64,000 nt of DNA from Sulfurospirillum sp. (lineage in GTDB: Bacteria; Campylobacterota; Campylobacteria; Campylobacterales; Sulfurospirillaceae), in the NCBI GenBank assembly GCA_016744795.1, contig JADGDR010000004.1, positions 62,001 to 126,000 of the forward strand, given 5' to 3'. A program made the position numbers and the translations under genes. The notes beneath the pieces are model-generated. The model searched no databases. It worked only from the letters and a program-made list of their open reading frames with translations, and was not told the DNA's origin. Below are positions 1 through 64,000 of the stretch, one piece after another. Each line of letters begins with the position of its first letter. Within the stretch, counting starts at the first letter, position 1.

Positions 1-560
1 TACTATTGTTTACAGGGTGTAGTATGAAAAATATAGAAAAAAGACCGCAGAATTACCGTCTTGAACCACAACATAGTTTACATGTAAAGAAACATCAAGA
101 TGATAGAGTCCTAAGAGTTCAAAGAGTAGAGGGCGATAGTGCTGTTATGACTCGCTCTATTTTATACAAAAAAGATGGTGCGTTAAAACCGTACAAATAC
201 GGTAGATGGAGTGAACTTCCAGCAACAAGACTTCAAGAGATTTTCACTGAAGCCATAGAATCACAAAAAATATTTAAAGCAACAGTCAATAGCCGTTCGT
301 TTGCCTTAGCCGATTTGATTTTAGAGAGTAGCTTAGAAAACTTTGAGGAGCTCTATAGCGTCCAGAGTTCGAGTGTACATGTAAAGATACGTTTTAGGCT
401 TATTCAAAGAAAAAGAGGAAAGGTGCTAGATACTATTTTAATTGATGTTATTAAGCCAGTAAAGCAAAAAGGTGCAAGTGGAGTTGTTCTAGCATTCAAT
501 AGTGCTGTTGAAGAGCTAGTAGCAAAATTAGGTGAGTGGTTAGATGAACAATCAAAATAG
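1..560 (+). CDS. ABC-type transport auxiliary lipoprotein (PqiC/MlaD-associated type), 5' partial
   Basis: The reading frame is open from base 3 to the stop at 558-560 and enters from outside the window, so the N-terminus is missing. The first visible residues read L-L-F-T-G-C-S, a lipobox whose cysteine codon is at 18-20, so the mature protein is a lipoprotein of about 180 residues. The body, with alternating strands and a C-terminal helix ending in a Val-Glu-Glu-Leu pattern, resembles the ABC_trans_aux/PqiC family. Such proteins accompany MCE-domain lipid transporters in the periplasm. If that is right, MCE, permease and ATPase genes should lie upstream of the window. It contains two copies of the window-wide TACATGTA palindrome. 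The family call is by fold pattern and moderately sure; the lipoprotein nature is clear. Confidence 0.6.
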   Translation, partial: LLFTGCSMKNIEKRPQNYRLEPQHSLHVKKHQDDRVLRVQRVEGDSAVMTRSILYKKDGALKPYKYGRWSELPATRLQEIFTEAIESQKIFKATVNSRSFALADLILESSLENFEELYSVQSSSVHVKIRFRLIQRKRGKVLDTILIDVIKPVKQKGASGVVLAFNSAVEELVAKLGEWLDEQSK

Positions 561-1581
561 TTTTGACATACATAAGGTCTGGGTTAGTTTAGCCGCATTT
601 GTAGTTATTGTTGCTGGGTTAAAAGCTGCATCTTCAATTGTTATTCCTTTTTTATTGTCTATTTTTATTGCCACTGTTAGTGCCCCTGCTATTTTTTGGT
701 TGGAAAGATTAAAAATTCCTCGCATTATTGCATTTTTGATTGTTCTTTTGGCTGTTGTCGTGATGCTTTTAGGCTTTGGATATGTTTTATCTACTTCAGT
801 AGATAGTTTTTTATCAAATACACCTCAATACACAGCAAAAATTATGGATATGATAGGTTCTTTTAAAGATGTATTGAACAGATTTGGCATAGAAATATCA
901 AAAGGTGATTTAGAAGCCATGTTTGATCCTTCTGGGCTACTTAACTTTGCTGGAGGATTTTTAAAATCTTTTAGTACTGTTCTTTCAAAATCATTTATAA
1001 TCTTTTTAGGTGTAACATTTATGCTTTTTGAAACTTCAAGTTTAAAAACAAAAATGTATCTTCTTGCAAAAAGAGATGAATCAAAAGAGAATCCATTTGA
1101 AATATTTAGCCAAAAACTAAATAATTATCTTGCAATAAAAACAGTCATTAGCCTTATAACCGGAGTTTTAGTGACCATTGGTCTTAGTATTATAGGAGTT
1201 GATTTTGCACTTCTTTTAGGTGTAATAGTCTTTTTGTTAAACTATATACCTAGCATTGGTTCAGTCATAGCCGCTGTTCCTGCCGTTCTTGTGGCACTTG
1301 TAGGACTCGACATGAGTAGTGTTTTTTGGGTTATTGCCCTCTATCTCACTATAAACATAATAATGGGAAATGTAGTAGAACCTCGTTACATGGGAAGAGG
1401 TTTAGGATTATCAGTAGTAGTAATTTTCTTCTCCCTCATCTTTTGGGGATGGGTTTTAGGCTCTGTAGGCATGTTTTTAGCAATCCCTCTAAGCATGACC
1501 ATAAAAATAGCATTTGAATCACACCCATCAACAAAAGCAATAGCAATGCTACTAAGTTCGGTCGATAAAGATTCACTTTAA
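544..1581 (+). CDS. AI-2E family transporter (PerM/TqsA type)
   Basis: A 345-residue polytopic membrane protein of the AI-2E exporter family (formerly UPF0118). Hydrophobic segments near residues 12-45, 58-85, 150-170, 198-260 and 265-330 give the usual pattern of about seven or eight helices, with a hydrophilic stretch (80-145) after the third. The signature N-Y-I-P-S-I-G-S near residue 232 matches the conserved family loop. Members export small molecules such as autoinducer-2 or act as Na+/H+ antiporters; the substrate cannot be read from the sequence. The ATG at 544 overlaps the lipoprotein gene by 17 bases, suggesting translational coupling. Confidence 0.88.
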   Translation: MNNQNSFDIHKVWVSLAAFVVIVAGLKAASSIVIPFLLSIFIATVSAPAIFWLERLKIPRIIAFLIVLLAVVVMLLGFGYVLSTSVDSFLSNTPQYTAKIMDMIGSFKDVLNRFGIEISKGDLEAMFDPSGLLNFAGGFLKSFSTVLSKSFIIFLGVTFMLFETSSLKTKMYLLAKRDESKENPFEIFSQKLNNYLAIKTVISLITGVLVTIGLSIIGVDFALLLGVIVFLLNYIPSIGSVIAAVPAVLVALVGLDMSSVFWVIALYLTINIIMGNVVEPRYMGRGLGLSVVVIFFSLIFWGWVLGSVGMFLAIPLSMTIKIAFESHPSTKAIAMLLSSVDKDSL

Positions 1582-1608
1582 ATTCACAGTTGTAAGGTAC
1601 GATAAATT

Positions 1609-1827
1609 ATGAAAAAAATTATATTTGGCTTGGTTCTTTTACTAGTGTCACTGTTTGCAAAAGTTAATTATTCAGAAATGAGCACAGAAGAACTTTTAGC
1701 GATGATTGGTTATGTAAAACCAGTAAACCAAAAGAGTTTTAACAAAGAATTACAACTAAGATACCCTAGAATGAGTCAAAATGAGAAGAGTATTTATGTT
1801 AAAAATATGAAAAAGTTAAAACAATGA
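1609..1827 (+). CDS. small secreted protein, DUF1104-like
   Basis: A 72-residue protein with a typical Sec signal peptide (M-K-K then about 14 hydrophobic residues, cleavage likely after residue 17-18). The mature part begins with M-S-T-E-E-L-L-A-M-I-G-Y-V and ends in a basic K-K-L-K-Q tail. The S-T-E-E-L motif followed by a charged helical region resembles DUF1104, a small periplasmic family found mainly in Campylobacterota with no established function. It overlaps the following response regulator gene by four bases (ATGA), so it is probably co-transcribed with the two-component pair and could be a periplasmic accessory of that system. That role is inference. Confidence 0.6.
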   Translation: MKKIIFGLVLLLVSLFAKVNYSEMSTEELLAMIGYVKPVNQKSFNKELQLRYPRMSQNEKSIYVKNMKKLKQ

Positions 1828-2498
1828 AATCTTACAAAATACTTTTTTTAGAAGACGACACAAATTTAAATGAGACTGTAACAGAGTTTTTGCAAGAGCA
1901 TGGTTATGATGTTCAAAGTGTTTATGATGGAAACGAAGCTGAGGCGAAGATGTATGAAAACGCTTATGACTTGTTTTTGTTAGATGTTAATGTTCCTGAA
2001 ATTAATGGGTTTGAACTTTTAAAAACTTCACGCAAAAATGGGAATAAAACACCTGCAATATTTTTGACATCTTTAAATTCTATTGATGATGTTAGTGATG
2101 GCTACGAAAGTGGTTGTGATGACTACATTCGAAAACCTTTTGAGCTAAAAGAACTACTTTTGCGAGTTCAAACTCTTATTAAAAGAGAGTTTTTTCACTC
2201 TAAAAAAGAGATGATTGAAATTAATGAGAATATGCAATACGATACGACAACAACTTCCTTACATGTAGAGGGCAAAGAGATTCAGCTTCAAAATAAAGAG
2301 GCAACTTTGTTGAAGTTGTTTTTAAAAAGAAGAGAAGAGGTTATTTCTCATGAAGTTATTCTTGATACTCTTTGGGCTTACGATGAAATTGCGAGTGATG
2401 ATGCACTTAGAACTTACATTAAAAGACTTAGAAAAATCATAGGGAAAGAGAGAATCATCAGTGTCAAAAGGCTGGGATACAAATTTACTCTTAAGTGA
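1824..2498 (+). CDS. OmpR-family response regulator
   Basis: A 224-residue regulator with an N-terminal receiver domain (residues 1-120) and a C-terminal OmpR-type winged helix (about 128-224). The acidic pair is E10/D11, the phospho-acceptor is D54 in L-L-D-V-N-V-P, and K104 in R-K-P-F is the conserved lysine. The winged-helix part shows the expected D-D-A-L-R-T-Y-I-K-R-L-R-K motif followed by the R-L-G-Y-K-F strand. It overlaps the downstream histidine kinase by 38 bases, a strong sign of a cognate pair. One palindrome copy encodes S-L-H-V at 2260-2267, in the linker between domains. The target genes are unknown; the cytochrome genes just downstream are candidates. Confidence 0.93.
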   Translation: MKSYKILFLEDDTNLNETVTEFLQEHGYDVQSVYDGNEAEAKMYENAYDLFLLDVNVPEINGFELLKTSRKNGNKTPAIFLTSLNSIDDVSDGYESGCDDYIRKPFELKELLLRVQTLIKREFFHSKKEMIEINENMQYDTTTTSLHVEGKEIQLQNKEATLLKLFLKRREEVISHEVILDTLWAYDEIASDDALRTYIKRLRKIIGKERIISVKRLGYKFTLK

Positions 2499-3642
2499 AA
2501 AAAAGACTTTAAGGTCATTTTTTTTACTTTATATACTTTTTACAATAACCTTATTGTCAATTTTAGGGACAATTTACTATAATTTTCAAAAAGATTTAAT
2601 GCTCCAAAAAAACAGATTAGAACTTTCTTATCTAGCAAATGAACAAATACTTAAACTAAAAAGCTTACATGTAAACTTTTCTAAACTTAGAACTTATCCA
2701 AGAAGTACAAAATTTAAATCTGCTATTTATGATAGTTCTAAAAAAGAAATTTTTTCAACATTTACTAATAAAAACATAGAATTTGATGAAATTATTTACA
2801 TGCAAAATGATAAAATTTATCTTATTAAAGAGCCTGAATCTTACTACTTGGGAACAAAATATCTTGTTTTAGAAATTCAAAGTAATCCTAAGTGGCTTGG
2901 TGCTGTTTATAATACTTTGCTTGTATATGGGATAATTATATTTTTACTAATGGTAGTTTTTGGCTACTTTTTACTTAGACTTTTGTTAAAACCTATGCGT
3001 GAAGCGATTGAGCTTTTAGACAGATTTATTAAAGACACTACGCATGAACTTAATACTCCAGTAAATGCCATTATGGCAAATATTGAGATGATTGATACTT
3101 CCAAACTTGATGAGAAGTTAGCAAAAAAGATAAAACGCATAGACATTGGAGCTAGAACGGTTTCAAATTTGTATCAAGATTTGACCTATCTAACGTTAGC
3201 TCACAAGATAATTTCTTTTAATGAAAACATAGAATTAAAAGACCTAATAGAGGAACGCATAGAGTATTTTGCACTTTTTTGTGATTCAAAAAAGCTAACA
3301 GTTAGCTTTACATGTAGACACAAATCTTCTTTACATGTAGACAGAAAAAAGCTAACAAAACTTGTGGATAATCTTTTTTCAAATGCTATAAAGTACAATA
3401 AAATTAAAGGTAGTATAAAAATAACATTAGGGCAAAATTATTTTGAAATATATGATAGCGGTAGAGGAATCAAAAAAGAAAAAGTAGAAGAAATGTTCCA
3501 AAGATATGCACGAGCAGACGAAAGTGTTGGAGGTTTTGGCATAGGACTAAGCATTGTAAAAATGATTGCAAAGGAATACTCTTTACATGTAGAGATAAAT
3601 TCACAAGAAAAAGAGTGGACAAAGGTGAGGGTTTCATGGTAA
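2461..3642 (+). CDS. sensor histidine kinase
   Basis: A 393-residue membrane kinase. Transmembrane helices lie at about 19-40 and 152-175 and enclose a periplasmic sensor of about 110 residues; no HAMP domain is visible between TM2 and the dimerization helix. The H-box has H195 in T-T-H-E-L-N-T-P. The ATPase domain carries D-N-L-F-S-N-A-I-K-Y (N box), D-S-G-R-G-I (G1) and F-G-I-G-L-S-I-V (G2). The only plausible start upstream of TM1 is the GTG at 2461, inside the regulator gene, preceded by a GAGAG purine stretch. Four palindrome copies (2666, 3309, 3332, 3584) make this the densest stretch for that motif. It is cognate to the preceding response regulator. Confidence 0.9.
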   Translation: MSKGWDTNLLLSEKKTLRSFFLLYILFTITLLSILGTIYYNFQKDLMLQKNRLELSYLANEQILKLKSLHVNFSKLRTYPRSTKFKSAIYDSSKKEIFSTFTNKNIEFDEIIYMQNDKIYLIKEPESYYLGTKYLVLEIQSNPKWLGAVYNTLLVYGIIIFLLMVVFGYFLLRLLLKPMREAIELLDRFIKDTTHELNTPVNAIMANIEMIDTSKLDEKLAKKIKRIDIGARTVSNLYQDLTYLTLAHKIISFNENIELKDLIEERIEYFALFCDSKKLTVSFTCRHKSSLHVDRKKLTKLVDNLFSNAIKYNKIKGSIKITLGQNYFEIYDSGRGIKKEKVEEMFQRYARADESVGGFGIGLSIVKMIAKEYSLHVEINSQEKEWTKVRVSW

Positions 3643-3962
3643 AACTAATATTGATTATATGTTTAAATGTAGGGCTAAGTGCAGGAATTTACACTCACAA
3701 TTGTGTTGGCTGTCATAAAAAAATGCCTGTTAAGATTGATAAGTTTTTTTATAGATATTTGTTAAAGTACAGTAGTGAAGAAAATTTAAAATCTGCACTT
3801 GTGAGTTATCTTAAAAATCCTACAAAAGAGAAAACAATACTTCAAGAAGGATTGTTAAATCGTTTTGGAATTAAAGAAAAAACAGTGCTAAATGATGAAA
3901 ACTTAAAAAAAGCAGTTGATGAGTATTGGCAAATTTATAAAATTTTTGGTAAACTTGAATAG
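3636..3962 (+). CDS. small monoheme c-type cytochrome
   Basis: I take the ATG at 3636, preceded by AAGGTGAGG at 3621-3629, rather than an in-frame ATG at 3615 that lacks a ribosome site and a signal peptide. This gives 108 residues: a Sec signal peptide (V-K-L-I-L-I-I-C-L-N-V-G-L-S-A-G) followed at once by one heme motif, C-V-G-C-H. The rest is helical and lysine-rich. A methionine ligand could be the M in K-K-M-P just after the heme motif, which would be unusually close, so the distal ligand is uncertain. The gene overlaps the kinase stop and probably belongs to the same transcript. A periplasmic electron-transfer role is inferred from the heme motif. Confidence 0.8.
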   Translation: MVKLILIICLNVGLSAGIYTHNCVGCHKKMPVKIDKFFYRYLLKYSSEENLKSALVSYLKNPTKEKTILQEGLLNRFGIKEKTVLNDENLKKAVDEYWQIYKIFGKLE

Positions 3963-4016
3963 TTCACAGTAAATTCACGTTTAGTTTATATACTATGAAA
4001 ATCAAAAGGAGATAGA

Positions 4017-4313
4017 ATGAAAAAGGTAATTTTACTATTAACAACAGTTTTTGCATTAAGTTTAATGGCAAATGATGGAGCAGGTTTATACAAAAAATGT
4101 ATTGCATGTCATGGAGTAAAAGGAGAAAAGAAAGCTTTAAATAAATCGCAAGTTATTCAAGGCTGGAGTAAAGAGCAATTGATTGTTTCACTAAAAGGCT
4201 ATAAAGACGGCACTTATGGTGGGGCTATGAAAGGGCTTATGAAAGCTCAAGTTAAATCTTATGATGATGCAAAAATAGAAGCTGTATCTGAATATATATC
4301 AACACTTAAGTAG
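4017..4313 (+). CDS. c553-type monoheme cytochrome c
   Basis: A 98-residue periplasmic class I cytochrome with a signal peptide (M-K-K-V-I-L-L-L-T-T-V-F-A-L-S-L-M-A), the heme motif C-I-A-C-H at about residues 29-33, and candidate distal methionines around residues 70-75 (G-G-A-M-K-G-L-M-K). It ends with the S-E-Y-I-S-T-L helix typical of Campylobacterota c553. It would carry electrons between the cytochrome bc1 complex and terminal oxidases or reductases. It starts after a clear AAGGAG ribosome site and ends at a strong hairpin terminator. The 54-base gap before it may hold its own promoter. Confidence 0.9.
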   Translation: MKKVILLLTTVFALSLMANDGAGLYKKCIACHGVKGEKKALNKSQVIQGWSKEQLIVSLKGYKDGTYGGAMKGLMKAQVKSYDDAKIEAVSEYISTLK

Positions 4314-4318
4314 TGGGC

Positions 4319-4352
4319 TAGATTTGGGGTACTGCCCCAAATCTAAATTTTT
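4319..4352 (+). terminator. rho-independent terminator between convergent genes
   Basis: A perfect 11-bp inverted repeat, TAGATTTGGGG at 4319-4329 and CCCCAAATCTA at 4335-4345 with a 5-base loop, is followed by AATTTTT on the + strand. It terminates the cytochrome gene. Its right arm contains the stop codon of the convergent methyltransferase gene, so it may also act on that transcript, although no T-run follows on the - strand. Confidence 0.85.
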
Positions 4353-4978
4353 GCTAAGAGTATAATTCGTTTGTTATCGTGTTTTAGAACTTTTAGTCCA
4401 CACTCTTTTGCCATAATTTCTATACATCTTGGTGTAAAAAACACTATGTGAGTTGGGTCTCTTCTGTACCACCATTTTAAAAAATCTTCTTCATTATTTG
4501 TATGAAAAAGTGTCATTAACGAAATAGTTCCATTAGGATTTAGATGTTGAGCTAACATGTTTAGAATCTCTTTAGGATTTTCTAAATGTTCAAAAACCTC
4601 AGTCGAAGTGATAAGATCATATTTTTTATTTTCATATACTTTTATAGGCTGATAATATTTGTCAAAATGTTCTACATGTAAAGCTTTTCTTTTTAAAAGT
4701 TCAGCTAAAACAGGTGTAGGACCGCTTCCAAAGTCTAAAACACTCTTTACATGTAAGTCTGTAAGTGTGTAATCTAAATACTCATCAAACATTTTTACAT
4801 AACCCTCATTTTCTAAACTATTGTTGTGCTGGTCGTACTGATTTTTTTCATTTGTTGAAGAAACGTAAAATTTTTTATCTAAAAATATAAGTTTACATAA
4901 TGGACAGTGGTAAAATATTTTTTTTAGCTCATTATCTTCAAAAAGTTTTGTTTTAGTGTTACATATGATGCATTTCAT
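4343..4978 (-). CDS. class I SAM-dependent methyltransferase with N-terminal zinc ribbon
   Basis: A 211-residue protein. The N-terminus holds two C-x-x-C pairs (C-I-I-C near residue 3 and C-P-L-C near 25), a small zinc ribbon. It is followed by a Rossmann methyltransferase core with motif I V-L-D-F-G-S-G-P near residue 80, the D-L-I-T-S-T-E-V-F-E-H segment typical of the Methyltransf_23/UbiG-like family, and a C-terminal F-F-T-P-R strand. Zinc ribbon plus Methyltransf_23 is common among enzymes modifying sugars or small molecules; the substrate here is unknown. The gene stands alone, divergent from the sensor triad. Two palindrome copies encode A-L-H-V and D-L-H-V. Confidence 0.8.
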   Translation of the reverse strand: MKCIICNTKTKLFEDNELKKIFYHCPLCKLIFLDKKFYVSSTNEKNQYDQHNNSLENEGYVKMFDEYLDYTLTDLHVKSVLDFGSGPTPVLAELLKRKALHVEHFDKYYQPIKVYENKKYDLITSTEVFEHLENPKEILNMLAQHLNPNGTISLMTLFHTNNEEDFLKWWYRRDPTHIVFFTPRCIEIMAKECGLKVLKHDNKRIILLAKI

Positions 4979-4993
4979 GAATTTTCCATAAAT

Positions 4994-5037
4994 TTAGTAA
5001 ATGTTTATTTACTAATTAAGTTATTTGTTGTTATTAT
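4994..5037 (+). promoter_or_regulatory. divergent promoter region with 8+8 operator-like dyad
   Basis: Between the methyltransferase and the sensor triad, TTAGTAAA (4994-5001) and TTTACTAA (5008-5015) form a perfect 8-bp dyad around a 6-base spacer. The right half provides a -35-like TTTACT (5008-5013), 18 bases before a -10-like TATTAT (5032-5037). A start at about base 5044 would fall next to the ATG at 5045. The dyad is therefore placed like a repressor operator over the -35. Confidence 0.45.
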
Positions 5038-5044
5038 ATCATTT

Positions 5045-6202
5045 ATGTATAAAATAATAGCAGCTTGCGTAATTGCAATAATTTTTTCTTTACCATTTGT
5101 TAATTTTGACTCTAATTATGAAGGAAAAGAGATAAGGCTTGGTATGAGTGGACCATTTAGTGGCAGTCTTCATACCATTGCGGATGAGTTGATGCTAGGA
5201 ATTGATGCTTACTTTAAGCATGTTAACTCCCAAGGTGGAATCTATGGAAGAGTTTTTAGAGTTATTACAAGAGACGATAAGTATGAGCCTAAAATAACAG
5301 CTGAAAATGCAGAAGAATTGATAAATAAACAAAAAGTATTTGCCTTTTTAGGTTTTATAGGAACACCCACTAGTAAGGTAGCTTTACCTATTGCTATGAA
5401 GTATAGAATTCCATATATTGGGGCATTTACAGGAGCTGATTTTTTAAGAGAGACGCCAAGAAATCCTCTTGTTTTAAATGGAAGAACGAGTTATAAAAAA
5501 GAGATAGAATCATTAATTAAATACTTTGTAGATGAAAAAGAAAATACAGATATAGCAGTATTTTATCAAAACGATAGTTATGGGCGTTTAGGTCTAATAG
5601 GAGTTAAAGAGGCTCTTAGAAAAAGAAATATGAACTTAGTAGCCGAAGGGAGTTACAAAAGAAATACACTCTCAGTGGGTAATGCTCTTTATGAAATTTC
5701 TCAAAATAGACCTCAAGTCATCATCATGGTGGGTGCAACTAAACCAACAGCAGAATTTATAAGAAGAGCAAGAAAAGACAAAAATCTTAAAAATGTTAAG
5801 TTTGGGGCTATCTCTTTTATAGGTTCTAGAATGCTATTAAACGCTCTTAATGAAAAAGTAGAAAATATAATTTTTTCACAAGTAGTGCCATCTCCATGGA
5901 GTGCTTTGTCACAAGAAGTTGTATTGTATAGAGAGCTTATGGATAAGTATAATCCAAATAAAGAGTATAGTTATGTCTCACTTGAAGGTTTTTTTATAGC
6001 TAAAATGACAACAGAGTTGTTTAAAAGAGTAGGTAAGGATTTTTCAAAAGAAGATTTCATAAACGAGATGAAATATCTCTATGAAGAGATAGAAAATAAC
6101 CAAGATGTACAAGAGAGTAGAAGAGTATGTAAATGCCTCAACAATGTCTATTTAACATATTATAAAGATGGTATCTTTTGGGATGTAAATGAAAAAAATT
6201 AA
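5045..6202 (+). CDS. periplasmic substrate-binding protein (LivJ-like, type 1 fold), likely kinase-associated sensor
   Basis: A 385-residue protein with an N-terminal hydrophobic signal segment (residues 3-20) and a Peripla_BP_6 domain. It opens with I-R-L-G-M-S-G-P-F-S-G, the usual first strand of branched-chain amino-acid/amide-binding proteins, followed by A-F-L-G-F-I-G-T-P-T-S near residue 97. No ABC permease or ATPase gene is nearby. Instead the gene overlaps a histidine kinase by 14 bases, so the protein probably reports ligand occupancy to that kinase rather than feeding a transporter. There is no recognisable ribosome site before the ATG, and the candidate -10 lies so close that the message may be leaderless. 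The ligand cannot be predicted. Confidence 0.85.
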   Translation: MYKIIAACVIAIIFSLPFVNFDSNYEGKEIRLGMSGPFSGSLHTIADELMLGIDAYFKHVNSQGGIYGRVFRVITRDDKYEPKITAENAEELINKQKVFAFLGFIGTPTSKVALPIAMKYRIPYIGAFTGADFLRETPRNPLVLNGRTSYKKEIESLIKYFVDEKENTDIAVFYQNDSYGRLGLIGVKEALRKRNMNLVAEGSYKRNTLSVGNALYEISQNRPQVIIMVGATKPTAEFIRRARKDKNLKNVKFGAISFIGSRMLLNALNEKVENIIFSQVVPSPWSALSQEVVLYRELMDKYNPNKEYSYVSLEGFFIAKMTTELFKRVGKDFSKEDFINEMKYLYEEIENNQDVQESRRVCKCLNNVYLTYYKDGIFWDVNEKN

Positions 6203-7802
6203 TAACCCTTTTAAAGATTTTATGGGCAGTATTGAAAATATGACAATAGCTAAAAAAACCAGTTTACTGTTTTTAATTATGGTTATTGGCATGCTTTTTA
6301 TTGGAGGTTTTGCACATATGAGTCTTAACCGCATTAAGGGCGATTTTGATATTCTTTATGACAAAAGAATGGTGCCAGTAATTCGTTTGGAAAAGATAAA
6401 AGATATATATACAGTCAATATACTTGACACTCTAAGAGATGTAGAGAGCAGTCATATAAGTGTAGAAGATGGGAAAAGCATTATTCTTCTTGCTCAAGAT
6501 CTCATTAGACGAGATTGGAGTGAGTATAAGACTAGCCTTACAATAGATGAAAAAGATTGGATTGTTGATATTGCCCAATCTATGAAGTTGATAAACACAG
6601 GTAATAACAAATTAGGCAAGTCGTTAGAAGAAGATATGATTTCTTCTATTGAAAAAAAGGTTGGGCAGATTGATCATATTTTAGTCGATATATTTAAACT
6701 TTTTGCTAAAAATCACACAGCAGATGCTTTTAATCGCCTGCAAGAAGATTTGTATCCTAGCGTAAATTCCATAAACATACATCTTACACAGCTTATAAGT
6801 TTAAATTTAGAAGCAGCAAGTAATGGAAAAAAGAGAACTGAAACAGTTTATGAAAATACTTTTTCATGGATTGTTGCTGCGACTGTAGGGACTATAGCAA
6901 TTGCTGCTTTTCTTGCAACTGTAATTTTACAAAACATTAGACTACTACATGAGCAACTTGCAAGAATTGTTGATGCAAAAACAAAAGAATTACAAGATTT
7001 AAATAGTGCCTTAGAAGATAAAATTGCTCTTGAAGTGGAACATAGTCGTCAAAAAGATCAGATTATGTTTAGACAATCGAGACTAGCCGCCATGGGAGAG
7101 ATGGTAGGCAATATTGCTCACCAGTGGCGACAACCGCTTAATGCAATAGTTCTTATAGTTCAGAGTTTTCAGATGAAACAGATGTTAGGTAAACTTGACG
7201 ATAAGTTTATTGATTCTCAAGTTGATGAAGGTATTAAATTAGCAACTTCTATGTCACAAACAATAGATGATTTTAGAAACTTTTTTAAACCAAATAAAAT
7301 AGAAGAATATTTTAGTACAAAAAAGGCTATAAAAGAGTCTATTGACTTGGTTCAGAACTATTATGAAAAAGTAGATATAAAGATAAATTTAATATGTGAA
7401 GAAGATTTTGAAATATTAGGTTACCCAAATGAATTTTCACAGGTAATGATGAACCTTTTTTCAAATTCTAAAGATGTTTTAAATGAACAAAAAAATCAGA
7501 AAAAATATATTGAGATTATAGTAAAAGTTGATACACAAAATTTAAAAGGAAAAATTTTAGTTATAGATAATGGTGGAGGAGTCCCTGTAGAAGTAATTGA
7601 TAGAATGTTTGATCCATACTTTACAACAAAACATCAAAGCAGTGGAACAGGGATAGGTTTATATATGTCAAAAGAGATTATAGAAAAACAGATGCATGGA
7701 TCAATTGAGGTACAAAACATTTCTCATAAATTTTTAGAAGACAAAAAGGTTTATGAAAAATGTGCTAGTATCAATATTGCGATGCCTATAAATGAGAAAT
7801 AG
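6189..7802 (+). CDS. membrane sensor histidine kinase paired with the binding protein
   Basis: A 537-residue kinase. TM1 is at about 24-46, a helical periplasmic region runs 47-222 and TM2 is at about 226-250. A coiled coil (255-295) leads into a HisKA-like segment with H311 in N-I-A-H-Q-W-R-Q-P-L-N, the form common in Campylobacterota. The ATPase domain shows N-E-F-S-Q-V-M-M-N-L-F-S-N-S (N box), D-N-G-G-G-V and G-T-G-I-G-L. The periplasmic part looks like a four-helix-bundle sensor and probably contacts the co-encoded binding protein. The ATG at 6189 overlaps the upstream gene. A response regulator follows after 12 bases, preceded by AGAAGGAG. Confidence 0.93.
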   Translation: MKKINNPFKDFMGSIENMTIAKKTSLLFLIMVIGMLFIGGFAHMSLNRIKGDFDILYDKRMVPVIRLEKIKDIYTVNILDTLRDVESSHISVEDGKSIILLAQDLIRRDWSEYKTSLTIDEKDWIVDIAQSMKLINTGNNKLGKSLEEDMISSIEKKVGQIDHILVDIFKLFAKNHTADAFNRLQEDLYPSVNSINIHLTQLISLNLEAASNGKKRTETVYENTFSWIVAATVGTIAIAAFLATVILQNIRLLHEQLARIVDAKTKELQDLNSALEDKIALEVEHSRQKDQIMFRQSRLAAMGEMVGNIAHQWRQPLNAIVLIVQSFQMKQMLGKLDDKFIDSQVDEGIKLATSMSQTIDDFRNFFKPNKIEEYFSTKKAIKESIDLVQNYYEKVDIKINLICEEDFEILGYPNEFSQVMMNLFSNSKDVLNEQKNQKKYIEIIVKVDTQNLKGKILVIDNGGGVPVEVIDRMFDPYFTTKHQSSGTGIGLYMSKEIIEKQMHGSIEVQNISHKFLEDKKVYEKCASINIAMPINEK

Positions 7803-7814
7803 AAGGAGTAATAG

Positions 7815-8480
7815 ATGGACTTAAATTGTTTAAAAGATTGTGTTATATTGTACGTCGAAGATGAACAGAGTGTACAAAACCAAACAAAGATGATACTTGA
7901 TGATTTTGTCAAAGAGGTTAAAACAGCAAGTGATGGTGAAGAGGGGTTAAAAATTGCTCTTGAAGAAGATATAGACATTATTGTTACAGATATTATGATG
8001 CCCCATATGAATGGTATAGATATGCTTAAAGAGTTAAAAACGACTCATAAAAAAGAGATACCAACTATTATAACTACAGCTTTTACAGAGACTGAGTATC
8101 TTATGGAAGCAATTAAATTAAAAGTTGATGGTTTTATAATTAAACCTATAAATATAAAAGATTTGATAAATGCTATCTATACAGTTATGTTACCAAAAGT
8201 GCAAAAAGAGGAACTTAAAGGTTGTTCTTATATGGTAGATGCTCTTTCTATTCTAGTTGGGGGTAAAAAAATTGAGATTTTGAAGTATATTATCAATAAT
8301 CTTGATAAAGAACATATCTTTTATGGTTCATACCAAGATATAATGGATAACATTGGAGTTAGTAAACCAACGGTGGTCAATATGTTCAAACAGCTAATAC
8401 AAGCTGGAGTTTTAGAAAAGATCAAAAATAAAGTTTATCGTTTTAAAAATACAAAATTTATAAAAGAAGAGGTATCGTAA
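7815..8480 (+). CDS. response regulator with RepL-like winged-helix output domain
   Basis: A 221-residue protein. The receiver domain (1-125) has E15/D16, phospho-acceptor D59 in V-T-D-I-M-M-P and K110 in I-I-K-P. The output domain (about 140-215) is not OmpR, NarL or Fis type. Its order, E-I-L-K-Y-I-I-N-N-L then Q-D-I-M-D-N-I-G-V-S-K-P-T-V and V-Y-R-F-K-N, resembles the winged helix of the RepL plasmid-replication family, used here presumably as a transcription factor. The ribosome site is strong. It completes a binding protein / kinase / regulator operon. Targets are unknown; the adjacent cyclophilin gene starts immediately after the stop. Confidence 0.85.
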   Translation: MDLNCLKDCVILYVEDEQSVQNQTKMILDDFVKEVKTASDGEEGLKIALEEDIDIIVTDIMMPHMNGIDMLKELKTTHKKEIPTIITTAFTETEYLMEAIKLKVDGFIIKPINIKDLINAIYTVMLPKVQKEELKGCSYMVDALSILVGGKKIEILKYIINNLDKEHIFYGSYQDIMDNIGVSKPTVVNMFKQLIQAGVLEKIKNKVYRFKNTKFIKEEVS

Positions 8481-9005
8481 GTGAAAAAAATAGTTATTTT
8501 AGTATTGCTGAGTTTTGCAACTTTAGTTTTTAGTGCACAAAATAGTGTGGTTTTTGAAACCAATAAGGGAAATATAGAGTTTAAACTTTTTCCTAAAATT
8601 GCTCCAAAAGCTGTAGAAAATTTTATTGGTTTAACAAAAAAAGGTTATTATGATGGTATCATTTTTCATAGAGTTATCAAAAACTTTATGATTCAAGGTG
8701 GAGACCCAACAGGAACAGGACGTGGAGGAAGCTCACTTTGGGGTAAACCTTTTAAAGATGAGTTTAGTCCAGGAATTGTGTTTGATAGAAGTGGCATTTT
8801 GGCTATGGCAAATGCAGGACGTAATACAAATGGAAGTCAATTTTTCATAACAACAAAACCAACACCTTGGTTAAATGGAAGACATACTATTTTTGGTGAA
8901 GTAGTTGATGGTTTTGATGTTGTTAAGAAGATTGAAGAAACAAAAGTAGATGGCAGAGACAAGCCAATCGATGAGATTAAGATAATTAAAGCTTATATTA
9001 AGTAG
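8481..9005 (+). CDS. periplasmic peptidyl-prolyl cis-trans isomerase, cyclophilin type
   Basis: A 174-residue cyclophilin with a signal peptide (K-K-I-V-I-L-V-L-L-S-F-A-T-L-V-F-S-A). Catalytic landmarks are F-H-R-V-I-K-N-F-M-I-Q-G-G-D-P, A-M-A-N-A-G-R-N-T-N-G-S-Q-F-F-I and W-L-N-G-R-H-T-I-F-G. It catalyses proline isomerization during folding of exported proteins. The start is GTG, directly abutting the regulator stop and using GAAGAGG within that gene. Readthrough from the sensor triad is therefore likely, although a functional link to it is not implied. Confidence 0.93.
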   Translation: MKKIVILVLLSFATLVFSAQNSVVFETNKGNIEFKLFPKIAPKAVENFIGLTKKGYYDGIIFHRVIKNFMIQGGDPTGTGRGGSSLWGKPFKDEFSPGIVFDRSGILAMANAGRNTNGSQFFITTKPTPWLNGRHTIFGEVVDGFDVVKKIEETKVDGRDKPIDEIKIIKAYIK

Positions 9006-9034
9006 TTCATTAAATAAGCAACATAAAAATATAG

Positions 9035-9421
<387 letters not shown>

Positions 9422-9455
9422 TATAAATAGTACAATGGTTTAATATTGCCATCTA

Positions 9456-9498
9456 GGTAAGCCTTTTTGATTTGAAACTAGAATCAAAAAGGCTTACC
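9456..9498. terminator. bidirectional hairpin terminator between glnB and the arginase gene
   Basis: A perfect 17-bp inverted repeat (9456-9472 and 9482-9498, 9-base loop). Each arm contains CTTTTTGATT or its complement, so both strands offer a T-rich run within the stem. It sits between convergent genes and likely ends both transcripts. Confidence 0.8.
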
Positions 9499-9518
9499 CT
9501 AAATTATATATAAAGTAT

Positions 9519-10475
9519 TTAATAGTGCTTAATAAGCATATCAGTAACACGTTCAAGTATCTTAAATACCCTAGTCGAATCTTCCTCATTGTTGTTATAA
9601 AGAGGATTAATCTCAGCCATTTCCCAACAACAAACTTTTTCATTTTTGATTAGTTCTAGGTTTAGTTGCATAGCTTGTTCGTATGAAAGCCCATTAGTTA
9701 CAGGAGTTCCAGTTCCAGGGACATAAAGTGGGTCAATGCTATCTACATCAAATGATATATAAATATGTTTACAATAAGAGAGTTTTTTAAATATCTCTTC
9801 GACTACAGTTTGTATTCCCTTATAGGTTATCTCTTCAACTGTATAAACAGGAATTTTATATTTTTGTATAAGAGAATCTTCTTCTTTTTCAAAATCTCTA
9901 AGTGCACAAAAAACTATATTCTCAGGTTTTATTGATGGTTTATTTGAACCTATATTTTTTAACTTATTCCAGTACTCTTTTTCTTTACATGTAAGAGTAT
10001 TTATAGCCTCTTTTTTGTTGTCAATACCACAAGCAATTGCTAAAGGCATACCATGCATATTGCCAGAGCCACTTGTATAGGGAGTATGAATGTCGGCATG
10101 AGCATCTATGTAAACTACACCTATCTCATCATTAGGATGTGCCATTTTGAGTCCATGCATAGTTCCTGCACAACTAGAATGGTCACCTGCAAGAATGATT
10201 GGAAAAAGATTTTCATCTCTTATTTGTTTTACTTTTTGTGCTAGTTGAAATATGACAGGATAGACTTTATCTACATGTTTTGCATTTTTAAATTCTGATT
10301 CATTTACAATGCACTCTTGTTTTATTTTTTGTGTTACAAACTTTTCATAATAAGCAGAGTCAGTATTGGCAGATGATTTTCTAAGAGCTTCAAGTCCTAA
10401 TGCTGCACCTTTTCTTTGTCCCGCTATATCTGCATAAACTTCTATGAGTTTTATATGTTTAAAAGTTTCTGGCAT
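9519..10475 (-). CDS. rocF: arginase-family ureohydrolase, probably arginase
   Basis: A 318-residue binuclear manganese hydrolase. Metal ligands are visible in A-G-D-H-S-S, Y-I-D-A-H-A-D-I-H-T-P and S-F-D-V-D-S-I-D-P, and the closing E-M-A-E-I-N-P is canonical. The S-S-C-A-G-T-M-H-G segment and the overall length fit arginase (L-arginine to L-ornithine and urea) better than agmatinase. Context supports this: the gene follows ornithine cyclodeaminase with only two bases between stop and start, so the pair could convert arginine to proline. Agmatinase or formimidoylglutamase activity cannot be excluded by eye. One palindrome copy encodes L-T-C-K-E. Confidence 0.85.
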   Translation of the reverse strand: MPETFKHIKLIEVYADIAGQRKGAALGLEALRKSSANTDSAYYEKFVTQKIKQECIVNESEFKNAKHVDKVYPVIFQLAQKVKQIRDENLFPIILAGDHSSCAGTMHGLKMAHPNDEIGVVYIDAHADIHTPYTSGSGNMHGMPLAIACGIDNKKEAINTLTCKEKEYWNKLKNIGSNKPSIKPENIVFCALRDFEKEEDSLIQKYKIPVYTVEEITYKGIQTVVEEIFKKLSYCKHIYISFDVDSIDPLYVPGTGTPVTNGLSYEQAMQLNLELIKNEKVCCWEMAEINPLYNNNEEDSTRVFKILERVTDMLIKHY

Positions 10476-10477
10476 GA

Positions 10478-11482
10478 TTAAACAAGTGAAAATAGATTTT
10501 TAACATCATCAAGTTTAGGGATGAGATTCATCTCTTTGCCAACATTGTTCTTTTTAGCTAAATTGTAAATTAATCTTAGTATTGAGTAATCTTCTAAGGC
10601 AAATCCAATAGAATCAAAAAGAATAGTTCCATGAGTTGATACATTGAGTTTTTTTTCACCTCTAATTATTTCATATATTTCTGTGCATGTAAAGTTTTTT
10701 GGCATTTGCTGAATGTCGCCTTCTATTTTGGCTTGTTCTAAAAATTCTACGACTACAGTTGATTCTTCTACTATCTCTTTTGCAATTTCAGTTTTACCAG
10801 GGCAGTCTCCACCGATACCATTTATATATACATCTTGTTTTAACATATTTTTTGTAAGAACTGTTTGATGTCTCTTATCTGCTGTACAAGTTGTAATAAT
10901 ATCAGCCCCTTGAACGGCATCATAAGAGTCTTTACAAGGAGTTATTTTTATGTCATATTGAGCTATATTTTTAGCAAATTTTTCCATTGCTTTAGGGTCT
11001 GTATCGTAGTAACGAACCTCTTTTAAATCAAAAATATATGAAAAAGCAAGATATTGAAATTCGCTTTGAGCTCCAGTTCCAATTAGAGCTAAAATTGAGG
11101 AGTCTTTTTTCGCTAAGTATTTTGCAGCCATAGCTGAGTTTGCAGCTGTTCTAAAGGCCGTTAGGAGTGTCATCTCACTAAACATTAAAGGCTCACCTGT
11201 TGAAGTGAGTGAGAGTTGCCCTGTTGCCATTACTGTCATTTTATTTTGATCTGGATTTTTTGGATGACCATTTACATATTTGAAACTATATAAAGTATTA
11301 TTACTCACAGGCATAAGCTCAATTACTCCGCCATGCACATGGTTGGCAACTCTAGGAGTTTTATCAAAATCTTCCCAGTTTGAGTAATCTTCTTCCATTG
11401 TTTTTATAAGTTCTAAATAAAACTCTTTATACCCAGTTTTTGATATAAGTGTTTTTATATCTTCTATCTCTAAAACTAACAT
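10478..11482 (-). CDS. ornithine cyclodeaminase family protein
   Basis: An NAD-dependent OCD/mu-crystallin family enzyme. I choose the ATG at 11482 (334 residues, M-L-V-L-E-I-E-D-I) because AAAGGA lies seven bases upstream. The longer open frame to 11545 adds 21 residues without a ribosome site. Family landmarks are A-A-N-S-A-M-A-A-K-Y, the Rossmann-fold L-A-L-I-G-T-G-A-Q-S-E, D-I-I-T-T-C-T-A-D and I-N-G-I-G-G-D. With the adjacent arginase it could convert ornithine to proline and ammonia. Relatives include alanine, lysine and tauropine dehydrogenases, so the exact substrate rests on context. Confidence 0.85.
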   Translation of the reverse strand: MLVLEIEDIKTLISKTGYKEFYLELIKTMEEDYSNWEDFDKTPRVANHVHGGVIELMPVSNNTLYSFKYVNGHPKNPDQNKMTVMATGQLSLTSTGEPLMFSEMTLLTAFRTAANSAMAAKYLAKKDSSILALIGTGAQSEFQYLAFSYIFDLKEVRYYDTDPKAMEKFAKNIAQYDIKITPCKDSYDAVQGADIITTCTADKRHQTVLTKNMLKQDVYINGIGGDCPGKTEIAKEIVEESTVVVEFLEQAKIEGDIQQMPKNFTCTEIYEIIRGEKKLNVSTHGTILFDSIGFALEDYSILRLIYNLAKKNNVGKEMNLIPKLDDVKNLFSLV

Positions 11483-11545
11483 TTTTTTCCTTTTATTTGC
11501 CATAGGAAAGAGAGGGTGGTAGGGAGTTGTTGTAAAATGTCTCAT

Positions 11546-11732
11546 CTATCTCAGTTCTCTTAATACAGCGTTGACTATATAAAAAGTTAAAAGAGAAAAA
11601 TCGAATTTTTCCATTACGTTGTAGGCGTTTATCTATTACTTTTTGTGAATTAAGATTTTTCCATATTTTGACTTAATAACCGATTAATATTTAGATATAA
11701 TAGAACATTTACATGTAAGGGAATTTGTTTAA
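11546..11732 (+). promoter_or_regulatory. promoter and leader of pyrC
   Basis: The divergent gap between ornithine cyclodeaminase and pyrC. A perfect TATAAT lies at 11696-11701; a TTGACT at 11668-11673 is 22 bases away and probably too far to be its -35. The predicted start near 11708 gives a short leader holding one of only two intergenic TACATGTA copies (11710-11717), immediately followed by the AAGGGA ribosome site. Nothing coding is visible in the gap. Confidence 0.6.
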
Positions 11733-12734
11733 ATGATTATAACACTAAAATCTCCATTGGATATGCATCTTCATTTAAGAGATGAAGATATGCTAAAAAT
11801 TGTAGCACCATTAAGTGCTAAAACATTCTCAGCAGGCATTATAATGCCAAATTTAGTACCACCAATTACCACAATCGAAGCTATAATAAATTATAAACAA
11901 AGAATAAAAGATGCAATTGGTGATGAAGAGTTTGAACCTTTGATGACACTATTTTTCAAAAATGATTATACTTATGAGTTTTTAAAAGAGGCAAAAGAGC
12001 ATATAGCTGCTATTAAACTCTATCCATCAGGAGCAACAACTAACTCAGATGGTGGCGTGAGTAGTATGGATATAGAGAGTTTAAGAGAGACTTTTGAAGC
12101 CATGAGTGAATTAGAAATTCCACTTTGCGTTCATGGCGAAACTAATGGTTTTGTGATGGATAGAGAGGCTGAATTTGGCTCAATATATGAGCAGTTTGCA
12201 ACAAATTTTCCAAAATTAAAAATTATAATGGAACATATAACTACAAAAAATAGTGTAGATTTATTGAAAAAGCATGATAATCTTTATGCAACTATCACAG
12301 TACAACACCTTTTTATTACACTTGATGATGTCGTTGGTGGAATGCTTAAGCCGCATCTATTTTGTAAGCCAATTGCTAAAAGATATGAAGATAGAGAAGC
12401 TCTTTTAGGTGTAGCTCTAAGTGGTCATCCTAAAGTGATGTTTGGAAGTGATTCAGCTCCACATCCAACACATAAAAAAGAGTGTTGTGGTTGTGCTGCT
12501 GGTGTATTTACTTCTCCGATTGCACTCTCAGCGTTAACTTCACTGTTTGATGTAAATGAAGCATTAGAACATCTACAAGCTTTTGTTAGTGATAATGCTC
12601 AAAAGATATATAATTATAAGCCATTAAATAAAGATATTGTTTTAATTAAAGAGCCTTTTACTGTAGTTGAGAGTTATGGTGATGTAGTTCCTATGTTTGC
12701 AGGAGAAACTTTGCCTTGGTCCATTAAGTTTTAA
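11733..12734 (+). CDS. pyrC: dihydroorotase
   Basis: A 333-residue type II dihydroorotase, which cyclizes carbamoyl-aspartate to dihydroorotate in pyrimidine synthesis. Zinc ligands are seen in D-M-H-L-H-L-R-D near the N-terminus and in the H-G-E and H-I-T-T segments. The carbamylated lysine lies in I-K-L-Y-P-S-G-A-T-T, and the catalytic aspartate in F-G-S-D-S-A-P-H. Length and motifs match the E. coli-like PyrC class. It is followed after 14 bases by a PilZ gene, with no obvious functional link. Confidence 0.95.
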   Translation: MIITLKSPLDMHLHLRDEDMLKIVAPLSAKTFSAGIIMPNLVPPITTIEAIINYKQRIKDAIGDEEFEPLMTLFFKNDYTYEFLKEAKEHIAAIKLYPSGATTNSDGGVSSMDIESLRETFEAMSELEIPLCVHGETNGFVMDREAEFGSIYEQFATNFPKLKIIMEHITTKNSVDLLKKHDNLYATITVQHLFITLDDVVGGMLKPHLFCKPIAKRYEDREALLGVALSGHPKVMFGSDSAPHPTHKKECCGCAAGVFTSPIALSALTSLFDVNEALEHLQAFVSDNAQKIYNYKPLNKDIVLIKEPFTVVESYGDVVPMFAGETLPWSIKF

Positions 12735-12748
12735 AAGGGAAATAAAAT

Positions 12749-13879
12749 ATGCAAGAGAGTAAACTCATAGAAAATTTTTTATCTGATTCATCAGATTTTA
12801 TCGAAGAATTTAAACCTGCTTTTGTAAAATATTTTATAAATCTTTGCACATCTTATGACAAGTTTTATTCACAAGAAACATTAAAAGAAGTAGCCAACAC
12901 CGTATATAAAGATATATTTGTTGTAGATATATTTATAACTACTTTTGAAAAAGATATTTTTAAAGAGATGATGGAAGATGGTGTAATGATAGGTTTTCTT
13001 ATCAATAGAAGTATGTTTTTTCTTTTGGATAGCTACATCAAAGAAACAAAAAAAAATACTAAATGTAAAGAGCATATAGAAACTATTATATTACTTATTA
13101 CTGAGTATATATCCCAGTTTGAAAAAAAGATATGTGATAAAAACAGACTCCAACCACTCCATGTAAACTTCGACACATTAGAAAACTTTTCTGCTGGTAA
13201 AAATATTATTGATGTTTTTAAAGATATAAAAGATAGAGGCGATAATATTACGTTTTTTAACCTATATAAAGGAATACCAGTTCAACATCATGCAACTATA
13301 GTTGATATAAATGATGATGAAGTGGCATTTAGGACTATACAAACACAAGAGATAGCTATGCAGATGGATGGTGCAGCATATGTCTTGAAGGATAATAATT
13401 TTGATAAACATCTTAAAGCTGATATAGTTTATAATAATTTTGCAAATAATACAGTTGTACTAAATAACTTTACCTATCTTCTAAATATGCCTGCAACAAG
13501 ACGAGAGTTTATTCGAGTCCACCCTGAAATCATGGCAGAAGTTTCGCTTTCATCTGACGGAAAATTAATCACAAAAGGAAAACTTTTTGATTTGTCAGTG
13601 CATGGATTAGGAGTTGTTAGTGAAGAGAATAATGGCATATATGCAGGAGCAAAGATAAAACTTAATTTTGCATTATCTATGTTAAACAAGAAAAAGCCAA
13701 GTTATATCAATGTGCATGGTGAAGTATTAAATATTATTGAATACAGTAGCTCATATAGGTATTGTATTAAAATATACCCCAAAATATCTCAAGAGAATAA
13801 AATAATAGATTATGTAAAAGCTAGAGAAGTGGAAATTTTGGATAGTTTAGATAAAAAACTTGAGGATTATATGTTTTAA
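12749..13879 (+). CDS. PilZ domain protein (cyclic-di-GMP effector)
   Basis: A 376-residue soluble protein. The C-terminal third is a PilZ domain with both cyclic-di-GMP motifs intact: R-R-E-F-I-R at 251-256 and D-L-S-V-H-G-L-G at 281-288. A YcgR-N-like beta region (about 170-245, with I-V-D-I-N-D-D-E-V-A-F) precedes it. The first 135 residues are helical and of unknown family. The layout resembles YcgR-type flagellar brakes but with a long unrelated N-terminal module. It should bind cyclic-di-GMP and alter motility, adhesion or a partner protein; the partner is unknown. A near-miss of the window palindrome (CCATGTAAA) encodes P-L-H-V-N in the linker. Confidence 0.85.
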   Translation: MQESKLIENFLSDSSDFIEEFKPAFVKYFINLCTSYDKFYSQETLKEVANTVYKDIFVVDIFITTFEKDIFKEMMEDGVMIGFLINRSMFFLLDSYIKETKKNTKCKEHIETIILLITEYISQFEKKICDKNRLQPLHVNFDTLENFSAGKNIIDVFKDIKDRGDNITFFNLYKGIPVQHHATIVDINDDEVAFRTIQTQEIAMQMDGAAYVLKDNNFDKHLKADIVYNNFANNTVVLNNFTYLLNMPATRREFIRVHPEIMAEVSLSSDGKLITKGKLFDLSVHGLGVVSEENNGIYAGAKIKLNFALSMLNKKKPSYINVHGEVLNIIEYSSSYRYCIKIYPKISQENKIIDYVKAREVEILDSLDKKLEDYMF

Positions 13880-13880
13880 A

Positions 13881-13907
13881 GTGGTAGTAGGAAAACCTAC
13901 ATACCAC
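13881..13907. terminator. convergent terminator hairpin
   Basis: GTGGTAGTAGG (13881-13891) pairs with CCTACATACCAC (13896-13907), leaving one bulged base and an AAAA loop. It lies between the PilZ gene and the convergent permease gene and covers the last codons of the permease. A T-run is lacking on both sides, so efficiency is uncertain. Confidence 0.55.
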
Positions 13908-14865
13908 CACTTGCTGCCATTTTTTTCTCCCATATACCACCTATATAGGCTAAAAGTGCAGTAATACAAAAGTACATACCAGCAACAATAATCCATGTTT
14001 CAAATGGAGAAAATGTATTTGCTACTATTTCACGTCCTACTTTTGTTAAATCTGTAATAGATATAATAGAAACCAAAGAAGAGTCCTTAACAAGTGCAAT
14101 CATCTCACCAACTAATGTTGGAAGAGCTCGTTTTAGTGCTTGAGGCATAACAATAAAAGTCATAGTTTGAAAGTAGTTCATACCAAGTGACTTAGCAGCT
14201 TCATACTGTCCTTTATCTATAGATTGAATAGCCCCTCTTATAACTTCCGCTATATAGGCACCAAAAAAGATACCTAAAGACAATCCCCCAGCTAAAAATC
14301 GTTCAAGATCAAATATTGTGGCGACTATAAAGTAGAATATAAATATTTGAACAAGAAGAGGAGTTCCTCTAATAATAGTAATATATACAATGGCGATATC
14401 TTTTAAAAATTGAAAGGGAGAGAGTCTCATAAAAGCAAGGATTATTCCTATACTAAAAGCCAATATGGCAGAAAAAGCAGATATCTTGAGTGTAACTAAA
14501 AGACCGTTTAGAAGTGGTCCCATAACCCATGATGTTTTTGTTGCTATTTCATCATATTCAAAAAGTTCATCTCCATTATCTATTACGATGGTGTAACCGC
14601 TAGGAATTTTTAATTCTTGGGAGTTATCATCACTGTTTATTACAATTTTTCCATCTTCTTTTATATTTACAATACCATCAAATGGTGCTTCTATGGCAGT
14701 TACTTTTTCATATGCAAAGTATTTTGGTACACTTGTCCATTTCCAAATATAGTTCATATTTGATGCTGCGTTAAAGAGAAAATATCCTACCATCACATAA
14801 AAAAGAACAGCTATTGCGTGCCCAAGTGCTTTATTTTCTAAAATTGATTGTTTTGTTTTTGCCAT
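13897..14865 (-). CDS. polar amino-acid ABC transporter permease with extra periplasmic domain
   Basis: A 322-residue permease of the HisM/GlnP family. The C-terminal 210 residues are the usual MetI-like core with L-L-N-G-L-L-V-T-L-K-I-S, R-G-T-P-L-L-V-Q, and the E-A-A-K-S-L-G-M coupling loop followed by P-Q-A-L-K-R-A-L-P. Family members are typically 215-250 residues. The excess is an N-terminal TM helix (about 14-34) followed by about 75 beta-rich residues (E-A-P-F-D-G-I-V-N-I and I-V-I-D-N-G-D-E-L-F) before the core. The substrate is probably a charged or polar amino acid, judged from the partner genes. It is the last gene of the three-gene importer operon. Confidence 0.85.
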   Translation of the reverse strand: MAKTKQSILENKALGHAIAVLFYVMVGYFLFNAASNMNYIWKWTSVPKYFAYEKVTAIEAPFDGIVNIKEDGKIVINSDDNSQELKIPSGYTIVIDNGDELFEYDEIATKTSWVMGPLLNGLLVTLKISAFSAILAFSIGIILAFMRLSPFQFLKDIAIVYITIIRGTPLLVQIFIFYFIVATIFDLERFLAGGLSLGIFFGAYIAEVIRGAIQSIDKGQYEAAKSLGMNYFQTMTFIVMPQALKRALPTLVGEMIALVKDSSLVSIISITDLTKVGREIVANTFSPFETWIIVAGMYFCITALLAYIGGIWEKKMAASGGM

Positions 14866-14902
14866 TTTATTCCATTCATCCTAAATCATACCCATAGGGC
14901 AT

Positions 14903-14953
14903 CTCTGTTATATCCACTACATATAAATATAACAGAGACGCTTTTGCGTCTCT
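14903..14953 (-). terminator. intra-operon overlapping hairpins between binding protein and permease
   Basis: Reading on the - strand, AGAGACGC/GCGTCTCT (8 bp with AAAA loop, 14934-14953) comes first. A second stem, CTCTGTTATAT (14903-14913) with ATATAACAGAG (14927-14937), shares bases 14934-14937 with it, so the two partly exclude each other. The first hairpin is followed by a T/A-rich stretch. It probably reduces permease expression relative to the binding protein or protects the 3' end of the upstream message. Confidence 0.6.
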
Positions 14954-14968
14954 ATATAATTGAGTAAC

Positions 14969-15778
14969 TTACATTACTTTTTTTTGCCAGGCATCTTTTT
15001 TAAACCATTTTTTATAAATTTTGTTATAAAGACCATCATTTTTTGCTTGGTTAAGAAAGTTATTTAACCAGTTAGTAAAATCTGGATCACCTTTTCTGAT
15101 GGCCCAACCTAATGGCTCATAAGTTAAGTCTTTATCTAAGTGAACGATTTTACCAGTTGCAGATTTTTGTGCAAAGAAAATAGAGTTATATGGTTTATCA
15201 TATACAAATGCATCAGCTTTGCCGTTAAGTACTTCTTGTGTTCCATCAGCTTCTGTTTCAAAAGTTCTAATTTTTGCTTGTTTAAACATTTTTCTAGTTG
15301 CAATTTCACCTGTAACACCAAGTTTAGTTACAATAGTATATTCAGGTTTGTCTAAATCTTTCCATGTTTTACCAGCATGTTTTTTTTGAGCTATAATAGT
15401 TTGCCCAACACTGATATATGGGTTAGCAAAATTGATTTTTAGGTTTCTCTCTTGAGTAATAGTCATGCCACTCATAATAATGTCAAATTTATCTGTTAAA
15501 AGTGCAGCAATTATTCCATCCCAGGCAGTGGGAACAAGTTTAAGTTTAACACCCATAGCTTTTGCCATGGCTTTAGCAATATCGACATCAAATCCAATAA
15601 TGTTACCTTTTTTATCTTTCATTTCAAAAGGCATATAACCAGGTTCCATACCAACTCTTAGCTCTCCACGCTGTAAGACTTTGTTTAGTGTTGAGTTTTT
15701 CCATAGGTTGATGTCATCTGCCATCACCATAGTGCTTAATCCAAACATTACAACCAATGCAACAAGAATTTTTCTCAT
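14969..15778 (-). CDS. amino-acid ABC transporter substrate-binding protein
   Basis: A 269-residue SBP_bac_3 family protein with a Sec signal peptide ending A-D-D near residue 21. Family landmarks are L-R-V-G-M-E-P-G-Y-M-P-F, N-I-I-G-F-D-V-D-I-A, D-I-I-M-S-G-M-T-I-T-Q-E-R, G-V-T-G-E-I-A and D-A-F-V-Y-D-K-P-Y. This is the lysine/arginine/ornithine, glutamine or aspartate/glutamate group; the exact ligand is not decidable by eye. A strong AAGGAG site precedes the ATG. It is the middle gene of the importer operon. Confidence 0.9.
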   Translation of the reverse strand: MRKILVALVVMFGLSTMVMADDINLWKNSTLNKVLQRGELRVGMEPGYMPFEMKDKKGNIIGFDVDIAKAMAKAMGVKLKLVPTAWDGIIAALLTDKFDIIMSGMTITQERNLKINFANPYISVGQTIIAQKKHAGKTWKDLDKPEYTIVTKLGVTGEIATRKMFKQAKIRTFETEADGTQEVLNGKADAFVYDKPYNSIFFAQKSATGKIVHLDKDLTYEPLGWAIRKGDPDFTNWLNNFLNQAKNDGLYNKIYKKWFKKDAWQKKVM

Positions 15779-15809
15779 ACTTTCTCCTTAAGATTTGATT
15801 AGACTTTTA

Positions 15810-16550
15810 TTAATGTATTAATACTTCTTTTAAAAATTTTTGTGCACGTTGTGTTTTTGGATTTGTAAAGAATTCATTTGGGGTATTCTCTTCTAAAATT
15901 TTGCCTTCATCCATAAAAATTATACGATTGCATACTTCTTTTGCAAAACCCATTTCGTGAGTTACGCATACTATAGTGTAGTTTTCATGTGCTAAATCTC
16001 TCATAACATCTAATACTCCACCTATCATTTCAGGGTCAAGTGCTGAAGTTGGTTCATCAAAAAGTATAATCTGAGGTTTCATTGCTAGTGTTCTAGCTAT
16101 TGCAACACGTTGTTTTTGTCCACCACTAAGTTCACTTGGGTATCCTTCTGCTTTGTGAGCAAGACCAACTTTTTCTAAAAGTCTTAGTGAGTTTTCATTG
16201 GCATCATGTTTTGAAGTACCCTTAACTTTAGTTTGGGCTATTGTTATATTTTCTAGGATTGTAAGGTGAGGAAATAGGTTAAAATGTTGAAAAAGCATTC
16301 CTGTTTCTGCTCTTAGTTGATTGACATTTACTTTATTATCGTAGAGGTCTTGTCCCTCCACATATATATCACCACTATCTATCTCTTCAAGTCTATTTAT
16401 ACATCTAATAAGAGTTGATTTTCCGCTTCCACTAGGTCCACAGACTACTACAATCTCTCCTTTTTTTACAGAGAAATTTATACTCTTAAGTACATGAAAA
16501 TCTCCATAATACTTATCTACATTTTTCATACTAATAATTGCTTCGTCCAT
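15810..16550 (-). CDS. amino-acid ABC transporter ATP-binding protein
   Basis: A 246-residue ATPase of the GlnQ/HisP family. It has Walker [11 protein letters not shown] loop [10 protein letters not shown], signature L-S-G-G-Q-K-Q-R-V, Walker [14 protein letters not shown] and the H-loop V-T-H-E-M-G-F-A. The L-F-P-H-L-T and E-M-G-F-A forms are characteristic of polar amino-acid importers. It is the first gene of the operon on the - strand, followed by the binding protein and the permease. Confidence 0.94.
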
Positions 16551-16766
16551 TAACTGCCTTTTATGTTTACAAGTTTTAATCTTACCAAGTATTTATAAAA
16601 TTAATATAAAAGTGTATGGTTTTTAAAGGGTTTATCGTGTAAATGTATATATCTAACACTATTTTTAAGTCTATTTGTGATTTTAATTGCAAATAGGGCT
16701 ATTCCTGCTATAACTAGCAAATGAGCTTAAAATGTGATAAAATACCCTTTTTAAAAAAGGTAGGAT
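16551..16766 (+). promoter_or_regulatory. divergent promoter gap upstream of the EamA transporter
   Basis: A 216-base AT-rich gap. Toward the right, a -10-like GATAAAAT at about 16736-16743 precedes an AT-symmetric CCCTTTTTAAAAAAGG block that contains the AAGG of the EamA ribosome site, so the site could be sequestered. Small dyads such as TGCTA/TAGCA are present around 16705-16720. No gene, RNA or clear operator is recognised. Confidence 0.4.
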
Positions 16767-17666
16767 TTGATAAAGAGTAAATTAAAAGAGTTTGGTGCAG
16801 ATTTTTCACTGTTATTGGTGGCTATTTGTTGGGGAGGCACATTTTTTATAGTTCAAGATGTCATAGAAGATACTCCTGTATATATATTTCTTTTTTGGAG
16901 ATTTTTAATTGCTTCTGTTTTAATGGCTTTATTGTCATTTAAGGAGTTTAAAAAACTTGACCGTGCAACACTTAAAGCTGGACTTGTTTTAGGTCTTTTT
17001 ATGTTTTTAGGATTTGCTTTTCAGACATTTGCTTTGAGCTACACTTACTCTTCTACGGTTGCTTTTATAACAGGACTTAATGTTATTATCGTTCCTTTTG
17101 CTGTTTTTTTAATATTTAAGAAAAAAGCTTCAATATACTCTTTATTTGGTGCAATTTGTGCAGCGATAGGATTATACTTTTTGACTAACAACGAAGCATT
17201 AGGTGGATTTAGCACTGGTGAGTTTTACTCACTAATATGTGCAGTTATGTTTGCCTTACAAATTACTTTTACAGATGTATATGCAAAAAAACATAGTGCA
17301 TTTTTATTGGTTACTATTCAGTTTGTAGTTGTTACTGTTTTATGTTTCTTAGGAGCTAATGTGGTAAATGGTTACATAATGCCAAGTAGTTTTGATGGAC
17401 TTTTTCTTGAAGCCATTGTTATAACTGTTGTTTTTGCTACTATTTTTGCTTTTTTTACTCAAACAGTTATGCAAAAGTTCACAACTCCTGCTAAAACTGC
17501 AATTATATTTACAATGGAGCCTGTTAGTGCGGGAATTTTTGGTTATTATTTTGCACAAGAGCAGTTCTATGCGGCACAACTTATGGGAGCTGGATTGATT
17601 TTATTTGGTATGCTTAGTGCTGAGATAGGAACTTATTTCAGAAATAAAAAAGCAAAAAATGTATAA
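16767..17666 (+). CDS. EamA/DMT superfamily transporter
   Basis: A 299-residue protein with ten predicted helices arranged as two EamA repeats (about 10-140 and 150-290). The first repeat begins L-L-L-V-A-I-C-W-G-G-T-F-F and the second ends with T-M-E-P-V-S-A-G-I-F-G, both typical of drug/metabolite exporters. Such proteins export amino acids or other metabolites; the substrate is unknown. The start is TTG, preceded by AAGGTAGGA, and no ATG fits before the first helix. It overlaps the next lipoprotein gene by eight bases. Confidence 0.88.
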   Translation: MIKSKLKEFGADFSLLLVAICWGGTFFIVQDVIEDTPVYIFLFWRFLIASVLMALLSFKEFKKLDRATLKAGLVLGLFMFLGFAFQTFALSYTYSSTVAFITGLNVIIVPFAVFLIFKKKASIYSLFGAICAAIGLYFLTNNEALGGFSTGEFYSLICAVMFALQITFTDVYAKKHSAFLLVTIQFVVVTVLCFLGANVVNGYIMPSSFDGLFLEAIVITVVFATIFAFFTQTVMQKFTTPAKTAIIFTMEPVSAGIFGYYFAQEQFYAAQLMGAGLILFGMLSAEIGTYFRNKKAKNV

Positions 17667-18129
17667 ATTTTTTTTAGTAGCACTAATTTTTTTTACAGCT
17701 TGTTCATATAGAGTTCCTTATACTTCTTCAATACCATACTATATAGTTATAAAAAATTCTCAAATAGCAGTGGCTGATACAGGTTTTATTAAAAAAGATG
17801 ATACTAGATTAAATATTCAACTTTTTTCCGCTTCTGCTCCTATATTTGATTTACATGTAGAGGAAAATGTTTGTTTGGGTTATTCATGTATGTCAAAGGA
17901 GAGTTTTAATAAGAAGTTTTTTAGAGTTAAGCATTATAAAGAGTTTATTGATGAACTTTTTAATCTAAAACCAATTTATGATAAAAAAAATCTTAAAAAA
18001 TTGAACAATGGCTTTGAACAACACATAGTAACAGACAGTTACGATATAACTTACAAAATACAAAATAGAAATCTCTATTTTAAAGATAGAAAAAACAGGG
18101 TACTTATAAAATTAAAGGAATTAAAATGA
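17659..18129 (+). CDS. small lipoprotein of unknown function
   Basis: A 156-residue protein with a lipoprotein signal: hydrophobic [11 protein letters not shown] then cysteine 15 followed by S. The mature part is polar, with a C-x(4)-C pair (C-L-G-Y-S-C) and a basic C-terminal half rich in lysine and tyrosine. I do not recognise the family. It overlaps the EamA gene upstream and the endonuclease IV gene downstream (ATGA), so it is translated from the same message. A palindrome copy encodes D-L-H-V-E. Confidence 0.7.
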
Positions 18130-18971
18130 AATATATAGGAGCTCATGTCAGTGCAAGTGGCGGTGTTTTTAATGCACCTATAAATGCTAGAGAACTTGGA
18201 GCAAAAGCTTTTGCTCTTTTTACAAAAAATCAACGTCAATGGGTAGCAAAAGATTTAGATGAGAAGATAATATCTAAGTTTAAAGAGGAATTAGAAAAGT
18301 CTGAGATACTTCCTAAACATGTTTTACCACATGATAGTTATCTTATTAATCTAGGACATCCTGAAATTGAAAAAAGAGAAAAATCTCTGAATGCTTTTAT
18401 TGATGAGTTAAAACGCTGTAAACAACTTGGGCTAGATAGACTGAACTTTCATCCAGGTAGTCATCTTAAACTCATAAGTGAAGAAAATTGCTTAGAACTC
18501 ATAAGTGAATCTATGAATGAAGCTTTACGTCAAACAGATGGCGTGAAGCTTGTGGTAGAGAACACAGCTGGACAAGGTAGTAATATGGGGTACAAAATGG
18601 AGCATTTAGGTTATTTGATAGATAATTCAATAGATAAGGCACGTACAGGGGTCTGTATTGATACTTGTCACCTTTTTGTTTCTGGTTATGACTTTCGGTC
18701 AGTAAAAACATATAACGAAACTATGGATAAGTTTGCTAATATTGTCGGGTTTGAGCACTTGATGGGTATGCATTTAAATGATTCAAAGCCAGATCTTGGC
18801 GCTAAGGTAGATAGACACCACTCCATTGGAGAGGGAAAATTGGGCATTGAACCATTTTGCCTTATTATGAATGATGACAGAATAGATGACATACCAATGG
18901 TACTTGAAACTACAGATGATACTATATGGGCACAAGAAATTGAACTTCTTTATAGTCTAATCAAAAATTAA
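18126..18971 (+). CDS. nfo: endonuclease IV (AP endonuclease)
   Basis: A 281-residue three-zinc TIM-barrel nuclease that cuts at abasic sites during base-excision repair. Family motifs appear in order: G-A-H-V-S-A-S-G-G at the start, [35 protein letters not shown] and D-R-H-H-S-I-G-E-G. All metal-binding His, Glu and Asp positions appear intact, and the length matches the family. It is co-transcribed with the lipoprotein gene. Confidence 0.96.
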
Positions 18972-18988
18972 AACCTTATGGAGTAAAT

Positions 18989-20239
18989 ATGAAGAATTAC
19001 GTAAAGGTTGCAGCACTTCTTGGCTTAAGTGCAGTAACACTAAGTGCATCAGGATGGAGAATTCCTGAGCAATCACTAAGCGGTACAGCATTGAGTGCTG
19101 CATACGTGGCAGGTGCAAATGGAGCAGATGCAAGTTATTATAACCCTGCAAATATGGTTTGGAATGAAGATATAAGTGAAATAGAAATGGCAACAACTAT
19201 TATAAATCTTACAAAAATAAATTATACAGATGATTTAGGTATTTCAGCATATAATGGACAGACTGAAAGTGAACTATTTTTTATGCCTACTTTTCATTAT
19301 GTTTCACCTGCTGCAGGGAACTGGAGATTTGGTCTTTCAATGGTTGCTCCAGGTGGTTTATCTAAAAGATGGGAAAATACGTATCAAAAATCAAGTGCAG
19401 AAGAGTTTTCACTTCAAGTACTAGAACTTAACCCAACAGTAGCATATAAAATTAATGATAAATTTTCTATAGGATTTGGTTTAAGAGGGGTTTACACTAG
19501 TGGTGTAATAAAGGCAGAAGGAACATTTCCTCTAGCTCCTTTTGCTGGAAAAAAATATGATAATGAGATGAAAGCTGATTCTATTGATTTTGGTTATAAT
19601 CTTGCAATGAGTTATAAACCAATAGAAAATTTAATTCTTTCTAGTACATATCGTTCTAATGTAGATTTGACTGTTTCTGGTGATGCTACAACAAAAATAG
19701 ATGGAGTAGATTTTAGTGGTGATGTTGAAACACATGTGCCTCTTCCTGCTGTAGTAACGTTAGCTGCACAATATACTATAAGTAAAACTAAGGTAGAATT
19801 TGTATTTGAGAGAACATATTGGTCTGCTTATGATTCATTACAGTTTAAATTTGCTAATCAGAATGTTTTTATACAAAAGGTACTTGGTGCAGAGAAAGCA
19901 AAAAATTGGAAAGATGTTGATGCTTATCGTGTTGGTGTAACACATCAATACAATGAGAATTTAACACTTATGGCAGGTTTTGCAATAGATAAAAATCCTG
20001 CTCCAGATGAACATGTATCATTTGAACTACCTGATTCAGATGCAAAGCTTTATTCTGTTGGTGTAGAATATAAGCTAAATGATTCTATGAAAATAGGTTT
20101 AGCTTATCTTTATGACCAAAAAGAGAGAAGAAGTGTAAATACTAGAATAAATCCAGCCAATCCTGCCACTGGTATTGATGGCAAATTTGAAGATGCATCA
20201 GCTCACCTACTAACAGCATCTTTTAAGTACAAATTCTAA
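18989..20239 (+). CDS. OmpP1/FadL-family outer membrane transporter
   Basis: A 416-residue outer-membrane beta-barrel. A signal peptide ending T-L-S-A-S precedes the FadL-type plug G-W-R-I-P-E-Q-S-L-S-G-T-A and the diagnostic Y-Y-N-P-A-N-M motif. The C-terminus ends with F-K-Y-K-F, a terminal aromatic suited to BAM recognition. FadL proteins take up long-chain fatty acids or other hydrophobic compounds such as aromatics. An acyl-CoA ligase gene follows after nine bases, which supports an uptake and activation pair. The ribosome site GGAG is clear. Confidence 0.9.
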   Translation: MKNYVKVAALLGLSAVTLSASGWRIPEQSLSGTALSAAYVAGANGADASYYNPANMVWNEDISEIEMATTIINLTKINYTDDLGISAYNGQTESELFFMPTFHYVSPAAGNWRFGLSMVAPGGLSKRWENTYQKSSAEEFSLQVLELNPTVAYKINDKFSIGFGLRGVYTSGVIKAEGTFPLAPFAGKKYDNEMKADSIDFGYNLAMSYKPIENLILSSTYRSNVDLTVSGDATTKIDGVDFSGDVETHVPLPAVVTLAAQYTISKTKVEFVFERTYWSAYDSLQFKFANQNVFIQKVLGAEKAKNWKDVDAYRVGVTHQYNENLTLMAGFAIDKNPAPDEHVSFELPDSDAKLYSVGVEYKLNDSMKIGLAYLYDQKERRSVNTRINPANPATGIDGKFEDASAHLLTASFKYKF

Positions 20240-20248
20240 GGAACGTTA

Positions 20249-21808
20249 ATGCTAGAGTATAGATATCAAAACTTTTATGAAGCGATTGAGCATAATGCTA
20301 AGGTAAGCCCAAGCAAGCCAATTATTTTTATAGAAGATAGGAAAGTAAACAATCTTCATTTTAAACACAAAATTGATACATTTGCTAGGTTTTTAGAGTT
20401 TAGTGGTATTAAAAGCCGAGATAAGGTTGCTGTAATTGTTGGTAACTCTGAAGAGTTTATGATATCTCTCTTTGCTATAACAAAGATAGGGGCTATTGCA
20501 GTTCCTATCAATACTTTTTTAAAGCATGAAGAGTTTGAATATATCGTTAATGACTGTGAAGCAAAAATGCTTATAAGCTCTTTTATATACTCAAAAGAGA
20601 CGAAAAATCTTTTGTATTCAACATCAGTAGAAAAGATTGTTTGGACTGGGGAGTATGATGAAATTGACGATAAAAACTATAGTTTTACAGAAATTATACA
20701 ATCACAAGAATCCCATGAACAGCTTATGAATCCTCCAAAACTTGATGATTTAGCTTGTATAGTCTATACCTCAGGAACAACAGGTAAACCAAAAGGTGCT
20801 ATGCTTAGTTATAGAAATATATTTTCTAACTCATGGAGTGGACAAAAAGCATTTAAAGTAGACGAAAAAGATAGATTTCTGGTATTTTTACCGATGTTTC
20901 ACTCTTTTACACTCTCTATTATGGTGATTTTACCAGTTATGACGAATTCAGCTATCATTATTGTTAAGTCAGTATTTCCATTTGCAAATGTTTTGAAACA
21001 AGCACTTTTAAAACGAGCAACAATTTTTCTTGGAGTTCCAACCCTATATAACTCTTTGATAAAAGCCAAAATACCTTGGTACTTTATTTGGTTCAATAAA
21101 ATCAGAATTTTTATTTCAGGAAGTGCACCTTTAAGCGAGTCAGTTCTAAAGGCATTTAGCGTCAAGTTCAAAAATGCAACACTTACAGAAGGTTACGGTC
21201 TAAGTGAATGCTCACCTGCAGTTGCAGTAAACCGTTTAGATAAGCAAAAACCACTCTCTGTTGGTCTTCCTTTAGATAGTTATGAAATAAAGATAGTAGA
21301 TGACGAAATGGTAGAACTTCCTATTGGTGAAGTTGGTGAAATTATTATCAAAGGTGACTGTGTAATGCAGGGCTATCTAAATCGTCCAGATGCTACTGAT
21401 GAAGCTATTATTAATGGGTGGTTGTTTAGTGGAGACTTAGGAAAAATGGATGAAGATGGATTCCTTTATATTGTAGATAGAAAAAAGGATTTGATTATCT
21501 CTAAAGGTATTAATATCTACCCAAGAGAGATTGAAGAAGTTTTGTCTTTGTATGAAGGAGTTGATGCCTCCGCTGTTATTGGTATAAAAAATGAACTTAA
21601 CGATGAAGAAGTAATGGCATTTGTTCAACCAAAAGAAGATATAGATTTAGGAGAGTTAGATATAAAAAAGTATTTAAAATCACATTTAGCGAATTTTAAA
21701 GTTCCTAAACATATCTATTTTGTAGAAGAATTACCTAAAAATGCTACAGGTAAAGTATTAAAGCGAATTTTAAAAGAACAAGTTGAAAAAGGCGAATTTA
21801 ATAAGTAA
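20249..21808 (+). CDS. fatty acid--CoA ligase (AMP-forming)
   Basis: A 519-residue ANL-superfamily enzyme. Motifs in order are the P-loop Y-T-S-G-T-T-G-K-P-K-G, G-Y-G-L-S-E-C-S-P, G-W-L-F-S-G-D-L-G, the hinge D-R-K-K-D-L-I-I-S-K-G-I-N-I-Y-P and the C-terminal catalytic lysine in N-A-T-G-K-V-L. It should activate a fatty or related acid to its CoA thioester via an acyl-adenylate. Adjacency to a FadL-type porin suggests exogenous fatty acids as substrate. No beta-oxidation genes are in the window, so the product may go to phospholipid synthesis. Confidence 0.9.
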   Translation: MLEYRYQNFYEAIEHNAKVSPSKPIIFIEDRKVNNLHFKHKIDTFARFLEFSGIKSRDKVAVIVGNSEEFMISLFAITKIGAIAVPINTFLKHEEFEYIVNDCEAKMLISSFIYSKETKNLLYSTSVEKIVWTGEYDEIDDKNYSFTEIIQSQESHEQLMNPPKLDDLACIVYTSGTTGKPKGAMLSYRNIFSNSWSGQKAFKVDEKDRFLVFLPMFHSFTLSIMVILPVMTNSAIIIVKSVFPFANVLKQALLKRATIFLGVPTLYNSLIKAKIPWYFIWFNKIRIFISGSAPLSESVLKAFSVKFKNATLTEGYGLSECSPAVAVNRLDKQKPLSVGLPLDSYEIKIVDDEMVELPIGEVGEIIIKGDCVMQGYLNRPDATDEAIINGWLFSGDLGKMDEDGFLYIVDRKKDLIISKGINIYPREIEEVLSLYEGVDASAVIGIKNELNDEEVMAFVQPKEDIDLGELDIKKYLKSHLANFKVPKHIYFVEELPKNATGKVLKRILKEQVEKGEFNK

Positions 21809-21909
21809 GCTTAAGAGGAGAAATTATTTCTTCTCTTAATTTCTATCATCTCTTTATTATGTTAAAATGGTAAACTTAGATAATTTGTTTTATATGTAAA
21901 GGTATTTTT

Positions 21910-23634
21910 TTGCGCTACTTGGTGGATTTTTTAGAGAGTAAGACTGTTGAAACTAGTATGATTTTTAAACATCTAAAATCTACAAAACAAGAGACTATAC
22001 TTCTTAGAGAAATTACAAAACAGTACATTGGCGGTGATGTTGAAGTAGTTGTTTTAGATACACTTGTAATTTTATTTGGTGATAAAAAATATAATCACAT
22101 CATACAACTACCTTTAGTAAAAAACCTACTTGACCAAGGTTGGATAACACTTGGAGCCTTCGTTAATCTAAAAATTGCAGAAACTTCAACACTAGAACTT
22201 TTAAACTCGACAGTAACTTTAAGTAGTTCATTTTTAAAACTTTTAGAAGATGGAAGTTTAGATATGGAGTTACCTGAAGTGGTCCCTTATAAAGATCATT
22301 TGGAATATTTAAAAGATCAATTTTTACGTATAGAGATGTATCAAAAATTAAGTTTAAATAAGCAAAATGCAGTGAGCATAAGTTCTTTAACTTCAAAACT
22401 TCAACTTTTAGAATCAAGAATAACAGCACGAGTTGAATCTAGTGATATAGAGATAGCCATAGAGAAGATTTTTGCAGAATATGAGTTAACTCAAAAAGAA
22501 CAGGTTATTTTTCTAGCTCTTCTAAAAGAGGAGTATGCAAGTGAATTTGAATCACTAAGAGATATGAATACACTCGTAAATTTAATAAGTATAGATGATT
22601 ATGAAAAGATAAAAAATAGAGCTTTACTTGAAGAAGGTTCAAAACTTATAGAAGATGAAATCATAGATTATGATGAGATGCTTAATGGTTTTGGAGGAGT
22701 TTCAAGAAGTTTTTTTATAAGTGAAGAACTGCTTCAAAAAATCATGCATCCAAACAAAGATAAAAAAGCTAAGAAAATAAAACTTGATATGCTAATAAGA
22801 GAACAAGAAATTTTTGAACTAGTTGATCCTAAAACAACCCTTGATGATGTAGTTTTAACACAAAAAACTAGAGAGCTTTTAAATAATTTATTAAAACAGA
22901 TAGATAAAAACGTGATGAAACTTCTAAAAGAGTGGGGAGTAAAAGAGAGACGTGGTGGAATTGACGCTAAAATAATTTTTTATGGACCTCCAGGGACTGG
23001 AAAAACTATGACAGCTTACTCTTTGGCAAAGTCAATGAAAAAGAGAGTTCTTAGTTTTGACTGTTCAAAAATACTCTCTAAGTATGTAGGTGAGAGTGAA
23101 CAAAATGTAAGAGCTATTTTTGATACTTTCAGAGATTTGGCACTCAAAACAAAGAGTGAGCCAGTACTTCTCCTTAATGAAGCAGACCAGTTTTTAAGTG
23201 CACGTACTACTGAAGGTGGTGGTGGTGTTGACAAAATGCACAATCAGATGCAAAATATATTTTTAGAGCAGATAGAAAAATTTGATGGAGTTTTAATAGC
23301 AACTACAAATCTTTTAGAGACTATAGATGGTGCATTTTCAAGGCGTTTTGATTATAAGATAGCATTTGAGAAACCTACACAAAAACAAAGAGCTTTGCTT
23401 TGGAATAAACTTCTTCCTGAGAGTGCAGTTTACGAAGAGAGTTTTTCTATAGAGGAATTAGCAAAGTATGAGCTTAGTGGTGGTCAGATAAAACTTGTAT
23501 TAAAAAATTGTGCATTAAGAGTTGCCATTAAAGAAGAACCTATTTTTGGTATGGAAGATTTTATAAGTGCTATAAAAAGAGAGAAAGCAGGTGTTTTTGG
23601 TGAAGAGAAATCAATGGGATTTGTCTCAGTATAA
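21910..23634 (+). CDS. AAA+ ATPase (SpoVK/COG0464 type)
   Basis: A 574-residue protein with a long helical N-terminal region (about 1-300) and one AAA+ module. Walker A is G-P-P-G-T-G-K-T at about 359-366. Walker B reads L-L-L-N-E-A-D near 419-425, with Asn in place of the usual Asp but the catalytic Glu kept, a form common in this bacterial subfamily. The sensor/arginine-finger stretch A-F-S-R-R-F-D-Y near 475 is intact. The likely role is remodelling of an unknown protein substrate. The start is TTG with AAAGG upstream; an ATG 16 codons later (21958) is an alternative. The gene appears monocistronic. Confidence 0.85.
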   Translation: MRYLVDFLESKTVETSMIFKHLKSTKQETILLREITKQYIGGDVEVVVLDTLVILFGDKKYNHIIQLPLVKNLLDQGWITLGAFVNLKIAETSTLELLNSTVTLSSSFLKLLEDGSLDMELPEVVPYKDHLEYLKDQFLRIEMYQKLSLNKQNAVSISSLTSKLQLLESRITARVESSDIEIAIEKIFAEYELTQKEQVIFLALLKEEYASEFESLRDMNTLVNLISIDDYEKIKNRALLEEGSKLIEDEIIDYDEMLNGFGGVSRSFFISEELLQKIMHPNKDKKAKKIKLDMLIREQEIFELVDPKTTLDDVVLTQKTRELLNNLLKQIDKNVMKLLKEWGVKERRGGIDAKIIFYGPPGTGKTMTAYSLAKSMKKRVLSFDCSKILSKYVGESEQNVRAIFDTFRDLALKTKSEPVLLLNEADQFLSARTTEGGGGVDKMHNQMQNIFLEQIEKFDGVLIATTNLLETIDGAFSRRFDYKIAFEKPTQKQRALLWNKLLPESAVYEESFSIEELAKYELSGGQIKLVLKNCALRVAIKEEPIFGMEDFISAIKREKAGVFGEEKSMGFVSV

Positions 23635-23734
23635 AATAAAATATTTTAATATGAATTAAGCTAAAATATATAAATTTAGTTTAATTGATATTAATTTAGA
23701 ACTCTTTTGAGTTCGTTACATGTAAGGATTTTCC
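23635..23734 (+). promoter_or_regulatory. leader of the nuo operon with hairpin and palindrome at the ribosome site
   Basis: An AT-rich 100-base gap. A perfect hairpin GAACTC-TTTT-GAGTTC occupies 23699-23714. It is followed at once by the palindrome copy at 23717-23724, whose right half runs into the AAGGA ribosome site of nuoA (23724-23728). A TAAAATATATAA stretch at about 23662-23673 is the best -10 candidate. The hairpin and palindrome could modulate access to the nuoA start. Confidence 0.5.
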
Positions 23735-24133
23735 ATGACACAAATGTCACATATGGACTTTGCTCATCCCTATTTTGGAGCATTTTTTCTCTTAGCGTTT
23801 GGTGTTGCTGTATTTTATGGCATAACCGTTTTAGCAAGAATTGTTTCAAGGAGAATGGCAAGATTAGATACTGAAAAGTTGAAGCTTACCATTTATGAGT
23901 GTGGTCCAGAAGTTAGTAAACAGCCTAATAAAATTTCGGCTCATTTCTACCTTTTTGCACTTTTATTTATATTGTTTGATGTTGAAATTATATTTATGTT
24001 TCCGTGGGCAGTAAATTTTAAGATACTTGGTATGTTTGGTTTTATTGAAATGGTGCTTTTTATTGCACTTCTTGCAATAGGCTTTGTATATGCATTGAAA
24101 AAAGGAGCGCTTGAATGGCACAGCATAAGATAA
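23735..24133 (+). CDS. nuoA: NADH-quinone oxidoreductase subunit A
   Basis: A 132-residue membrane subunit of complex I with three helices (about 14-36, 72-94, 98-122). The diagnostic loop Y-E-C-G-P-E and the F-L-L-F-D-V-E-type segment (I-L-F-D-V-E-I-I-F) are present. It sits in the membrane arm at the quinone-site junction with NuoH. It is the first gene of a 14-gene operon and overlaps nuoB by 19 bases. Confidence 0.95.
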
Positions 24134-24624
24134 ATTACCTGAGTGAGGGAGGCTTACCTGTCGCTCTTACAACAGTGGATAAACTGGTTCAGTGGGGAAG
24201 AAGTAACTCACTATGGCCTTTGACATATGGATTAGCATGTTGTGCTATCGAGATGATGGCAACTGGTGCAAGTAGATATGACTTTGATAGATTTGGAACG
24301 ATTTTTCGTGCGAGTCCTAGACAATCAGATGTACTTATCATTGCTGGAACTTTAACTAAAAAACACTCACCATTTATGAGAAGACTTTATGATCAGATGA
24401 GTGAACCAAAATGGGTTATTAGCATGGGAAGCTGTGCAAATACTGGTGGTATGTTTAACACATATGCAACAGTTCAAGGGGCTGACAGAATTATCCCTGT
24501 AGATATATATCTTCCTGGCTGTGCGCCACGTCCTGAAAGTCTTCAATATGCACTTATGCTTCTTCAAAAGAAGGTAAGAACTGAGAGTGCTTCAAGAAAA
24601 TTAAAACCTAAGAGGTTAGTGTAA
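24115..24624 (+). CDS. nuoB: NADH-quinone oxidoreductase subunit B
   Basis: A 169-residue subunit binding cluster N2, the last Fe-S centre before quinone. The cluster ligands are visible as L-A-C-C-A-I-E-M (adjacent cysteines), G-S-C-A-N-T-G-G and P-G-C-A-P-R-P-E. It overlaps nuoA upstream and shares the TAATG junction with nuoC, consistent with coupled translation. Confidence 0.96.
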
Positions 24625-25421
24625 TGAGAGCTTACCAAGATAAAAAAAATGTACAAGCAAAAGCTTATTACAATGACAGATTTTATGTTTCTCCTCAGAT
24701 TCCTAAAGAAGAAGTTAGTTCTGATGAAATTTTTGCAAAAGATGTAAAAGATTTAGAATCTGCTTTTAGTGTAAAAGAGGCATATATTCAAAGAGGTCAA
24801 CTTGTTGTTTATATTAATGCTGATGATAATTTAAAAGTTATGGAATTTTTACGAGATAAATTACAATATAACTTTTTGAGTGAACTTAGTGCAATTGATT
24901 GGTTAGCTAAGAGTGGAGAATTTGAAATATTTTATCAGATGCTTTCAACTTCTAAAAGAAAAAGAATGAGAGTTAAATTTTTTATAAAAGAAAAAGAAGA
25001 GATAAAAAGTGTGACGAGCGTTTACAAAAGTGCTGATTGGGCTGAACGTGAAATGTACGATATGTTTGGTGTAAGAATCACAGGACATCATTATATGAAA
25101 AGAATTCTTATGCCTGATGATTGGCATGATCATCCACTTCGTAAAACGTATCCACTTATAGGTGATGAAGAAGCTCAATGGTATGAGATAGATAAAATCT
25201 TTGGAAAAGAGTATAGAGATATAATTGGACCTGAAGAGAGAGATAGTGCGAGAATCGTAGAAAAAGATACTCATAGATTTGCAAGAGTCAAACATGAAGT
25301 TCCTTTTGGGGCCGAGTATAGTGATGAAGAGACACAGACGGAGTACCAAGAAGAAGGTGGTATACCAATTGTAAGAAAACTTAAAAAATCAGATGTAAAA
25401 ATACTAAAAGAGAGACCATAA
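24624..25421 (+). CDS. nuoC: NADH-quinone oxidoreductase subunit C
   Basis: A 265-residue peripheral-arm subunit of the 30-kDa family. The core shows L-S-A-I-D-W-L, the [22 protein letters not shown] block and [15 protein letters not shown]. The first 55 residues and a C-terminal tail of about 65 charged residues extend beyond the core, making it longer than stand-alone NuoC in many bacteria. It is separate from NuoD, not fused. Confidence 0.94.
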
Positions 25422-25422
25422 T

Positions 25423-26649
25423 ATGCAAAAAGTAAATAGACTTCAACCATTTTTTGAGAACTTAGTATTTGAGAGAGAAGATAATCGAATGATTGTTAAC
25501 TTTGGACCTCAGCATCCAAGTTCACATGGGCAACTTCGCCTTGTACTAGAACTTGATGGAGAATTAGTTACAAAAGCTACTCCAGATGTTGGTTATCTTC
25601 ATCGTGGTATGGAGAAAATGGCTGAAAACATGATATATAATGAATTTTTGCCAACAACAGATCGCATGGATTACATAGCATCAACTTCAAATAACTATGG
25701 TTTTGCATTAGCAGTTGAAAAATTAATAGATTTAGATGTTCCTAGACGAGCAAAAGTAATTAGAATGTTGTTACTAGAACTTTCACGTATCACTTCACAC
25801 CTCTTTTGGATAGCTTGTCATGCACTTGATGTTGGAGCTATGACAGTTTTTCTATATGCATTTAGAGAGCGTGAATATGCGATGGATCTTTTTGAAGAAT
25901 ATTGTGGAGCTAGATTGACTCATTCTGCTATAAGAATCGGTGGAGTTCCACTTGATTTGCCAAAAGGCTGGTTAAACTCTTTAACAGAATTTATCAATAA
26001 AATACCTGCTGCAATTGAGACTTATGAGGGACTCTTAGATCAAAATCGTATTTGGAAAATGAGATTAGAAGATGTTGGTGTTATTAGCCCAGAAATGGCT
26101 CAGAGTTGGGGCTGTAGTGGACCAATGCTAAGAGGTAGTGGTATAGCATGGGATATCAGAAAAGAAGAACCTTATGAGCTTTATGATGAAGTAGAATTTG
26201 ATGTTCCTGTTACTGATAGATGTGATTGTTATGGAAGATATAAACTTCATATGCAAGAGATGCGAGAGTCTTTAAAAATACTCAAACAACTTATACCAAT
26301 GTATAAAGAAACAAAACCAGAATTGATGGCCGATGCTCCTAGATATATTTCGGCTCCAAAAGAGCAGATTATGACTCAAAATTACTCTTTAATGCAACAT
26401 TTTGTTCTTGTAACTCAAGGGATGAGACCTCCTGTTGGTGAAGTGTATGTTGTAACTGAGTCACCAAAAGGTGAACTTGGTTTTTATATAAACTCACAAG
26501 GTGATCCATATCCATATAGACTTAAATTAAGAGCACCAAGTTTTTGGCATACAAGTATACTTCAAGATTTACTTCCTGGACAGTACTTAGCTGATGTTGT
26601 TACGATGATTGGTAATGCCAATATCGTATTTGGCGAAATAGACAGATAG
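25423..26649 (+). CDS. nuoD: NADH-quinone oxidoreductase subunit D
   Basis: A 408-residue 49-kDa-type subunit that forms the quinone pocket with NuoB. Family landmarks are [33 protein letters not shown] and the C-terminal G-E-I-D-R. The conserved His and Tyr of the quinone site (H-P-S-S-H and D-Y) are present. It starts one base after nuoC ends. Confidence 0.96.
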
Positions 26650-26658
26650 GAGTAGGGT

Positions 26659-26889
26659 ATGCAAAGACATGATTTAAGACATTTAAAAAATGATTTTTAT
26701 GGACGAATGTTAGAACTCGTTGAGAGTTCTGCTACTGATGAGGTATCTATCTTTATATTTGAGATTGGCAATTTTACTCCTGTACAAAAAAGTGCTGACG
26801 CTATTAAGGAAGCAGGACACACTCTTATGAACTCTTTGAAATTCAATGAAGTAGATTGGACAATAGTTGTCAAAAAAGGAGAACATTAA
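26659..26889 (+). CDS. NuoE-position small complex I protein (Campylobacterota type)
   Basis: A 76-residue protein in the place of nuoE. It has no thioredoxin-like 2Fe-2S fold and no cysteine, so it cannot be a classical NuoE. Its size and position match the small protein encoded between nuoD and nuoG in Helicobacter and Campylobacter (HP1264-like). The role is unproven; it is assumed to help dock an electron donor other than NADH. A clear ribosome site (TAGGAGTAGGG) precedes the ATG, and its TAA overlaps the next ATG. Confidence 0.75.
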   Translation: MQRHDLRHLKNDFYGRMLELVESSATDEVSIFIFEIGNFTPVQKSADAIKEAGHTLMNSLKFNEVDWTIVVKKGEH

Positions 26890-27626
26890 TGACTAATGAT
26901 TTAGTAGTTATTGTTGGTTCTATGATTTCACTTGATGACAAAGAACTTTTTAAAAAGATAAAAAACTCAAAAATAGCATTGATTTGTGTTCTTGAAGATT
27001 TGCCTCTTATGGAGAGTGTAGAATTTTTTAGTAGATATGAAGCTGGAAGTGAGGAGGGCGTAGTTGCAATTCTTGTAAAAGAGTTTTTAAAAGATGCTAA
27101 TTTACCACGTGAAATAACAGACTATTTTGATGAGTTAGATGAAGGTTATATAAGTGCTGAGACAAATATTGGTGAAGAGGAAGTTGAAGATTTACATGTA
27201 ATGATTCAAAATGCTTCAAATCCTTTGATAGTTTTTGGTAAAGATATATTTTTGAATTCTCGTGTTGAAAATATTTCAAAGTTTATAAATCTTCTAAAAA
27301 AATACAGTAATATAGAAATAAAATGTTTAAGTGAACTAAAAACTGATTCTTTACATGTAGAAGAGTTAGCAGAGTTAAAAAGTTTTGATGGGACTGTTGT
27401 TTTTCAATATAATTCAACGCACAGTAGTAATTTACTTATAGGTTCAACTCAATTTGGAGTTGCAGCGAAAATTCAAGATGGGCAGATGATAGTTGTAAAA
27501 AATCAAAATAGAGAGTTTAAACTTGATAAAAAGTTAAAAGGTACGATTGCTTTAATGCCAAGTATAATTGATGAAAATTTGTATAGGTTTGAAGTAGCAA
27601 AAATTATAAAGAGAGAAGTTCAATGA
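26889..27626 (+). CDS. NuoF-position complex I protein (Campylobacterota type)
   Basis: I start it at the ATG at 26889, which overlaps the previous TAA; an upstream ATG at 26856 lies inside the preceding gene. The 245-residue product lacks the FMN/NADH-binding glycine-rich motifs and the 4Fe-4S cysteines of NuoF. It matches HP1265-like proteins at this operon position. It has few recognisable motifs and two palindrome copies (27193 and 27352) encoding D-L-H-V and S-L-H-V, which suggests relaxed sequence constraint. Its absence of NADH motifs implies complex I is fed by ferredoxin or flavodoxin rather than NADH. Confidence 0.75.
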   Translation: MTNDLVVIVGSMISLDDKELFKKIKNSKIALICVLEDLPLMESVEFFSRYEAGSEEGVVAILVKEFLKDANLPREITDYFDELDEGYISAETNIGEEEVEDLHVMIQNASNPLIVFGKDIFLNSRVENISKFINLLKKYSNIEIKCLSELKTDSLHVEELAELKSFDGTVVFQYNSTHSSNLLIGSTQFGVAAKIQDGQMIVVKNQNREFKLDKKLKGTIALMPSIIDENLYRFEVAKIIKREVQ

Positions 27627-30004
27627 GCGATATCCTTGTAAATATAGATGGTATTGAATGCAAAGCAAAAGAGGGAGAGTTTGTACTAAACATAGCAAGA
27701 GCAAATGATATTTTCATTCCAGCACTTTGTTATCTTTCAAACTGTTCACCAACTTTGGCTTGTAGATTATGCTTGGTAGAGGTTGATGGTAAACGTGCAT
27801 ATTCATGTAACGCTAAAGCAAAAGATGGAATGAATGTTATTACTAAAAATGAAGAGATTGAGACTGAGCGACGTGCAATCATGGAGATATATGATGTAAA
27901 TCATCCTTTAGAATGCGGTGTTTGTGATCAAAGTGGTGAGTGTGAATTACAGAATTATACTATGGAAATGGGAGTTAATTCTCAAAGTCACTGTATAGCT
28001 GATATGCCACGTCCTGCGACTGATTGGGGAAAGATTCATTATGATCCATCTTTATGTATAGTCTGTGAACGTTGTGTTACAGTTTGTAAAGATATGATTG
28101 GAGAATCTGCTCTTAAAACTGTTAAACGTGGTGGTCCTGATTTAGACAAAGAGTGGAAAGAAAAAACTCCAAAAGATGCTTATGCAATGTGGAATAAACT
28201 TCAAAAGTCTATCATAGGTGTTGCAAGTGGAGCTGATACGCTTGATTGTACTATGTGCGGTGAGTGTAGTTCAGTTTGTCCTGTTGGAGCATTAGTAAGT
28301 AGTGATTTTCAGTACAAATCAAATGCTTGGGAACTTAAAAAGATTCCAGCAGCCAATCCTCATAGTAGTGATTGTTCGCTTATTTATTATGATGTTAGAC
28401 ATGACAGCATATCAAACTCAAATGATAAAATTTTTAGAGTAAGCAATGATTATAGTTTTTCACCGATTCATGGTGGAACTAGATATGGATATGATTTTGA
28501 AAATGTAGTTGATTCTAAAGATGAAGAGGCGTTTGAAAAAGTCGTAGAAGCTATGAAAACTAAAGTAGACACAATAGAATTTGATAGTTTCATAACAAAC
28601 GAAGAAGCATTGATACTTCAAAATCTAAAAGATAAACATGGATATAATCTTGTTAATAATGATGCTTACATGTACAAAAAGTTTTTAGAAAACTTTTCAT
28701 CAACAAGTGGCACAAATTTATATAGTGGAGATTTAAAAACAGTTCAGGCAAGTAACTTTGTAATAAGTGTAGGAACTGCAATTAAAACAGATAGTCCAAA
28801 TTCTGGTTATGCTTTTAATAATGCTCTTAGTATGAATAAAGGTGCAGGTCTTTATTTTCATCCTGTAATTGACCCAATTGTAGACGGATATTCTAAAAAC
28901 TTACTAAGTGTAAATCATAAAGTTGGAGCTGAAGAAGCTGTTCTTTATCTTATACTTGATCTGTTTGGTAAAAATTTACCAGTTGAAACTGCAGATTATA
29001 TTAAAGCTTTTCACACTACATGTAAACAAACAGTAGGTGAAGGCGAAGATGCAAAAGAGATAGAAGTAGATGAAAATTCACTTTTTGAGATGATAGGAGT
29101 AACTGATTTTAGTGAAAAATTACCAAAATTACTTGCTAAAAAAGATACTTTTTCTCTTATTGCAGGAGAAGATTTATATAATCATCCAAAGAGTAAGAAC
29201 TTAGCAAAACTTTTAGGGCTTATTGAAAAGTACACAGATTTTTCTGTACTTATCATTCCAAGTCAAACAAATACTCTTGGTGTTTCCCTTATTTGTGATT
29301 TGAGTAAAAACAGAGGTGAGTTTACTCTAGGATATAACGTAAAAGCAGATGTAACTCTAAGTGCTTTAGGTAAAGGTGATTTAGATATGCCTGCACTCAA
29401 TCAGCAAGAGGGAACATTTACTAGTATGAATAAAAGAGTAGTTCCTACGAATGCAGCTCTTTCATTTAATGGATATTGTTTAAATGACATAGCAAATGAG
29501 CTTGGTTTTGATGCTGAGCTTACTATAGATTATACTGAGGAACTTCCAAGTACAAAAGGTTTTAAAAGAGTTGCTTTTGATGACTTATCAAACGAATTTA
29601 CAAGAGCAGGTGAAGAAAATAGAGGTTATTTAATAAGCTCAAAAATTCTTACATGTAAAGATGCAGTAGACGAGATAAGTGAATCTAAAGATATGAGTAA
29701 TCCAATATATCTTGCAAATCCAGTTCAACAGTTTAGTGCTTTTACAAATAGAGCACATCAACTTTGTCAAGCAGGTTCTTTATATGCTTCGAGCGAATTT
29801 TTAGAAAAAAGGGAACTTAAGAGTGGTGATATGGTAATAATCGAGGGAAGTGATAGCGTAAAACTTACACTTAGAGTTGAACTTGATTTGATGATAAATG
29901 GAGATATACCATACTTACCTACATTTGATACAAAACTACATGCTAAGCAGTTTTTCCCTGATGGGTATAGATTTGCAGAAGTTAGCATAAAAGGTGTGAA
30001 ATAA
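27623..30004 (+). CDS. nuoG: NADH-quinone oxidoreductase subunit G
   Basis: A 793-residue Fe-S subunit. The N-terminal 2Fe-2S ligands are C36, C47, C50 and C62. H94, C98, C101 and C107 bind the next cluster. Two ferredoxin-type 4Fe-4S sets follow at C145/C148/C151/C155 and C209/C212/C215/C219. The second set is close to the N7-like arrangement. The molybdopterin-like remainder (about 235-793) is divergent and carries three palindrome copies, including L-T-C-K-D near residue 677. With NuoE/F replaced, electrons probably enter directly here. It overlaps its neighbours by four bases and one base. Confidence 0.93.
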   Translation: MSDILVNIDGIECKAKEGEFVLNIARANDIFIPALCYLSNCSPTLACRLCLVEVDGKRAYSCNAKAKDGMNVITKNEEIETERRAIMEIYDVNHPLECGVCDQSGECELQNYTMEMGVNSQSHCIADMPRPATDWGKIHYDPSLCIVCERCVTVCKDMIGESALKTVKRGGPDLDKEWKEKTPKDAYAMWNKLQKSIIGVASGADTLDCTMCGECSSVCPVGALVSSDFQYKSNAWELKKIPAANPHSSDCSLIYYDVRHDSISNSNDKIFRVSNDYSFSPIHGGTRYGYDFENVVDSKDEEAFEKVVEAMKTKVDTIEFDSFITNEEALILQNLKDKHGYNLVNNDAYMYKKFLENFSSTSGTNLYSGDLKTVQASNFVISVGTAIKTDSPNSGYAFNNALSMNKGAGLYFHPVIDPIVDGYSKNLLSVNHKVGAEEAVLYLILDLFGKNLPVETADYIKAFHTTCKQTVGEGEDAKEIEVDENSLFEMIGVTDFSEKLPKLLAKKDTFSLIAGEDLYNHPKSKNLAKLLGLIEKYTDFSVLIIPSQTNTLGVSLICDLSKNRGEFTLGYNVKADVTLSALGKGDLDMPALNQQEGTFTSMNKRVVPTNAALSFNGYCLNDIANELGFDAELTIDYTEELPSTKGFKRVAFDDLSNEFTRAGEENRGYLISSKILTCKDAVDEISESKDMSNPIYLANPVQQFSAFTNRAHQLCQAGSLYASSEFLEKRELKSGDMVIIEGSDSVKLTLRVELDLMINGDIPYLPTFDTKLHAKQFFPDGYRFAEVSIKGVK

Positions 30005-30993
30005 TGGAATGGGCAATTATAATTGAAACGGTTATAAAAGCCGTTATAGTCTTATCGGTTGTGGCAGGTATGGCAGCTTTTGCTACTTTTATAGAGAGAA
30101 AGGTTTTGGCTTATATGCAGCGTAGACTTGGACCCATGAATGTAGGACCTCATGGTGTTTTACAACTTGCAGCTGATGGTATTAAACTTTTTACAAAAGA
30201 GGATATAATTCCTCAACATGCTGTAAAACCTATCTTTAAAATAGCTCCTGTAATTGCACCAGCTTGTGCTTTTACAGCAATGGCAGCTGTACCATTTTTC
30301 CCAGAGTTTACGGTATTTGGTTATACAGTTACACCGATTATATCTGATATAAATGTAGGTATTTTATTTGTTATGGGTGTGGCTTCGGCAGGTATGTATG
30401 CACCACTTCTCGCAGGTATGAGTAGTACAAATAAATGGGCACTTTTAGGAGCAGCAAGAACTGTTATACAGTTGTTGAGTTTTGAAGTTGTTTCAGGACT
30501 TTCACTTTTAGCCCCTATCATGATGATTGGCTCACTTTCACTTATAGATATTAATGATTATCAGATTGGTGGGTTTACTTCGTGGTTAGTATGGAAACAG
30601 CCTCTTGCATTTTTACTATTTGTAATTGCTGGTTTTGCTGAAACAAATAGAACACCATTTGATTTGATTGAATATGAAGCAGAAATTGTTTCTGGTTATG
30701 CAACAGATTATTCTGGTATGAGATGGGGACTGTTTTTTGTAGGTGAATATGCAAATATGATAACAGTATCGTTTTTAGTTAGTATCATGTTCTTAGGTGG
30801 TTATAATCCACTTTGGATTATTCCAGGAGCAATCATGATACTGATTAAGATATCAGCTTTTATATTCTTATTTTTATGGGTTAGAGCGGCTTGGCCTCAT
30901 GTGAGACCAGACCAATTGATGTGGCTTTGTTGGAAAGTATTGATGCCTTTGGCACTTATCAATATTCTTATCACTGGCATAGTGCTTATTTAG
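30004..30993 (+). CDS. nuoH: NADH-quinone oxidoreductase subunit H
   Basis: A 329-residue membrane subunit with about eight or nine helices, linking the peripheral and membrane arms. Conserved segments are E-R-K-V-L-A-Y-M-Q-R-R-L-G-P, A-D-G-I-K-L-F-T-K-E, A-E-T-N-R-T-P-F-D and E-A-E-I-V-S-G-Y. The acidic residues of the quinone-channel funnel (E-A-E) are in place. It starts at the nuoG stop (TAATG). Confidence 0.96.
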   Translation: MEWAIIIETVIKAVIVLSVVAGMAAFATFIERKVLAYMQRRLGPMNVGPHGVLQLAADGIKLFTKEDIIPQHAVKPIFKIAPVIAPACAFTAMAAVPFFPEFTVFGYTVTPIISDINVGILFVMGVASAGMYAPLLAGMSSTNKWALLGAARTVIQLLSFEVVSGLSLLAPIMMIGSLSLIDINDYQIGGFTSWLVWKQPLAFLLFVIAGFAETNRTPFDLIEYEAEIVSGYATDYSGMRWGLFFVGEYANMITVSFLVSIMFLGGYNPLWIIPGAIMILIKISAFIFLFLWVRAAWPHVRPDQLMWLCWKVLMPLALINILITGIVLI

Positions 30994-31002
30994 GAGGGCA
31001 TG

Positions 31003-31620
31003 ATGAGTTTAGAACAATTTACAAAAAGAGATGTGTCTCCTGAATATATCTTTTATGAGGGAGAGACTAAGCCAAAAACTGGTTGGGAATTCTTCAAAAG
31101 AGGATTTAGTCGAGCTATAAAAGGTGAGCTTTTTGTAGGACTTTGGATAGTTTTAAGAGAGATGTTTGCAAAAGGCAATACTCATACTGTCTCATATCCA
31201 CAAGAGAAGATAGCAATGGCACCAAGATATAGAGCAATTCATAAACTTCTTCGACTTCAAGAGAGTGGAAGTGAGAGGTGCATTGGCTGTGGTCTTTGTG
31301 AAAAAATTTGTATTTCTAATTGTATTAGAATAGACACAAAAATTGATAAAAATTCTAGAAAAGAGATATCACAGTATACAATCAACTTTGGTAGATGTAT
31401 ATTTTGTGGTTATTGTGCTGAAGTTTGTCCAGAACTTGCCATTGTTCATAGTGGAGATTATGAAAATGCAAGTGAACAACGAGCACATTATGGATTAAGA
31501 GAAGACATGTTAACGCCTTTGGATGAGTTCAAGGCTAAAAAACAGCAAGAGTTTCCTGGATTTGGTGCTATCAGTGACGATGCAGACTCTTTTGTTAAAA
31601 AAACACCACTAGCGTATTGA
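31003..31620 (+). CDS. nuoI: NADH-quinone oxidoreductase subunit I
   Basis: A 205-residue subunit holding two 4Fe-4S clusters (N6a/N6b). The cysteine sets are C-I-G-C-G-L-C-E-K-I-C and C-I-F-C-G-Y-C-A-E-V-C-P. I favour the second of two adjacent ATGs (31003) because GGAGGG at 30993-30998 is too close to 31000. An N-terminal amphipathic region precedes the ferredoxin domain. Confidence 0.95.
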   Translation: MSLEQFTKRDVSPEYIFYEGETKPKTGWEFFKRGFSRAIKGELFVGLWIVLREMFAKGNTHTVSYPQEKIAMAPRYRAIHKLLRLQESGSERCIGCGLCEKICISNCIRIDTKIDKNSRKEISQYTINFGRCIFCGYCAEVCPELAIVHSGDYENASEQRAHYGLREDMLTPLDEFKAKKQQEFPGFGAISDDADSFVKKTPLAY

Positions 31621-31627
31621 GGTTATT

Positions 31628-32182
31628 ATGTTTGAAGTTATAGCATTTTATACATTTTCAATTCTAACTATTATTATGTTTGGAATTGTTGTTTTAAGTA
31701 AGAATGCACTCTATGCAATGAGTGCATTGGCGGGCGGAATGATTTTTATTGCAGGTTTCTTTTTCCTGTTGGGTGCTGAGTTCCTTGGAGTTGTACAAAT
31801 AGTAGTTTACTCAGGGGCAGTTATGGCATTGTATGCATTTGGTATGATGTTTTTTGACACAACTAGAGATGTTAAAGAGAATATTCACTATAAAAAAGTA
31901 CTTTATTCTTTGTTTATTGCATCAGCTATTCTAATAGTTATCATTATGAGTGCACCAATCTATTCAGCAAATATAGAAGCTTTTTATCCAGCTGTTATAG
32001 ATGGAGTTGGAAATATTCAAATGGTAGGGTTGATTTTGTTTACAAAGTATCTTATACCATTTGAACTTGCAGCGGTTATGTTGTTAGTTTCTATGATATC
32101 GGGAATTTTACTTGTTAGTAAAAGGATGGAAATGAATCTTACAGAAGAAGATCATTATGAAGAAAAAGGAGAGATAATATGA
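31628..32182 (+). CDS. nuoJ: NADH-quinone oxidoreductase subunit J
   Basis: A 184-residue membrane subunit with five helices. The conserved third helix V-Q-I-V-V-Y-S-G-A-V-M-A-L-Y-A-F contains the pi-bulge region used in coupling. The C-terminus is charged (E-E-D-H-Y-E-E-K). It overlaps nuoK by four bases. Confidence 0.94.
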   Translation: MFEVIAFYTFSILTIIMFGIVVLSKNALYAMSALAGGMIFIAGFFFLLGAEFLGVVQIVVYSGAVMALYAFGMMFFDTTRDVKENIHYKKVLYSLFIASAILIVIIMSAPIYSANIEAFYPAVIDGVGNIQMVGLILFTKYLIPFELAAVMLLVSMISGILLVSKRMEMNLTEEDHYEEKGEII

Positions 32183-32481
32183 TAACTTTAACACACTATT
32201 TAGTACTCTCAGCTATTCTTTTTAGTATCGGACTTGTTGGTGTAATGAAAAGAAAAAATCTTTTGATGCTGTTTTTCTCAACAGAGATTTTATTAAATGC
32301 AGTCAACATTGGTTTTGCAGCAGTTTCACATTATTATAACGACCTAAGTGGTCAAATGTTTGCATTTTTTATAATAGCAGTAGCAGCTAGTGAAATAGCT
32401 GTTGGTCTTGGTCTGTTGGTTCTTTGGTATAAAAAGACTGGCTCAGTTGATCTTGATTCTTTACAAACGATGAAAGGGTAA
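32179..32481 (+). CDS. nuoK: NADH-quinone oxidoreductase subunit K
   Basis: A 100-residue membrane subunit with three helices. The two glutamates essential for proton translocation in the family are visible in the S-T-E-I-L-L-N-A and A-A-S-E-I-A-V-G-L segments. Length and order match NuoK exactly. Confidence 0.95.
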   Translation: MITLTHYLVLSAILFSIGLVGVMKRKNLLMLFFSTEILLNAVNIGFAAVSHYYNDLSGQMFAFFIIAVAASEIAVGLGLLVLWYKKTGSVDLDSLQTMKG

Positions 32482-32485
32482 GTGC

Positions 32486-34342
32486 ATGGAAAAATATTTA
32501 TATATAGCACTTTTTGCACCGATAGTTGGTTCTTTAATAGCAGCTTTGTTTGCTCAAAGTCCTAAAAATCTTTTTACGGGTATTTTTACATCAGCACTGA
32601 TATTTGTTTCTTTTATAAGTTCGATGATACTTCTAAATTATGTTGACATGGATAAAATTGTTCATGTAGAGATGATGGATTGGATAAGTGCAGGAAACTT
32701 GTCTGTTCCATTTGGATTTGTAGTTGACCAAGTATCTGTCATTATGATGGTAACAGTTACATTAGTCTCAACTATAGTTCATATTTACTCCATTGGTTAT
32801 ATGGAGCATGATGAAAGTTTTAACAGATTTTTCTCTTATCTTTCAGCATTTGTTTTTTCAATGATGATACTTGTTATGAGTGATAACTTTATTGGTCTTT
32901 TCATAGGATGGGAAGGTGTTGGATTGTGTTCTTGGTTACTTATTGGTTTTTGGTATAAAAAACATAGTGCATCTTGGGCAGCGAATGAAGCTTTTATTAT
33001 GAATAGAATTGGTGATCTTGGAATGTTGATGGGAATTTTCCTTATATATTGGAATATAGGTTCATTTCAGTATGACGTTGTTTTCGCAAATATAGTAAAT
33101 CTTGATCCAAGTGAAGTTACTTGGATAGGAATATTCTTATTTATTGGAGCTATGGGTAAATCAGCTCAATTTCCACTTCACACATGGTTAGCAGACGCAA
33201 TGGAAGGACCAACACCTGTTTCGGCTCTTATTCATGCGGCAACTATGGTAACAGCTGGTGTTTATTTAATAGTTCGTGCTGGTGAAATTTATATTCTTAT
33301 ACCTGAAGTTGGCATGTTTATAGCATCTCTTGGAGCATTTGTTGCAGTTTTTGCAGCTTCAATGGCTTTAGTTAATAAAGATTTAAAACGTATTATTGCT
33401 TATTCAACTCTATCTCAATTAGGATATATGTTTGTTGCAGCTGGACTTGGGGCTTATTGGATAGCACTTTTTCACTTGATGACTCATGCATTTTTCAAAT
33501 CTCTTCTTTTCCTAGGAGCTGGTAACGTAATGCATGCAATGGATGGTAATCTTGATATTAAAAGAATGGGTGGTTTATATAAGGCAATGAGACCAACAGC
33601 AATACTTATGAGTATAGCTTCGGTTGCTCTTGCTGGAATTTATCCACTAGCTGGATTTTTCTCAAAAGATAAAATACTAGAAGTTGCTTTTAATAATGGT
33701 TCTTATCTTTTATGGGGAGCACTTTTTGTTGGAGCTGGTTTAACAGCATTTTATAGTTTCCGTTTAGTAATGCTTGTTTTCTTTGGTGAAAAAATTTATG
33801 AAAAAGATGGAATACATCCTCATGAAGCTCATCCATTTGTGATTTATGCACTTACACCTCTAGCACTTTTAGCTATTGTAGCTGGATTTTTCGAGCACTC
33901 ATTTCATGAGTTTACCACTCAACTTTTGAGTGATTATGAGTTTACATTAGATCATAGTGTAGGCGCTATGCTTATCTTTGCTACATCGGCAATGGCACTT
34001 AGTGGTATTGCCTATGCCGTTTATAAGTATAAGAGAGGTGGTTTTAGTGAGAATATTGAAAATTGGGGAGTTTATAAACTTCTTTCAAATCAGTATTACA
34101 TTCCAAAATTATATGAAGTAGCTATTATGAAACCTTTTACAGCACTTTCTAGATTTGCTTGGTTAAATATAGACAACAAAATCGTGGATGCTTCTGTAGA
34201 CCTTATAGCAAAAACTATATATGGTGGTGGTGAGAAGGCAAGAAAGATGCAAAGTGGTAATCTTTCATCAATGTTAAGATGGATGGTGGTAGGTATTGTT
34301 GTTCTACTAGCATTAGCAATTTTTTATAGACCGACGGTATAG
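32486..34342 (+). CDS. nuoL: NADH-quinone oxidoreductase subunit L
   Basis: A 618-residue antiporter-like proton-pumping subunit with about 16 helices and the long lateral helix near the C-terminus. Landmarks are G-W-E-G-V-G-L-C-S-W-L-L, M-G-K-S-A-Q-F-P-L-H-T-W-L, D-A-M-E-G-P-T-P-V-S-A-L-I-H and the T-H-A-F-F-K-S-L-L-F-L segment. The conserved Lys and Glu of the half-channels (W-E and K-S) are present. Confidence 0.96.
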   Translation: MEKYLYIALFAPIVGSLIAALFAQSPKNLFTGIFTSALIFVSFISSMILLNYVDMDKIVHVEMMDWISAGNLSVPFGFVVDQVSVIMMVTVTLVSTIVHIYSIGYMEHDESFNRFFSYLSAFVFSMMILVMSDNFIGLFIGWEGVGLCSWLLIGFWYKKHSASWAANEAFIMNRIGDLGMLMGIFLIYWNIGSFQYDVVFANIVNLDPSEVTWIGIFLFIGAMGKSAQFPLHTWLADAMEGPTPVSALIHAATMVTAGVYLIVRAGEIYILIPEVGMFIASLGAFVAVFAASMALVNKDLKRIIAYSTLSQLGYMFVAAGLGAYWIALFHLMTHAFFKSLLFLGAGNVMHAMDGNLDIKRMGGLYKAMRPTAILMSIASVALAGIYPLAGFFSKDKILEVAFNNGSYLLWGALFVGAGLTAFYSFRLVMLVFFGEKIYEKDGIHPHEAHPFVIYALTPLALLAIVAGFFEHSFHEFTTQLLSDYEFTLDHSVGAMLIFATSAMALSGIAYAVYKYKRGGFSENIENWGVYKLLSNQYYIPKLYEVAIMKPFTALSRFAWLNIDNKIVDASVDLIAKTIYGGGEKARKMQSGNLSSMLRWMVVGIVVLLALAIFYRPTV

Positions 34343-34351
34343 GAGTAGACA

Positions 34352-35878
34352 ATGGATCATATCTTATCATTAATAATATTTTTTCCACTAGTAGCAGGAA
34401 TCTTTGGATTTTTAGTAAATAAAGATAGCATAAGAGTTTATGGTATCACAGTAGCAGCTTTAGAATTTTTTCTTACATTAGCTTTATGGGTTAGTTTTGA
34501 TGGAAATATTGCTGGTTTTCAGTTTGTAGAACATGTAACTGTTATCTCTCACTTTGGTATGAGTTATCACTTGGGAGTTGATGGAATATCATTGTTTTTA
34601 GTAATTCTTAGTACTTTTATGACTATGGTTGCACTTATTGGACTTAGTATAAAAAAAGATGCAAAAAACTTAATTATCTCAGTTTTATATTTAGAGATGA
34701 CTATGGTTGGAGTATTTTTAAGTCTTGATGTAATTTTATTTTATCTTTTTTGGGAGTTTTCACTTGTTCCAATGCTTTATATCATTGGTGCATGGGGAAG
34801 TGACAAAAGAATATATGCAGCAATTAAATTTTTCTTATATACATTTGCAGGATCTGTTTTGATGCTTGTAGGTATTTTGTATATGGGTTATCTTTATCAT
34901 GCTACAACAGGAGTGTGGAGTTTTTCAATTCCAGATTGGCAACTTCTTGTATTGCCTTTTAATACACAACTTTGGTTATTTGGAGCATTTTTCCTAGCTT
35001 TTGCTATTAAAGTTCCAATGTTCCCATTTCACACATGGTTGCCTTATGCGCACGGACAAGCACCAACTATTGGTTCGGTTATACTTGCAGCGGTTCTTTT
35101 AAAAATGGGAACTTATGGTATGGTTAGATTCTTACTTCCACTATTTCCTGATGCAACTATATACTTTTTAATGCCAATTGCAATTGTGGCGATAATTATG
35201 GTTATTTACGCTGCTATGGTTGCTTATGCCCAAGAGGACATGAAACAAGTTATTGCGTATAGCTCCATATCTCATATGGGTATCATTATTCTTGGTACAT
35301 TTGCAATTAATGCAGAGGGAATAACAGGTTCTATTTTTCTTATGATAAGTCATGGTATTGTAAGTGGTGGTTTATTTATGTTAGTTGGATGTATATACGA
35401 TAGACGACATACTAAAAACATGAGTGAATTTGGTGGACTTGCAATAAGTATGCCTACATTTGCGACAATATATGGAATTATGCTGATGGCTTCAGTTGGA
35501 CTTCCTTTAACTATTGGTTTCGTAGGTGAATTTTTATCACTTATAGGCTTTTATAAAGTTAGTTGGATTATGACGTTAATAGCAGGTACTGGTATTATCT
35601 TAGGAGCTATTTATATGTTGACTCTATATAAAAGATCATTTTTTGGTGAGATAACTAATGAAAAAAACAGAGGTTTAAAAGACCTAAATGGAAGAGAACT
35701 AGTAGCACTTGTTCCTTTAGTAGCTTTAGTTGTTATTTTAGGAATTTATCCTAAACCAATTTTGACACCTATTGATGCAAGTGTTAAAAAAATGATTGTG
35801 TTGATGGAGAAAAAAGCTGTTACACAAAAAGCAAAAGATTTTATTATCAAAGTAAATACAATCAAAGGAGGTGAGTAA
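34352..35878 (+). CDS. nuoM: NADH-quinone oxidoreductase subunit M
   Basis: A 508-residue antiporter-like subunit. It shows [26 protein letters not shown] and [17 protein letters not shown], the characteristic NuoM/ND4 blocks. It ends in a charged cytoplasmic tail and overlaps nuoN by one base (TAATG junction). Confidence 0.96.
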
Positions 35879-37365
35879 TGTTAGAACCTATTAACATAGA
35901 CTTAGCGGCTCTAAATATAACTTCACTCTTACCAATGGCAATAACAATTTTTGGAGCCTTAAGTATTATCTGTATAGATTTGATGACAAAAAATTTATCA
36001 AAAAGCCTTTATACAGTTTTAACAATACTTTTTATACTTCTTTCACTTGGAGCAGTTCTTGGTTACCATGGGGATAGTAGAGGCTTTTTTGATGTTGTCT
36101 TAGTTGACGGTATTGCTCTTATGACTCAAATTATCATTTTAGTTACTTCAGCACTATTTGTTCCGCTTGCCCTTGGGGGACGTCGATTCCAAGAGTTTGC
36201 TATGGCAGAATTTTATGCACTTTTCTTATTTATGATTGCTGGTTTCCAGTTTATGGTTTCAAGCGACAATCTAATTTTAATTTTCATCGGACTTGAGACT
36301 GCTTCACTTTCACTCTACACAATGATTGCAATGCATAACCGTGCAAAAGCTCATGAAGCTGCTATTAAGTACTTTACTATGGGAGCACTTGCCGCTGGTT
36401 TTTTTGTTATGAGTTCTTTGATATTTTATGCTCTTACGGGAAGTATAGAGATTCATCAAATAGCAGAAGTTCTTCAAACCAAAAATTTTGAGCCACTTGT
36501 AGCAGTTCTTGCTGGAACAGTATTTATGCTAGGTGCATTAGGATTTAAACTTTCAATGGTTCCTTTTCATACATGGACACCAGATGTTTACGAGGGAAGC
36601 TCATCTGCACTAGCTGGTTATATGTCAGTAGTTCCAAAAATAGCAGGTTTTGTAGTTGCTATGAGACTTTTTGAGATGCTTATAGGCTCTGGAGTTGTTT
36701 GGTTAGAAAACATACTTTATATTTGTGTAGTTTTAACAATGACATTTGGTAATATAGTTGCATTAGTTCAAGAAGATGTAAAACGTATGCTTGCTTTTAG
36801 CTCAATTGCTCATGCAGGATTTGTTATGTCCGCAGTTCTTATAGGAACGACAGAAGCAAATTCAGGATTGTTTCTTTATTGGGTTTTATTTATGTTTGCT
36901 AATCTTGGAGCATTTACAATGCTTTGGGTTACAAGACATAGAAAAAATCTTTGGGATGAGAGATATCAGCACCCGTTTTCTAAGTTTTCAGGTATGATAA
37001 AAATCATGCCAGTTAATGCAGTTATTATGGGTGTTTTTATGTTTGCTCTTGCTGGTATGCCTCCTTTTTCAGTTTTTTGGGGAAAATTATATCTTATGAG
37101 TGCCGCTGTTAATAATGGATTCATAGTTTTGGCAATTATAATGGCACTAAATAGTGCTATGGCAGTTTATTACTACATGAAGCTTATTGTTTATATGTTC
37201 TTAAAAGAGCCAGTAAGCAATGATGAGAGTATATATACAAGTAATACATCTACAACACTAAAAGTGATTATAGGGATTGCTGTTCTTGTTACATCAATCT
37301 CAGTAGTTATGGTTGAACCACTTTTAAAGATGATAACAAATTATGTAACCCTTAGTGGGTTTTAA
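35878..37365 (+). CDS. nuoN: NADH-quinone oxidoreductase subunit N
   Basis: A 495-residue antiporter-like subunit, the last of the operon. Landmarks are [32 protein letters not shown] and [17 protein letters not shown]. It is followed by a terminator-like hairpin and then by the pflA-like gene, the order also known in Campylobacter jejuni. Confidence 0.96.
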
Positions 37366-37375
37366 TATTAAAATA

Positions 37376-37410
37376 AGAGGTGGCGAGAGTCACTTCTTTT
37401 TTGATATAAT
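37376..37410 (+). terminator. nuo operon terminator followed at once by the pflA promoter
   Basis: AGAGGTG (37376-37382) pairs with CACTTCT (37391-37397) with one G-U, and six T bases run 37397-37402, giving a terminator for the nuo operon. A perfect TATAAT follows at 37405-37410. The ATG of the next gene is at 37417, only six bases further on, so a transcript from this box would start at or beside the start codon. Confidence 0.65.
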
Positions 37411-37416
37411 GCTTGC

Positions 37417-39795
37417 ATGAAAAAACAATTACTACTTTTAATCCTATTTGCAACACAACTCTTTTCTCTTACTATAGTTCTTAATAGCACAAAAGTTAGT
37501 GGTGAGTCATATGCCATTTTACATGTAGAAGATAGTGAACCAGTTGACTGCCAAGTAATCCCTCAAAGTTTAGATAAAAAAATATATCTTTGTAGATTTA
37601 ATAAAGTTGTAAAGACTCCTATAAAACCAAAACAAATGGCTTTGGTCAATATCGATTTTTTGGAAAAAAAGAAAGAATTTTATGTAAGAATTGAGCCAAA
37701 AGTAAAGTCTAAGTTAGTTCAGGTTAAAAGTTCTCTCTATATTGATGATGAGGTTAGTTCAAATCAACCAAAAAAAATGGTAAATCATTGGAGTATACTT
37801 TTGTATAAAAAATCTCCATTTCAAATAGAATCATCAAATGAGAAGATAAATTTCCCAATTATATATCCTAAAAATATTAAGCCTTATGTTGGTGCACTTG
37901 ACCTTAATGGGGCACCAATATCTTATGTTCAAAGTAAAGATATAAAACTCTATTTGACACTTAAAAAAAGTTATATCAATGAGAAATATTTTGATGTGAT
38001 TGAAGATAGCATAGATGTAGTAAATAAGTATCCAAATACTATTTTTAAGAGTGAGTTTATGCTTTATAGACTTAGAGCTATAGATAAAGGAATAGATGAG
38101 AATGATGAAGAAATAGCAAGTAATTTTGATGGCAACGATATTGTCAGTGAAGGAAAAGCATGGATAAAATCATTCCCCTCAGATAATAATATTCCTGAAG
38201 TTTTAATGCTTATAGCAAAATCTTATTTAAAAATGGGATTTAAAGCAGATGCAAATTACTTTATGGATACTCTTATAAGTGAACATGAAAATAGCCCATA
38301 TACTAAAAAAGCTATTTTAGTTTTTGCAGATTCTTTATATAATGGAAGAGATAAAGATAAAGCTATAAAACTCTATTTAGATGTTCTTTATTCAGCACAA
38401 GATTTAGACATAGCAGCAGAAGCAGCTATAAGGTTAGGTGATAAAGAGATGAATAGAGGTAAAACTGAAAAAGCGAGAGGATACCTCCTTAAAGTTTTAG
38501 AGGCAAATCATGAGTATCTTTTAAAAGACAGAGTTGCTTCGTATGAATTAGCAAAAAAACTAGCAAAAAATAAGCTTTATGATATAGCAGCTAAGGTAGC
38601 AGATATTTTAATAGTTGATTTAAAAAAGAGTGATGAGAGTAGAGAATTTTTAGTAAGAGATAGCGGTTTGTGGCATGCAAAAGCTAATGATATTAAAAAG
38701 GCTTATGATAGGTTACAGCAGTATTTAAAAGAGTATAAACATGGGGATTATATTGAAGAGGTACAGACAAGTTTAGATGAGCTGTTTTTTGAACTTAATG
38801 AAAGCAATGAAACCAAATTAGCAAATTATTATGATGAACTTATTGACAAATATAAAAATAAAATAGGTGATAGAGCAGTAATAGAAAAAGCAAAACTTTT
38901 GCTTTCACAAGAGAGATATAAAGATGTCCTGCAAATGCAAACTTCATTAGAGTATGTGAGTGAAAAAAACTCTACAAGTGAGTATATAACTGATGCATCA
39001 AGTGCTTTAGTTATTTTGGCACTTAAAGATGATAAATGTAGTGAAGCAGTTAGATATGTTGAGAAGTATAAACTAGATTTGGAAAAATTCGATAAAAGTG
39101 AAATTTTTGCTTGTCTTATACGAACATCTAGATTTACTAGAGCAAAAGAGCTTAGCGAAATGTATTTGCAAGATGGGACTTTAAAGACTAGAAATAAATG
39201 GATGCAAAATTACCTTTTGAGTCTTTATAAACTAAATAAATATGCTAGTGTGGTTAAAGTTGGTGAAGATGTTGTAAAGATGGCTAAGTCACTAAAAACA
39301 AAAGTACAAAGTGATTCACTTAGGATGATGTTTTTCTCTTTAATGAAACTTGATAGATTAGAAAAAGCGATTGATATAGCAAAAACTATAGAAAAAAACA
39401 CTCCTAATGATTTAAAAAACAGTGATGTATATATAAAGATAGTCCAACGTGCACAAGATGATAGAAATGATTTGCTACTAAAAGAGTATGCAAACAAGAT
39501 TATATCTTTACAAAACAAGTATAAGAGTTATGTATATACACCAGATGTGGAACTTGGTCTCATAGGAGCTTTACAAAGGCTAGAAAAGACAAAAGAAGCC
39601 TTGGTTATAGCAAAAGGCTTAGTAGATAAAAATATCTCTTTAAAACAACAAACAAGAGCTTATTATAGTGCAGGAGAACTTAGTATGAAACTCAATAAAA
39701 ACAAAGAAGCAAAAGAGTACTTTACAAAATGTAAAGAAGTAAAAATAGAAAGTTCATGGAAAGATATTTGTGAACAAAATTTGAAGTTGTTGTAA
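37417..39795 (+). CDS. pflA: PflA-like flagellar motility protein with TPR repeats
   Basis: A 792-residue exported protein with a signal peptide (K-K-Q-L-L-L-L-I-L-F-A-T-Q-L-F-S). It has a beta-rich N-terminal domain of about 170 residues and a long helical array of TPR-like repeats (about 190-790). Length, architecture and its place directly after nuoN match PflA of Campylobacter jejuni, a periplasmic component of the flagellar motor scaffold needed for rotation. No ribosome site is visible before the ATG and the -10 box is adjacent, so the mRNA may be leaderless. A palindrome copy encodes I-L-H-V-E near residue 36. Assignment rests on synteny and architecture, since TPR proteins diverge quickly. 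Confidence 0.75.
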   Translation: MKKQLLLLILFATQLFSLTIVLNSTKVSGESYAILHVEDSEPVDCQVIPQSLDKKIYLCRFNKVVKTPIKPKQMALVNIDFLEKKKEFYVRIEPKVKSKLVQVKSSLYIDDEVSSNQPKKMVNHWSILLYKKSPFQIESSNEKINFPIIYPKNIKPYVGALDLNGAPISYVQSKDIKLYLTLKKSYINEKYFDVIEDSIDVVNKYPNTIFKSEFMLYRLRAIDKGIDENDEEIASNFDGNDIVSEGKAWIKSFPSDNNIPEVLMLIAKSYLKMGFKADANYFMDTLISEHENSPYTKKAILVFADSLYNGRDKDKAIKLYLDVLYSAQDLDIAAEAAIRLGDKEMNRGKTEKARGYLLKVLEANHEYLLKDRVASYELAKKLAKNKLYDIAAKVADILIVDLKKSDESREFLVRDSGLWHAKANDIKKAYDRLQQYLKEYKHGDYIEEVQTSLDELFFELNESNETKLANYYDELIDKYKNKIGDRAVIEKAKLLLSQERYKDVLQMQTSLEYVSEKNSTSEYITDASSALVILALKDDKCSEAVRYVEKYKLDLEKFDKSEIFACLIRTSRFTRAKELSEMYLQDGTLKTRNKWMQNYLLSLYKLNKYASVVKVGEDVVKMAKSLKTKVQSDSLRMMFFSLMKLDRLEKAIDIAKTIEKNTPNDLKNSDVYIKIVQRAQDDRNDLLLKEYANKIISLQNKYKSYVYTPDVELGLIGALQRLEKTKEALVIAKGLVDKNISLKQQTRAYYSAGELSMKLNKNKEAKEYFTKCKEVKIESSWKDICEQNLKLL

Positions 39796-39796
39796 A

Positions 39797-40570
39797 ATGA
39801 AAAATTTAACCTTTATATCATGGAATGTTAATGGCATAAGAGCTGTTGATAAAAAAGAGGCTTTGAAGTGGATAGATGAAAAAGATGTAGATTTTTTAGC
39901 ACTTCAAGAGATAAAAGCCGAAGCCAAACAAATTCCAAAAACTATTTTTGCTAAGGAATTTAAAGAGTTACATGTAAACTCATCTTCAAAAAAAGGACAA
40001 TCAGGTGTTGCTCTTTTTAGTGATGTGAAATCTTTACATGTAGAGACTTCAAAAAATATAGATATATTAGATGAAGGGCGTATAAACGAGTATCATTTTG
40101 AGAATATTGTCTTTTTTAATGTTTACTTTCCAAATGGACAAAGGAATGAAGAGCGCTTAGAGTACAAAATGGCTTTTTATGATAGATTTTTAGAACATAT
40201 TGAAGTTCTTAAAAAAGAGGGTAAATCAATAGTTATTTGTGGTGATGTAAACACAGCTCATACTGAGATAGATATAGCTCGTCCAAAAGCAAATGAAAAT
40301 ACATCTGGTTTTTTAAAAATGGAGCGAGAGTGGATAGACAAGCTTTTATCTTATGGTTACATAGACACCTTTAGACATATTCATGGTGATCTTAAAGACA
40401 AATACAGTTGGTGGTCATATCGAGCTAATGCAAGAGCCAATAATGTAGGCTGGAGAATTGATTATTTTTATGTATCAGAAGATTTAAAAGATAAAATAGT
40501 AGATGCAGATATACTTGATGATGTCTTAGGAAGTGATCACTGTCCAATTATTTTGACTCTTAAAGTTTAA
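39797..40570 (+). CDS. xth: exodeoxyribonuclease III
   Basis: A 257-residue AP endonuclease/3' exonuclease of the ExoIII/APE1 family. Active-site motifs are S-W-N-V-N-G-I-R-A, L-Q-E-I-K-A, G-D-V-N-T-A-H-T-E-I-D, Y-S-W-W-S-Y-R, W-R-I-D-Y and the terminal G-S-D-H-C-P-I. All catalytic acids and the final histidine appear intact. It starts one base after the pflA stop. It carries two palindrome copies 66 bases apart, in a surface segment between residues 55 and 85. Confidence 0.95.
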   Translation: MKNLTFISWNVNGIRAVDKKEALKWIDEKDVDFLALQEIKAEAKQIPKTIFAKEFKELHVNSSSKKGQSGVALFSDVKSLHVETSKNIDILDEGRINEYHFENIVFFNVYFPNGQRNEERLEYKMAFYDRFLEHIEVLKKEGKSIVICGDVNTAHTEIDIARPKANENTSGFLKMEREWIDKLLSYGYIDTFRHIHGDLKDKYSWWSYRANARANNVGWRIDYFYVSEDLKDKIVDADILDDVLGSDHCPIILTLKV

Positions 40571-40766
40571 ATTAAAATAAATTATATATAATATTTACAA
40601 ATCTTATAGTTTGTGTATGTTAGAAAATAACTTCATTTGTAATACTTTTTACTATTGCAGGTATAATCCATATCTTTTTAAACACCAAACTTGAATGTCT
40701 CCTATAAAATAAGTCAATAATATTGAAGTATAGTATTAGGAGATGGTTTATTTTAAAGGAACTAAA
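40571..40766 (+). promoter_or_regulatory. promoter gap upstream of the thioesterase
   Basis: A 196-base AT-rich gap. TATAAT at 40662-40667 is the best -10 candidate and would give a leader of about 90 bases; a second, TATAGT at about 40732-40737, would give one of about 25. An AGGAG directly abuts an ATG at 40743 and is too close to serve it. No RNA gene or terminator with a clear T-run is seen. Confidence 0.45.
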
Positions 40767-41519
40767 ATGGAAAACTACTTTGATAAAAAGTTTCAATTAC
40801 GCTATTTTGAAATGGATAAATCAGGAAAGGCATCAATCGTTACAATGCTAACTCTGCTCCAAGAAACAGCTGCTGAACATTGTCACTATGCAGGGCAGTG
40901 TTTGCTTTCGCTTTTGTCGAAAAATCTTGGATGGGTATTACTCTCTGGGGTTATGAAGATGGATCGTTATCCTGAGTATAAAGAAAACATTATAATTAGA
41001 ACATGGTTATCGAAATATAAAGCTATTCGAGGTATTAGAGAAAATATTATCTATGATGAAAATTACAACATTATAGGTAGAGCTAAGGGATTGTGGCTTT
41101 TTTTTGACATAGAAAAACGAAGACCAACAAAGATTTTAAATGATTTTAAAGAAAAATGGTTGTCTTGTAAAGAAACATGTATAGAACATGATATATCAAC
41201 TAATATTGACATAATTAATTCTGCTAAATATATGAAAAAGTTTACAGTTAATTTATATGATACCGATACCAATAAGCATGTAAATAATATTCGCTATTTG
41301 CAATGGATGATTGAATCAATTCCTGCCAAAATAACCGATAATTATGAATTACACTCTATTGATGGACGTTTTATTGCAGAAGCACAGTATGGTGATGTGA
41401 TTATGTCAGTAACCAACAAAGGCGATGGTAAAAACTCTTTTATTCATGCTATTCATGTTGAAGGTAAAGATAAAACTTGCGCAGTAGCAAAAACAGTTTG
41501 GAAAAAAATTAAAAAATAA
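40767..41519 (+). CDS. acyl-ACP thioesterase family protein
   Basis: A 250-residue double hot-dog protein (starting M-E-N-Y-F-D-K-K-F after AAAGGA). An upstream ATG at 40743 is less likely. The first half has Q-E-T-A-A-E-H-C-H-Y-A-G and the second half D-T-D-T-N-K-H-V-N-N-I-R-Y-L-Q-W-M, whose Asn, His and following acidic positions form the catalytic set in plant FatA/FatB and bacterial homologues. It would release fatty acids from acyl carrier protein. No synthesis genes are adjacent, so its physiological product is unknown. Confidence 0.85.
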   Translation: MENYFDKKFQLRYFEMDKSGKASIVTMLTLLQETAAEHCHYAGQCLLSLLSKNLGWVLLSGVMKMDRYPEYKENIIIRTWLSKYKAIRGIRENIIYDENYNIIGRAKGLWLFFDIEKRRPTKILNDFKEKWLSCKETCIEHDISTNIDIINSAKYMKKFTVNLYDTDTNKHVNNIRYLQWMIESIPAKITDNYELHSIDGRFIAEAQYGDVIMSVTNKGDGKNSFIHAIHVEGKDKTCAVAKTVWKKIKK

Positions 41520-41524
41520 AAGAC

Positions 41525-42403
41525 TTAATATTTAAGTAAAAATTTTTGAATTTCATTAACACTTCCTCTAAAGTGTTCTTTAAATTGAGAAGCATTAAAG
41601 GTTTTTTGTCTTTTAGCTAGTCTTGCTGTATTGGTTATGATTTTTTCTTTAAGTTCATCTATGTTTAAATCACCATCTAAAAAACTTAGTGTTTCACTTA
41701 TTCCTATGGACTTCATTGGGTTTGGTGCTCTTGTGTATTTGTTTTCTAGAAAAAAGACCTCGTCTATGAGGCCTTCATCTAACATGATTTGAGTTCTAAG
41801 GGTGATTCTATCTTTTAGTAGTTCTTTGTCTATGCCTATCTCAAAAAGTTCCAAATTTTTTACAATAGGTTCTCTTTGGTTATCTTCAAAAAATTGACTT
41901 GGTATTACACCTGTTTGAAAGTATATTTCAAGCCATTTTTCTATGCGATAAGAGTCGTTTTTACTAATGGCACTTGCATATTTTTCATCAAATTCATTTA
42001 TCAAAGCATAGCCATCAGATAGGTTCTGTTGTACTTTTGTTTTTATTATTTCACTAATTTGAGGTTTGTAACTTACACCATCAATCATAGACTTTAGATA
42101 AAATCCAGTTCCACCTACTATGATAAGATTTTTATTCTCTTCTTCGCTTAGTTTTTTCGCCTCTTTATATAGTTCAAAAAAGATAATTACGTTGAAATCG
42201 TCATTTACATGTAAAGCATCTATACCAAAGTGTTTAACTCCTTCTCTCTCAAGACATGTAGGTTTTGCAGAAGCTATGTCAATCTCTTTGTAAATACTAA
42301 GAGAATCAAGTGAAAGAATATTCGCATTTAATTTTTTTGCCAATTCAATACTTAGTGAGGTTTTTCCTGAGGCAGTTGGTCCAAGTATAGCTATCTCTCT
42401 CAA
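41525..42403 (-). CDS. miaA: tRNA dimethylallyltransferase
   Basis: A 292-residue MiaA that adds a dimethylallyl group to A37 of tRNAs reading codons that begin with U. It shows the P-loop G-P-T-A-S-G-K-T-S, D-S-L-S-I-Y (normally D-S-x-Q-x-Y; here Q is replaced by S), G-G-T-G-F-Y-L-K-S and the R-L-A-K-R-Q-K-T-F segment. A palindrome copy encodes A-L-H-V-N. On the - strand a TATAAT box (42441-42436) and AAGGA precede the ATG. Confidence 0.93.
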   Translation of the reverse strand: MREIAILGPTASGKTSLSIELAKKLNANILSLDSLSIYKEIDIASAKPTCLEREGVKHFGIDALHVNDDFNVIIFFELYKEAKKLSEEENKNLIIVGGTGFYLKSMIDGVSYKPQISEIIKTKVQQNLSDGYALINEFDEKYASAISKNDSYRIEKWLEIYFQTGVIPSQFFEDNQREPIVKNLELFEIGIDKELLKDRITLRTQIMLDEGLIDEVFFLENKYTRAPNPMKSIGISETLSFLDGDLNIDELKEKIITNTARLAKRQKTFNASQFKEHFRGSVNEIQKFLLKY

Positions 42404-42587
42404 TATATTCCTTTAAGCACATATTTTAGATACAATTATACTAGTTTAACCCAAATTTCTAGTTAGAAAAATAAGCAAGTGTATAAAAACCACTTCTATT
42501 GGTGGCTTTTTAATTAAGTTGAAATTATTCATTACTGCCTGTAGTATTGATATGTTTTATAAATAATTTTATCTAGAAAGTATAAAG
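42404..42587. other. divergent gap between miaA and the PAS/winged-helix regulator
   Basis: A 184-base AT-rich gap. The left end holds the miaA promoter. TTTCTA/TAGAAA (42456-42469) is a small dyad. A CCAC...GTGG element with a following CTTTTT (about 42490-42513) looks weakly like a terminator on the + strand although no gene precedes it on that strand. No coding sequence is seen. Confidence 0.35.
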
Positions 42588-43271
42588 ATGAATCAAAATA
42601 TACAAGATAGTTTAAAAGAGTCTTACAAAAATAAATTTACAATATTTGATAATATGCCTTACCGTGTTTATGTAAGAAATAGGTTTGGAATTATTGTTTA
42701 TGCCAACGAGATGACAAGAGATATTTTGCTATGTTCTCCTAGCAAAATTGTAGGGAGAAAGTATGAAGACATTTTTAAAGATGATGGTTTTATAAGTCAA
42801 CTTCAAAAGCATGATAAAATTTTTTGTAAAACAAAACTAAAATTCTTTGTTTCCATACAAGAACAAAATAAATATTATAAAAAAGAGGGCATTGTTAAAG
42901 TAATAGACTTTCTAGATGAACAAAAAAATGAAAGTTTTATAGTTACAATACTAGTGGAATTAAATGACACATTTGATATGAAAAATAGCTTATCCTTTTC
43001 CAATCATGGGGTACTAAATCCAGTTAGTAGAATATTTTATCTTAATAATAAAAAAACAATAAATTTAACAAAAACAGAAAATTCTTTACTTCTTCTTTTG
43101 TATGAGAAAAAAGGTGAAGTTGTTGATTATGATGAAATATTTTTAACTCTAGACATTAAAAATAAAATGACAAAAAACTCTTTAAAAATGATTATATATA
43201 GGCTTAAGAAAAAGATAGGTAAAAGTATAATTGAAAATGTATTAGATTTAGGATATAGATTAAATTTGTAA
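42588..43271 (+). CDS. PAS domain protein with OmpR-type winged-helix DNA-binding domain
   Basis: A 227-residue regulator. The first part (about 20-125) is a PAS domain (F-D-N-M-P-Y-R-V-Y-V-R-N then I-V-Y-A-N-E, K-I-V-G-R-K-Y-E-D-I-F). The C-terminal 85 residues form an OmpR/PhoB-like winged helix (N-L-T-K-T-E-N-S-L-L-L-L-L, S-L-K-M-I-I-Y-R-L-K-K-K-I-G and L-G-Y-R-L). There is no receiver domain and no phospho-acceptor, so the PAS domain presumably senses a ligand or redox state directly in the cytoplasm. It lies just upstream of the dcuC/iadA pair, whose promoter holds an 11-bp direct repeat suited to this kind of DNA-binding domain. Confidence 0.85.
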   Translation: MNQNIQDSLKESYKNKFTIFDNMPYRVYVRNRFGIIVYANEMTRDILLCSPSKIVGRKYEDIFKDDGFISQLQKHDKIFCKTKLKFFVSIQEQNKYYKKEGIVKVIDFLDEQKNESFIVTILVELNDTFDMKNSLSFSNHGVLNPVSRIFYLNNKKTINLTKTENSLLLLLYEKKGEVVDYDEIFLTLDIKNKMTKNSLKMIIYRLKKKIGKSIIENVLDLGYRLNL

Positions 43272-43281
43272 AATATTTAAA

Positions 43282-43314
43282 TGTTACCAGAGTGTTACTT
43301 CATAGAGATATAAT
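43282..43314 (+). promoter_or_regulatory. dcuC/iadA promoter with PhoB-like direct repeat
   Basis: TGTTAC at 43282-43287 is repeated exactly at 43293-43298, a period of 11 bp. A TATAAT -10 box is at 43309-43314, ten bases after the second repeat. This is the spacing of OmpR/PhoB-type activator sites that replace the -35. The gene immediately upstream encodes a regulator with that type of DNA-binding domain. Confidence 0.6.
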
Positions 43315-43344
43315 TTTAGTATAAATTTTTCAAAAGGAGATAAA

Positions 43345-44700
43345 ATGGGAACATTGATTTGTGTATTAGTTATCATGTTGGTTGCTTATTTAATTGTGAA
43401 AAAGCATAATCCACAAGCAGTTTTAATCTTGGGTGGATTTATCATGATGGCATGTGCTATTATATTTGGTTTAGGAACACCTTTACCAGAAGCAAAATCT
43501 ACAGGATTTGTTTGGTTTGACATAGTTGAATATGTTAAAGTTGTTTTAAGTTCGCGAGGAGCAGGACTTGGACTTTTAATTATGGCAGTTGGTGGATTTT
43601 CTATTTATGTAAGTAAAATAGGTGCTAGTGACGCCATTGTTTATCTTATAGCAAAACCCATATCAAAACTAAAATCTCCGTATATTGTTGCTGCTTTAGT
43701 GATACCTATAGGACAGTTATTATCTGTATTTATTTCTTCTGCAACTGGTTTGGGATTACTTTTAATGGCTTCAATTTATCCTATTTTAATAAGACTTGGA
43801 GTTAGTAAATTAACAGCTACAAGTGTTATAGCTTCTACTTTAGCTTTTGATATAGGACCAAGTAGCGGAAATACAAATCTAGCTGCAAGTACTATAGACA
43901 TGAGTGTTGTAGAATATTTTTTATCTCATCAAATTCCAATAGTAGTTCCAAGTATCATAATTATGGCTATTGCACACTATTTTACACAAAAATATTTTGA
44001 TAAAAAAGATGGAACAATAAGCACAATGGTTCAGGGAGAAAGAGCTGATTTTAAACTTGAGACACCATTGATTTATGCATTAATTCCAATTTTACCACTA
44101 CTTTTTATAGTAACTTTTTCAAGTTTTTTTAACTCACCAATAAAAATGAATGTAACAACAGCTATGTTACTTTCCCTGTTTATAGCTATGATTTTTGAGT
44201 TTGTAAGACATAAAAACTTACAAAAAGTTTTAAACTCATTGCAAGTGTTTTGGGATGGCATGGGAAGAGTTTTTGCAACAGTTGTAACCCTTATAATTGC
44301 TGGACAAACATTTTCACAAGGTTTAAAGTCATTAGGTTTTATAGATGGACTAATTTCTTTAACGCAAGGTCTTGGTTTTGGTGTAGTTGTTATAACAGTA
44401 ATATTCTCATTTCTAATATTTCTTACAGCAGTACTTATGGGAAGTGGAAATGCTCCATTTTTTTCTTTTGGCCCAATGGTTCCAGAGATTGCAAAAAAAA
44501 TTGGAACTGATAGTTTAAGTATGATTTTACCAATGCAGCTAGCAGCTGGAATTGGACGGACGATGTCTCCAATTGCAGGTGTTGTTATAGCAGCAGCTGG
44601 AATTTCTGGAGTTTCTCCATTTGATGTAGCTAAACGAAATACAATACCTATGTTATGTACTCTTCTTTGTATGTTCGTCATGAACTTTTTAGTTTATTAA
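43345..44700 (+). CDS. dcuC: DcuC-family C4-dicarboxylate carrier
   Basis: A 451-residue, roughly 12-helix membrane protein of the DcuC/YfcC-like ion transporter family. Landmarks are A-V-G-G-F-S-I-Y, the F-I-S-S-A-T-G-L-G-L-L-L-M stretch, G-P-S-S-G-N-T-N-L-A-A and the C-terminal G-I-G-R-T-M-S-P-I-A-G-V-V. Such carriers exchange or export succinate, fumarate or aspartate. Pairing with isoaspartyl dipeptidase suggests movement of aspartate, an isoaspartyl dipeptide or a C4 product. The ribosome site AAAGGAGA is strong and iadA follows after nine bases. Confidence 0.82.
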   Translation: MGTLICVLVIMLVAYLIVKKHNPQAVLILGGFIMMACAIIFGLGTPLPEAKSTGFVWFDIVEYVKVVLSSRGAGLGLLIMAVGGFSIYVSKIGASDAIVYLIAKPISKLKSPYIVAALVIPIGQLLSVFISSATGLGLLLMASIYPILIRLGVSKLTATSVIASTLAFDIGPSSGNTNLAASTIDMSVVEYFLSHQIPIVVPSIIIMAIAHYFTQKYFDKKDGTISTMVQGERADFKLETPLIYALIPILPLLFIVTFSSFFNSPIKMNVTTAMLLSLFIAMIFEFVRHKNLQKVLNSLQVFWDGMGRVFATVVTLIIAGQTFSQGLKSLGFIDGLISLTQGLGFGVVVITVIFSFLIFLTAVLMGSGNAPFFSFGPMVPEIAKKIGTDSLSMILPMQLAAGIGRTMSPIAGVVIAAAGISGVSPFDVAKRNTIPMLCTLLCMFVMNFLVY

Positions 44701-44709
44701 GGAAATATT

Positions 44710-45849
44710 ATGAAATTGTTAAAAAACGCATATGTTTATGCACCACAAGACTTAGGTGTTAGGGATGTGTTAATTGGAGGATCATCTATTTTAATGGTAG
44801 ATAAAGATTTATCTTTAAATATACCAGAGCTTGAAATAATCGATTTAAAAGGACATATCTTAACCCCTGGATTTATAGATCATCATGTTCATGTGACAGG
44901 AGGAGGAGGAGAAGCTGGTTACCACTCAAGAACTCCAGAGATAACTTTAAGTGAACTTATAAAATATGGGATAACCACAGTAGTTGGACTTTTAGGAACA
45001 GATGGGTGCACTAGAAGTTTGGAAAATTTATATGCAAAAGTTAATGCACTTGAATTCGAGGGAATTTCAACTTACATGTACACGGGATCATATAGAGTTC
45101 CTACAAATACTATTACACAAACAATTCTAAGTGATATGGTTTTAATAGATAAAGTCATTGGTGTAAAAATTGCACAATCAGATAATCGAGGTAGCTTTCC
45201 TACTGATGAAGAGCTTATAAAAATGTTATCAGATATACGAGTTGGTGGTATGATTTCAAAAAAAGGTGGTATTTTACATATGCACATGGGAGGATTAGAA
45301 TCAAAGCTAGATAATGTTTTTAGGCTGATTAATGATTATCAATTTCCTATAAATTATTTTGAGCCAACACATACAGCTAGAACAAAAGAGTTGTTTAAAG
45401 AAGCTTTGAAATTTCAAAAAATGGGTGGTTTTATAGATGTTACAACTGGAGGCAGTAAATTTGCACCAATACATGAAGTATTTTCTTATGGACTTGAAAA
45501 TGGATTAAATTTAAATAGAGTTTCTCTTAGTTCAGATGGGAATGGAAGTGTGCCAAAGTTTAATAATGCTGGTGAACTTCAAGGATTTGGTTCAGCTTCA
45601 TGCAAGTCAAATATTAAAGTCATAAAAGACTTGATTGATTACAAAATTTTACCTATGGAAAAGGTTATAGCTCTTATGACAAAAAATGTAGCAAAATTTT
45701 TAAATTTTCATAAAAAAGGTGAAATTAAAATTGGAAATGATGCAGATTTCGTAGTTTTTGATAATGAAATGAATATAAAAGACGTTATTGCAAAAGGTGA
45801 GTTTTGTATGCAAAATGGAGAAATTATCAAAAAAGGTTTTTTCGAATAA
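44710..45849 (+). CDS. iadA: isoaspartyl dipeptidase (beta-aspartyl peptidase)
   Basis: A 379-residue amidohydrolase. The first metal motif is H-H-V-H-V-T-G-G-G-G-E-A-G-Y-H-S-R-T-P-E, which matches the IadA-specific G-G-G-E-x-G loop. Further ligands are in H-M-H-M-G-G and F-E-P-T-H, and the catalytic aspartate is in S-S-D-G-N-G-S. It hydrolyses isoaspartyl dipeptides, produced by protein turnover or from cyanophycin, to aspartate plus an amino acid. It is downstream of and co-transcribed with a DcuC carrier. Confidence 0.92.
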   Translation: MKLLKNAYVYAPQDLGVRDVLIGGSSILMVDKDLSLNIPELEIIDLKGHILTPGFIDHHVHVTGGGGEAGYHSRTPEITLSELIKYGITTVVGLLGTDGCTRSLENLYAKVNALEFEGISTYMYTGSYRVPTNTITQTILSDMVLIDKVIGVKIAQSDNRGSFPTDEELIKMLSDIRVGGMISKKGGILHMHMGGLESKLDNVFRLINDYQFPINYFEPTHTARTKELFKEALKFQKMGGFIDVTTGGSKFAPIHEVFSYGLENGLNLNRVSLSSDGNGSVPKFNNAGELQGFGSASCKSNIKVIKDLIDYKILPMEKVIALMTKNVAKFLNFHKKGEIKIGNDADFVVFDNEMNIKDVIAKGEFCMQNGEIIKKGFFE

Positions 45850-45951
45850 CCTTTTTATTGATTATGTAATTTCACCAGTGCTTTATCGCATATTTTAGCT
45901 ACAATTATACCAATTTTTAGTAAAATAGTTCAAAAATATAAGAGGTTAAGA

Positions 45952-46821
45952 TTGCAGAAGTTTTTTAAAGTACTAAATGATATTAATGAACTCATTATGT
46001 TCAAGCACTCCATATTTTCATTACCATTTATATTCATAGCTATGATGGTTTCTTCAAAACAGGTAAATGAAAGCTCTTGGTTTGGTTGGGAACTTTTAGT
46101 TTTAGGTTTAATTGCCGCTGTAAGTGCAAGAAACTTTGCAATGAGCTTTAACAGATACGCAGACCGTGATATAGACAAGCATAATCCTCGTACTGCAAAT
46201 CGTCCAAGTGTAGATGGCAGAGTTGGTACTAAAAATATGCAATTTTTTATTGGACTTAATGCCTTAGTTTTTGTTCTAGTCGCTTACACGATAAATTCAC
46301 TCGCTTTTTGGCTTAGTTTTCCAATACTTGTTATACTTGCTGGTTACTCTATATTTAAACGTTTTTCATCTTATGCACATCTTGTTCTTGGAGTTTCTTT
46401 AGGGCTTGCTCCAATTGCTGGCGTGGTTGCGGTCAGTGAGAGTATAACTCTTTGGTCAGTTTTATTGGCTCTTGGGGTTATGTTTTGGGTGGCTGGTTTT
46501 GATTTGCTCTACTCATTGCAAGACATGGAATATGATAAACAAAAGGGACTATTTTCCATACCTTCAGTTTATGGTAAAGAATCTACATTTTTTATATCTC
46601 GTCTTTTTCATGCTTTGACAGTTTTATTTTGGTTACTTTTTGCTGTAGAGGCAGGACTTGGAATTTGGGCTTATATTGGAGTATTTTTGAGTGGAGTTAT
46701 TCTTTTTATGGAACATAAGATAGTCATAAAAGATTTTACAAAAATTGATCGTGCTTTCTTTACACTTAACGGTTATCTGGGCATAATGTTCTTTATTTTC
46801 ATTTTTATAGATAGGTTTTAA
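45952..46821 (+). CDS. mqnP: UbiA-family prenyltransferase, probably menaquinone-pathway MqnP
   Basis: A 289-residue membrane prenyltransferase with about eight helices. Two aspartate-rich motifs are present: N-R-Y-A-D-R-D-I-D near residue 65 and D-L-L-Y-S-L-Q-D-M-E-Y-D near 185. Short UbiA homologues in Campylobacterota, which lack ubiquinone and use the futalosine route, are assigned to MqnP, which prenylates 1,4-dihydroxy-6-naphthoate. The distinction from ubiA rests on lineage. Translation starts at TTG 45952 after AGAGG. Confidence 0.82.
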   Translation: MQKFFKVLNDINELIMFKHSIFSLPFIFIAMMVSSKQVNESSWFGWELLVLGLIAAVSARNFAMSFNRYADRDIDKHNPRTANRPSVDGRVGTKNMQFFIGLNALVFVLVAYTINSLAFWLSFPILVILAGYSIFKRFSSYAHLVLGVSLGLAPIAGVVAVSESITLWSVLLALGVMFWVAGFDLLYSLQDMEYDKQKGLFSIPSVYGKESTFFISRLFHALTVLFWLLFAVEAGLGIWAYIGVFLSGVILFMEHKIVIKDFTKIDRAFFTLNGYLGIMFFIFIFIDRF

Positions 46822-46822
46822 T

Positions 46823-47335
46823 ATGCGTTATATAAATGCACCACTTAAAATAGAGTTTGACAAGGATTCTGACGAGTTTAAACGTGAGTATGACTCTTTA
46901 AGTTCAACTGATGATGATAGCATAGGAGAGTGGTTACGTATAGCCAAAGCTCGAGGAAATACTGAAGATAGTGACCAAGTTTTACTTACTCTTGTAGTAG
47001 AACTTCATAGAAAAATAGATGAAATGAATGCATATATGAGAGGTGAAAAAATAGAGTATTTACCCCTTACATGTAAAGGTGATATAGAAGCTGTTAATTA
47101 TGAGCACTTTAAAGTAAAAGATGAGATATTTAAAAAAGATGTAGCTTATTATGGGCGTATTGATATGCCTTTTTTCCCTAAGAGAAAAGTACCTATATAT
47201 TTTAAAGCTATAAACAAAAATGAAGCGAAGATAATATTACTTCATGAGAGAGATGAAAAAGATTGGAATGCCTATGTTGTGGCAAGAGAAAGAGTTATGA
47301 TAAGAGAAATGAAGGCAAAAAAAGATGCAAATTAG
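46823..47335 (+). CDS. conserved protein of unknown function
   Basis: A 170-residue soluble, highly charged protein with no signal peptide or membrane segment. The N-terminal half is helical (S-S-T-D-D-D-S-I-G-E-W-L and V-V-E-L-H-R-K-I-D-E-M). The C-terminal half looks beta-rich (Y-Y-G-R-I-D-M-P-F-F-P-K-R-K-V-P-I-Y-F-K). I do not recognise a family; the strand pattern is slightly PilZ-like but lacks the R-x-x-x-R and D-x-S-x-x-G motifs. It begins just after mqnP and overlaps the next gene by 11 bases. A palindrome copy encodes L-T-C-K-G in the connecting segment. Confidence 0.75.
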   Translation: MRYINAPLKIEFDKDSDEFKREYDSLSSTDDDSIGEWLRIAKARGNTEDSDQVLLTLVVELHRKIDEMNAYMRGEKIEYLPLTCKGDIEAVNYEHFKVKDEIFKKDVAYYGRIDMPFFPKRKVPIYFKAINKNEAKIILLHERDEKDWNAYVVARERVMIREMKAKKDAN

Positions 47336-47837
47336 TGTAGAACTTATGGGATTAATTGGGGTTATAGCTTTAGTAGTCATAATTATGATAATGATGAGTA
47401 TCAAAGATGGGGAAACGAATAAAAAACTTTCAAGATATGAGCAAAGTATTGATAATTTGTCAGAACAAAATCATCGTCTAAGAAAAGAGATACTCCAACT
47501 TACAAAAAATAGAGATAAGTTTATGAATGAAATGGATGAGACATTAGAAGTAAGAATAAAAGATCAGGTTCAACAAAGTGTATATCCACTTATAGAGTCT
47601 ATGCGAGAGATAGAAAATGTTATGCAGAGTTTTCAAGATGAACAAGTTGAAAGAATAGACAAGATAGAAGAGAGAAGAACAGAGATAAATTATACACCTA
47701 AAAATACAACAATTTCAAATGAAAAACTTATCATAGCACACTATAGTCAAGGAAAGAGTGAATCACTTATAGCAAAAGATTTACGTATTGGAATTGGTGA
47801 AGTTGATTTAGTATTGAAATTGGCAAATTTAAAATAG
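47325..47837 (+). CDS. membrane-anchored coiled-coil protein with C-terminal helix-turn-helix-like motif
   Basis: A 170-residue protein. An N-terminal TM helix (about 5-25) is followed by a long coiled coil (about 33-110) rich in Lys, Glu and Gln. The C-terminal 40 residues (I-A-H-Y-S-Q-G-K-S-E-S-L-I-A-K-D-L-R-I-G) have the spacing of a small helix-turn-helix like those at the end of DUF6115 proteins. It is probably anchored in the inner membrane with a cytoplasmic body. Function is unknown. It ends the mqnP operon before a clear terminator. Confidence 0.7.
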   Translation: MQISVELMGLIGVIALVVIIMIMMSIKDGETNKKLSRYEQSIDNLSEQNHRLRKEILQLTKNRDKFMNEMDETLEVRIKDQVQQSVYPLIESMREIENVMQSFQDEQVERIDKIEERRTEINYTPKNTTISNEKLIIAHYSQGKSESLIAKDLRIGIGEVDLVLKLANLK

Positions 47838-47850
47838 ATGAAATTTTCAG

Positions 47851-47881
47851 GTGTAGAAGTTTAAAAACTTCTACACTTTTG
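47851..47881 (+). terminator. rho-independent terminator
   Basis: GTGTAGAAGTTT (47851-47862) and AAACTTCTACAC (47865-47876) form a perfect 12-bp stem, followed by TTTTG. It separates the mqnP operon from the convergent chemoreceptor gene. Confidence 0.85.
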
Positions 47882-47886
47882 TAAGC

Positions 47887-49314
47887 TTAATCGTCTTTAG
47901 AAAGTTCATTTAGTAGATGAAATAATTTACTACTTGCTTTTTCCATTGTCTTAAAGTTTTCTACTATAGGTTCAACTTCATTTGCTTGGAATCCACCACC
48001 ATCTCTTACTATTGCCATATTGTCGTGAACTATTTGGTGTACTATCTTATGTGGAGCATCTATTAATGGATATGCTTTTTTAGATTTAAACCTTTTTTTA
48101 CCCTCTCCATGAGCATACCATTTACCTAAACGGCACTCATCTGTTGTAGCAAACTTACCGTCTATTCTTTCATTTAATATTGCTGAATAAGATTTTGTTT
48201 TGTAGATAATATGGTCAATTTTAACTAAAGTAACAAAGATACTATTTTCTAATTTATGTGAAGTTTTCGCTGTATTATTTGCATCTATATTGAATTGATT
48301 TAGAAGAGATTGAAACTCTTTTACACTTTGCCCTGAAGTATTAGCTATGGTATCTATGCGGTCTGAATTTGTTTGTATACCTGTTGTCTCTTGTTGAAGA
48401 GTTTGAATAGTTATACTTATCTCTTGTGTAGCTTTTCCTGTACGTTCAGCTAGTTTTTTTACCTCTTCAGCAACCACGGCAAAACCACGTCCATGTTCTC
48501 CTGCACGAGCAGCTTCAATCGCAGCATTTAGGGCAAGTAAATTTGTCTGATCTGCAATATCTTTAATAAGTGCTACTATTGAGGATATTTCTGCAGTTCT
48601 TTCTGTAAGAGAGTTGATCGCTTCTGTTGAATTATTAATTAGTTCAAGCATCTCCGTAAGCTCTTTAGATACTTGATTTACACTATTTAGGCTTTCGTCT
48701 GATTTTTCTGCAGTTTTAGCAGATAGAGTAGTTATTATACCCATAGAATCTATGCCTTTAGTGAGGTCAAGTTGTACATCATCAATGCCTTGTATACCAT
48801 TTCCAAGCTCATCAAATTTATTTGCTAAAATTCCTTTTGCCTTACCTTTTTGTCCTTCTATGATACCTCTAACACCATTAGCTATATTGGTTGCATTAGT
48901 CTTAAATATGCCTCTAAACCCACCATAAAATACATTTCTGTAACTTTTACCTTCACTTGCTTTTTCTATTGCTGTTTTAGTCTCTTTTTGGAGTGCTTCG
49001 ACTTGATCTAAAAGTTCATTTATATTATTTGATACTTTTCCAAGTGGGCTATCAAGATTTATATTAGTTATTCTTGATTCTAAATTTCCATTTTTTGCTT
49101 CTTGCGTTACAAATAAGAGTTTTTCAAATGAATCAGCATTAACATTCATGCTTTTTTTACTTCCAAAAAATGAGCCACCAATAGCTCCTAGAAGTAAAGC
49201 AGAACCAGTTGTTACATCGCCACTGATAAATTGATATAGACTTACACCAAATAGTGTCACTCCAAAGGTAATTTGAGGTTTATAATCTTTGAAGATTATT
49301 CGATAGTTCATCAT
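47887..49314 (-). CDS. methyl-accepting chemotaxis protein with CZB domain (CetA-like)
   Basis: A 475-residue chemoreceptor without a periplasmic sensor. Two helices at about 14-50 form a membrane hairpin, followed by a HAMP-like stretch. The signalling hairpin contains [26 protein letters not shown]. The C-terminus is a CZB zinc-binding domain with candidate ligands H368, C394 (in C-R-L-G-K-W-Y), H422 and H426. CZB domains respond to zinc and to hypochlorous acid in other bacteria. AAGGAG lies six bases before the ATG at 49314, inside the end of the upstream PAS gene. The pair resembles CetA/CetB energy-taxis receptors. Confidence 0.9.
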
Positions 49315-49792
49315 AATTTACTCCTTTATCTTTTAAAAATTCTTCTAAATATGTACGTGAAGCATCTATGCCCCCCGTGCTTTCTAGTGAAAGTAACTTA
49401 TCATAAAGTGGTGCGATAATTGCAAGTGCCTTTGTACTTGGTTTTCTTCTAACAGAATAGTAACCTATGACACTGTCTTGATTATTAAGTGAAGCCGTTA
49501 TATTTGCATAAACCCAGTAAAATCCACCATTTTTACTCATATTTTTAACATATGCAAAGATTTCTTTTTTATTAGATACATTTTCCCATAAAATTTTAAA
49601 TATGATTTTAGGCATGTCAGGATGCCTAACTATATTATGAGGTTGACCAAGAAGTTCTTTTTCTGTATATCCTGTTATCTTTATAAATGAGGGATTAGCG
49701 TAAGTAATTTTCCCTTTTATATCAGTTTTAGAGACAAGAAAATCATCTGGTTGTACTACCGATTCTGCACTGTTGGTTACGGGTTGTTTCAT
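49280..49792 (-). CDS. PAS domain redox/energy-taxis partner (CetB/Aer-like)
   Basis: I start at the ATG at 49792 (M-K-Q-P-V-T), preceded by GAGGAG; the open frame extends to 49825. The 170-residue protein is a single Aer-type PAS domain: [35 protein letters not shown] and G-Y-Y-S-V-R-R-K-P. The H-N-I-V-R-H-P-D-M block is diagnostic of FAD-binding PAS domains of Aer and CetB. It overlaps the chemoreceptor gene by 35 bases. The two together would act as a split Aer reporting the electron-transport state. Confidence 0.88.
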
Positions 49793-49864
49793 GTTATACT
49801 CCTCTGTTGGTAACACCAATGTCACATTCTAACCTAATGAGTTTTATATTTACATTAAAGTCGC

Positions 49865-49890
49865 TATAATATAGCATTAATTATATAGGA
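49865..49890 (+). promoter_or_regulatory. moaA promoter
   Basis: A perfect TATAAT at 49865-49870 puts the start near 49877. The leader is about 20 bases and contains TAGGA before the GTG start at 49897. Confidence 0.6.
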
Positions 49891-49896
49891 TGTAAT

Positions 49897-50865
49897 GTGT
49901 TAATAGATGGATATGGAAGAAAAGTAAATTATTTAAGGGTATCAGTAACGGAGAGATGTAACTTTAGATGTCAGTACTGTATGCCAGAAAAACCATTTTC
50001 TTGGGTGCCAAAAGAAAATTTACTCAGTTTTGAAGAGCTTTTTTTGTTTATAAAAGTTGCTATCGATGAAGGTGTTGATAAAATACGTATCACTGGTGGT
50101 GAACCACTTTTGAGAAATGGACTGAGTGATTTTATTAAAATGATAAATGATTATAAAGGTGGTTTAGATATCGCTTTAACTACTAATGGTTATCTTCTCG
50201 CAGATGTTGCACAAGATTTAAAAGATGCAGGATTAAAGCGTATAAACGTTTCTCTTGACACTCTAAAAGACGATGTAGCAGCTAAGATCTCTGGAAAAGA
50301 TGTTTTGAAAAAAGTTAAACAAGGTATTGCTAAAGCTCAAGAAGTAGGCTTAGGTGTAAAGATAAACAATGTTCCCCTTAAAGGCGTAAACGCTGAAGAA
50401 ATAATAGAAGTTTTAGAGTATTGCAAAGAGAGAAATATGTCCATAAGATTTATAGAATATATGGAAAACAAACATGCAAAAGATAAACTTGTAGGTTTAA
50501 GTGAAGAAGAGGTAAAAGAAAAAATTGCAACAAAGTATAAATTCACTGAGATTAAAAGAGAGGCTTCAAGTCCATCCAAACAATACGAGTTTGAAGATGG
50601 ATATAGATTTGGAATCATTAATCCTCATGCCCATGACTTTTGTGAAGATTGTAATCGTATACGATTGACTGCTGAGGGTACGCTTATTCCATGTTTGTAT
50701 TTTGAAGAGGCTATGAGTATCAAAAAAGCTGTTCAAGCAGGAGATATTACTGCTGCTGCCGAAGTTTTAAAAAAGGTTTTAAGAGATAAACCAGAAAAAA
50801 ACAAGTGGAGTGGTGATGAGGAAAATGAGACTTCAAGTAGAGCTTTTTATGAGACAGGTGGATAA
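49897..50865 (+). CDS. moaA: GTP 3',8-cyclase (molybdenum cofactor biosynthesis)
   Basis: A 322-residue radical SAM enzyme that, with MoaC, makes cyclic pyranopterin monophosphate from GTP. The SAM cluster cysteines are C21, C25 and C28 in [11 protein letters not shown]. The second cluster lies in [14 protein letters not shown] with a later I-P-C. The essential C-terminal Gly-Gly is present. Start codon is GTG with AGGA upstream. A cytochrome gene follows and a MoeA-like gene is convergent nearby. Confidence 0.96.
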
Positions 50866-50884
50866 TTTAAACATAAGGTAGGAT

Positions 50885-51190
50885 ATGAGAATTTTGTTGG
50901 TTACATGTATGCTATTTGTTATTAGTTGTTTTGGGGTTCAAGATGGTGAAGATATATATAAAAAATGTAGAGGTTGCCATGGTATTGATGGCAAACATCT
51001 TCCATTTGAACGAGCCAATGGTTTCCTTATAGGAAGAGATAAAACGGAGTTGCTCCACATTATAAAAGACATTCATTATGGTAGCTATAAAAAAGCTAAA
51101 ATAAACAAAATTATGCAAAAAGTTATCTCTAAGCTTAGCATCAAAGAGATAGAATCTGTTGCTGAGTATATAAGTAAGTTTAAAAAGTAA
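50885..51190 (+). CDS. c553-type monoheme cytochrome c
   Basis: A 101-residue periplasmic cytochrome with a signal peptide (R-I-L-L-V-T-C-M-L-F-V-I-S-C-F-G) and the heme motif C-R-G-C-H at about residues 29-33. A candidate distal methionine is in K-I-M-Q-K-V near residue 79. It is clearly related to the cytochrome at 4017-4313 in layout, including the E-S-V-A-E-Y-I-S-K ending. A palindrome copy falls inside the signal peptide (V-T-C-M). Its 3' end overlaps the convergent moeA gene by 11 bases. Confidence 0.88.
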   Translation: MRILLVTCMLFVISCFGVQDGEDIYKKCRGCHGIDGKHLPFERANGFLIGRDKTELLHIIKDIHYGSYKKAKINKIMQKVISKLSIKEIESVAEYISKFKK

Positions 51191-52244
51191 AAAAATCTAT
51201 TAGATCATTTTTCTTTATAGTTGTTTTGTTTTTAACTAGAGCATAACCGTTACATTTTGCAAGAACATTCAACATACCAGCTCCAAAAGAGGGGGCATTT
51301 CTAAAGCTCTCTCCATCAAAAAAGCCAGGAATTGCACTTGTACAGTTCTCTCTACATGTAAACTCTTTTTCATTTTTTACATGTAGATTTTTTCTCTTTT
51401 TAATTGACTCATTTTTTACTATTTTTATTGCAGGAACACCAATGAGCTCAAATCCCAGTAAAGATGATAGTGGAAGACCTGTAAGGTGAAGCACAGGGGT
51501 ATCTTCAAACATACTAAAAGCGGTAGGACTAGCAGGTGCAATTTGAACTTTGTGAAATAAGATACGAAATTCATCTTCATAGATAAGTTGACTCATGGCA
51601 TCGTATCTGCTCATAGCCCCTGTTGTGATAATGAAATCACTATATTTACTTAACTCTTTTAGATGTTCTTTTATAGCTAATTTGTTATTTTTAACTTGCC
51701 AAACCTTGCTTATTTTGGCTCCAATTTCGAGTATTCTTGCTGCAAGTGAGAGTGCATTTGAGTTGTATACTTCACCTTTTTTTATTTTTTTTTGTACAGG
51801 GCAAAGGTTATCTCCAATGCTAAGAATACTTATTTTTGGTTTTTTAAAAACTTTTAGAGTATTTATTCCTTGAGATGCAAGTGAAGTAATACCATAAGCA
51901 GTTATAAGCTCACCACAACTAAGAAGAAGCTCATCTTTTTTTATATCTTCTCCAGCCTCTTTTATGTTGTACATGTAAGGAGGATTTGAATACCTCTCTT
52001 CATAAGGAATAACAGCAGAAGTTCCCTTTTTTAGAATTTGACCAGTTGAGACTTCATAATTTTCATTGTCTAAAAATGCAAAACCATCTTTAAGGGCAAT
52101 TGGGTGAGTTGGTAGAGAAGTAGTTGCATAAATATCCATAGCACACACATGTTTGACCGAATCTAACAGTGCCATCTCTTTAGTATGGGAAACAATTGAA
52201 AGTTTATTTGAGAGAATATTTAGTGCATCTTCATAATTAATCAT
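51180..52244 (-). CDS. moeA: MoeA-like molybdopterin molybdenumtransferase, divergent
   Basis: A 354-residue protein, about 50 residues shorter than typical MoeA. The overall order is recognisable: an A-T-T-S-L-P-T-H-P-I-A-L-K-D-G-F-A start (normally S-x-M-D-G-Y-A), S-I-L-S-I-G-D-N-L, I-I-T-T-G-A-M-S-R-Y-D and H-L-T-G-L-P. Key motifs are degraded: the G-G-V-S-x-G-x-x-D loop reads G-A-M-S-R-Y-D, P-G-K-P reads A-P-A-S-P, and G-L-P-G-N-P reads G-L-P-L-S-S. It may be a low-activity or regulatory paralogue, or simply a divergent lineage form. Three palindrome copies (51353, 51378, 51970) are present. Confidence 0.75.
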   Translation of the reverse strand: MINYEDALNILSNKLSIVSHTKEMALLDSVKHVCAMDIYATTSLPTHPIALKDGFAFLDNENYEVSTGQILKKGTSAVIPYEERYSNPPYMYNIKEAGEDIKKDELLLSCGELITAYGITSLASQGINTLKVFKKPKISILSIGDNLCPVQKKIKKGEVYNSNALSLAARILEIGAKISKVWQVKNNKLAIKEHLKELSKYSDFIITTGAMSRYDAMSQLIYEDEFRILFHKVQIAPASPTAFSMFEDTPVLHLTGLPLSSLLGFELIGVPAIKIVKNESIKKRKNLHVKNEKEFTCRENCTSAIPGFFDGESFRNAPSFGAGMLNVLAKCNGYALVKNKTTIKKNDLIDFFTF

Positions 52245-52278
52245 GTATAATTATAGCTAAATTTTACAAGGTTGATGA

Positions 52279-52662
52279 ATGGAAGAATTAATAACTACGG
52301 CAATTAAGTACCATCAGTATTTTATCGTAGGCATGTTGATTGTAGCTTTGGTAAATCTATATTTTATTTTTACATGTAAAGAGTTTTCAAAAAAAGTAAA
52401 AAAAGTAAATCCAGTTTATTATGCTCTGTTTACCTGTGTCGCTTTTACAGGTATTCTAGTGCTTGGAATGAATCAAATGCATATGAGTCATGGTGTTTAT
52501 TTGATGATTCTTGTCTGGTTGGTGATATTTGTGATGAGTATGAAGCTCTTTAAGAAGTATAAATATGGAACACCAGATGAGTACAGAGCATTTGCAAAGA
52601 AAAAATATATTATAGATATAGTTTTAATTGTAGCCACAATGGGATTAGTTTATGCAATTTAA
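52279..52662 (+). CDS. small integral membrane protein of unknown function
   Basis: A 127-residue protein with four hydrophobic helices (about 15-33, 46-64, 70-90, 108-126). A conserved-looking M-N-Q-M-H-M-S-H-G segment lies between helices 2 and 3 and could bind a metal through Met and His. I do not recognise the family. A palindrome copy encodes F-T-C-K-E after helix 1. Its end overlaps the rsmE start by 11 bases, and an AAGG precedes its ATG. Confidence 0.7.
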   Translation: MEELITTAIKYHQYFIVGMLIVALVNLYFIFTCKEFSKKVKKVNPVYYALFTCVAFTGILVLGMNQMHMSHGVYLMILVWLVIFVMSMKLFKKYKYGTPDEYRAFAKKKYIIDIVLIVATMGLVYAI

Positions 52663-53320
52663 CTTTTGTAAGCTTGCAGGAGAAGAAAAACTTTTTTTAG
52701 ATGTAAAGGAATATTCTCACATCTTTAAAGTTCGCAGAGTTGCTGTTGGTGCAAAGTTGGATTTTTCAAACTTAAATGATGGAAAAATTTATACTTATGA
52801 ACTCGAAAATATAAACAAAAAAGAGGCAAATTTAACTCTTTTGAAAACAAAAGAGGGCAAAAAAAACTCTACATGTAAACTCCATATTGGTTGGTGCATT
52901 GTTGATCCAAAAACAGTAGAGAAATATATAGCAATGCTTAGTGAGATGGGTGTAGAAAAGTTAAGTTTTGTTTATGCAGAGTTTTCACAAAAGAATTATA
53001 AAATAGACGAAAATAGACTAAAAAGGATTTTGATTAATTCTTGTGAGCAATCTGGTCGTGCTGTTTTAATGCAAATTGAAATTTTAAAGAGTGTTGAAGA
53101 GTACCTTCAAAATTATCCTAAAAGTGTAATTATAGACTTTAGTGAAAATTTTTTAAATGCTAATGAAAATATAGAAAATTTCTTAGTTGGACCAGAAGGT
53201 GGTTTTAGTGAAAATGAGAGGAAACTCTTTACATGTAAAGATGTTTTTGGACTAAAAAGTACAAATATTCTTAGAAGTGAAACGGCAGTTATAGGAGTTT
53301 GTTCTAAAATAGTATTATAG
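52652..53320 (+). CDS. rsmE: 16S rRNA m3U1498 methyltransferase
   Basis: A 222-residue SPOUT-fold methyltransferase. The N-terminal PUA-like part contains H-I-F-K-V-R-R. The knotted C-terminal domain shows the family motifs V-G-P-E-G-G-F-S-E-N-E, L-R-S-E-T-A-V-I and the earlier E-Q-S-G-R segment. It methylates N3 of U1498 in 16S rRNA. Two palindrome copies give S-T-C-K and F-T-C-K-D. Confidence 0.92.
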   Translation: MQFNFCKLAGEEKLFLDVKEYSHIFKVRRVAVGAKLDFSNLNDGKIYTYELENINKKEANLTLLKTKEGKKNSTCKLHIGWCIVDPKTVEKYIAMLSEMGVEKLSFVYAEFSQKNYKIDENRLKRILINSCEQSGRAVLMQIEILKSVEEYLQNYPKSVIIDFSENFLNANENIENFLVGPEGGFSENERKLFTCKDVFGLKSTNILRSETAVIGVCSKIVL

Positions 53321-53349
53321 TTTTTAGCTTATCTAAAGTCTATTTAAGC

Positions 53350-53438
53350 TATAATCCCAATTCCCCTCCCCCCTATACAGCAGTGGACTCGATTGGGTCT
53401 GCTGTTTTTTAAGAGTTGGGGCAAGGGCAAAGCCCTTG
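53350..53438 (+). promoter_or_regulatory. rpmE promoter and structured leader (candidate attenuator or small RNA)
   Basis: TATAAT at 53350-53355 predicts a start near 53362. The leader begins with an 11-base C-rich run (53363-53373). It then forms CAGCAG...CTGCTG (53378-53383/53399-53404, with an inner GACTC/GGGTC pairing) followed directly by six T bases (53405-53410), which looks like an intrinsic terminator. After it, GGGG (53418-53421) could pair with the C-run, and CAAGGGC-AAA-GCCCTTG forms a second hairpin (53422-53438) before the rpmE ribosome site. Confidence 0.5.
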
Positions 53439-53462
53439 ATAATAAATTTTTAGGAAAATGAA

Positions 53463-53663
53463 ATGAAAAAAGATATACATCCAGAATACGTTGAGTGTAA
53501 AGTTAGTTGTGCTTGTGGCAATAGTTTTGAAACTATGTCAAATAAAGCAGAGATGAGAATAGATATTTGTAGTGAGTGCCACCCATTTTTTACAGGTTCT
53601 GAGAAAATTCTTGATGCTGCGGGTAGAGTTGAGAAGTTTAACAAAAAGTATAACTTAAAATAG
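53463..53663 (+). CDS. rpmE: 50S ribosomal protein L31
   Basis: A 66-residue L31 of the zinc-binding (C+) type, with four cysteines in C-K-V-S-C-A-C-G and [10 protein letters not shown]. The N-terminal M-K-K-D-I-H-P-E-Y is canonical. Its leader holds a terminator-like hairpin and a second stem, so expression may be attenuated. rsmI follows after 13 bases. Confidence 0.96.
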
Positions 53664-53676
53664 TCAAGTAAGCGTC

Positions 53677-54489
53677 TTGGTTTACTTTATTCCTACACCC
53701 ATAGGAAATCTAGATGATATTTCACAAAGAAGTTTGAAACTTCTTTGTGAAGTTAATACCCTCTTTTGTGAAGATACAAGAGTTACAAAAAAACTTCTTT
53801 CTCTCCTTAGTGAAAAACATAATTTAACTTTTAATATAGAAAACTTTATATCCTTACACTCACATAATGAACGCTATGTTTTAGATAATATAGATATATC
53901 TATATTTGATGAGAATGTGGCTTATCTAAGTGATGCAGGTATGCCTTGTGTTAGTGACCCTGGAAGTTATTTTGTCCAATTTTGTCAATCTAAAAATATA
54001 TCATATGAAGTTCTACCAGGTGCAAATGCTGCTCTTTTGGCATATGCTTCGAGTGGATTTGAAAATCCAAAATTTACTTTTTATGGTTTTTTGCCACATA
54101 AGGGAAAAGAGAGAGACACAGGGTTAGAGTTTATTAAAAATTCTTCTATTCCAACGATACTTTATGAATCACCTCACCGCATAGAAAAACTTGCACAAGA
54201 GTTAGCAACACTTCTTCCTGAACGAAAAGCCATATTTATAAAAGAAGCAACAAAAAAATTCGAGAGAAAATTTTTCTCAAATTGTGCAGATATAAATCAA
54301 CAGCTAAAAGATGCAAACCTAAAAGGTGAATGGGTTATAGTCATCGATAGTGCGGTTATATGCAAGGGTGATGCCATTACTAAAAAAGATATATTAGAAC
54401 TACAACTTCCTCCAAAGCAAAAAGCAAAACTTTTAGCAAAAATTACTGGAGAGAGTGTAAAACAGTGGTATTCTAAACTCAATTCTTAG
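53677..54489 (+). CDS. rsmI: 16S rRNA 2'-O-ribose C1402 methyltransferase
   Basis: A 270-residue tetrapyrrole-methylase-fold enzyme that methylates the ribose of C1402 in 16S rRNA. Motifs are T-P-I-G-N-L-D-D-I-S at the start, C-E-D-T-R-V-T-K, the L-S-D-A-G-M-P-C-V-S-D-P-G block and Y-E-S-P-H-R-I. The initiation codon is TTG (53677); an in-frame stop lies seven codons upstream and no ATG precedes the conserved start, so TTG is required. The ribosome site is weak (AAGTAAG). Confidence 0.94.
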   Translation: MVYFIPTPIGNLDDISQRSLKLLCEVNTLFCEDTRVTKKLLSLLSEKHNLTFNIENFISLHSHNERYVLDNIDISIFDENVAYLSDAGMPCVSDPGSYFVQFCQSKNISYEVLPGANAALLAYASSGFENPKFTFYGFLPHKGKERDTGLEFIKNSSIPTILYESPHRIEKLAQELATLLPERKAIFIKEATKKFERKFFSNCADINQQLKDANLKGEWVIVIDSAVICKGDAITKKDILELQLPPKQKAKLLAKITGESVKQWYSKLNS

Positions 54490-54574
54490 TAGCTTTTTAT
54501 ATCGAATATTCAAATTATAGATAATATTTTTATAATAATTATTTATTTTAAGCCTTTTTAGATACAATAAATTT

Positions 54575-55258
54575 ATGATAATTTATGGAAAACAACTATT
54601 TTTACATGTATTAAAAAACTATCCTGAGAGATTAAAGACGGTATACTTAGCAAAAAAGTGTGACCAGAAGCTCTTTTCAACTATTGCAAATGCTACAAGT
54701 ACTATAGTACGTGTAGACAACCAAAAAGCCCAATCTCTTGCTCGTGGAGGTAATCATCAAGGGTTTATTGCTGAGATTGAACCATTGAGGTATAGTGATT
54801 TTTCTGTTGTAAAAAATAGCAAATTTTTAGTTATATTGAATGAACTTACAGATGTTGGTAATATAGGAGCAATTGCAAGAACTGCATATGCTTTTGGTGC
54901 TGATGGACTCATTGTAAGTGGGGTTAGAACTCTCAATCTTGAATCTATGATTAGAACTAGTAGTGCAGCAATTTTTGAGCTTCCAGTAGTTTTATATCCA
55001 AATGCATTAGATATGGTAAATGAGCTAAAACAGACAGGCTTTACACTTTATGGCGCTGATATGGATGGAGAAAGTGTATCTAGTGTAAAATTTGATGAGA
55101 GAGTAGCTTTAGTTATGGGTAGTGAAAGTGAAGGAATAAACAAAAAAGTAAAAATAAAATTAGATAAAATTGTATCGATTAAAATGGCGAGAGCTTTTGA
55201 CTCTCTAAATGTAAGTGCGGCAACAGCGGTAATATGTGACAGGATTGCTAATGGATAA
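54575..55258 (+). CDS. rlmB: TrmH/RlmB-family rRNA 2'-O-methyltransferase
   Basis: A 227-residue SPOUT methyltransferase. A short N-terminal substrate-binding domain (1-70) precedes the catalytic knot, which has N-V-G-N-I-G-A-I-A-R-T-A, M-G-S-E-S-E-G-I and S-L-N-V-S-A-A-T-A-V. These match RlmB, which modifies G2251 of 23S rRNA, although tRNA-modifying relatives share them. A palindrome copy encodes F-L-H-V near the N-terminus. It overlaps the next gene by eight bases. Confidence 0.88.
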   Translation: MIIYGKQLFLHVLKNYPERLKTVYLAKKCDQKLFSTIANATSTIVRVDNQKAQSLARGGNHQGFIAEIEPLRYSDFSVVKNSKFLVILNELTDVGNIGAIARTAYAFGADGLIVSGVRTLNLESMIRTSSAAIFELPVVLYPNALDMVNELKQTGFTLYGADMDGESVSSVKFDERVALVMGSESEGINKKVKIKLDKIVSIKMARAFDSLNVSAATAVICDRIANG

Positions 55259-56153
55259 GATTAAGGTACTTGAAGAGATAGGATTAAAAAAAGTCTGCAA
55301 TGAGACCCATATTGAGCAGAAATATTTAAAGTTTATGGTAGATATGGACTATGAAAAATTAGACCATATAAATACACTAGGATTTGTAAAAATACTTTCA
55401 CGCGAGTATAAGTTAGATTTGAGTGCTTGGACTGAAGCATTTGAAGAGTACTGGTCGGCAAATCGTCAAGAAGAAGAGGATACTGGACTTTTTATAGTAG
55501 TTGACGATGAAAAAAGTAGCAAAAAGTTACTAATTTTTATATTACTTGTTCTTGTAGTAGTCACTTTTAGTATGCTTTTTTCACTTTTTCAAGATAAAAT
55601 AGATTTGTCAAATTATATAAAGAGTGATAAGGTCAGTTATGAACAAACAACAGTAGTTCAAGAGGCACAAGAGTCACTAGATGAAGCAAATAGCTCGTTT
55701 GAAGAGGAGGTATTGCCTGATGAAACAAATAGTACTGCTAAAGATGTCGAAGTAGTTGATGATATTAATAAAGATATCATTGAAGAAAAAAAAATTGAAA
55801 ATGTTCCAGAAAAGAAAAAAGTAGAAGTTAAAGAGAAAGAAGATCTTATTGAAAAAGTAAGTCAAAGATTTCCGCAAGAGGCTATTTTAGTTCCTAATTC
55901 ACAGCTATGGGTTGGTGTAATATACCTTGATACTAAAAAAAGAAGATCATTTTTAGGAGAAGGGAACTTTTCTATAGATATCTCTCGTGAACAGATTATT
56001 ACTACAGGACATGGAAGTTTTAATCTAGTCATAGCAGGGGAGAAGAGAGAGTTTCATCGAAAATCTCCTATTCGGTTTTTAGTAAAAGATTTAAATATAA
56101 CACAGATAAAATGGAGTAGATTTAAAGAGTTAAATGAAGGTAAGTCTTGGTAA
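55251..56153 (+). CDS. RodZ-like membrane protein with N-terminal helix-turn-helix
   Basis: A 300-residue protein starting at the ATG at 55251 (AGGA seven bases upstream); an earlier ATG at 55236 is unlikely. The N-terminal 70 residues form an HTH_25-like domain (T-H-I-E-Q-K-Y-L-K-F-M). TM is at about 93-113. A low-complexity acidic/lysine linker (about 125-205) follows, and then a C-terminal beta domain (S-Q-L-W-V-G-V-I-Y-L-D, I-T-T-G-H-G-S-F) like DUF4115. This is the architecture of RodZ, which links MreB to the membrane and sets rod shape. Sequence similarity is only at the domain-order level. Confidence 0.75.
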   Translation: MDKIKVLEEIGLKKVCNETHIEQKYLKFMVDMDYEKLDHINTLGFVKILSREYKLDLSAWTEAFEEYWSANRQEEEDTGLFIVVDDEKSSKKLLIFILLVLVVVTFSMLFSLFQDKIDLSNYIKSDKVSYEQTTVVQEAQESLDEANSSFEEEVLPDETNSTAKDVEVVDDINKDIIEEKKIENVPEKKKVEVKEKEDLIEKVSQRFPQEAILVPNSQLWVGVIYLDTKKRRSFLGEGNFSIDISREQIITTGHGSFNLVIAGEKREFHRKSPIRFLVKDLNITQIKWSRFKELNEGKSW

Positions 56154-56968
56154 GGTTTTTTATAGTACTACTTATTTTTACAACGTTTATTCAAGCAACG
56201 CTTTTAGAAGATAAAATAGAGAGTTTCATAGGTCAAAATAAATATAAAACTCAAAAAAATTTAATTCGTATTTTATTTAAAAATAATAACGTTTTTTTAA
56301 ATAAAGCTGGTAAGATAGACGATATAAAAGTTTTGGCAAAACTAAAAAAGAGTGGTTTATTAAAGCTTTTTTACAAAAAACCTCAAGAGTTAAATTTATC
56401 ATTCTTAACTAAAAAAAATGGACTTATTTTTATGAGAGTTATTAATGAATCACTTTCATCTATGGGATATAATTATTTTTTAACAAAACGTGCTTTGAAA
56501 AATTCAGATAGTTTTTTATGGCAGATAATCATTTCTACAGAGCATATAGTAGATCCTTTGATACTTTCTAAAAGGCTTGAAGATAGAGGATGTTTTCTTG
56601 AATCAGTAGATAGAAAAAGTGAAAATGAGTGGAAATATGTAATCAATACAGATAACATTATGATTGAAGCAAAAAAAGTGGAAGCTAATAAGACTATAAA
56701 ACTAAAAAAGCCAATAAAACCATATTGGATAAATGTACAAGATATGAAAAGTGTATCATTTCGTTCCCGTATAGCCGATAGATGGCATCCAAGTATAATT
56801 TTTTATAACGATAAATTACATATAGTAAAAGATTATAGTTCACAAAGCATAACAAATACACTAAAAATGAAAATACCAAGAGAGGCTAAGTACGTCAAGA
56901 TTGCAGATTTGTATACACTTGACAATATAAAACGTGGTATATCAATCTACTTAAGAAGTAGAAATTAA
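56147..56968 (+). CDS. periplasmic protein of unknown function
   Basis: A 273-residue exported protein (signal V-R-F-F-I-V-L-L-I-F-T-T-F-I-Q-A), basic and rich in Lys, Ile and Ser. I do not recognise a domain; the last third (W-I-N-V-Q-D-M-K-S and P-S-I-I-F-Y-N-D-K) looks beta-rich. It starts at TTG 56147 inside the end of the RodZ-like gene with AAGG six bases upstream, so the two are translationally coupled. This linkage hints at a cell-envelope or cell-shape role, which is inference. Confidence 0.7.
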   Translation: MVRFFIVLLIFTTFIQATLLEDKIESFIGQNKYKTQKNLIRILFKNNNVFLNKAGKIDDIKVLAKLKKSGLLKLFYKKPQELNLSFLTKKNGLIFMRVINESLSSMGYNYFLTKRALKNSDSFLWQIIISTEHIVDPLILSKRLEDRGCFLESVDRKSENEWKYVINTDNIMIEAKKVEANKTIKLKKPIKPYWINVQDMKSVSFRSRIADRWHPSIIFYNDKLHIVKDYSSQSITNTLKMKIPREAKYVKIADLYTLDNIKRGISIYLRSRN

Positions 56969-56986
56969 AAAAGGGAGAATAAGATT

Positions 56987-58198
56987 ATGTTCGATGAGAT
57001 ACGGTTTAATACAATAGAGAGATTACCAAATTATGTTTTTGCAGAAATAAATGAGATTAAACTAAACGCCAGAAGAGCTGGTGAAGATATCATCGATTTT
57101 TCAATGGGAAATCCAGATACTAGAACTCCACAACATATAGTAGATAAGTTAATAGAATCAGCAAATAAAGATAAAACACATGGATATAGTGCTTCTAAGG
57201 GTATATATAAACTACGACTTGCTATATGTAAATGGTATAGCAGAAAGTATGGTGTTGATATAGATCCTGATCGTGAAGCAGTCGCAACTTTAGGAAGTAA
57301 AGAGGGTTATGTCCATTTAGTTCAAGCAATCACCAATCCAGGAGATGTAGCTGTTGTTCCAGATCCTGCTTATCCTATACACTCTCACGCTTTTATTATT
57401 GCAGGTGGAAATGTGCATAAAATGGGTTTAGAGTGGAATGAAAATTATGAGCTTAATACAGAAGTTTTTTTTAAAAATCTTAAAAAAGCTTTTGCAGAGT
57501 CTGTTCCAAAGCCAAAATTTGTAGTAGTAAATTTTCCTCATAATCCAACAACAGTAACAGTTGAAAAGAGTTTTTATGAAGAGTTGGTTGCTTATGCAAA
57601 AAAAGAGAGATTTTATATCATAAGTGACATAGCTTATGCTGATTTAACATTTGATGGATATAAAACTCCTTCAATTTTAGAAGTTGAAGGTGCCAAAGAT
57701 GTTGCAGTTGAGAGTTATACACTCTCAAAAAGTTACTCTATGGCTGGTTGGAGAGTTGGATTTATTGTTGGAAATCAAAAACTTATAAATGCCCTTCAAA
57801 AAATAAAATCTTGGTTTGATTATGGTATGTTTACACCAATTCAAGTGGCTTCAACAGTGGCGCTTGATGGTCCTCAAGAGTGTGTAGATGAGATAACACA
57901 AACATATCAAAAAAGAAGAGATATTTTATTGGAAAGTTTTGAAAATGCTGGTTGGAAGATAGATAAACCAAATGCAAGTATGTTTATATGGGGAAAAATC
58001 CCAGAGGTTGCCATGCATTTGGGTAGCATGAGGTTTGCTAAGCAGTTATTAACAGAAGCAAAAATCGCAGTAAGCCCTGGAATTGGTTTTGGTGAAGGTG
58101 GCGAAGGATATGTGAGGATTGCTCTTATTGAGAATGAAAACAGAATTCGTCAAGCAGCTAAGAACTTAAAAAAGTATTTGAAAAGTTTAGAAAAATAA
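56987..58198 (+). CDS. AlaC-like class I aminotransferase
   Basis: A 403-residue PLP enzyme. The start (F-N-T-I-E-R-L-P-N-Y-V-F-A), D-F-S-M-G-N-P-D, T-L-G-S-K-E-G, N-F-P-H-N-P-T and the PLP-lysine motif T-L-S-K-S-Y-S-M-A-G-W-R-V-G-F closely follow the AlaC (glutamate-pyruvate transaminase) family, often labelled LL-diaminopimelate or aspartate aminotransferase in this lineage. It sits upstream of homoserine dehydrogenase, with dapB a few genes on. A role in the aspartate/lysine/threonine family is possible, but alanine synthesis is equally consistent. Confidence 0.85.
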   Translation: MFDEIRFNTIERLPNYVFAEINEIKLNARRAGEDIIDFSMGNPDTRTPQHIVDKLIESANKDKTHGYSASKGIYKLRLAICKWYSRKYGVDIDPDREAVATLGSKEGYVHLVQAITNPGDVAVVPDPAYPIHSHAFIIAGGNVHKMGLEWNENYELNTEVFFKNLKKAFAESVPKPKFVVVNFPHNPTTVTVEKSFYEELVAYAKKERFYIISDIAYADLTFDGYKTPSILEVEGAKDVAVESYTLSKSYSMAGWRVGFIVGNQKLINALQKIKSWFDYGMFTPIQVASTVALDGPQECVDEITQTYQKRRDILLESFENAGWKIDKPNASMFIWGKIPEVAMHLGSMRFAKQLLTEAKIAVSPGIGFGEGGEGYVRIALIENENRIRQAAKNLKKYLKSLEK

Positions 58199-58236
58199 AA
58201 TTACAGAAGTTTACTTCGTACTTTAGTTGCGAGGAA

Positions 58237-58263
58237 TTTTTGTTGGGCTTTGCTCAACAAAAA
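58237..58263 (+). terminator. hairpin terminator after the aminotransferase gene
   Basis: TTTTTGTTGGGC (58237-58248) pairs with GCTCAACAAAAA (58252-58263) with one G-U and a TTT loop. The A/T-rich base of the stem gives a T-run on the - strand only. It probably separates the aminotransferase from homoserine dehydrogenase. A small GAAGT/ACTTC dyad precedes it at about 58206-58217. Confidence 0.55.
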
Positions 58264-58305
58264 GGGGACAGTAAAATAAAAAAGTTTAGAAAAGAGTAAA
58301 TAAAG

Positions 58306-59580
58306 ATGATAAAAGTAGGCATAATCGGAGTCGGTACTGTTGGAGCAAGTGTAGTAAAAATTTTAGAAGAAAATAGTGATATCATAGAAGCAAGAAGTGG
58401 TAAAAAAATAGTTCCTGTGATGGGAATAGTAAGAGATACTTCAAAAGATAGAGGTGTAAGTATCCCCCTTAGCACTGACATAAATGATGTTTTAGAGAAT
58501 AAAGATATTGATATTATAATAGAACTTATGGGTGGTGTTGATGATGCATTTCAAGTGGTTAAAAAAGCTCTTAAAAATGGAAAAACCGTTGTAACTGCGA
58601 ATAAGGCACTTTTAGCCTATCATCGTTATGCCCTTCAAGATATAGCAGGAGATTTAGCTCTAGGATTTGAAGCTAGTGTGGCTGGTGGAATTCCTATTAT
58701 TAAGGCTCTTCGTGAGGGTTTAAGTGCGAATCATATTGAGTCTATAAAAGGCATTATGAATGGTACTTGTAACTTTATTTTAACAAAAATGATGAATGAA
58801 AATGTAGAGTTTAAAGCTGTATTAGATGAAGCTCAAAAATTAGGTTATGCTGAGGCTGACCCAACTTTTGATGTAGGTGGATTTGACGCGGCTCATAAAC
58901 TTCTTATACTTGCTAGTATTGCCTATGGAATTCATGCAAATCCAGAAGATATACTTATAGAGGGAATTGAAAATATCAATAGTGAAGATATCTTTTTTGC
59001 AAAAGAGTTTGGTTACAATATTAAACACTTAACAATAGCAAAAAAGTGTGCTAACAAAAAAGTAGAACTACGAGCTCATGCGGCACTTATTCCAAGCTCA
59101 CAGATGATAGCAAAAGTAGATGATGTTATGAATGGAATTAGTGTTATAGGCGATAGAGTTGGTGAAACTATGTATTATGGACCAGGAGCTGGTGGAGATG
59201 CAACAGCTAGTGCTGTAATCGCAGATTTGATTGATATAGTAAGAGTGGGGCAGAGTTCACCAATGCTTGGCTTTAAAAGAGATTTAGAAGGTGGAGGGTT
59301 TACATTATTAAATGTAGATGAGATAGAAACCAAATATTATATGAGAATTAAAGTTGTTGATGAGATAGGTGTTTTGACTAAGATAACAGCAATTTTAGGA
59401 AATTTTGGCATTTCAGTAAATAGCTTTTTACAAAAACCAGATTTAAAAGACAAAAATGCAGCAACACTTCTTTTCTCAACTCATAAGTGTAAAGAAAAAA
59501 GTATACAAAATGCTATGAAAGAGTTAGAAAATCTTTCTACATGTAAAGACAAACCAGTTATGATTAGGATTGAAGATTAG
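58306..59580 (+). CDS. hom: homoserine dehydrogenase
   Basis: A 424-residue NAD(P)-dependent enzyme converting aspartate semialdehyde to homoserine, for threonine and methionine synthesis. Landmarks are the Rossmann G-I-I-G-V-G-T-V-G-A-S, T-A-N-K-A-L-L-A, I-M-N-G-T-C-N-F-I-L-T and the catalytic A-D-P-T-F-D-V-G-G-F-D-A-A-H-K. The C-terminal 80 residues form an ACT domain, suggesting threonine feedback. A palindrome copy encodes S-T-C-K-D close to the C-terminus. The yraN-like gene overlaps its 3' end. Confidence 0.95.
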   Translation: MIKVGIIGVGTVGASVVKILEENSDIIEARSGKKIVPVMGIVRDTSKDRGVSIPLSTDINDVLENKDIDIIIELMGGVDDAFQVVKKALKNGKTVVTANKALLAYHRYALQDIAGDLALGFEASVAGGIPIIKALREGLSANHIESIKGIMNGTCNFILTKMMNENVEFKAVLDEAQKLGYAEADPTFDVGGFDAAHKLLILASIAYGIHANPEDILIEGIENINSEDIFFAKEFGYNIKHLTIAKKCANKKVELRAHAALIPSSQMIAKVDDVMNGISVIGDRVGETMYYGPGAGGDATASAVIADLIDIVRVGQSSPMLGFKRDLEGGGFTLLNVDEIETKYYMRIKVVDEIGVLTKITAILGNFGISVNSFLQKPDLKDKNAATLLFSTHKCKEKSIQNAMKELENLSTCKDKPVMIRIED

Positions 59581-59902
59581 TCTAGTCATTGGACTAAAAG
59601 CAGAGACAAAAGCAGTAGAGTACTTAAGCAAACATGGGTACTCTATTCTTGAAAGAAATTTTCATTCTCGCTTTGGTGAGATAGATATTGTGGCTTCTAA
59701 AGAGGATATTTTACATTTTTTTGAAGTAAAATACTCAAAAGAGTATGATGCACTTACTAGAATAACTCCTAAAAAATTACAACGAATAATTAAAACAGTA
59801 GATTTTTACATGTACAAAAAAAATGTTGATTTAGACTACCAAATAGACGCACTTATAGTTAATGACAAATTAATAGAAATTGTAGAAAATATCAGCATTT
59901 AA
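59570..59902 (+). CDS. YraN family (UPF0102) protein, predicted nuclease fold
   Basis: A 110-residue member of UPF0102. The family signature is present: A-E-T-K-A-V-E-Y-L then I-L-E-R-N-F-H-S-R-F-G-E-I-D-I-V and F-F-E-V-K-Y, an endonuclease-like D-x(n)-E-x-K core. The cellular role is unsettled. The likely start is TTG 59570, overlapping hom by 11 bases; no ATG precedes the conserved region, so the exact start is uncertain. A palindrome copy encodes F-Y-M-Y-K. Confidence 0.85.
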   Translation: MKISLVIGLKAETKAVEYLSKHGYSILERNFHSRFGEIDIVASKEDILHFFEVKYSKEYDALTRITPKKLQRIIKTVDFYMYKKNVDLDYQIDALIVNDKLIEIVENISI

Positions 59903-59944
59903 TAGTAGTGTCATTGGCTATGGAAAGTTTAAAGATATAAGCTG

Positions 59945-59975
59945 TATAATCATATCATTAATAATATTAGGAGAA
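59945..59975 (+). promoter_or_regulatory. trxA promoter
   Basis: TATAAT at 59945-59950, with TG directly upstream, predicts a start near 59957. TTAGGAG precedes the ATG at 59980 at good spacing. Confidence 0.6.
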
Positions 59976-59979
59976 AATA

Positions 59980-60294
59980 ATGGGAAAATATTTAGATTTA
60001 ACTGCATCAAACTTTGATGAGTCAATAAAAGAAGGAATTGCATTGGTAGACTTTTGGGCTCCATGGTGCGGACCTTGTCGCATGCTAGCACCTGTTATAG
60101 AAGAGTTAGCTGAGGATTTTGACGGGAAAGCAAAAATTTGTAAAGTAAATACAGATGAAGAGCAAGATGTAGCAGTAAAGTATGGAATTAGATCAATTCC
60201 TACAATCTTATTTTTTAAAGATGGCGAATTGGTAGACCAAATGGTTGGTGCTTCTTCAAAGCAAGTTTTAGCGGATAAGATAAATTCACTTTAA
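59980..60294 (+). CDS. trxA: thioredoxin
   Basis: A 104-residue classical thioredoxin with W-A-P-W-C-G-P-C-R (active site near residues 30-34), the conserved D-F-W-A-P strand, cis-proline in S-I-P-T and a C-terminal G-A-S-S-K-Q helix. It reduces cytoplasmic disulfides with the thioredoxin reductase encoded two genes downstream. Confidence 0.96.
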   Translation: MGKYLDLTASNFDESIKEGIALVDFWAPWCGPCRMLAPVIEELAEDFDGKAKICKVNTDEEQDVAVKYGIRSIPTILFFKDGELVDQMVGASSKQVLADKINSL

Positions 60295-60349
60295 TAAATG
60301 AAAACGGATTCTTCTTGCCAAAGGCACAACTTCAGTGAGAGGAATTTAG

Positions 60350-60790
60350 ATGAATAGAGGACGAGGGCAATTTTCCCTCGTCTTTGCTTCTTTTTTTGGC
60401 GCTGCTTTAATTGCTGCCGCTTTTGCATATTCAAATTATCGTTTTTCAGAGTATAAGTTTATTGATTTTTCAAAATGGATATTTTATACACAAAAAGATA
60501 TTTTTACTCCACAATATGATAACTATACAGTTGTAGTATATAGTTCTAATATGCAAAATTTTAATACAATTTTAGGTAAAATATCTAAAGATAATCCAAT
60601 ACTTGCAATTGATATATTTCAGCAAAAAAGAGGTAAAAAAGGAGATGTTTTATATATAAGTAGTGGAATGAATACACTTCTTCAAGTGATTCAACGCTTC
60701 AATGTGTATGAGATTCCAAGTGCTTTTAGGATAAAAAGATTTAAAAATTCAAATTTTAAACAAGATAGTTTAGTTGAAATTATAGAGTAA
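60350..60790 (+). CDS. membrane-anchored protein of unknown function between trxA and trxB
   Basis: A 146-residue protein with one N-terminal TM helix (about 8-28) and a soluble domain of about 115 residues, probably periplasmic (N-Y-T-V-V-V-Y-S-S then I-L-A-I-D-I-F-Q and V-Y-E-I-P-S-A-F-R). The beta-alpha-beta order and the I-P-S-A position, in the place of cis-proline, suggest a thioredoxin-like fold without the C-x-x-C pair. There are no cysteines at all. That, and its location between trxA and trxB, make a redox-inactive thioredoxin-fold protein possible, but this is inference. Confidence 0.7.
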   Translation: MNRGRGQFSLVFASFFGAALIAAAFAYSNYRFSEYKFIDFSKWIFYTQKDIFTPQYDNYTVVVYSSNMQNFNTILGKISKDNPILAIDIFQQKRGKKGDVLYISSGMNTLLQVIQRFNVYEIPSAFRIKRFKNSNFKQDSLVEIIE

Positions 60791-60821
60791 CTTGAATTAA
60801 ATTATGAGAAATAGGAGAAAT

Positions 60822-61757
60822 ATGATGTTAGATTTAGCAATTATTGGTGGAGGTCCTACTGGGCTAACTGCTGGTTTGTATGCAACTCGTGGTGGTCTTA
60901 AAGATGTAGCTATGTTTGAAAAAGGACTTCCTGGTGGTCAAATTACAGGAAGTAGTGAGATAGAAAACTACCCTGGAATTGCTCATGAAGTAACTGGAAT
61001 GGAGCTAATGGAACCATGGCCAGAGCAGTGTATGAGATTTGGTATGAAACATCGTATGGAAGAGGTAAGTAGAGTATCTAGAAGAGATGATGGAATTTTT
61101 GAAGTTTTTTTACTTGGAGGAGAAGTGGTTGAGGCAAAAAGTGTTTTAATCTCAACGGGTAGTACTCCTAGACGTGCGGGTATTAAGGGTGAAGATGAGT
61201 TATTTGGAAAAGGCGTTAGTACTTGTGCCACTTGTGATGGGTTTTTCTACAAGCAAAAAGAAGTTGCAGTTTTAGGTGGTGGTGATACAGCACTTGAAGA
61301 GGCACTTTATCTTGCAAATATCTGTTCAAAAGTATATTTAATCCATAGACGTGATACATTTAGAGCTTCACCTATTACAATAGAAAAAGTAAAAAATAGT
61401 GAAAAAATTGAGTTAATTTTAAACTCCAATGTAAAAGAGATACTTGGTGATAAAATGGGAGTTATAGGAGTAACAGTAGTTGATAAACAAAACAATGAAA
61501 GAGCCTTAGATGTACCTGGAATTTTTGTTTTTGTGGGTATGAATGTAAATAACTCTATTTTACTTCAAGAAGATGGAAGTTATCTTTGTGATTTAGACGA
61601 TAATGGAAATGTTATAGTTGATTTAAAAATGAAGACTTCAGTGGAAGGGCTTTTTGCTGGAGGAGATATTCGTATAGGTGCAGCTAAACAAGTTGTTTGT
61701 GCAGCTGGCGATGGTGCGGTAGCTGGAATTCAAGCTTTAGAATATGTTAACGATTAA
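60822..61757 (+). CDS. trxB: thioredoxin-disulfide reductase
   Basis: A 311-residue FAD enzyme. I start at the ATG at 60822, which has GGAG at proper distance; the open frame begins 18 bases earlier. Motifs are [10 protein letters not shown] (FAD), the redox pair [17 protein letters not shown] (NADPH) and A-G-D-I-R. It reduces TrxA. The G-G-G-D-T form is typical, with H-R-R as the NADPH phosphate-binding pair. Confidence 0.95.
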
Positions 61758-61780
61758 TAAGAAAATATAAAAGGTAATTG

Positions 61781-62551
61781 ATGATAAATGTTGGAATACA
61801 TGGCTCAACTGGTAGAGTGGGAAGACTTTTAATAGAAAATTTAAAAAAAGAGGAAGATGCACGTCCATATATGCTTCATGCTATAGAAGAATTTGATTTT
61901 ACTCTTCCTGATGATGTTGAAATTACAAGTAATGTGGGAGCTCTTTTAGAAAAAAGTGATGTTGTTATAGATTTTACCATTGCTGTTGGAACAGAGGCCC
62001 TATTGGAAGCTGCTTTAGCTAATCCAACTCCTTTAGTTATAGGAACTACAGGATTGAGTGAGCATCAACTTAACCTTTTAAAAGAGGCAAGCAGTAAAAT
62101 GCCAATTTTATACTCTACAAATATGTCACTAGGTGTGGCTGTTATGAATAGACTAGTTGAACTTGCTTCAAAGAGCCTTAGAGATTTTGATATAGAGATA
62201 GTTGAACAGCATCATAGATATAAAAAAGATGCACCAAGTGGAACGGCTATAACTTTAGGAGAACATGCGGCAAAAGGAAGAGGCTTAATTCTTGATGATG
62301 TAAGAGTTAGTGGAAGAAATGGACTTATTGGAGAAAGAAGCAAAGAAGAGATTGCTATTATGGCTCTTCGTGGAGGAGATATAGTAGGTCGTCATACTGT
62401 TGGTTTTTATAATGATGGTGAGTTTATAGAGTTAAATCATACAGCAACAAGTAGAGATACTTTTGCAAAAGGTGCTCTAAGAGCTACAAAATGGATAGTC
62501 AATCAACCAAATGGTTTATACCATATAAGTGATTGTTTAGGACTAAATTAA
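61781..62551 (+). CDS. dapB: 4-hydroxy-tetrahydrodipicolinate reductase
   Basis: A 256-residue enzyme of lysine/diaminopimelate synthesis. I take the ATG at 61781 (AAGG six bases upstream) over the preceding TTG. Motifs are [11 protein letters not shown] (NAD(P) binding), [13 protein letters not shown] and the catalytic [15 protein letters not shown]. It shares one base with the purF start (TAATG). Confidence 0.95.
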
Positions 62552-63888
62552 TGTGTGCAATAGTTGGAGTTTTTGGTGATAGTGATGCTTCACGTGTAGC
62601 ATATTATGCTCTATTTGCTATGCAGCATCGTGGACAAGAAGCGACAGGAATTAGTACTAGTGATGGTAAGCATATAACAACTATCAAAAAAAGAGGTTTA
62701 GTAACTGATGTTTTTGATAAACAAGCTCTTGATAAGCTAAAGGGTCATATGGCAGTCGGTCATAATAGATATTCAACAGCAGGAAAAGAGTCAACTTGGG
62801 ATACACAACCAGTATATGCTGCTTATCAATTAGGTGAAATTTCAGTAGTCCACAATGGAAATTTAATAAATAAAAATGAAGTAAGAAGTACACTTATAGA
62901 ACAAGGTTCTATTTTTCAATCTTCTATGGATACAGAAAATATAGTCCATCTAATAGCAAGAAGTAAAAAAGAAAGACTAAAAGATAGAATTATTGAAGCG
63001 TTAGGTGTTATAAAAGGTGCTTATTGTCTTTGTATACAAAGTCGCTCTAAAATGTTTGCTATAAGAGACAGATATGGAGTGCGTCCTTTTAGTTTAGGTC
63101 GTCTTAAAGATGGTGGATATATAGTTTCGAGTGAAACTTGTGCTTTTGATTTGGTTGGAGCTACGTTTGTTAGAGATATTAGACCTGGAGAGATGATAAT
63201 CTTTGAAAAAGGTTGTGATTCTTATAAATCTATTCAACTTTTTGAGCCAGATCCACATATTTGTGCGTTTGAATATATTTATTTTGCAAGACCTGATAGT
63301 GATATTGAAGGTAAAAATGTATATGCTGTTAGAAAAGAGATGGGAAGAGCATTAGCAAGAGAACAAAAAGTAGATGCTGATTTGGTTATACCTGTCCCTG
63401 ATAGTGGTGTAAGTGCAGCACTTGGTTATTCTGAAGAGAGTGGAGTTCCATTTGATATGGGAATAGTAAGAAATCATTATGTAGGTAGAACTTTTATAGA
63501 ACCAACTCAAGAGAGACGTGATATGAAAGTTAAACTAAAACTCTCACCAATTGGTTCACTTCTAAAAGGCAAAAAAATAGTTGTTATTGATGATAGTATC
63601 GTAAGAGGGACAACAGCAAAAAGAATCATAAAAATTTTAAAAGAGGCAGGAGCAAGTGAAGTGCATATGCGTATAGCTTCACCAACCATAGAACATCCTT
63701 GTAGATATGGTATAGATACACCAAGTTATAAAGAGCTTATAAGTGCAAATTATTCTATTGAAGAGATTAAAAATTATATTGAGGCTGACTCATTGGACTT
63801 TTTGAGTATAGATGCTCTTAAAAAGAGTCTAGGGGATGATACAAACTATTCATTAGTTAGTTTTGATGGAAATTATTTTATAAAATAG
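62551..63888 (+). CDS. purF: amidophosphoribosyltransferase
   Basis: A 445-residue Ntn-type glutamine amidotransferase that makes phosphoribosylamine, the first step of purine synthesis. The start at 62551 puts the catalytic cysteine at position 2 (M-C-A-I-V-G-V-F-G), as needed after Met removal. An upstream open frame would bury it. Other motifs are G-H-N-R-Y-S-T-A-G, P-V-P-D-S-G and the PRPP loop V-V-I-D-D-S-I-V-R-G-T-T. It is translationally coupled to dapB. No long propeptide is present. Confidence 0.96.
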   Translation: MCAIVGVFGDSDASRVAYYALFAMQHRGQEATGISTSDGKHITTIKKRGLVTDVFDKQALDKLKGHMAVGHNRYSTAGKESTWDTQPVYAAYQLGEISVVHNGNLINKNEVRSTLIEQGSIFQSSMDTENIVHLIARSKKERLKDRIIEALGVIKGAYCLCIQSRSKMFAIRDRYGVRPFSLGRLKDGGYIVSSETCAFDLVGATFVRDIRPGEMIIFEKGCDSYKSIQLFEPDPHICAFEYIYFARPDSDIEGKNVYAVRKEMGRALAREQKVDADLVIPVPDSGVSAALGYSEESGVPFDMGIVRNHYVGRTFIEPTQERRDMKVKLKLSPIGSLLKGKKIVVIDDSIVRGTTAKRIIKILKEAGASEVHMRIASPTIEHPCRYGIDTPSYKELISANYSIEEIKNYIEADSLDFLSIDALKKSLGDDTNYSLVSFDGNYFIK

Positions 63889-63891
63889 CAT

Positions 63892-64000
63892 ATGCAAGAG
63901 ATTCTAACAGCGGGAAGGTACTTTCGTAAAAAATTTGATTGTAATATATATAAAACTCCTATCTCTGTACTTGGATTTACCTGTCCAAATATAGATGGAA
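63892..64000 (+). CDS. radical SAM protein, TIGR01212/YhcC type, 3' partial
   Basis: An ATG at 63892, three bases after the purF stop, opens a frame to the window edge. Its visible 36 residues (A-G-R-Y-F-R-K-K-F then K-T-P-I-S-V-L-G-F-T-C-P-N-I-D-G) match the N-terminus of the YhcC-like TIGR01212 radical SAM family. The first cluster cysteine is in G-F-T-C-P-N-x-D-G; the other two should lie beyond the window. Function of the family is not established. Confidence 0.7.
   Translation, partial: MQEILTAGRYFRKKFDCNIYKTPISVLGFTCPNIDG

Follow-up and report, generated by a model that had tools for sequence, protein, structure and literature searches.

The dcuC-iadA gene pair of a Sulfurospirillum sp. 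is preceded by a regulator gene and by a short direct repeat located in front of dcuC, which raises the question of what switches the pair on. The locus lies in a 64,000-nt stretch of contig JADGDR010000004.1, here called the window. We consider it probable that the product of the regulator gene is a mobile one-component activator, which acts in a PhoB-like manner on neighbouring aspartate or amino-acid catabolic operons, and here switches on dcuC-iadA from the box at positions 43282–43299. Sequence comparison supports the domain architecture of the regulator, the geometry of the box, and the fact that the two go together in four genera. The binding of the regulator to the box, activation rather than repression, the ligand of the PAS domain, and the substrate of DcuC are what we infer.

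The regulator gene (42588–43271, forward strand) encodes a protein of 227 residues. Its C terminus matches the Pfam family Trans_reg_C (PF00486) with 40.3 bits against a cut-off of 26.2 (E 3.4e-10), which, together with fold matches to heads of OmpR-family proteins, identifies it as a winged-helix domain of the OmpR/PhoB type. The N terminus resembles a PAS sensor. The Pfam PAS matches of the window protein are below the cut-off (PAS_9, E 0.004), and PAS_9 is matched by all four orthologs, with a best E of 4e-5. Residues 14–136 modelled separately with AlphaFold have the PAS topology (pTM 0.72), and the best PDB matches of this model are PAS domains such as those of FixL, BvgS, and RpfR. The PAS fold emerged when this part was folded alone; the full-length model has a mean pLDDT of 73.7, and the matches listed in its fold search are OmpR-family regulators and heads, including those of ToxR and CadC. 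No receiver domain was found in the protein by Pfam, and the place of a receiver at the N terminus is taken by the modelled PAS fold, so the protein is not a two-component response regulator. The sequence-only reading, which described a PAS sensor joined to an OmpR-type DNA-binding domain without a receiver, is thus borne out by Pfam, the models, and the PDB matches. Among its paralogs in the same genome, the best seven that were examined (loci L002–L008) all have receivers, so the architecture stands apart from theirs. A sensor of the heme or LOV type was considered and rejected, because an alignment of the four orthologs contains no invariant His, Cys, or Trp; the lack of a conserved His ligand for heme or Cys ligand for flavin speaks to these cofactor modes alone. 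A search of plasmids for the regulator returned none. The open-access literature yielded no paper describing a comparable PAS-OmpR one-component regulator.

ToxR/CadC-type regulators are anchored in the membrane and sense through a periplasmic domain. The window regulator shares with them an OmpR-type head without a receiver, but has a PAS domain and no membrane segment predicted, as judged from its sequence and model. PhoB offers a second comparison. Both proteins have a PF00486 winged-helix head, and both are associated with an operator of two 7-nt repeats and a 4-nt spacer close to the −10 hexamer; the window regulator differs in its fused PAS domain in place of a receiver, in the half-site (TGTTACY in the window and TATCACT in its relatives), and in its cargo of amino-acid rather than phosphate genes. 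With PAS in place of the receiver, the protein is not expected to be switched by phosphorylation.

The candidate operator, TGTTACC-agag-TGTTACT, occupies positions 43282–43299 of the forward strand, and its designation is based on its sequence, chance tests, and the architecture at orthologous loci. The two TGTTAC copies, at 43282–43287 and 43293–43298, are repeated with an 11-bp period. The hexamer TATAAT (43309–43314, forward strand), the putative −10 element of the dcuC promoter, starts 9 bp after the 7-mer box, which is 10 bases after the second TGTTAC, as had been claimed from the sequence. It is followed by the ribosome-binding site AAGGAG (43334–43339, forward strand) and the dcuC start codon ATG at 43345. 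In the Pho box, a 4-nt spacer lies between two direct repeats of 7 nt each (PMC4415409), and the two direct 7-mers of the window, likewise 4 nt apart and placed just upstream of the −10 hexamer, have the same layout, which supports the PhoB-like geometry proposed earlier.

The same geometry could serve a repressor. In such a case, the PAS protein would cover the promoter and leave it when the ligand is present. This is unlikely in our estimate, even though the box ends 9–10 bp before the −10 hexamer and overlaps the position of the polymerase at all sites seen, as would fit a repressor. PhoB-type activators replace the −35 element. No consensus −35 paired with the TATAAT at 43309 was found at the dcuC promoter, which fits an activated promoter, albeit weakly in this phylum, the promoters of which are not known to have a conserved −35. 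The geometry also argues against repression, since it equals the layout used by activators of the PhoB type (PMC4415409).

Three orthologs of the regulator, with sequence identities of 36–50%, are encoded in three other genera. Two of them (genomes G168 and G357) are the full-length orthologs among 399 genomes of the order, and the third (G443) was added by a family search. Both the regulator and iadA are absent from the other five genomes of the genus to which the window belongs. The genes beside the orthologs have aspartate or amino-acid catabolic functions. In G168 and G357, one side of the regulator is occupied by an MmgE/PrpD protein and a lyase that resembles aspartase but, at 532 bits, scores short of the aspA equivalog cut-off (681); on the other side are a true aspartase and a protein whose N-terminal domain is of the asparaginase type. 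For these two genomes, the family scans covered the G168 locus and the asparaginase-like protein of G357. An MmgE/PrpD protein and an aspartase-like lyase act together on iminodisuccinate. By analogy, the lyase and MmgE/PrpD genes of G168 and G357 may serve the degradation of N-substituted aspartate. The adjoining genes for an aspartase-like lyase and an MmgE/PrpD protein, beside the orthologous regulator, are located at 5502–8303 of locus L038 and 5253–8054 of locus L039. The regulator of G443 is surrounded by genes for a racemase-like protein, a TPP enzyme, a TRAP transporter, an FAD amino-acid oxidase with 2Fe-2S and Pyr_redox partners, and a P5C reductase-like protein.

Each ortholog adjoins the same promoter architecture, namely two 7-mers with an 11-bp period located 9–10 bp before a −10 hexamer. 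The box of G168 and G357 is upstream of the lyase gene (TATCACTatttCATCACT, 10 bp before TATAAT), and that of G443 is upstream of the racemase-like gene (TATCACTttttTATCACT, 9 bp before TAAACT). The half-sites are TATCACT or CATCACT in the relatives versus TGTTACY in the window genome, a difference that counts against our reading. The divergent aspA promoters of G168 and G357 contain the repeats ATACACT/ATATACT and GCACACT/ACATACT, and no exact 5-mer repeated at lag 11; they are not counted as evidence because these repeats are degenerate.

An OmpR-family regulator with a receiver might bind the box instead, for example the orphan CemR/HP1021/Cj1608, with the PAS protein acting elsewhere or together with it. 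We regard this as rather improbable. The CemR proteins are atypical OmpR-family regulators of the same phylum, and the box TGTTACA was reported, from preliminary results, to be the one bound with the highest affinity by the homolog from C. jejuni (PMC6052347); this makes CemR a real rival, since six of the seven bases of TGTTACA are the same in both window copies. CemR is also reported to be conserved across most of the class and to affect importers of C4 acids (PMC11334517). The window genome contains many other Trans_reg_C genes, and a receiver-type regulator with a related head is encoded near the PAS regulator in both G168 and G357. None was seen near the window cassette; G443 has an unclassified gene 1 kb upstream of its regulator. 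CemR differs from the window regulator in being of the receiver type and in lacking PAS. Against CemR as the binder, its consensus WKTWWCA requires A at the last base, where the window copies have C and T. TGTTACC and TGTTACT thus fit the consensus at six of seven positions and are not CemR boxes in the strict sense, and the TATCACT half-sites of the orthologs misfit it at position 2. The tandem layout with the 11-bp period adjoins the PAS regulator in four genera, which also speaks against a binder of the CemR type. Aspartate and C4-acid genes are under OmpR-family control elsewhere in the phylum, as RacR/RacS of C. jejuni controls aspA and dcuA/dcuB (PMC5293742). RacR/RacS differs from the window regulator in being a two-component system that responds to oxygen limitation and nitrate, and dcuC is not its target.

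The pairing of PAS regulator and box was evaluated against chance. When the 73-bp gap is shuffled with its dinucleotides preserved, an exact 6-mer with at least two G/C repeated at lag 11 arises in about 0.5% of cases, and is insufficient as proof by itself; if a suitably spaced −10 hexamer is required as well, the fraction decreases to 0.04%. The pattern TGTTAC-n5-TGTTAC with up to two mismatches is not more common in the window than in shuffles, so the repeat alone is weak evidence. A pattern built from the sites of the window, G168, G357, and G443, YRTYACYNNNNYRTYACYN{9,10}TANNNT, has five matches in the four whole genomes, four of which are the sites used to build it. The fifth, which did not contribute to the pattern, precedes a Usp-family gene of G443 at a distance of about 11 kb from the regulator. 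The 399 genomes of the order contain about 97 matches of the pattern and about 94 of its reversed control, as counted by eye; from this background of about 0.24 per genome, the expectation for a match no more than about 12 kb away from a given gene is roughly 0.003. A matrix derived from the boxes of the relatives was tried as a means to find the window site blindly, and ranked it only in the top 0.6–0.8%, which is not decisive. A sequence-agnostic test gave p values of 4e-4 for the window, 1.6e-3 for G168, and 6e-3 and 5e-3 for G443, and 8e-6 when combined by Fisher's method without the window; these values are indicative, because some parameters were set after the sites had been seen. A further rival view is that the repeat arose by chance in an A+T-rich gap, in a genome with many promoters, and that the regulator acts elsewhere. 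We regard this as very improbable: three other genera have the same architecture next to the orthologous regulator (p 5e-8 when the window is included in the combination), and such a box occurs within 100 nt upstream of just one of the 66 window ORFs of at least 100 residues, which is dcuC itself, and of two of the 307 such ORFs from unrelated loci. The comparison of four genera supports the claim that the box accompanies the regulator. As a separate observation, tandem TGTTACC/CGTTACC boxes are present 9 bp before TANNNT in six genomes of one genus (f4/g8; G028, G045, G097, G165, G176, and G218), in which no PAS regulator was found, and are possibly the site of another OmpR-family regulator.

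The genes downstream of the box encode a DcuC-family carrier of 451 residues (43345–44700, forward strand), which matches the equivalog model NF037994 with 423.6 bits against a cut-off of 100 (E 6e-127), and, starting 9 bp after it, the 379-residue β-aspartyl (isoaspartyl) dipeptidase IadA (44710–45849, forward strand), with 435.1 bits against a cut-off of 331.25 for TIGR01975. The carrier does not reach the narrower E. coli-type models PRK10654 and PRK09804, and its substrate may therefore differ. A scan of genome contigs with IadA identified only three distant loci. The earlier proposal that sensor, carrier, and dipeptidase form a self-contained circuit did not hold as a conserved unit. Among about 400 genomes sampled from the order, the dcuC/iadA pair, and with it the trio, was found only in the window genome; the orthologous regulators adjoin other operons, and the closest relatives of iadA (65–68% identity) occur without dcuC, regulator, or box. 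More distant iadA relatives (42–44%) directly follow the gene of a PF03553 carrier in two families of the order and one Tissierellia genome (L043, 4729–7274; L044, 2534–5120; L009, 3562–6128). These pairs support a partnership of carrier and dipeptidase in general, with a PF03553 carrier in place of the DcuC of the window. IadA is also paired with a carrier in cyanophycin or isoaspartyl-dipeptide scavenging loci, clusters of which have been described for scavengers (PMC10206079), but the genes beside the window cassette include no cyanophycinase. A point against our reading is that dcuC of C. jejuni is expressed constitutively and was dispensable for the use of aspartate (PMC5293742).

The genes miaA and mqnP are adjacent in five sister genomes, and in the window they are separated by the regulator-dcuC-iadA cassette. 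The cassette is flanked by a 35-nt direct repeat, the copies of which are 83% identical and located at 42413–42447 and, in the upstream region of mqnP, 45882–45916 (both forward strand). One sister species (L074) has a single similar copy in its empty miaA–mqnP gap. Given the adjacency in the sisters, the flanking repeat, and the single copy at the empty site, the simplest reading is that the three genes were inserted between miaA and mqnP. A terminator-like hairpin followed by a T run is located between the left repeat and the regulator gene, at 42490–42505.

Based on the architecture of the regulator and its box, a mechanism of dcuC-iadA activation by the PAS protein can be proposed. The ligand of the cytoplasmic PAS domain is probably a small metabolite related to aspartate or to aspartate derivatives. 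Ligand binding would lead two winged helices to bind head-to-tail to the repeat at 43282–43299, next to the −10 hexamer at 43309. The bound regulator may then recruit RNA polymerase, as PhoB does, at a promoter that has only a −10 element. DcuC, once expressed, is a candidate importer of a C4 acid or a β-aspartyl dipeptide. IadA would free aspartate from β-aspartyl dipeptides, and aspartase could then convert it to fumarate; the genome encodes an aspartase-family protein that is 67% identical to that of G168.

We speculate, with less confidence than for the locus itself and short of calling it likely, that the four proteins represent a family of one-component PAS-OmpR activators that is small, rare, and mobile. 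Its members would sense intracellular aspartate or N- or β-substituted aspartate, bind Pho-box-like repeats independently of phosphorylation, and pass from genus to genus along with their operator, the controlled operon being exchanged, the half-site (TGTTACY versus TATCACT) having drifted with the protein. If the proposed mechanism is correct, it would be that of PhoB in one protein, with the same head and tandem box, and a fused PAS switch replacing phosphorylation. The four orthologs and their boxes would provide a ready set for studying the coupling of OmpR-type heads to ligand-binding domains and the drift of half-sites. The suggested class of inducers for dcuC-iadA in this lineage would be aspartate and its derivatives.
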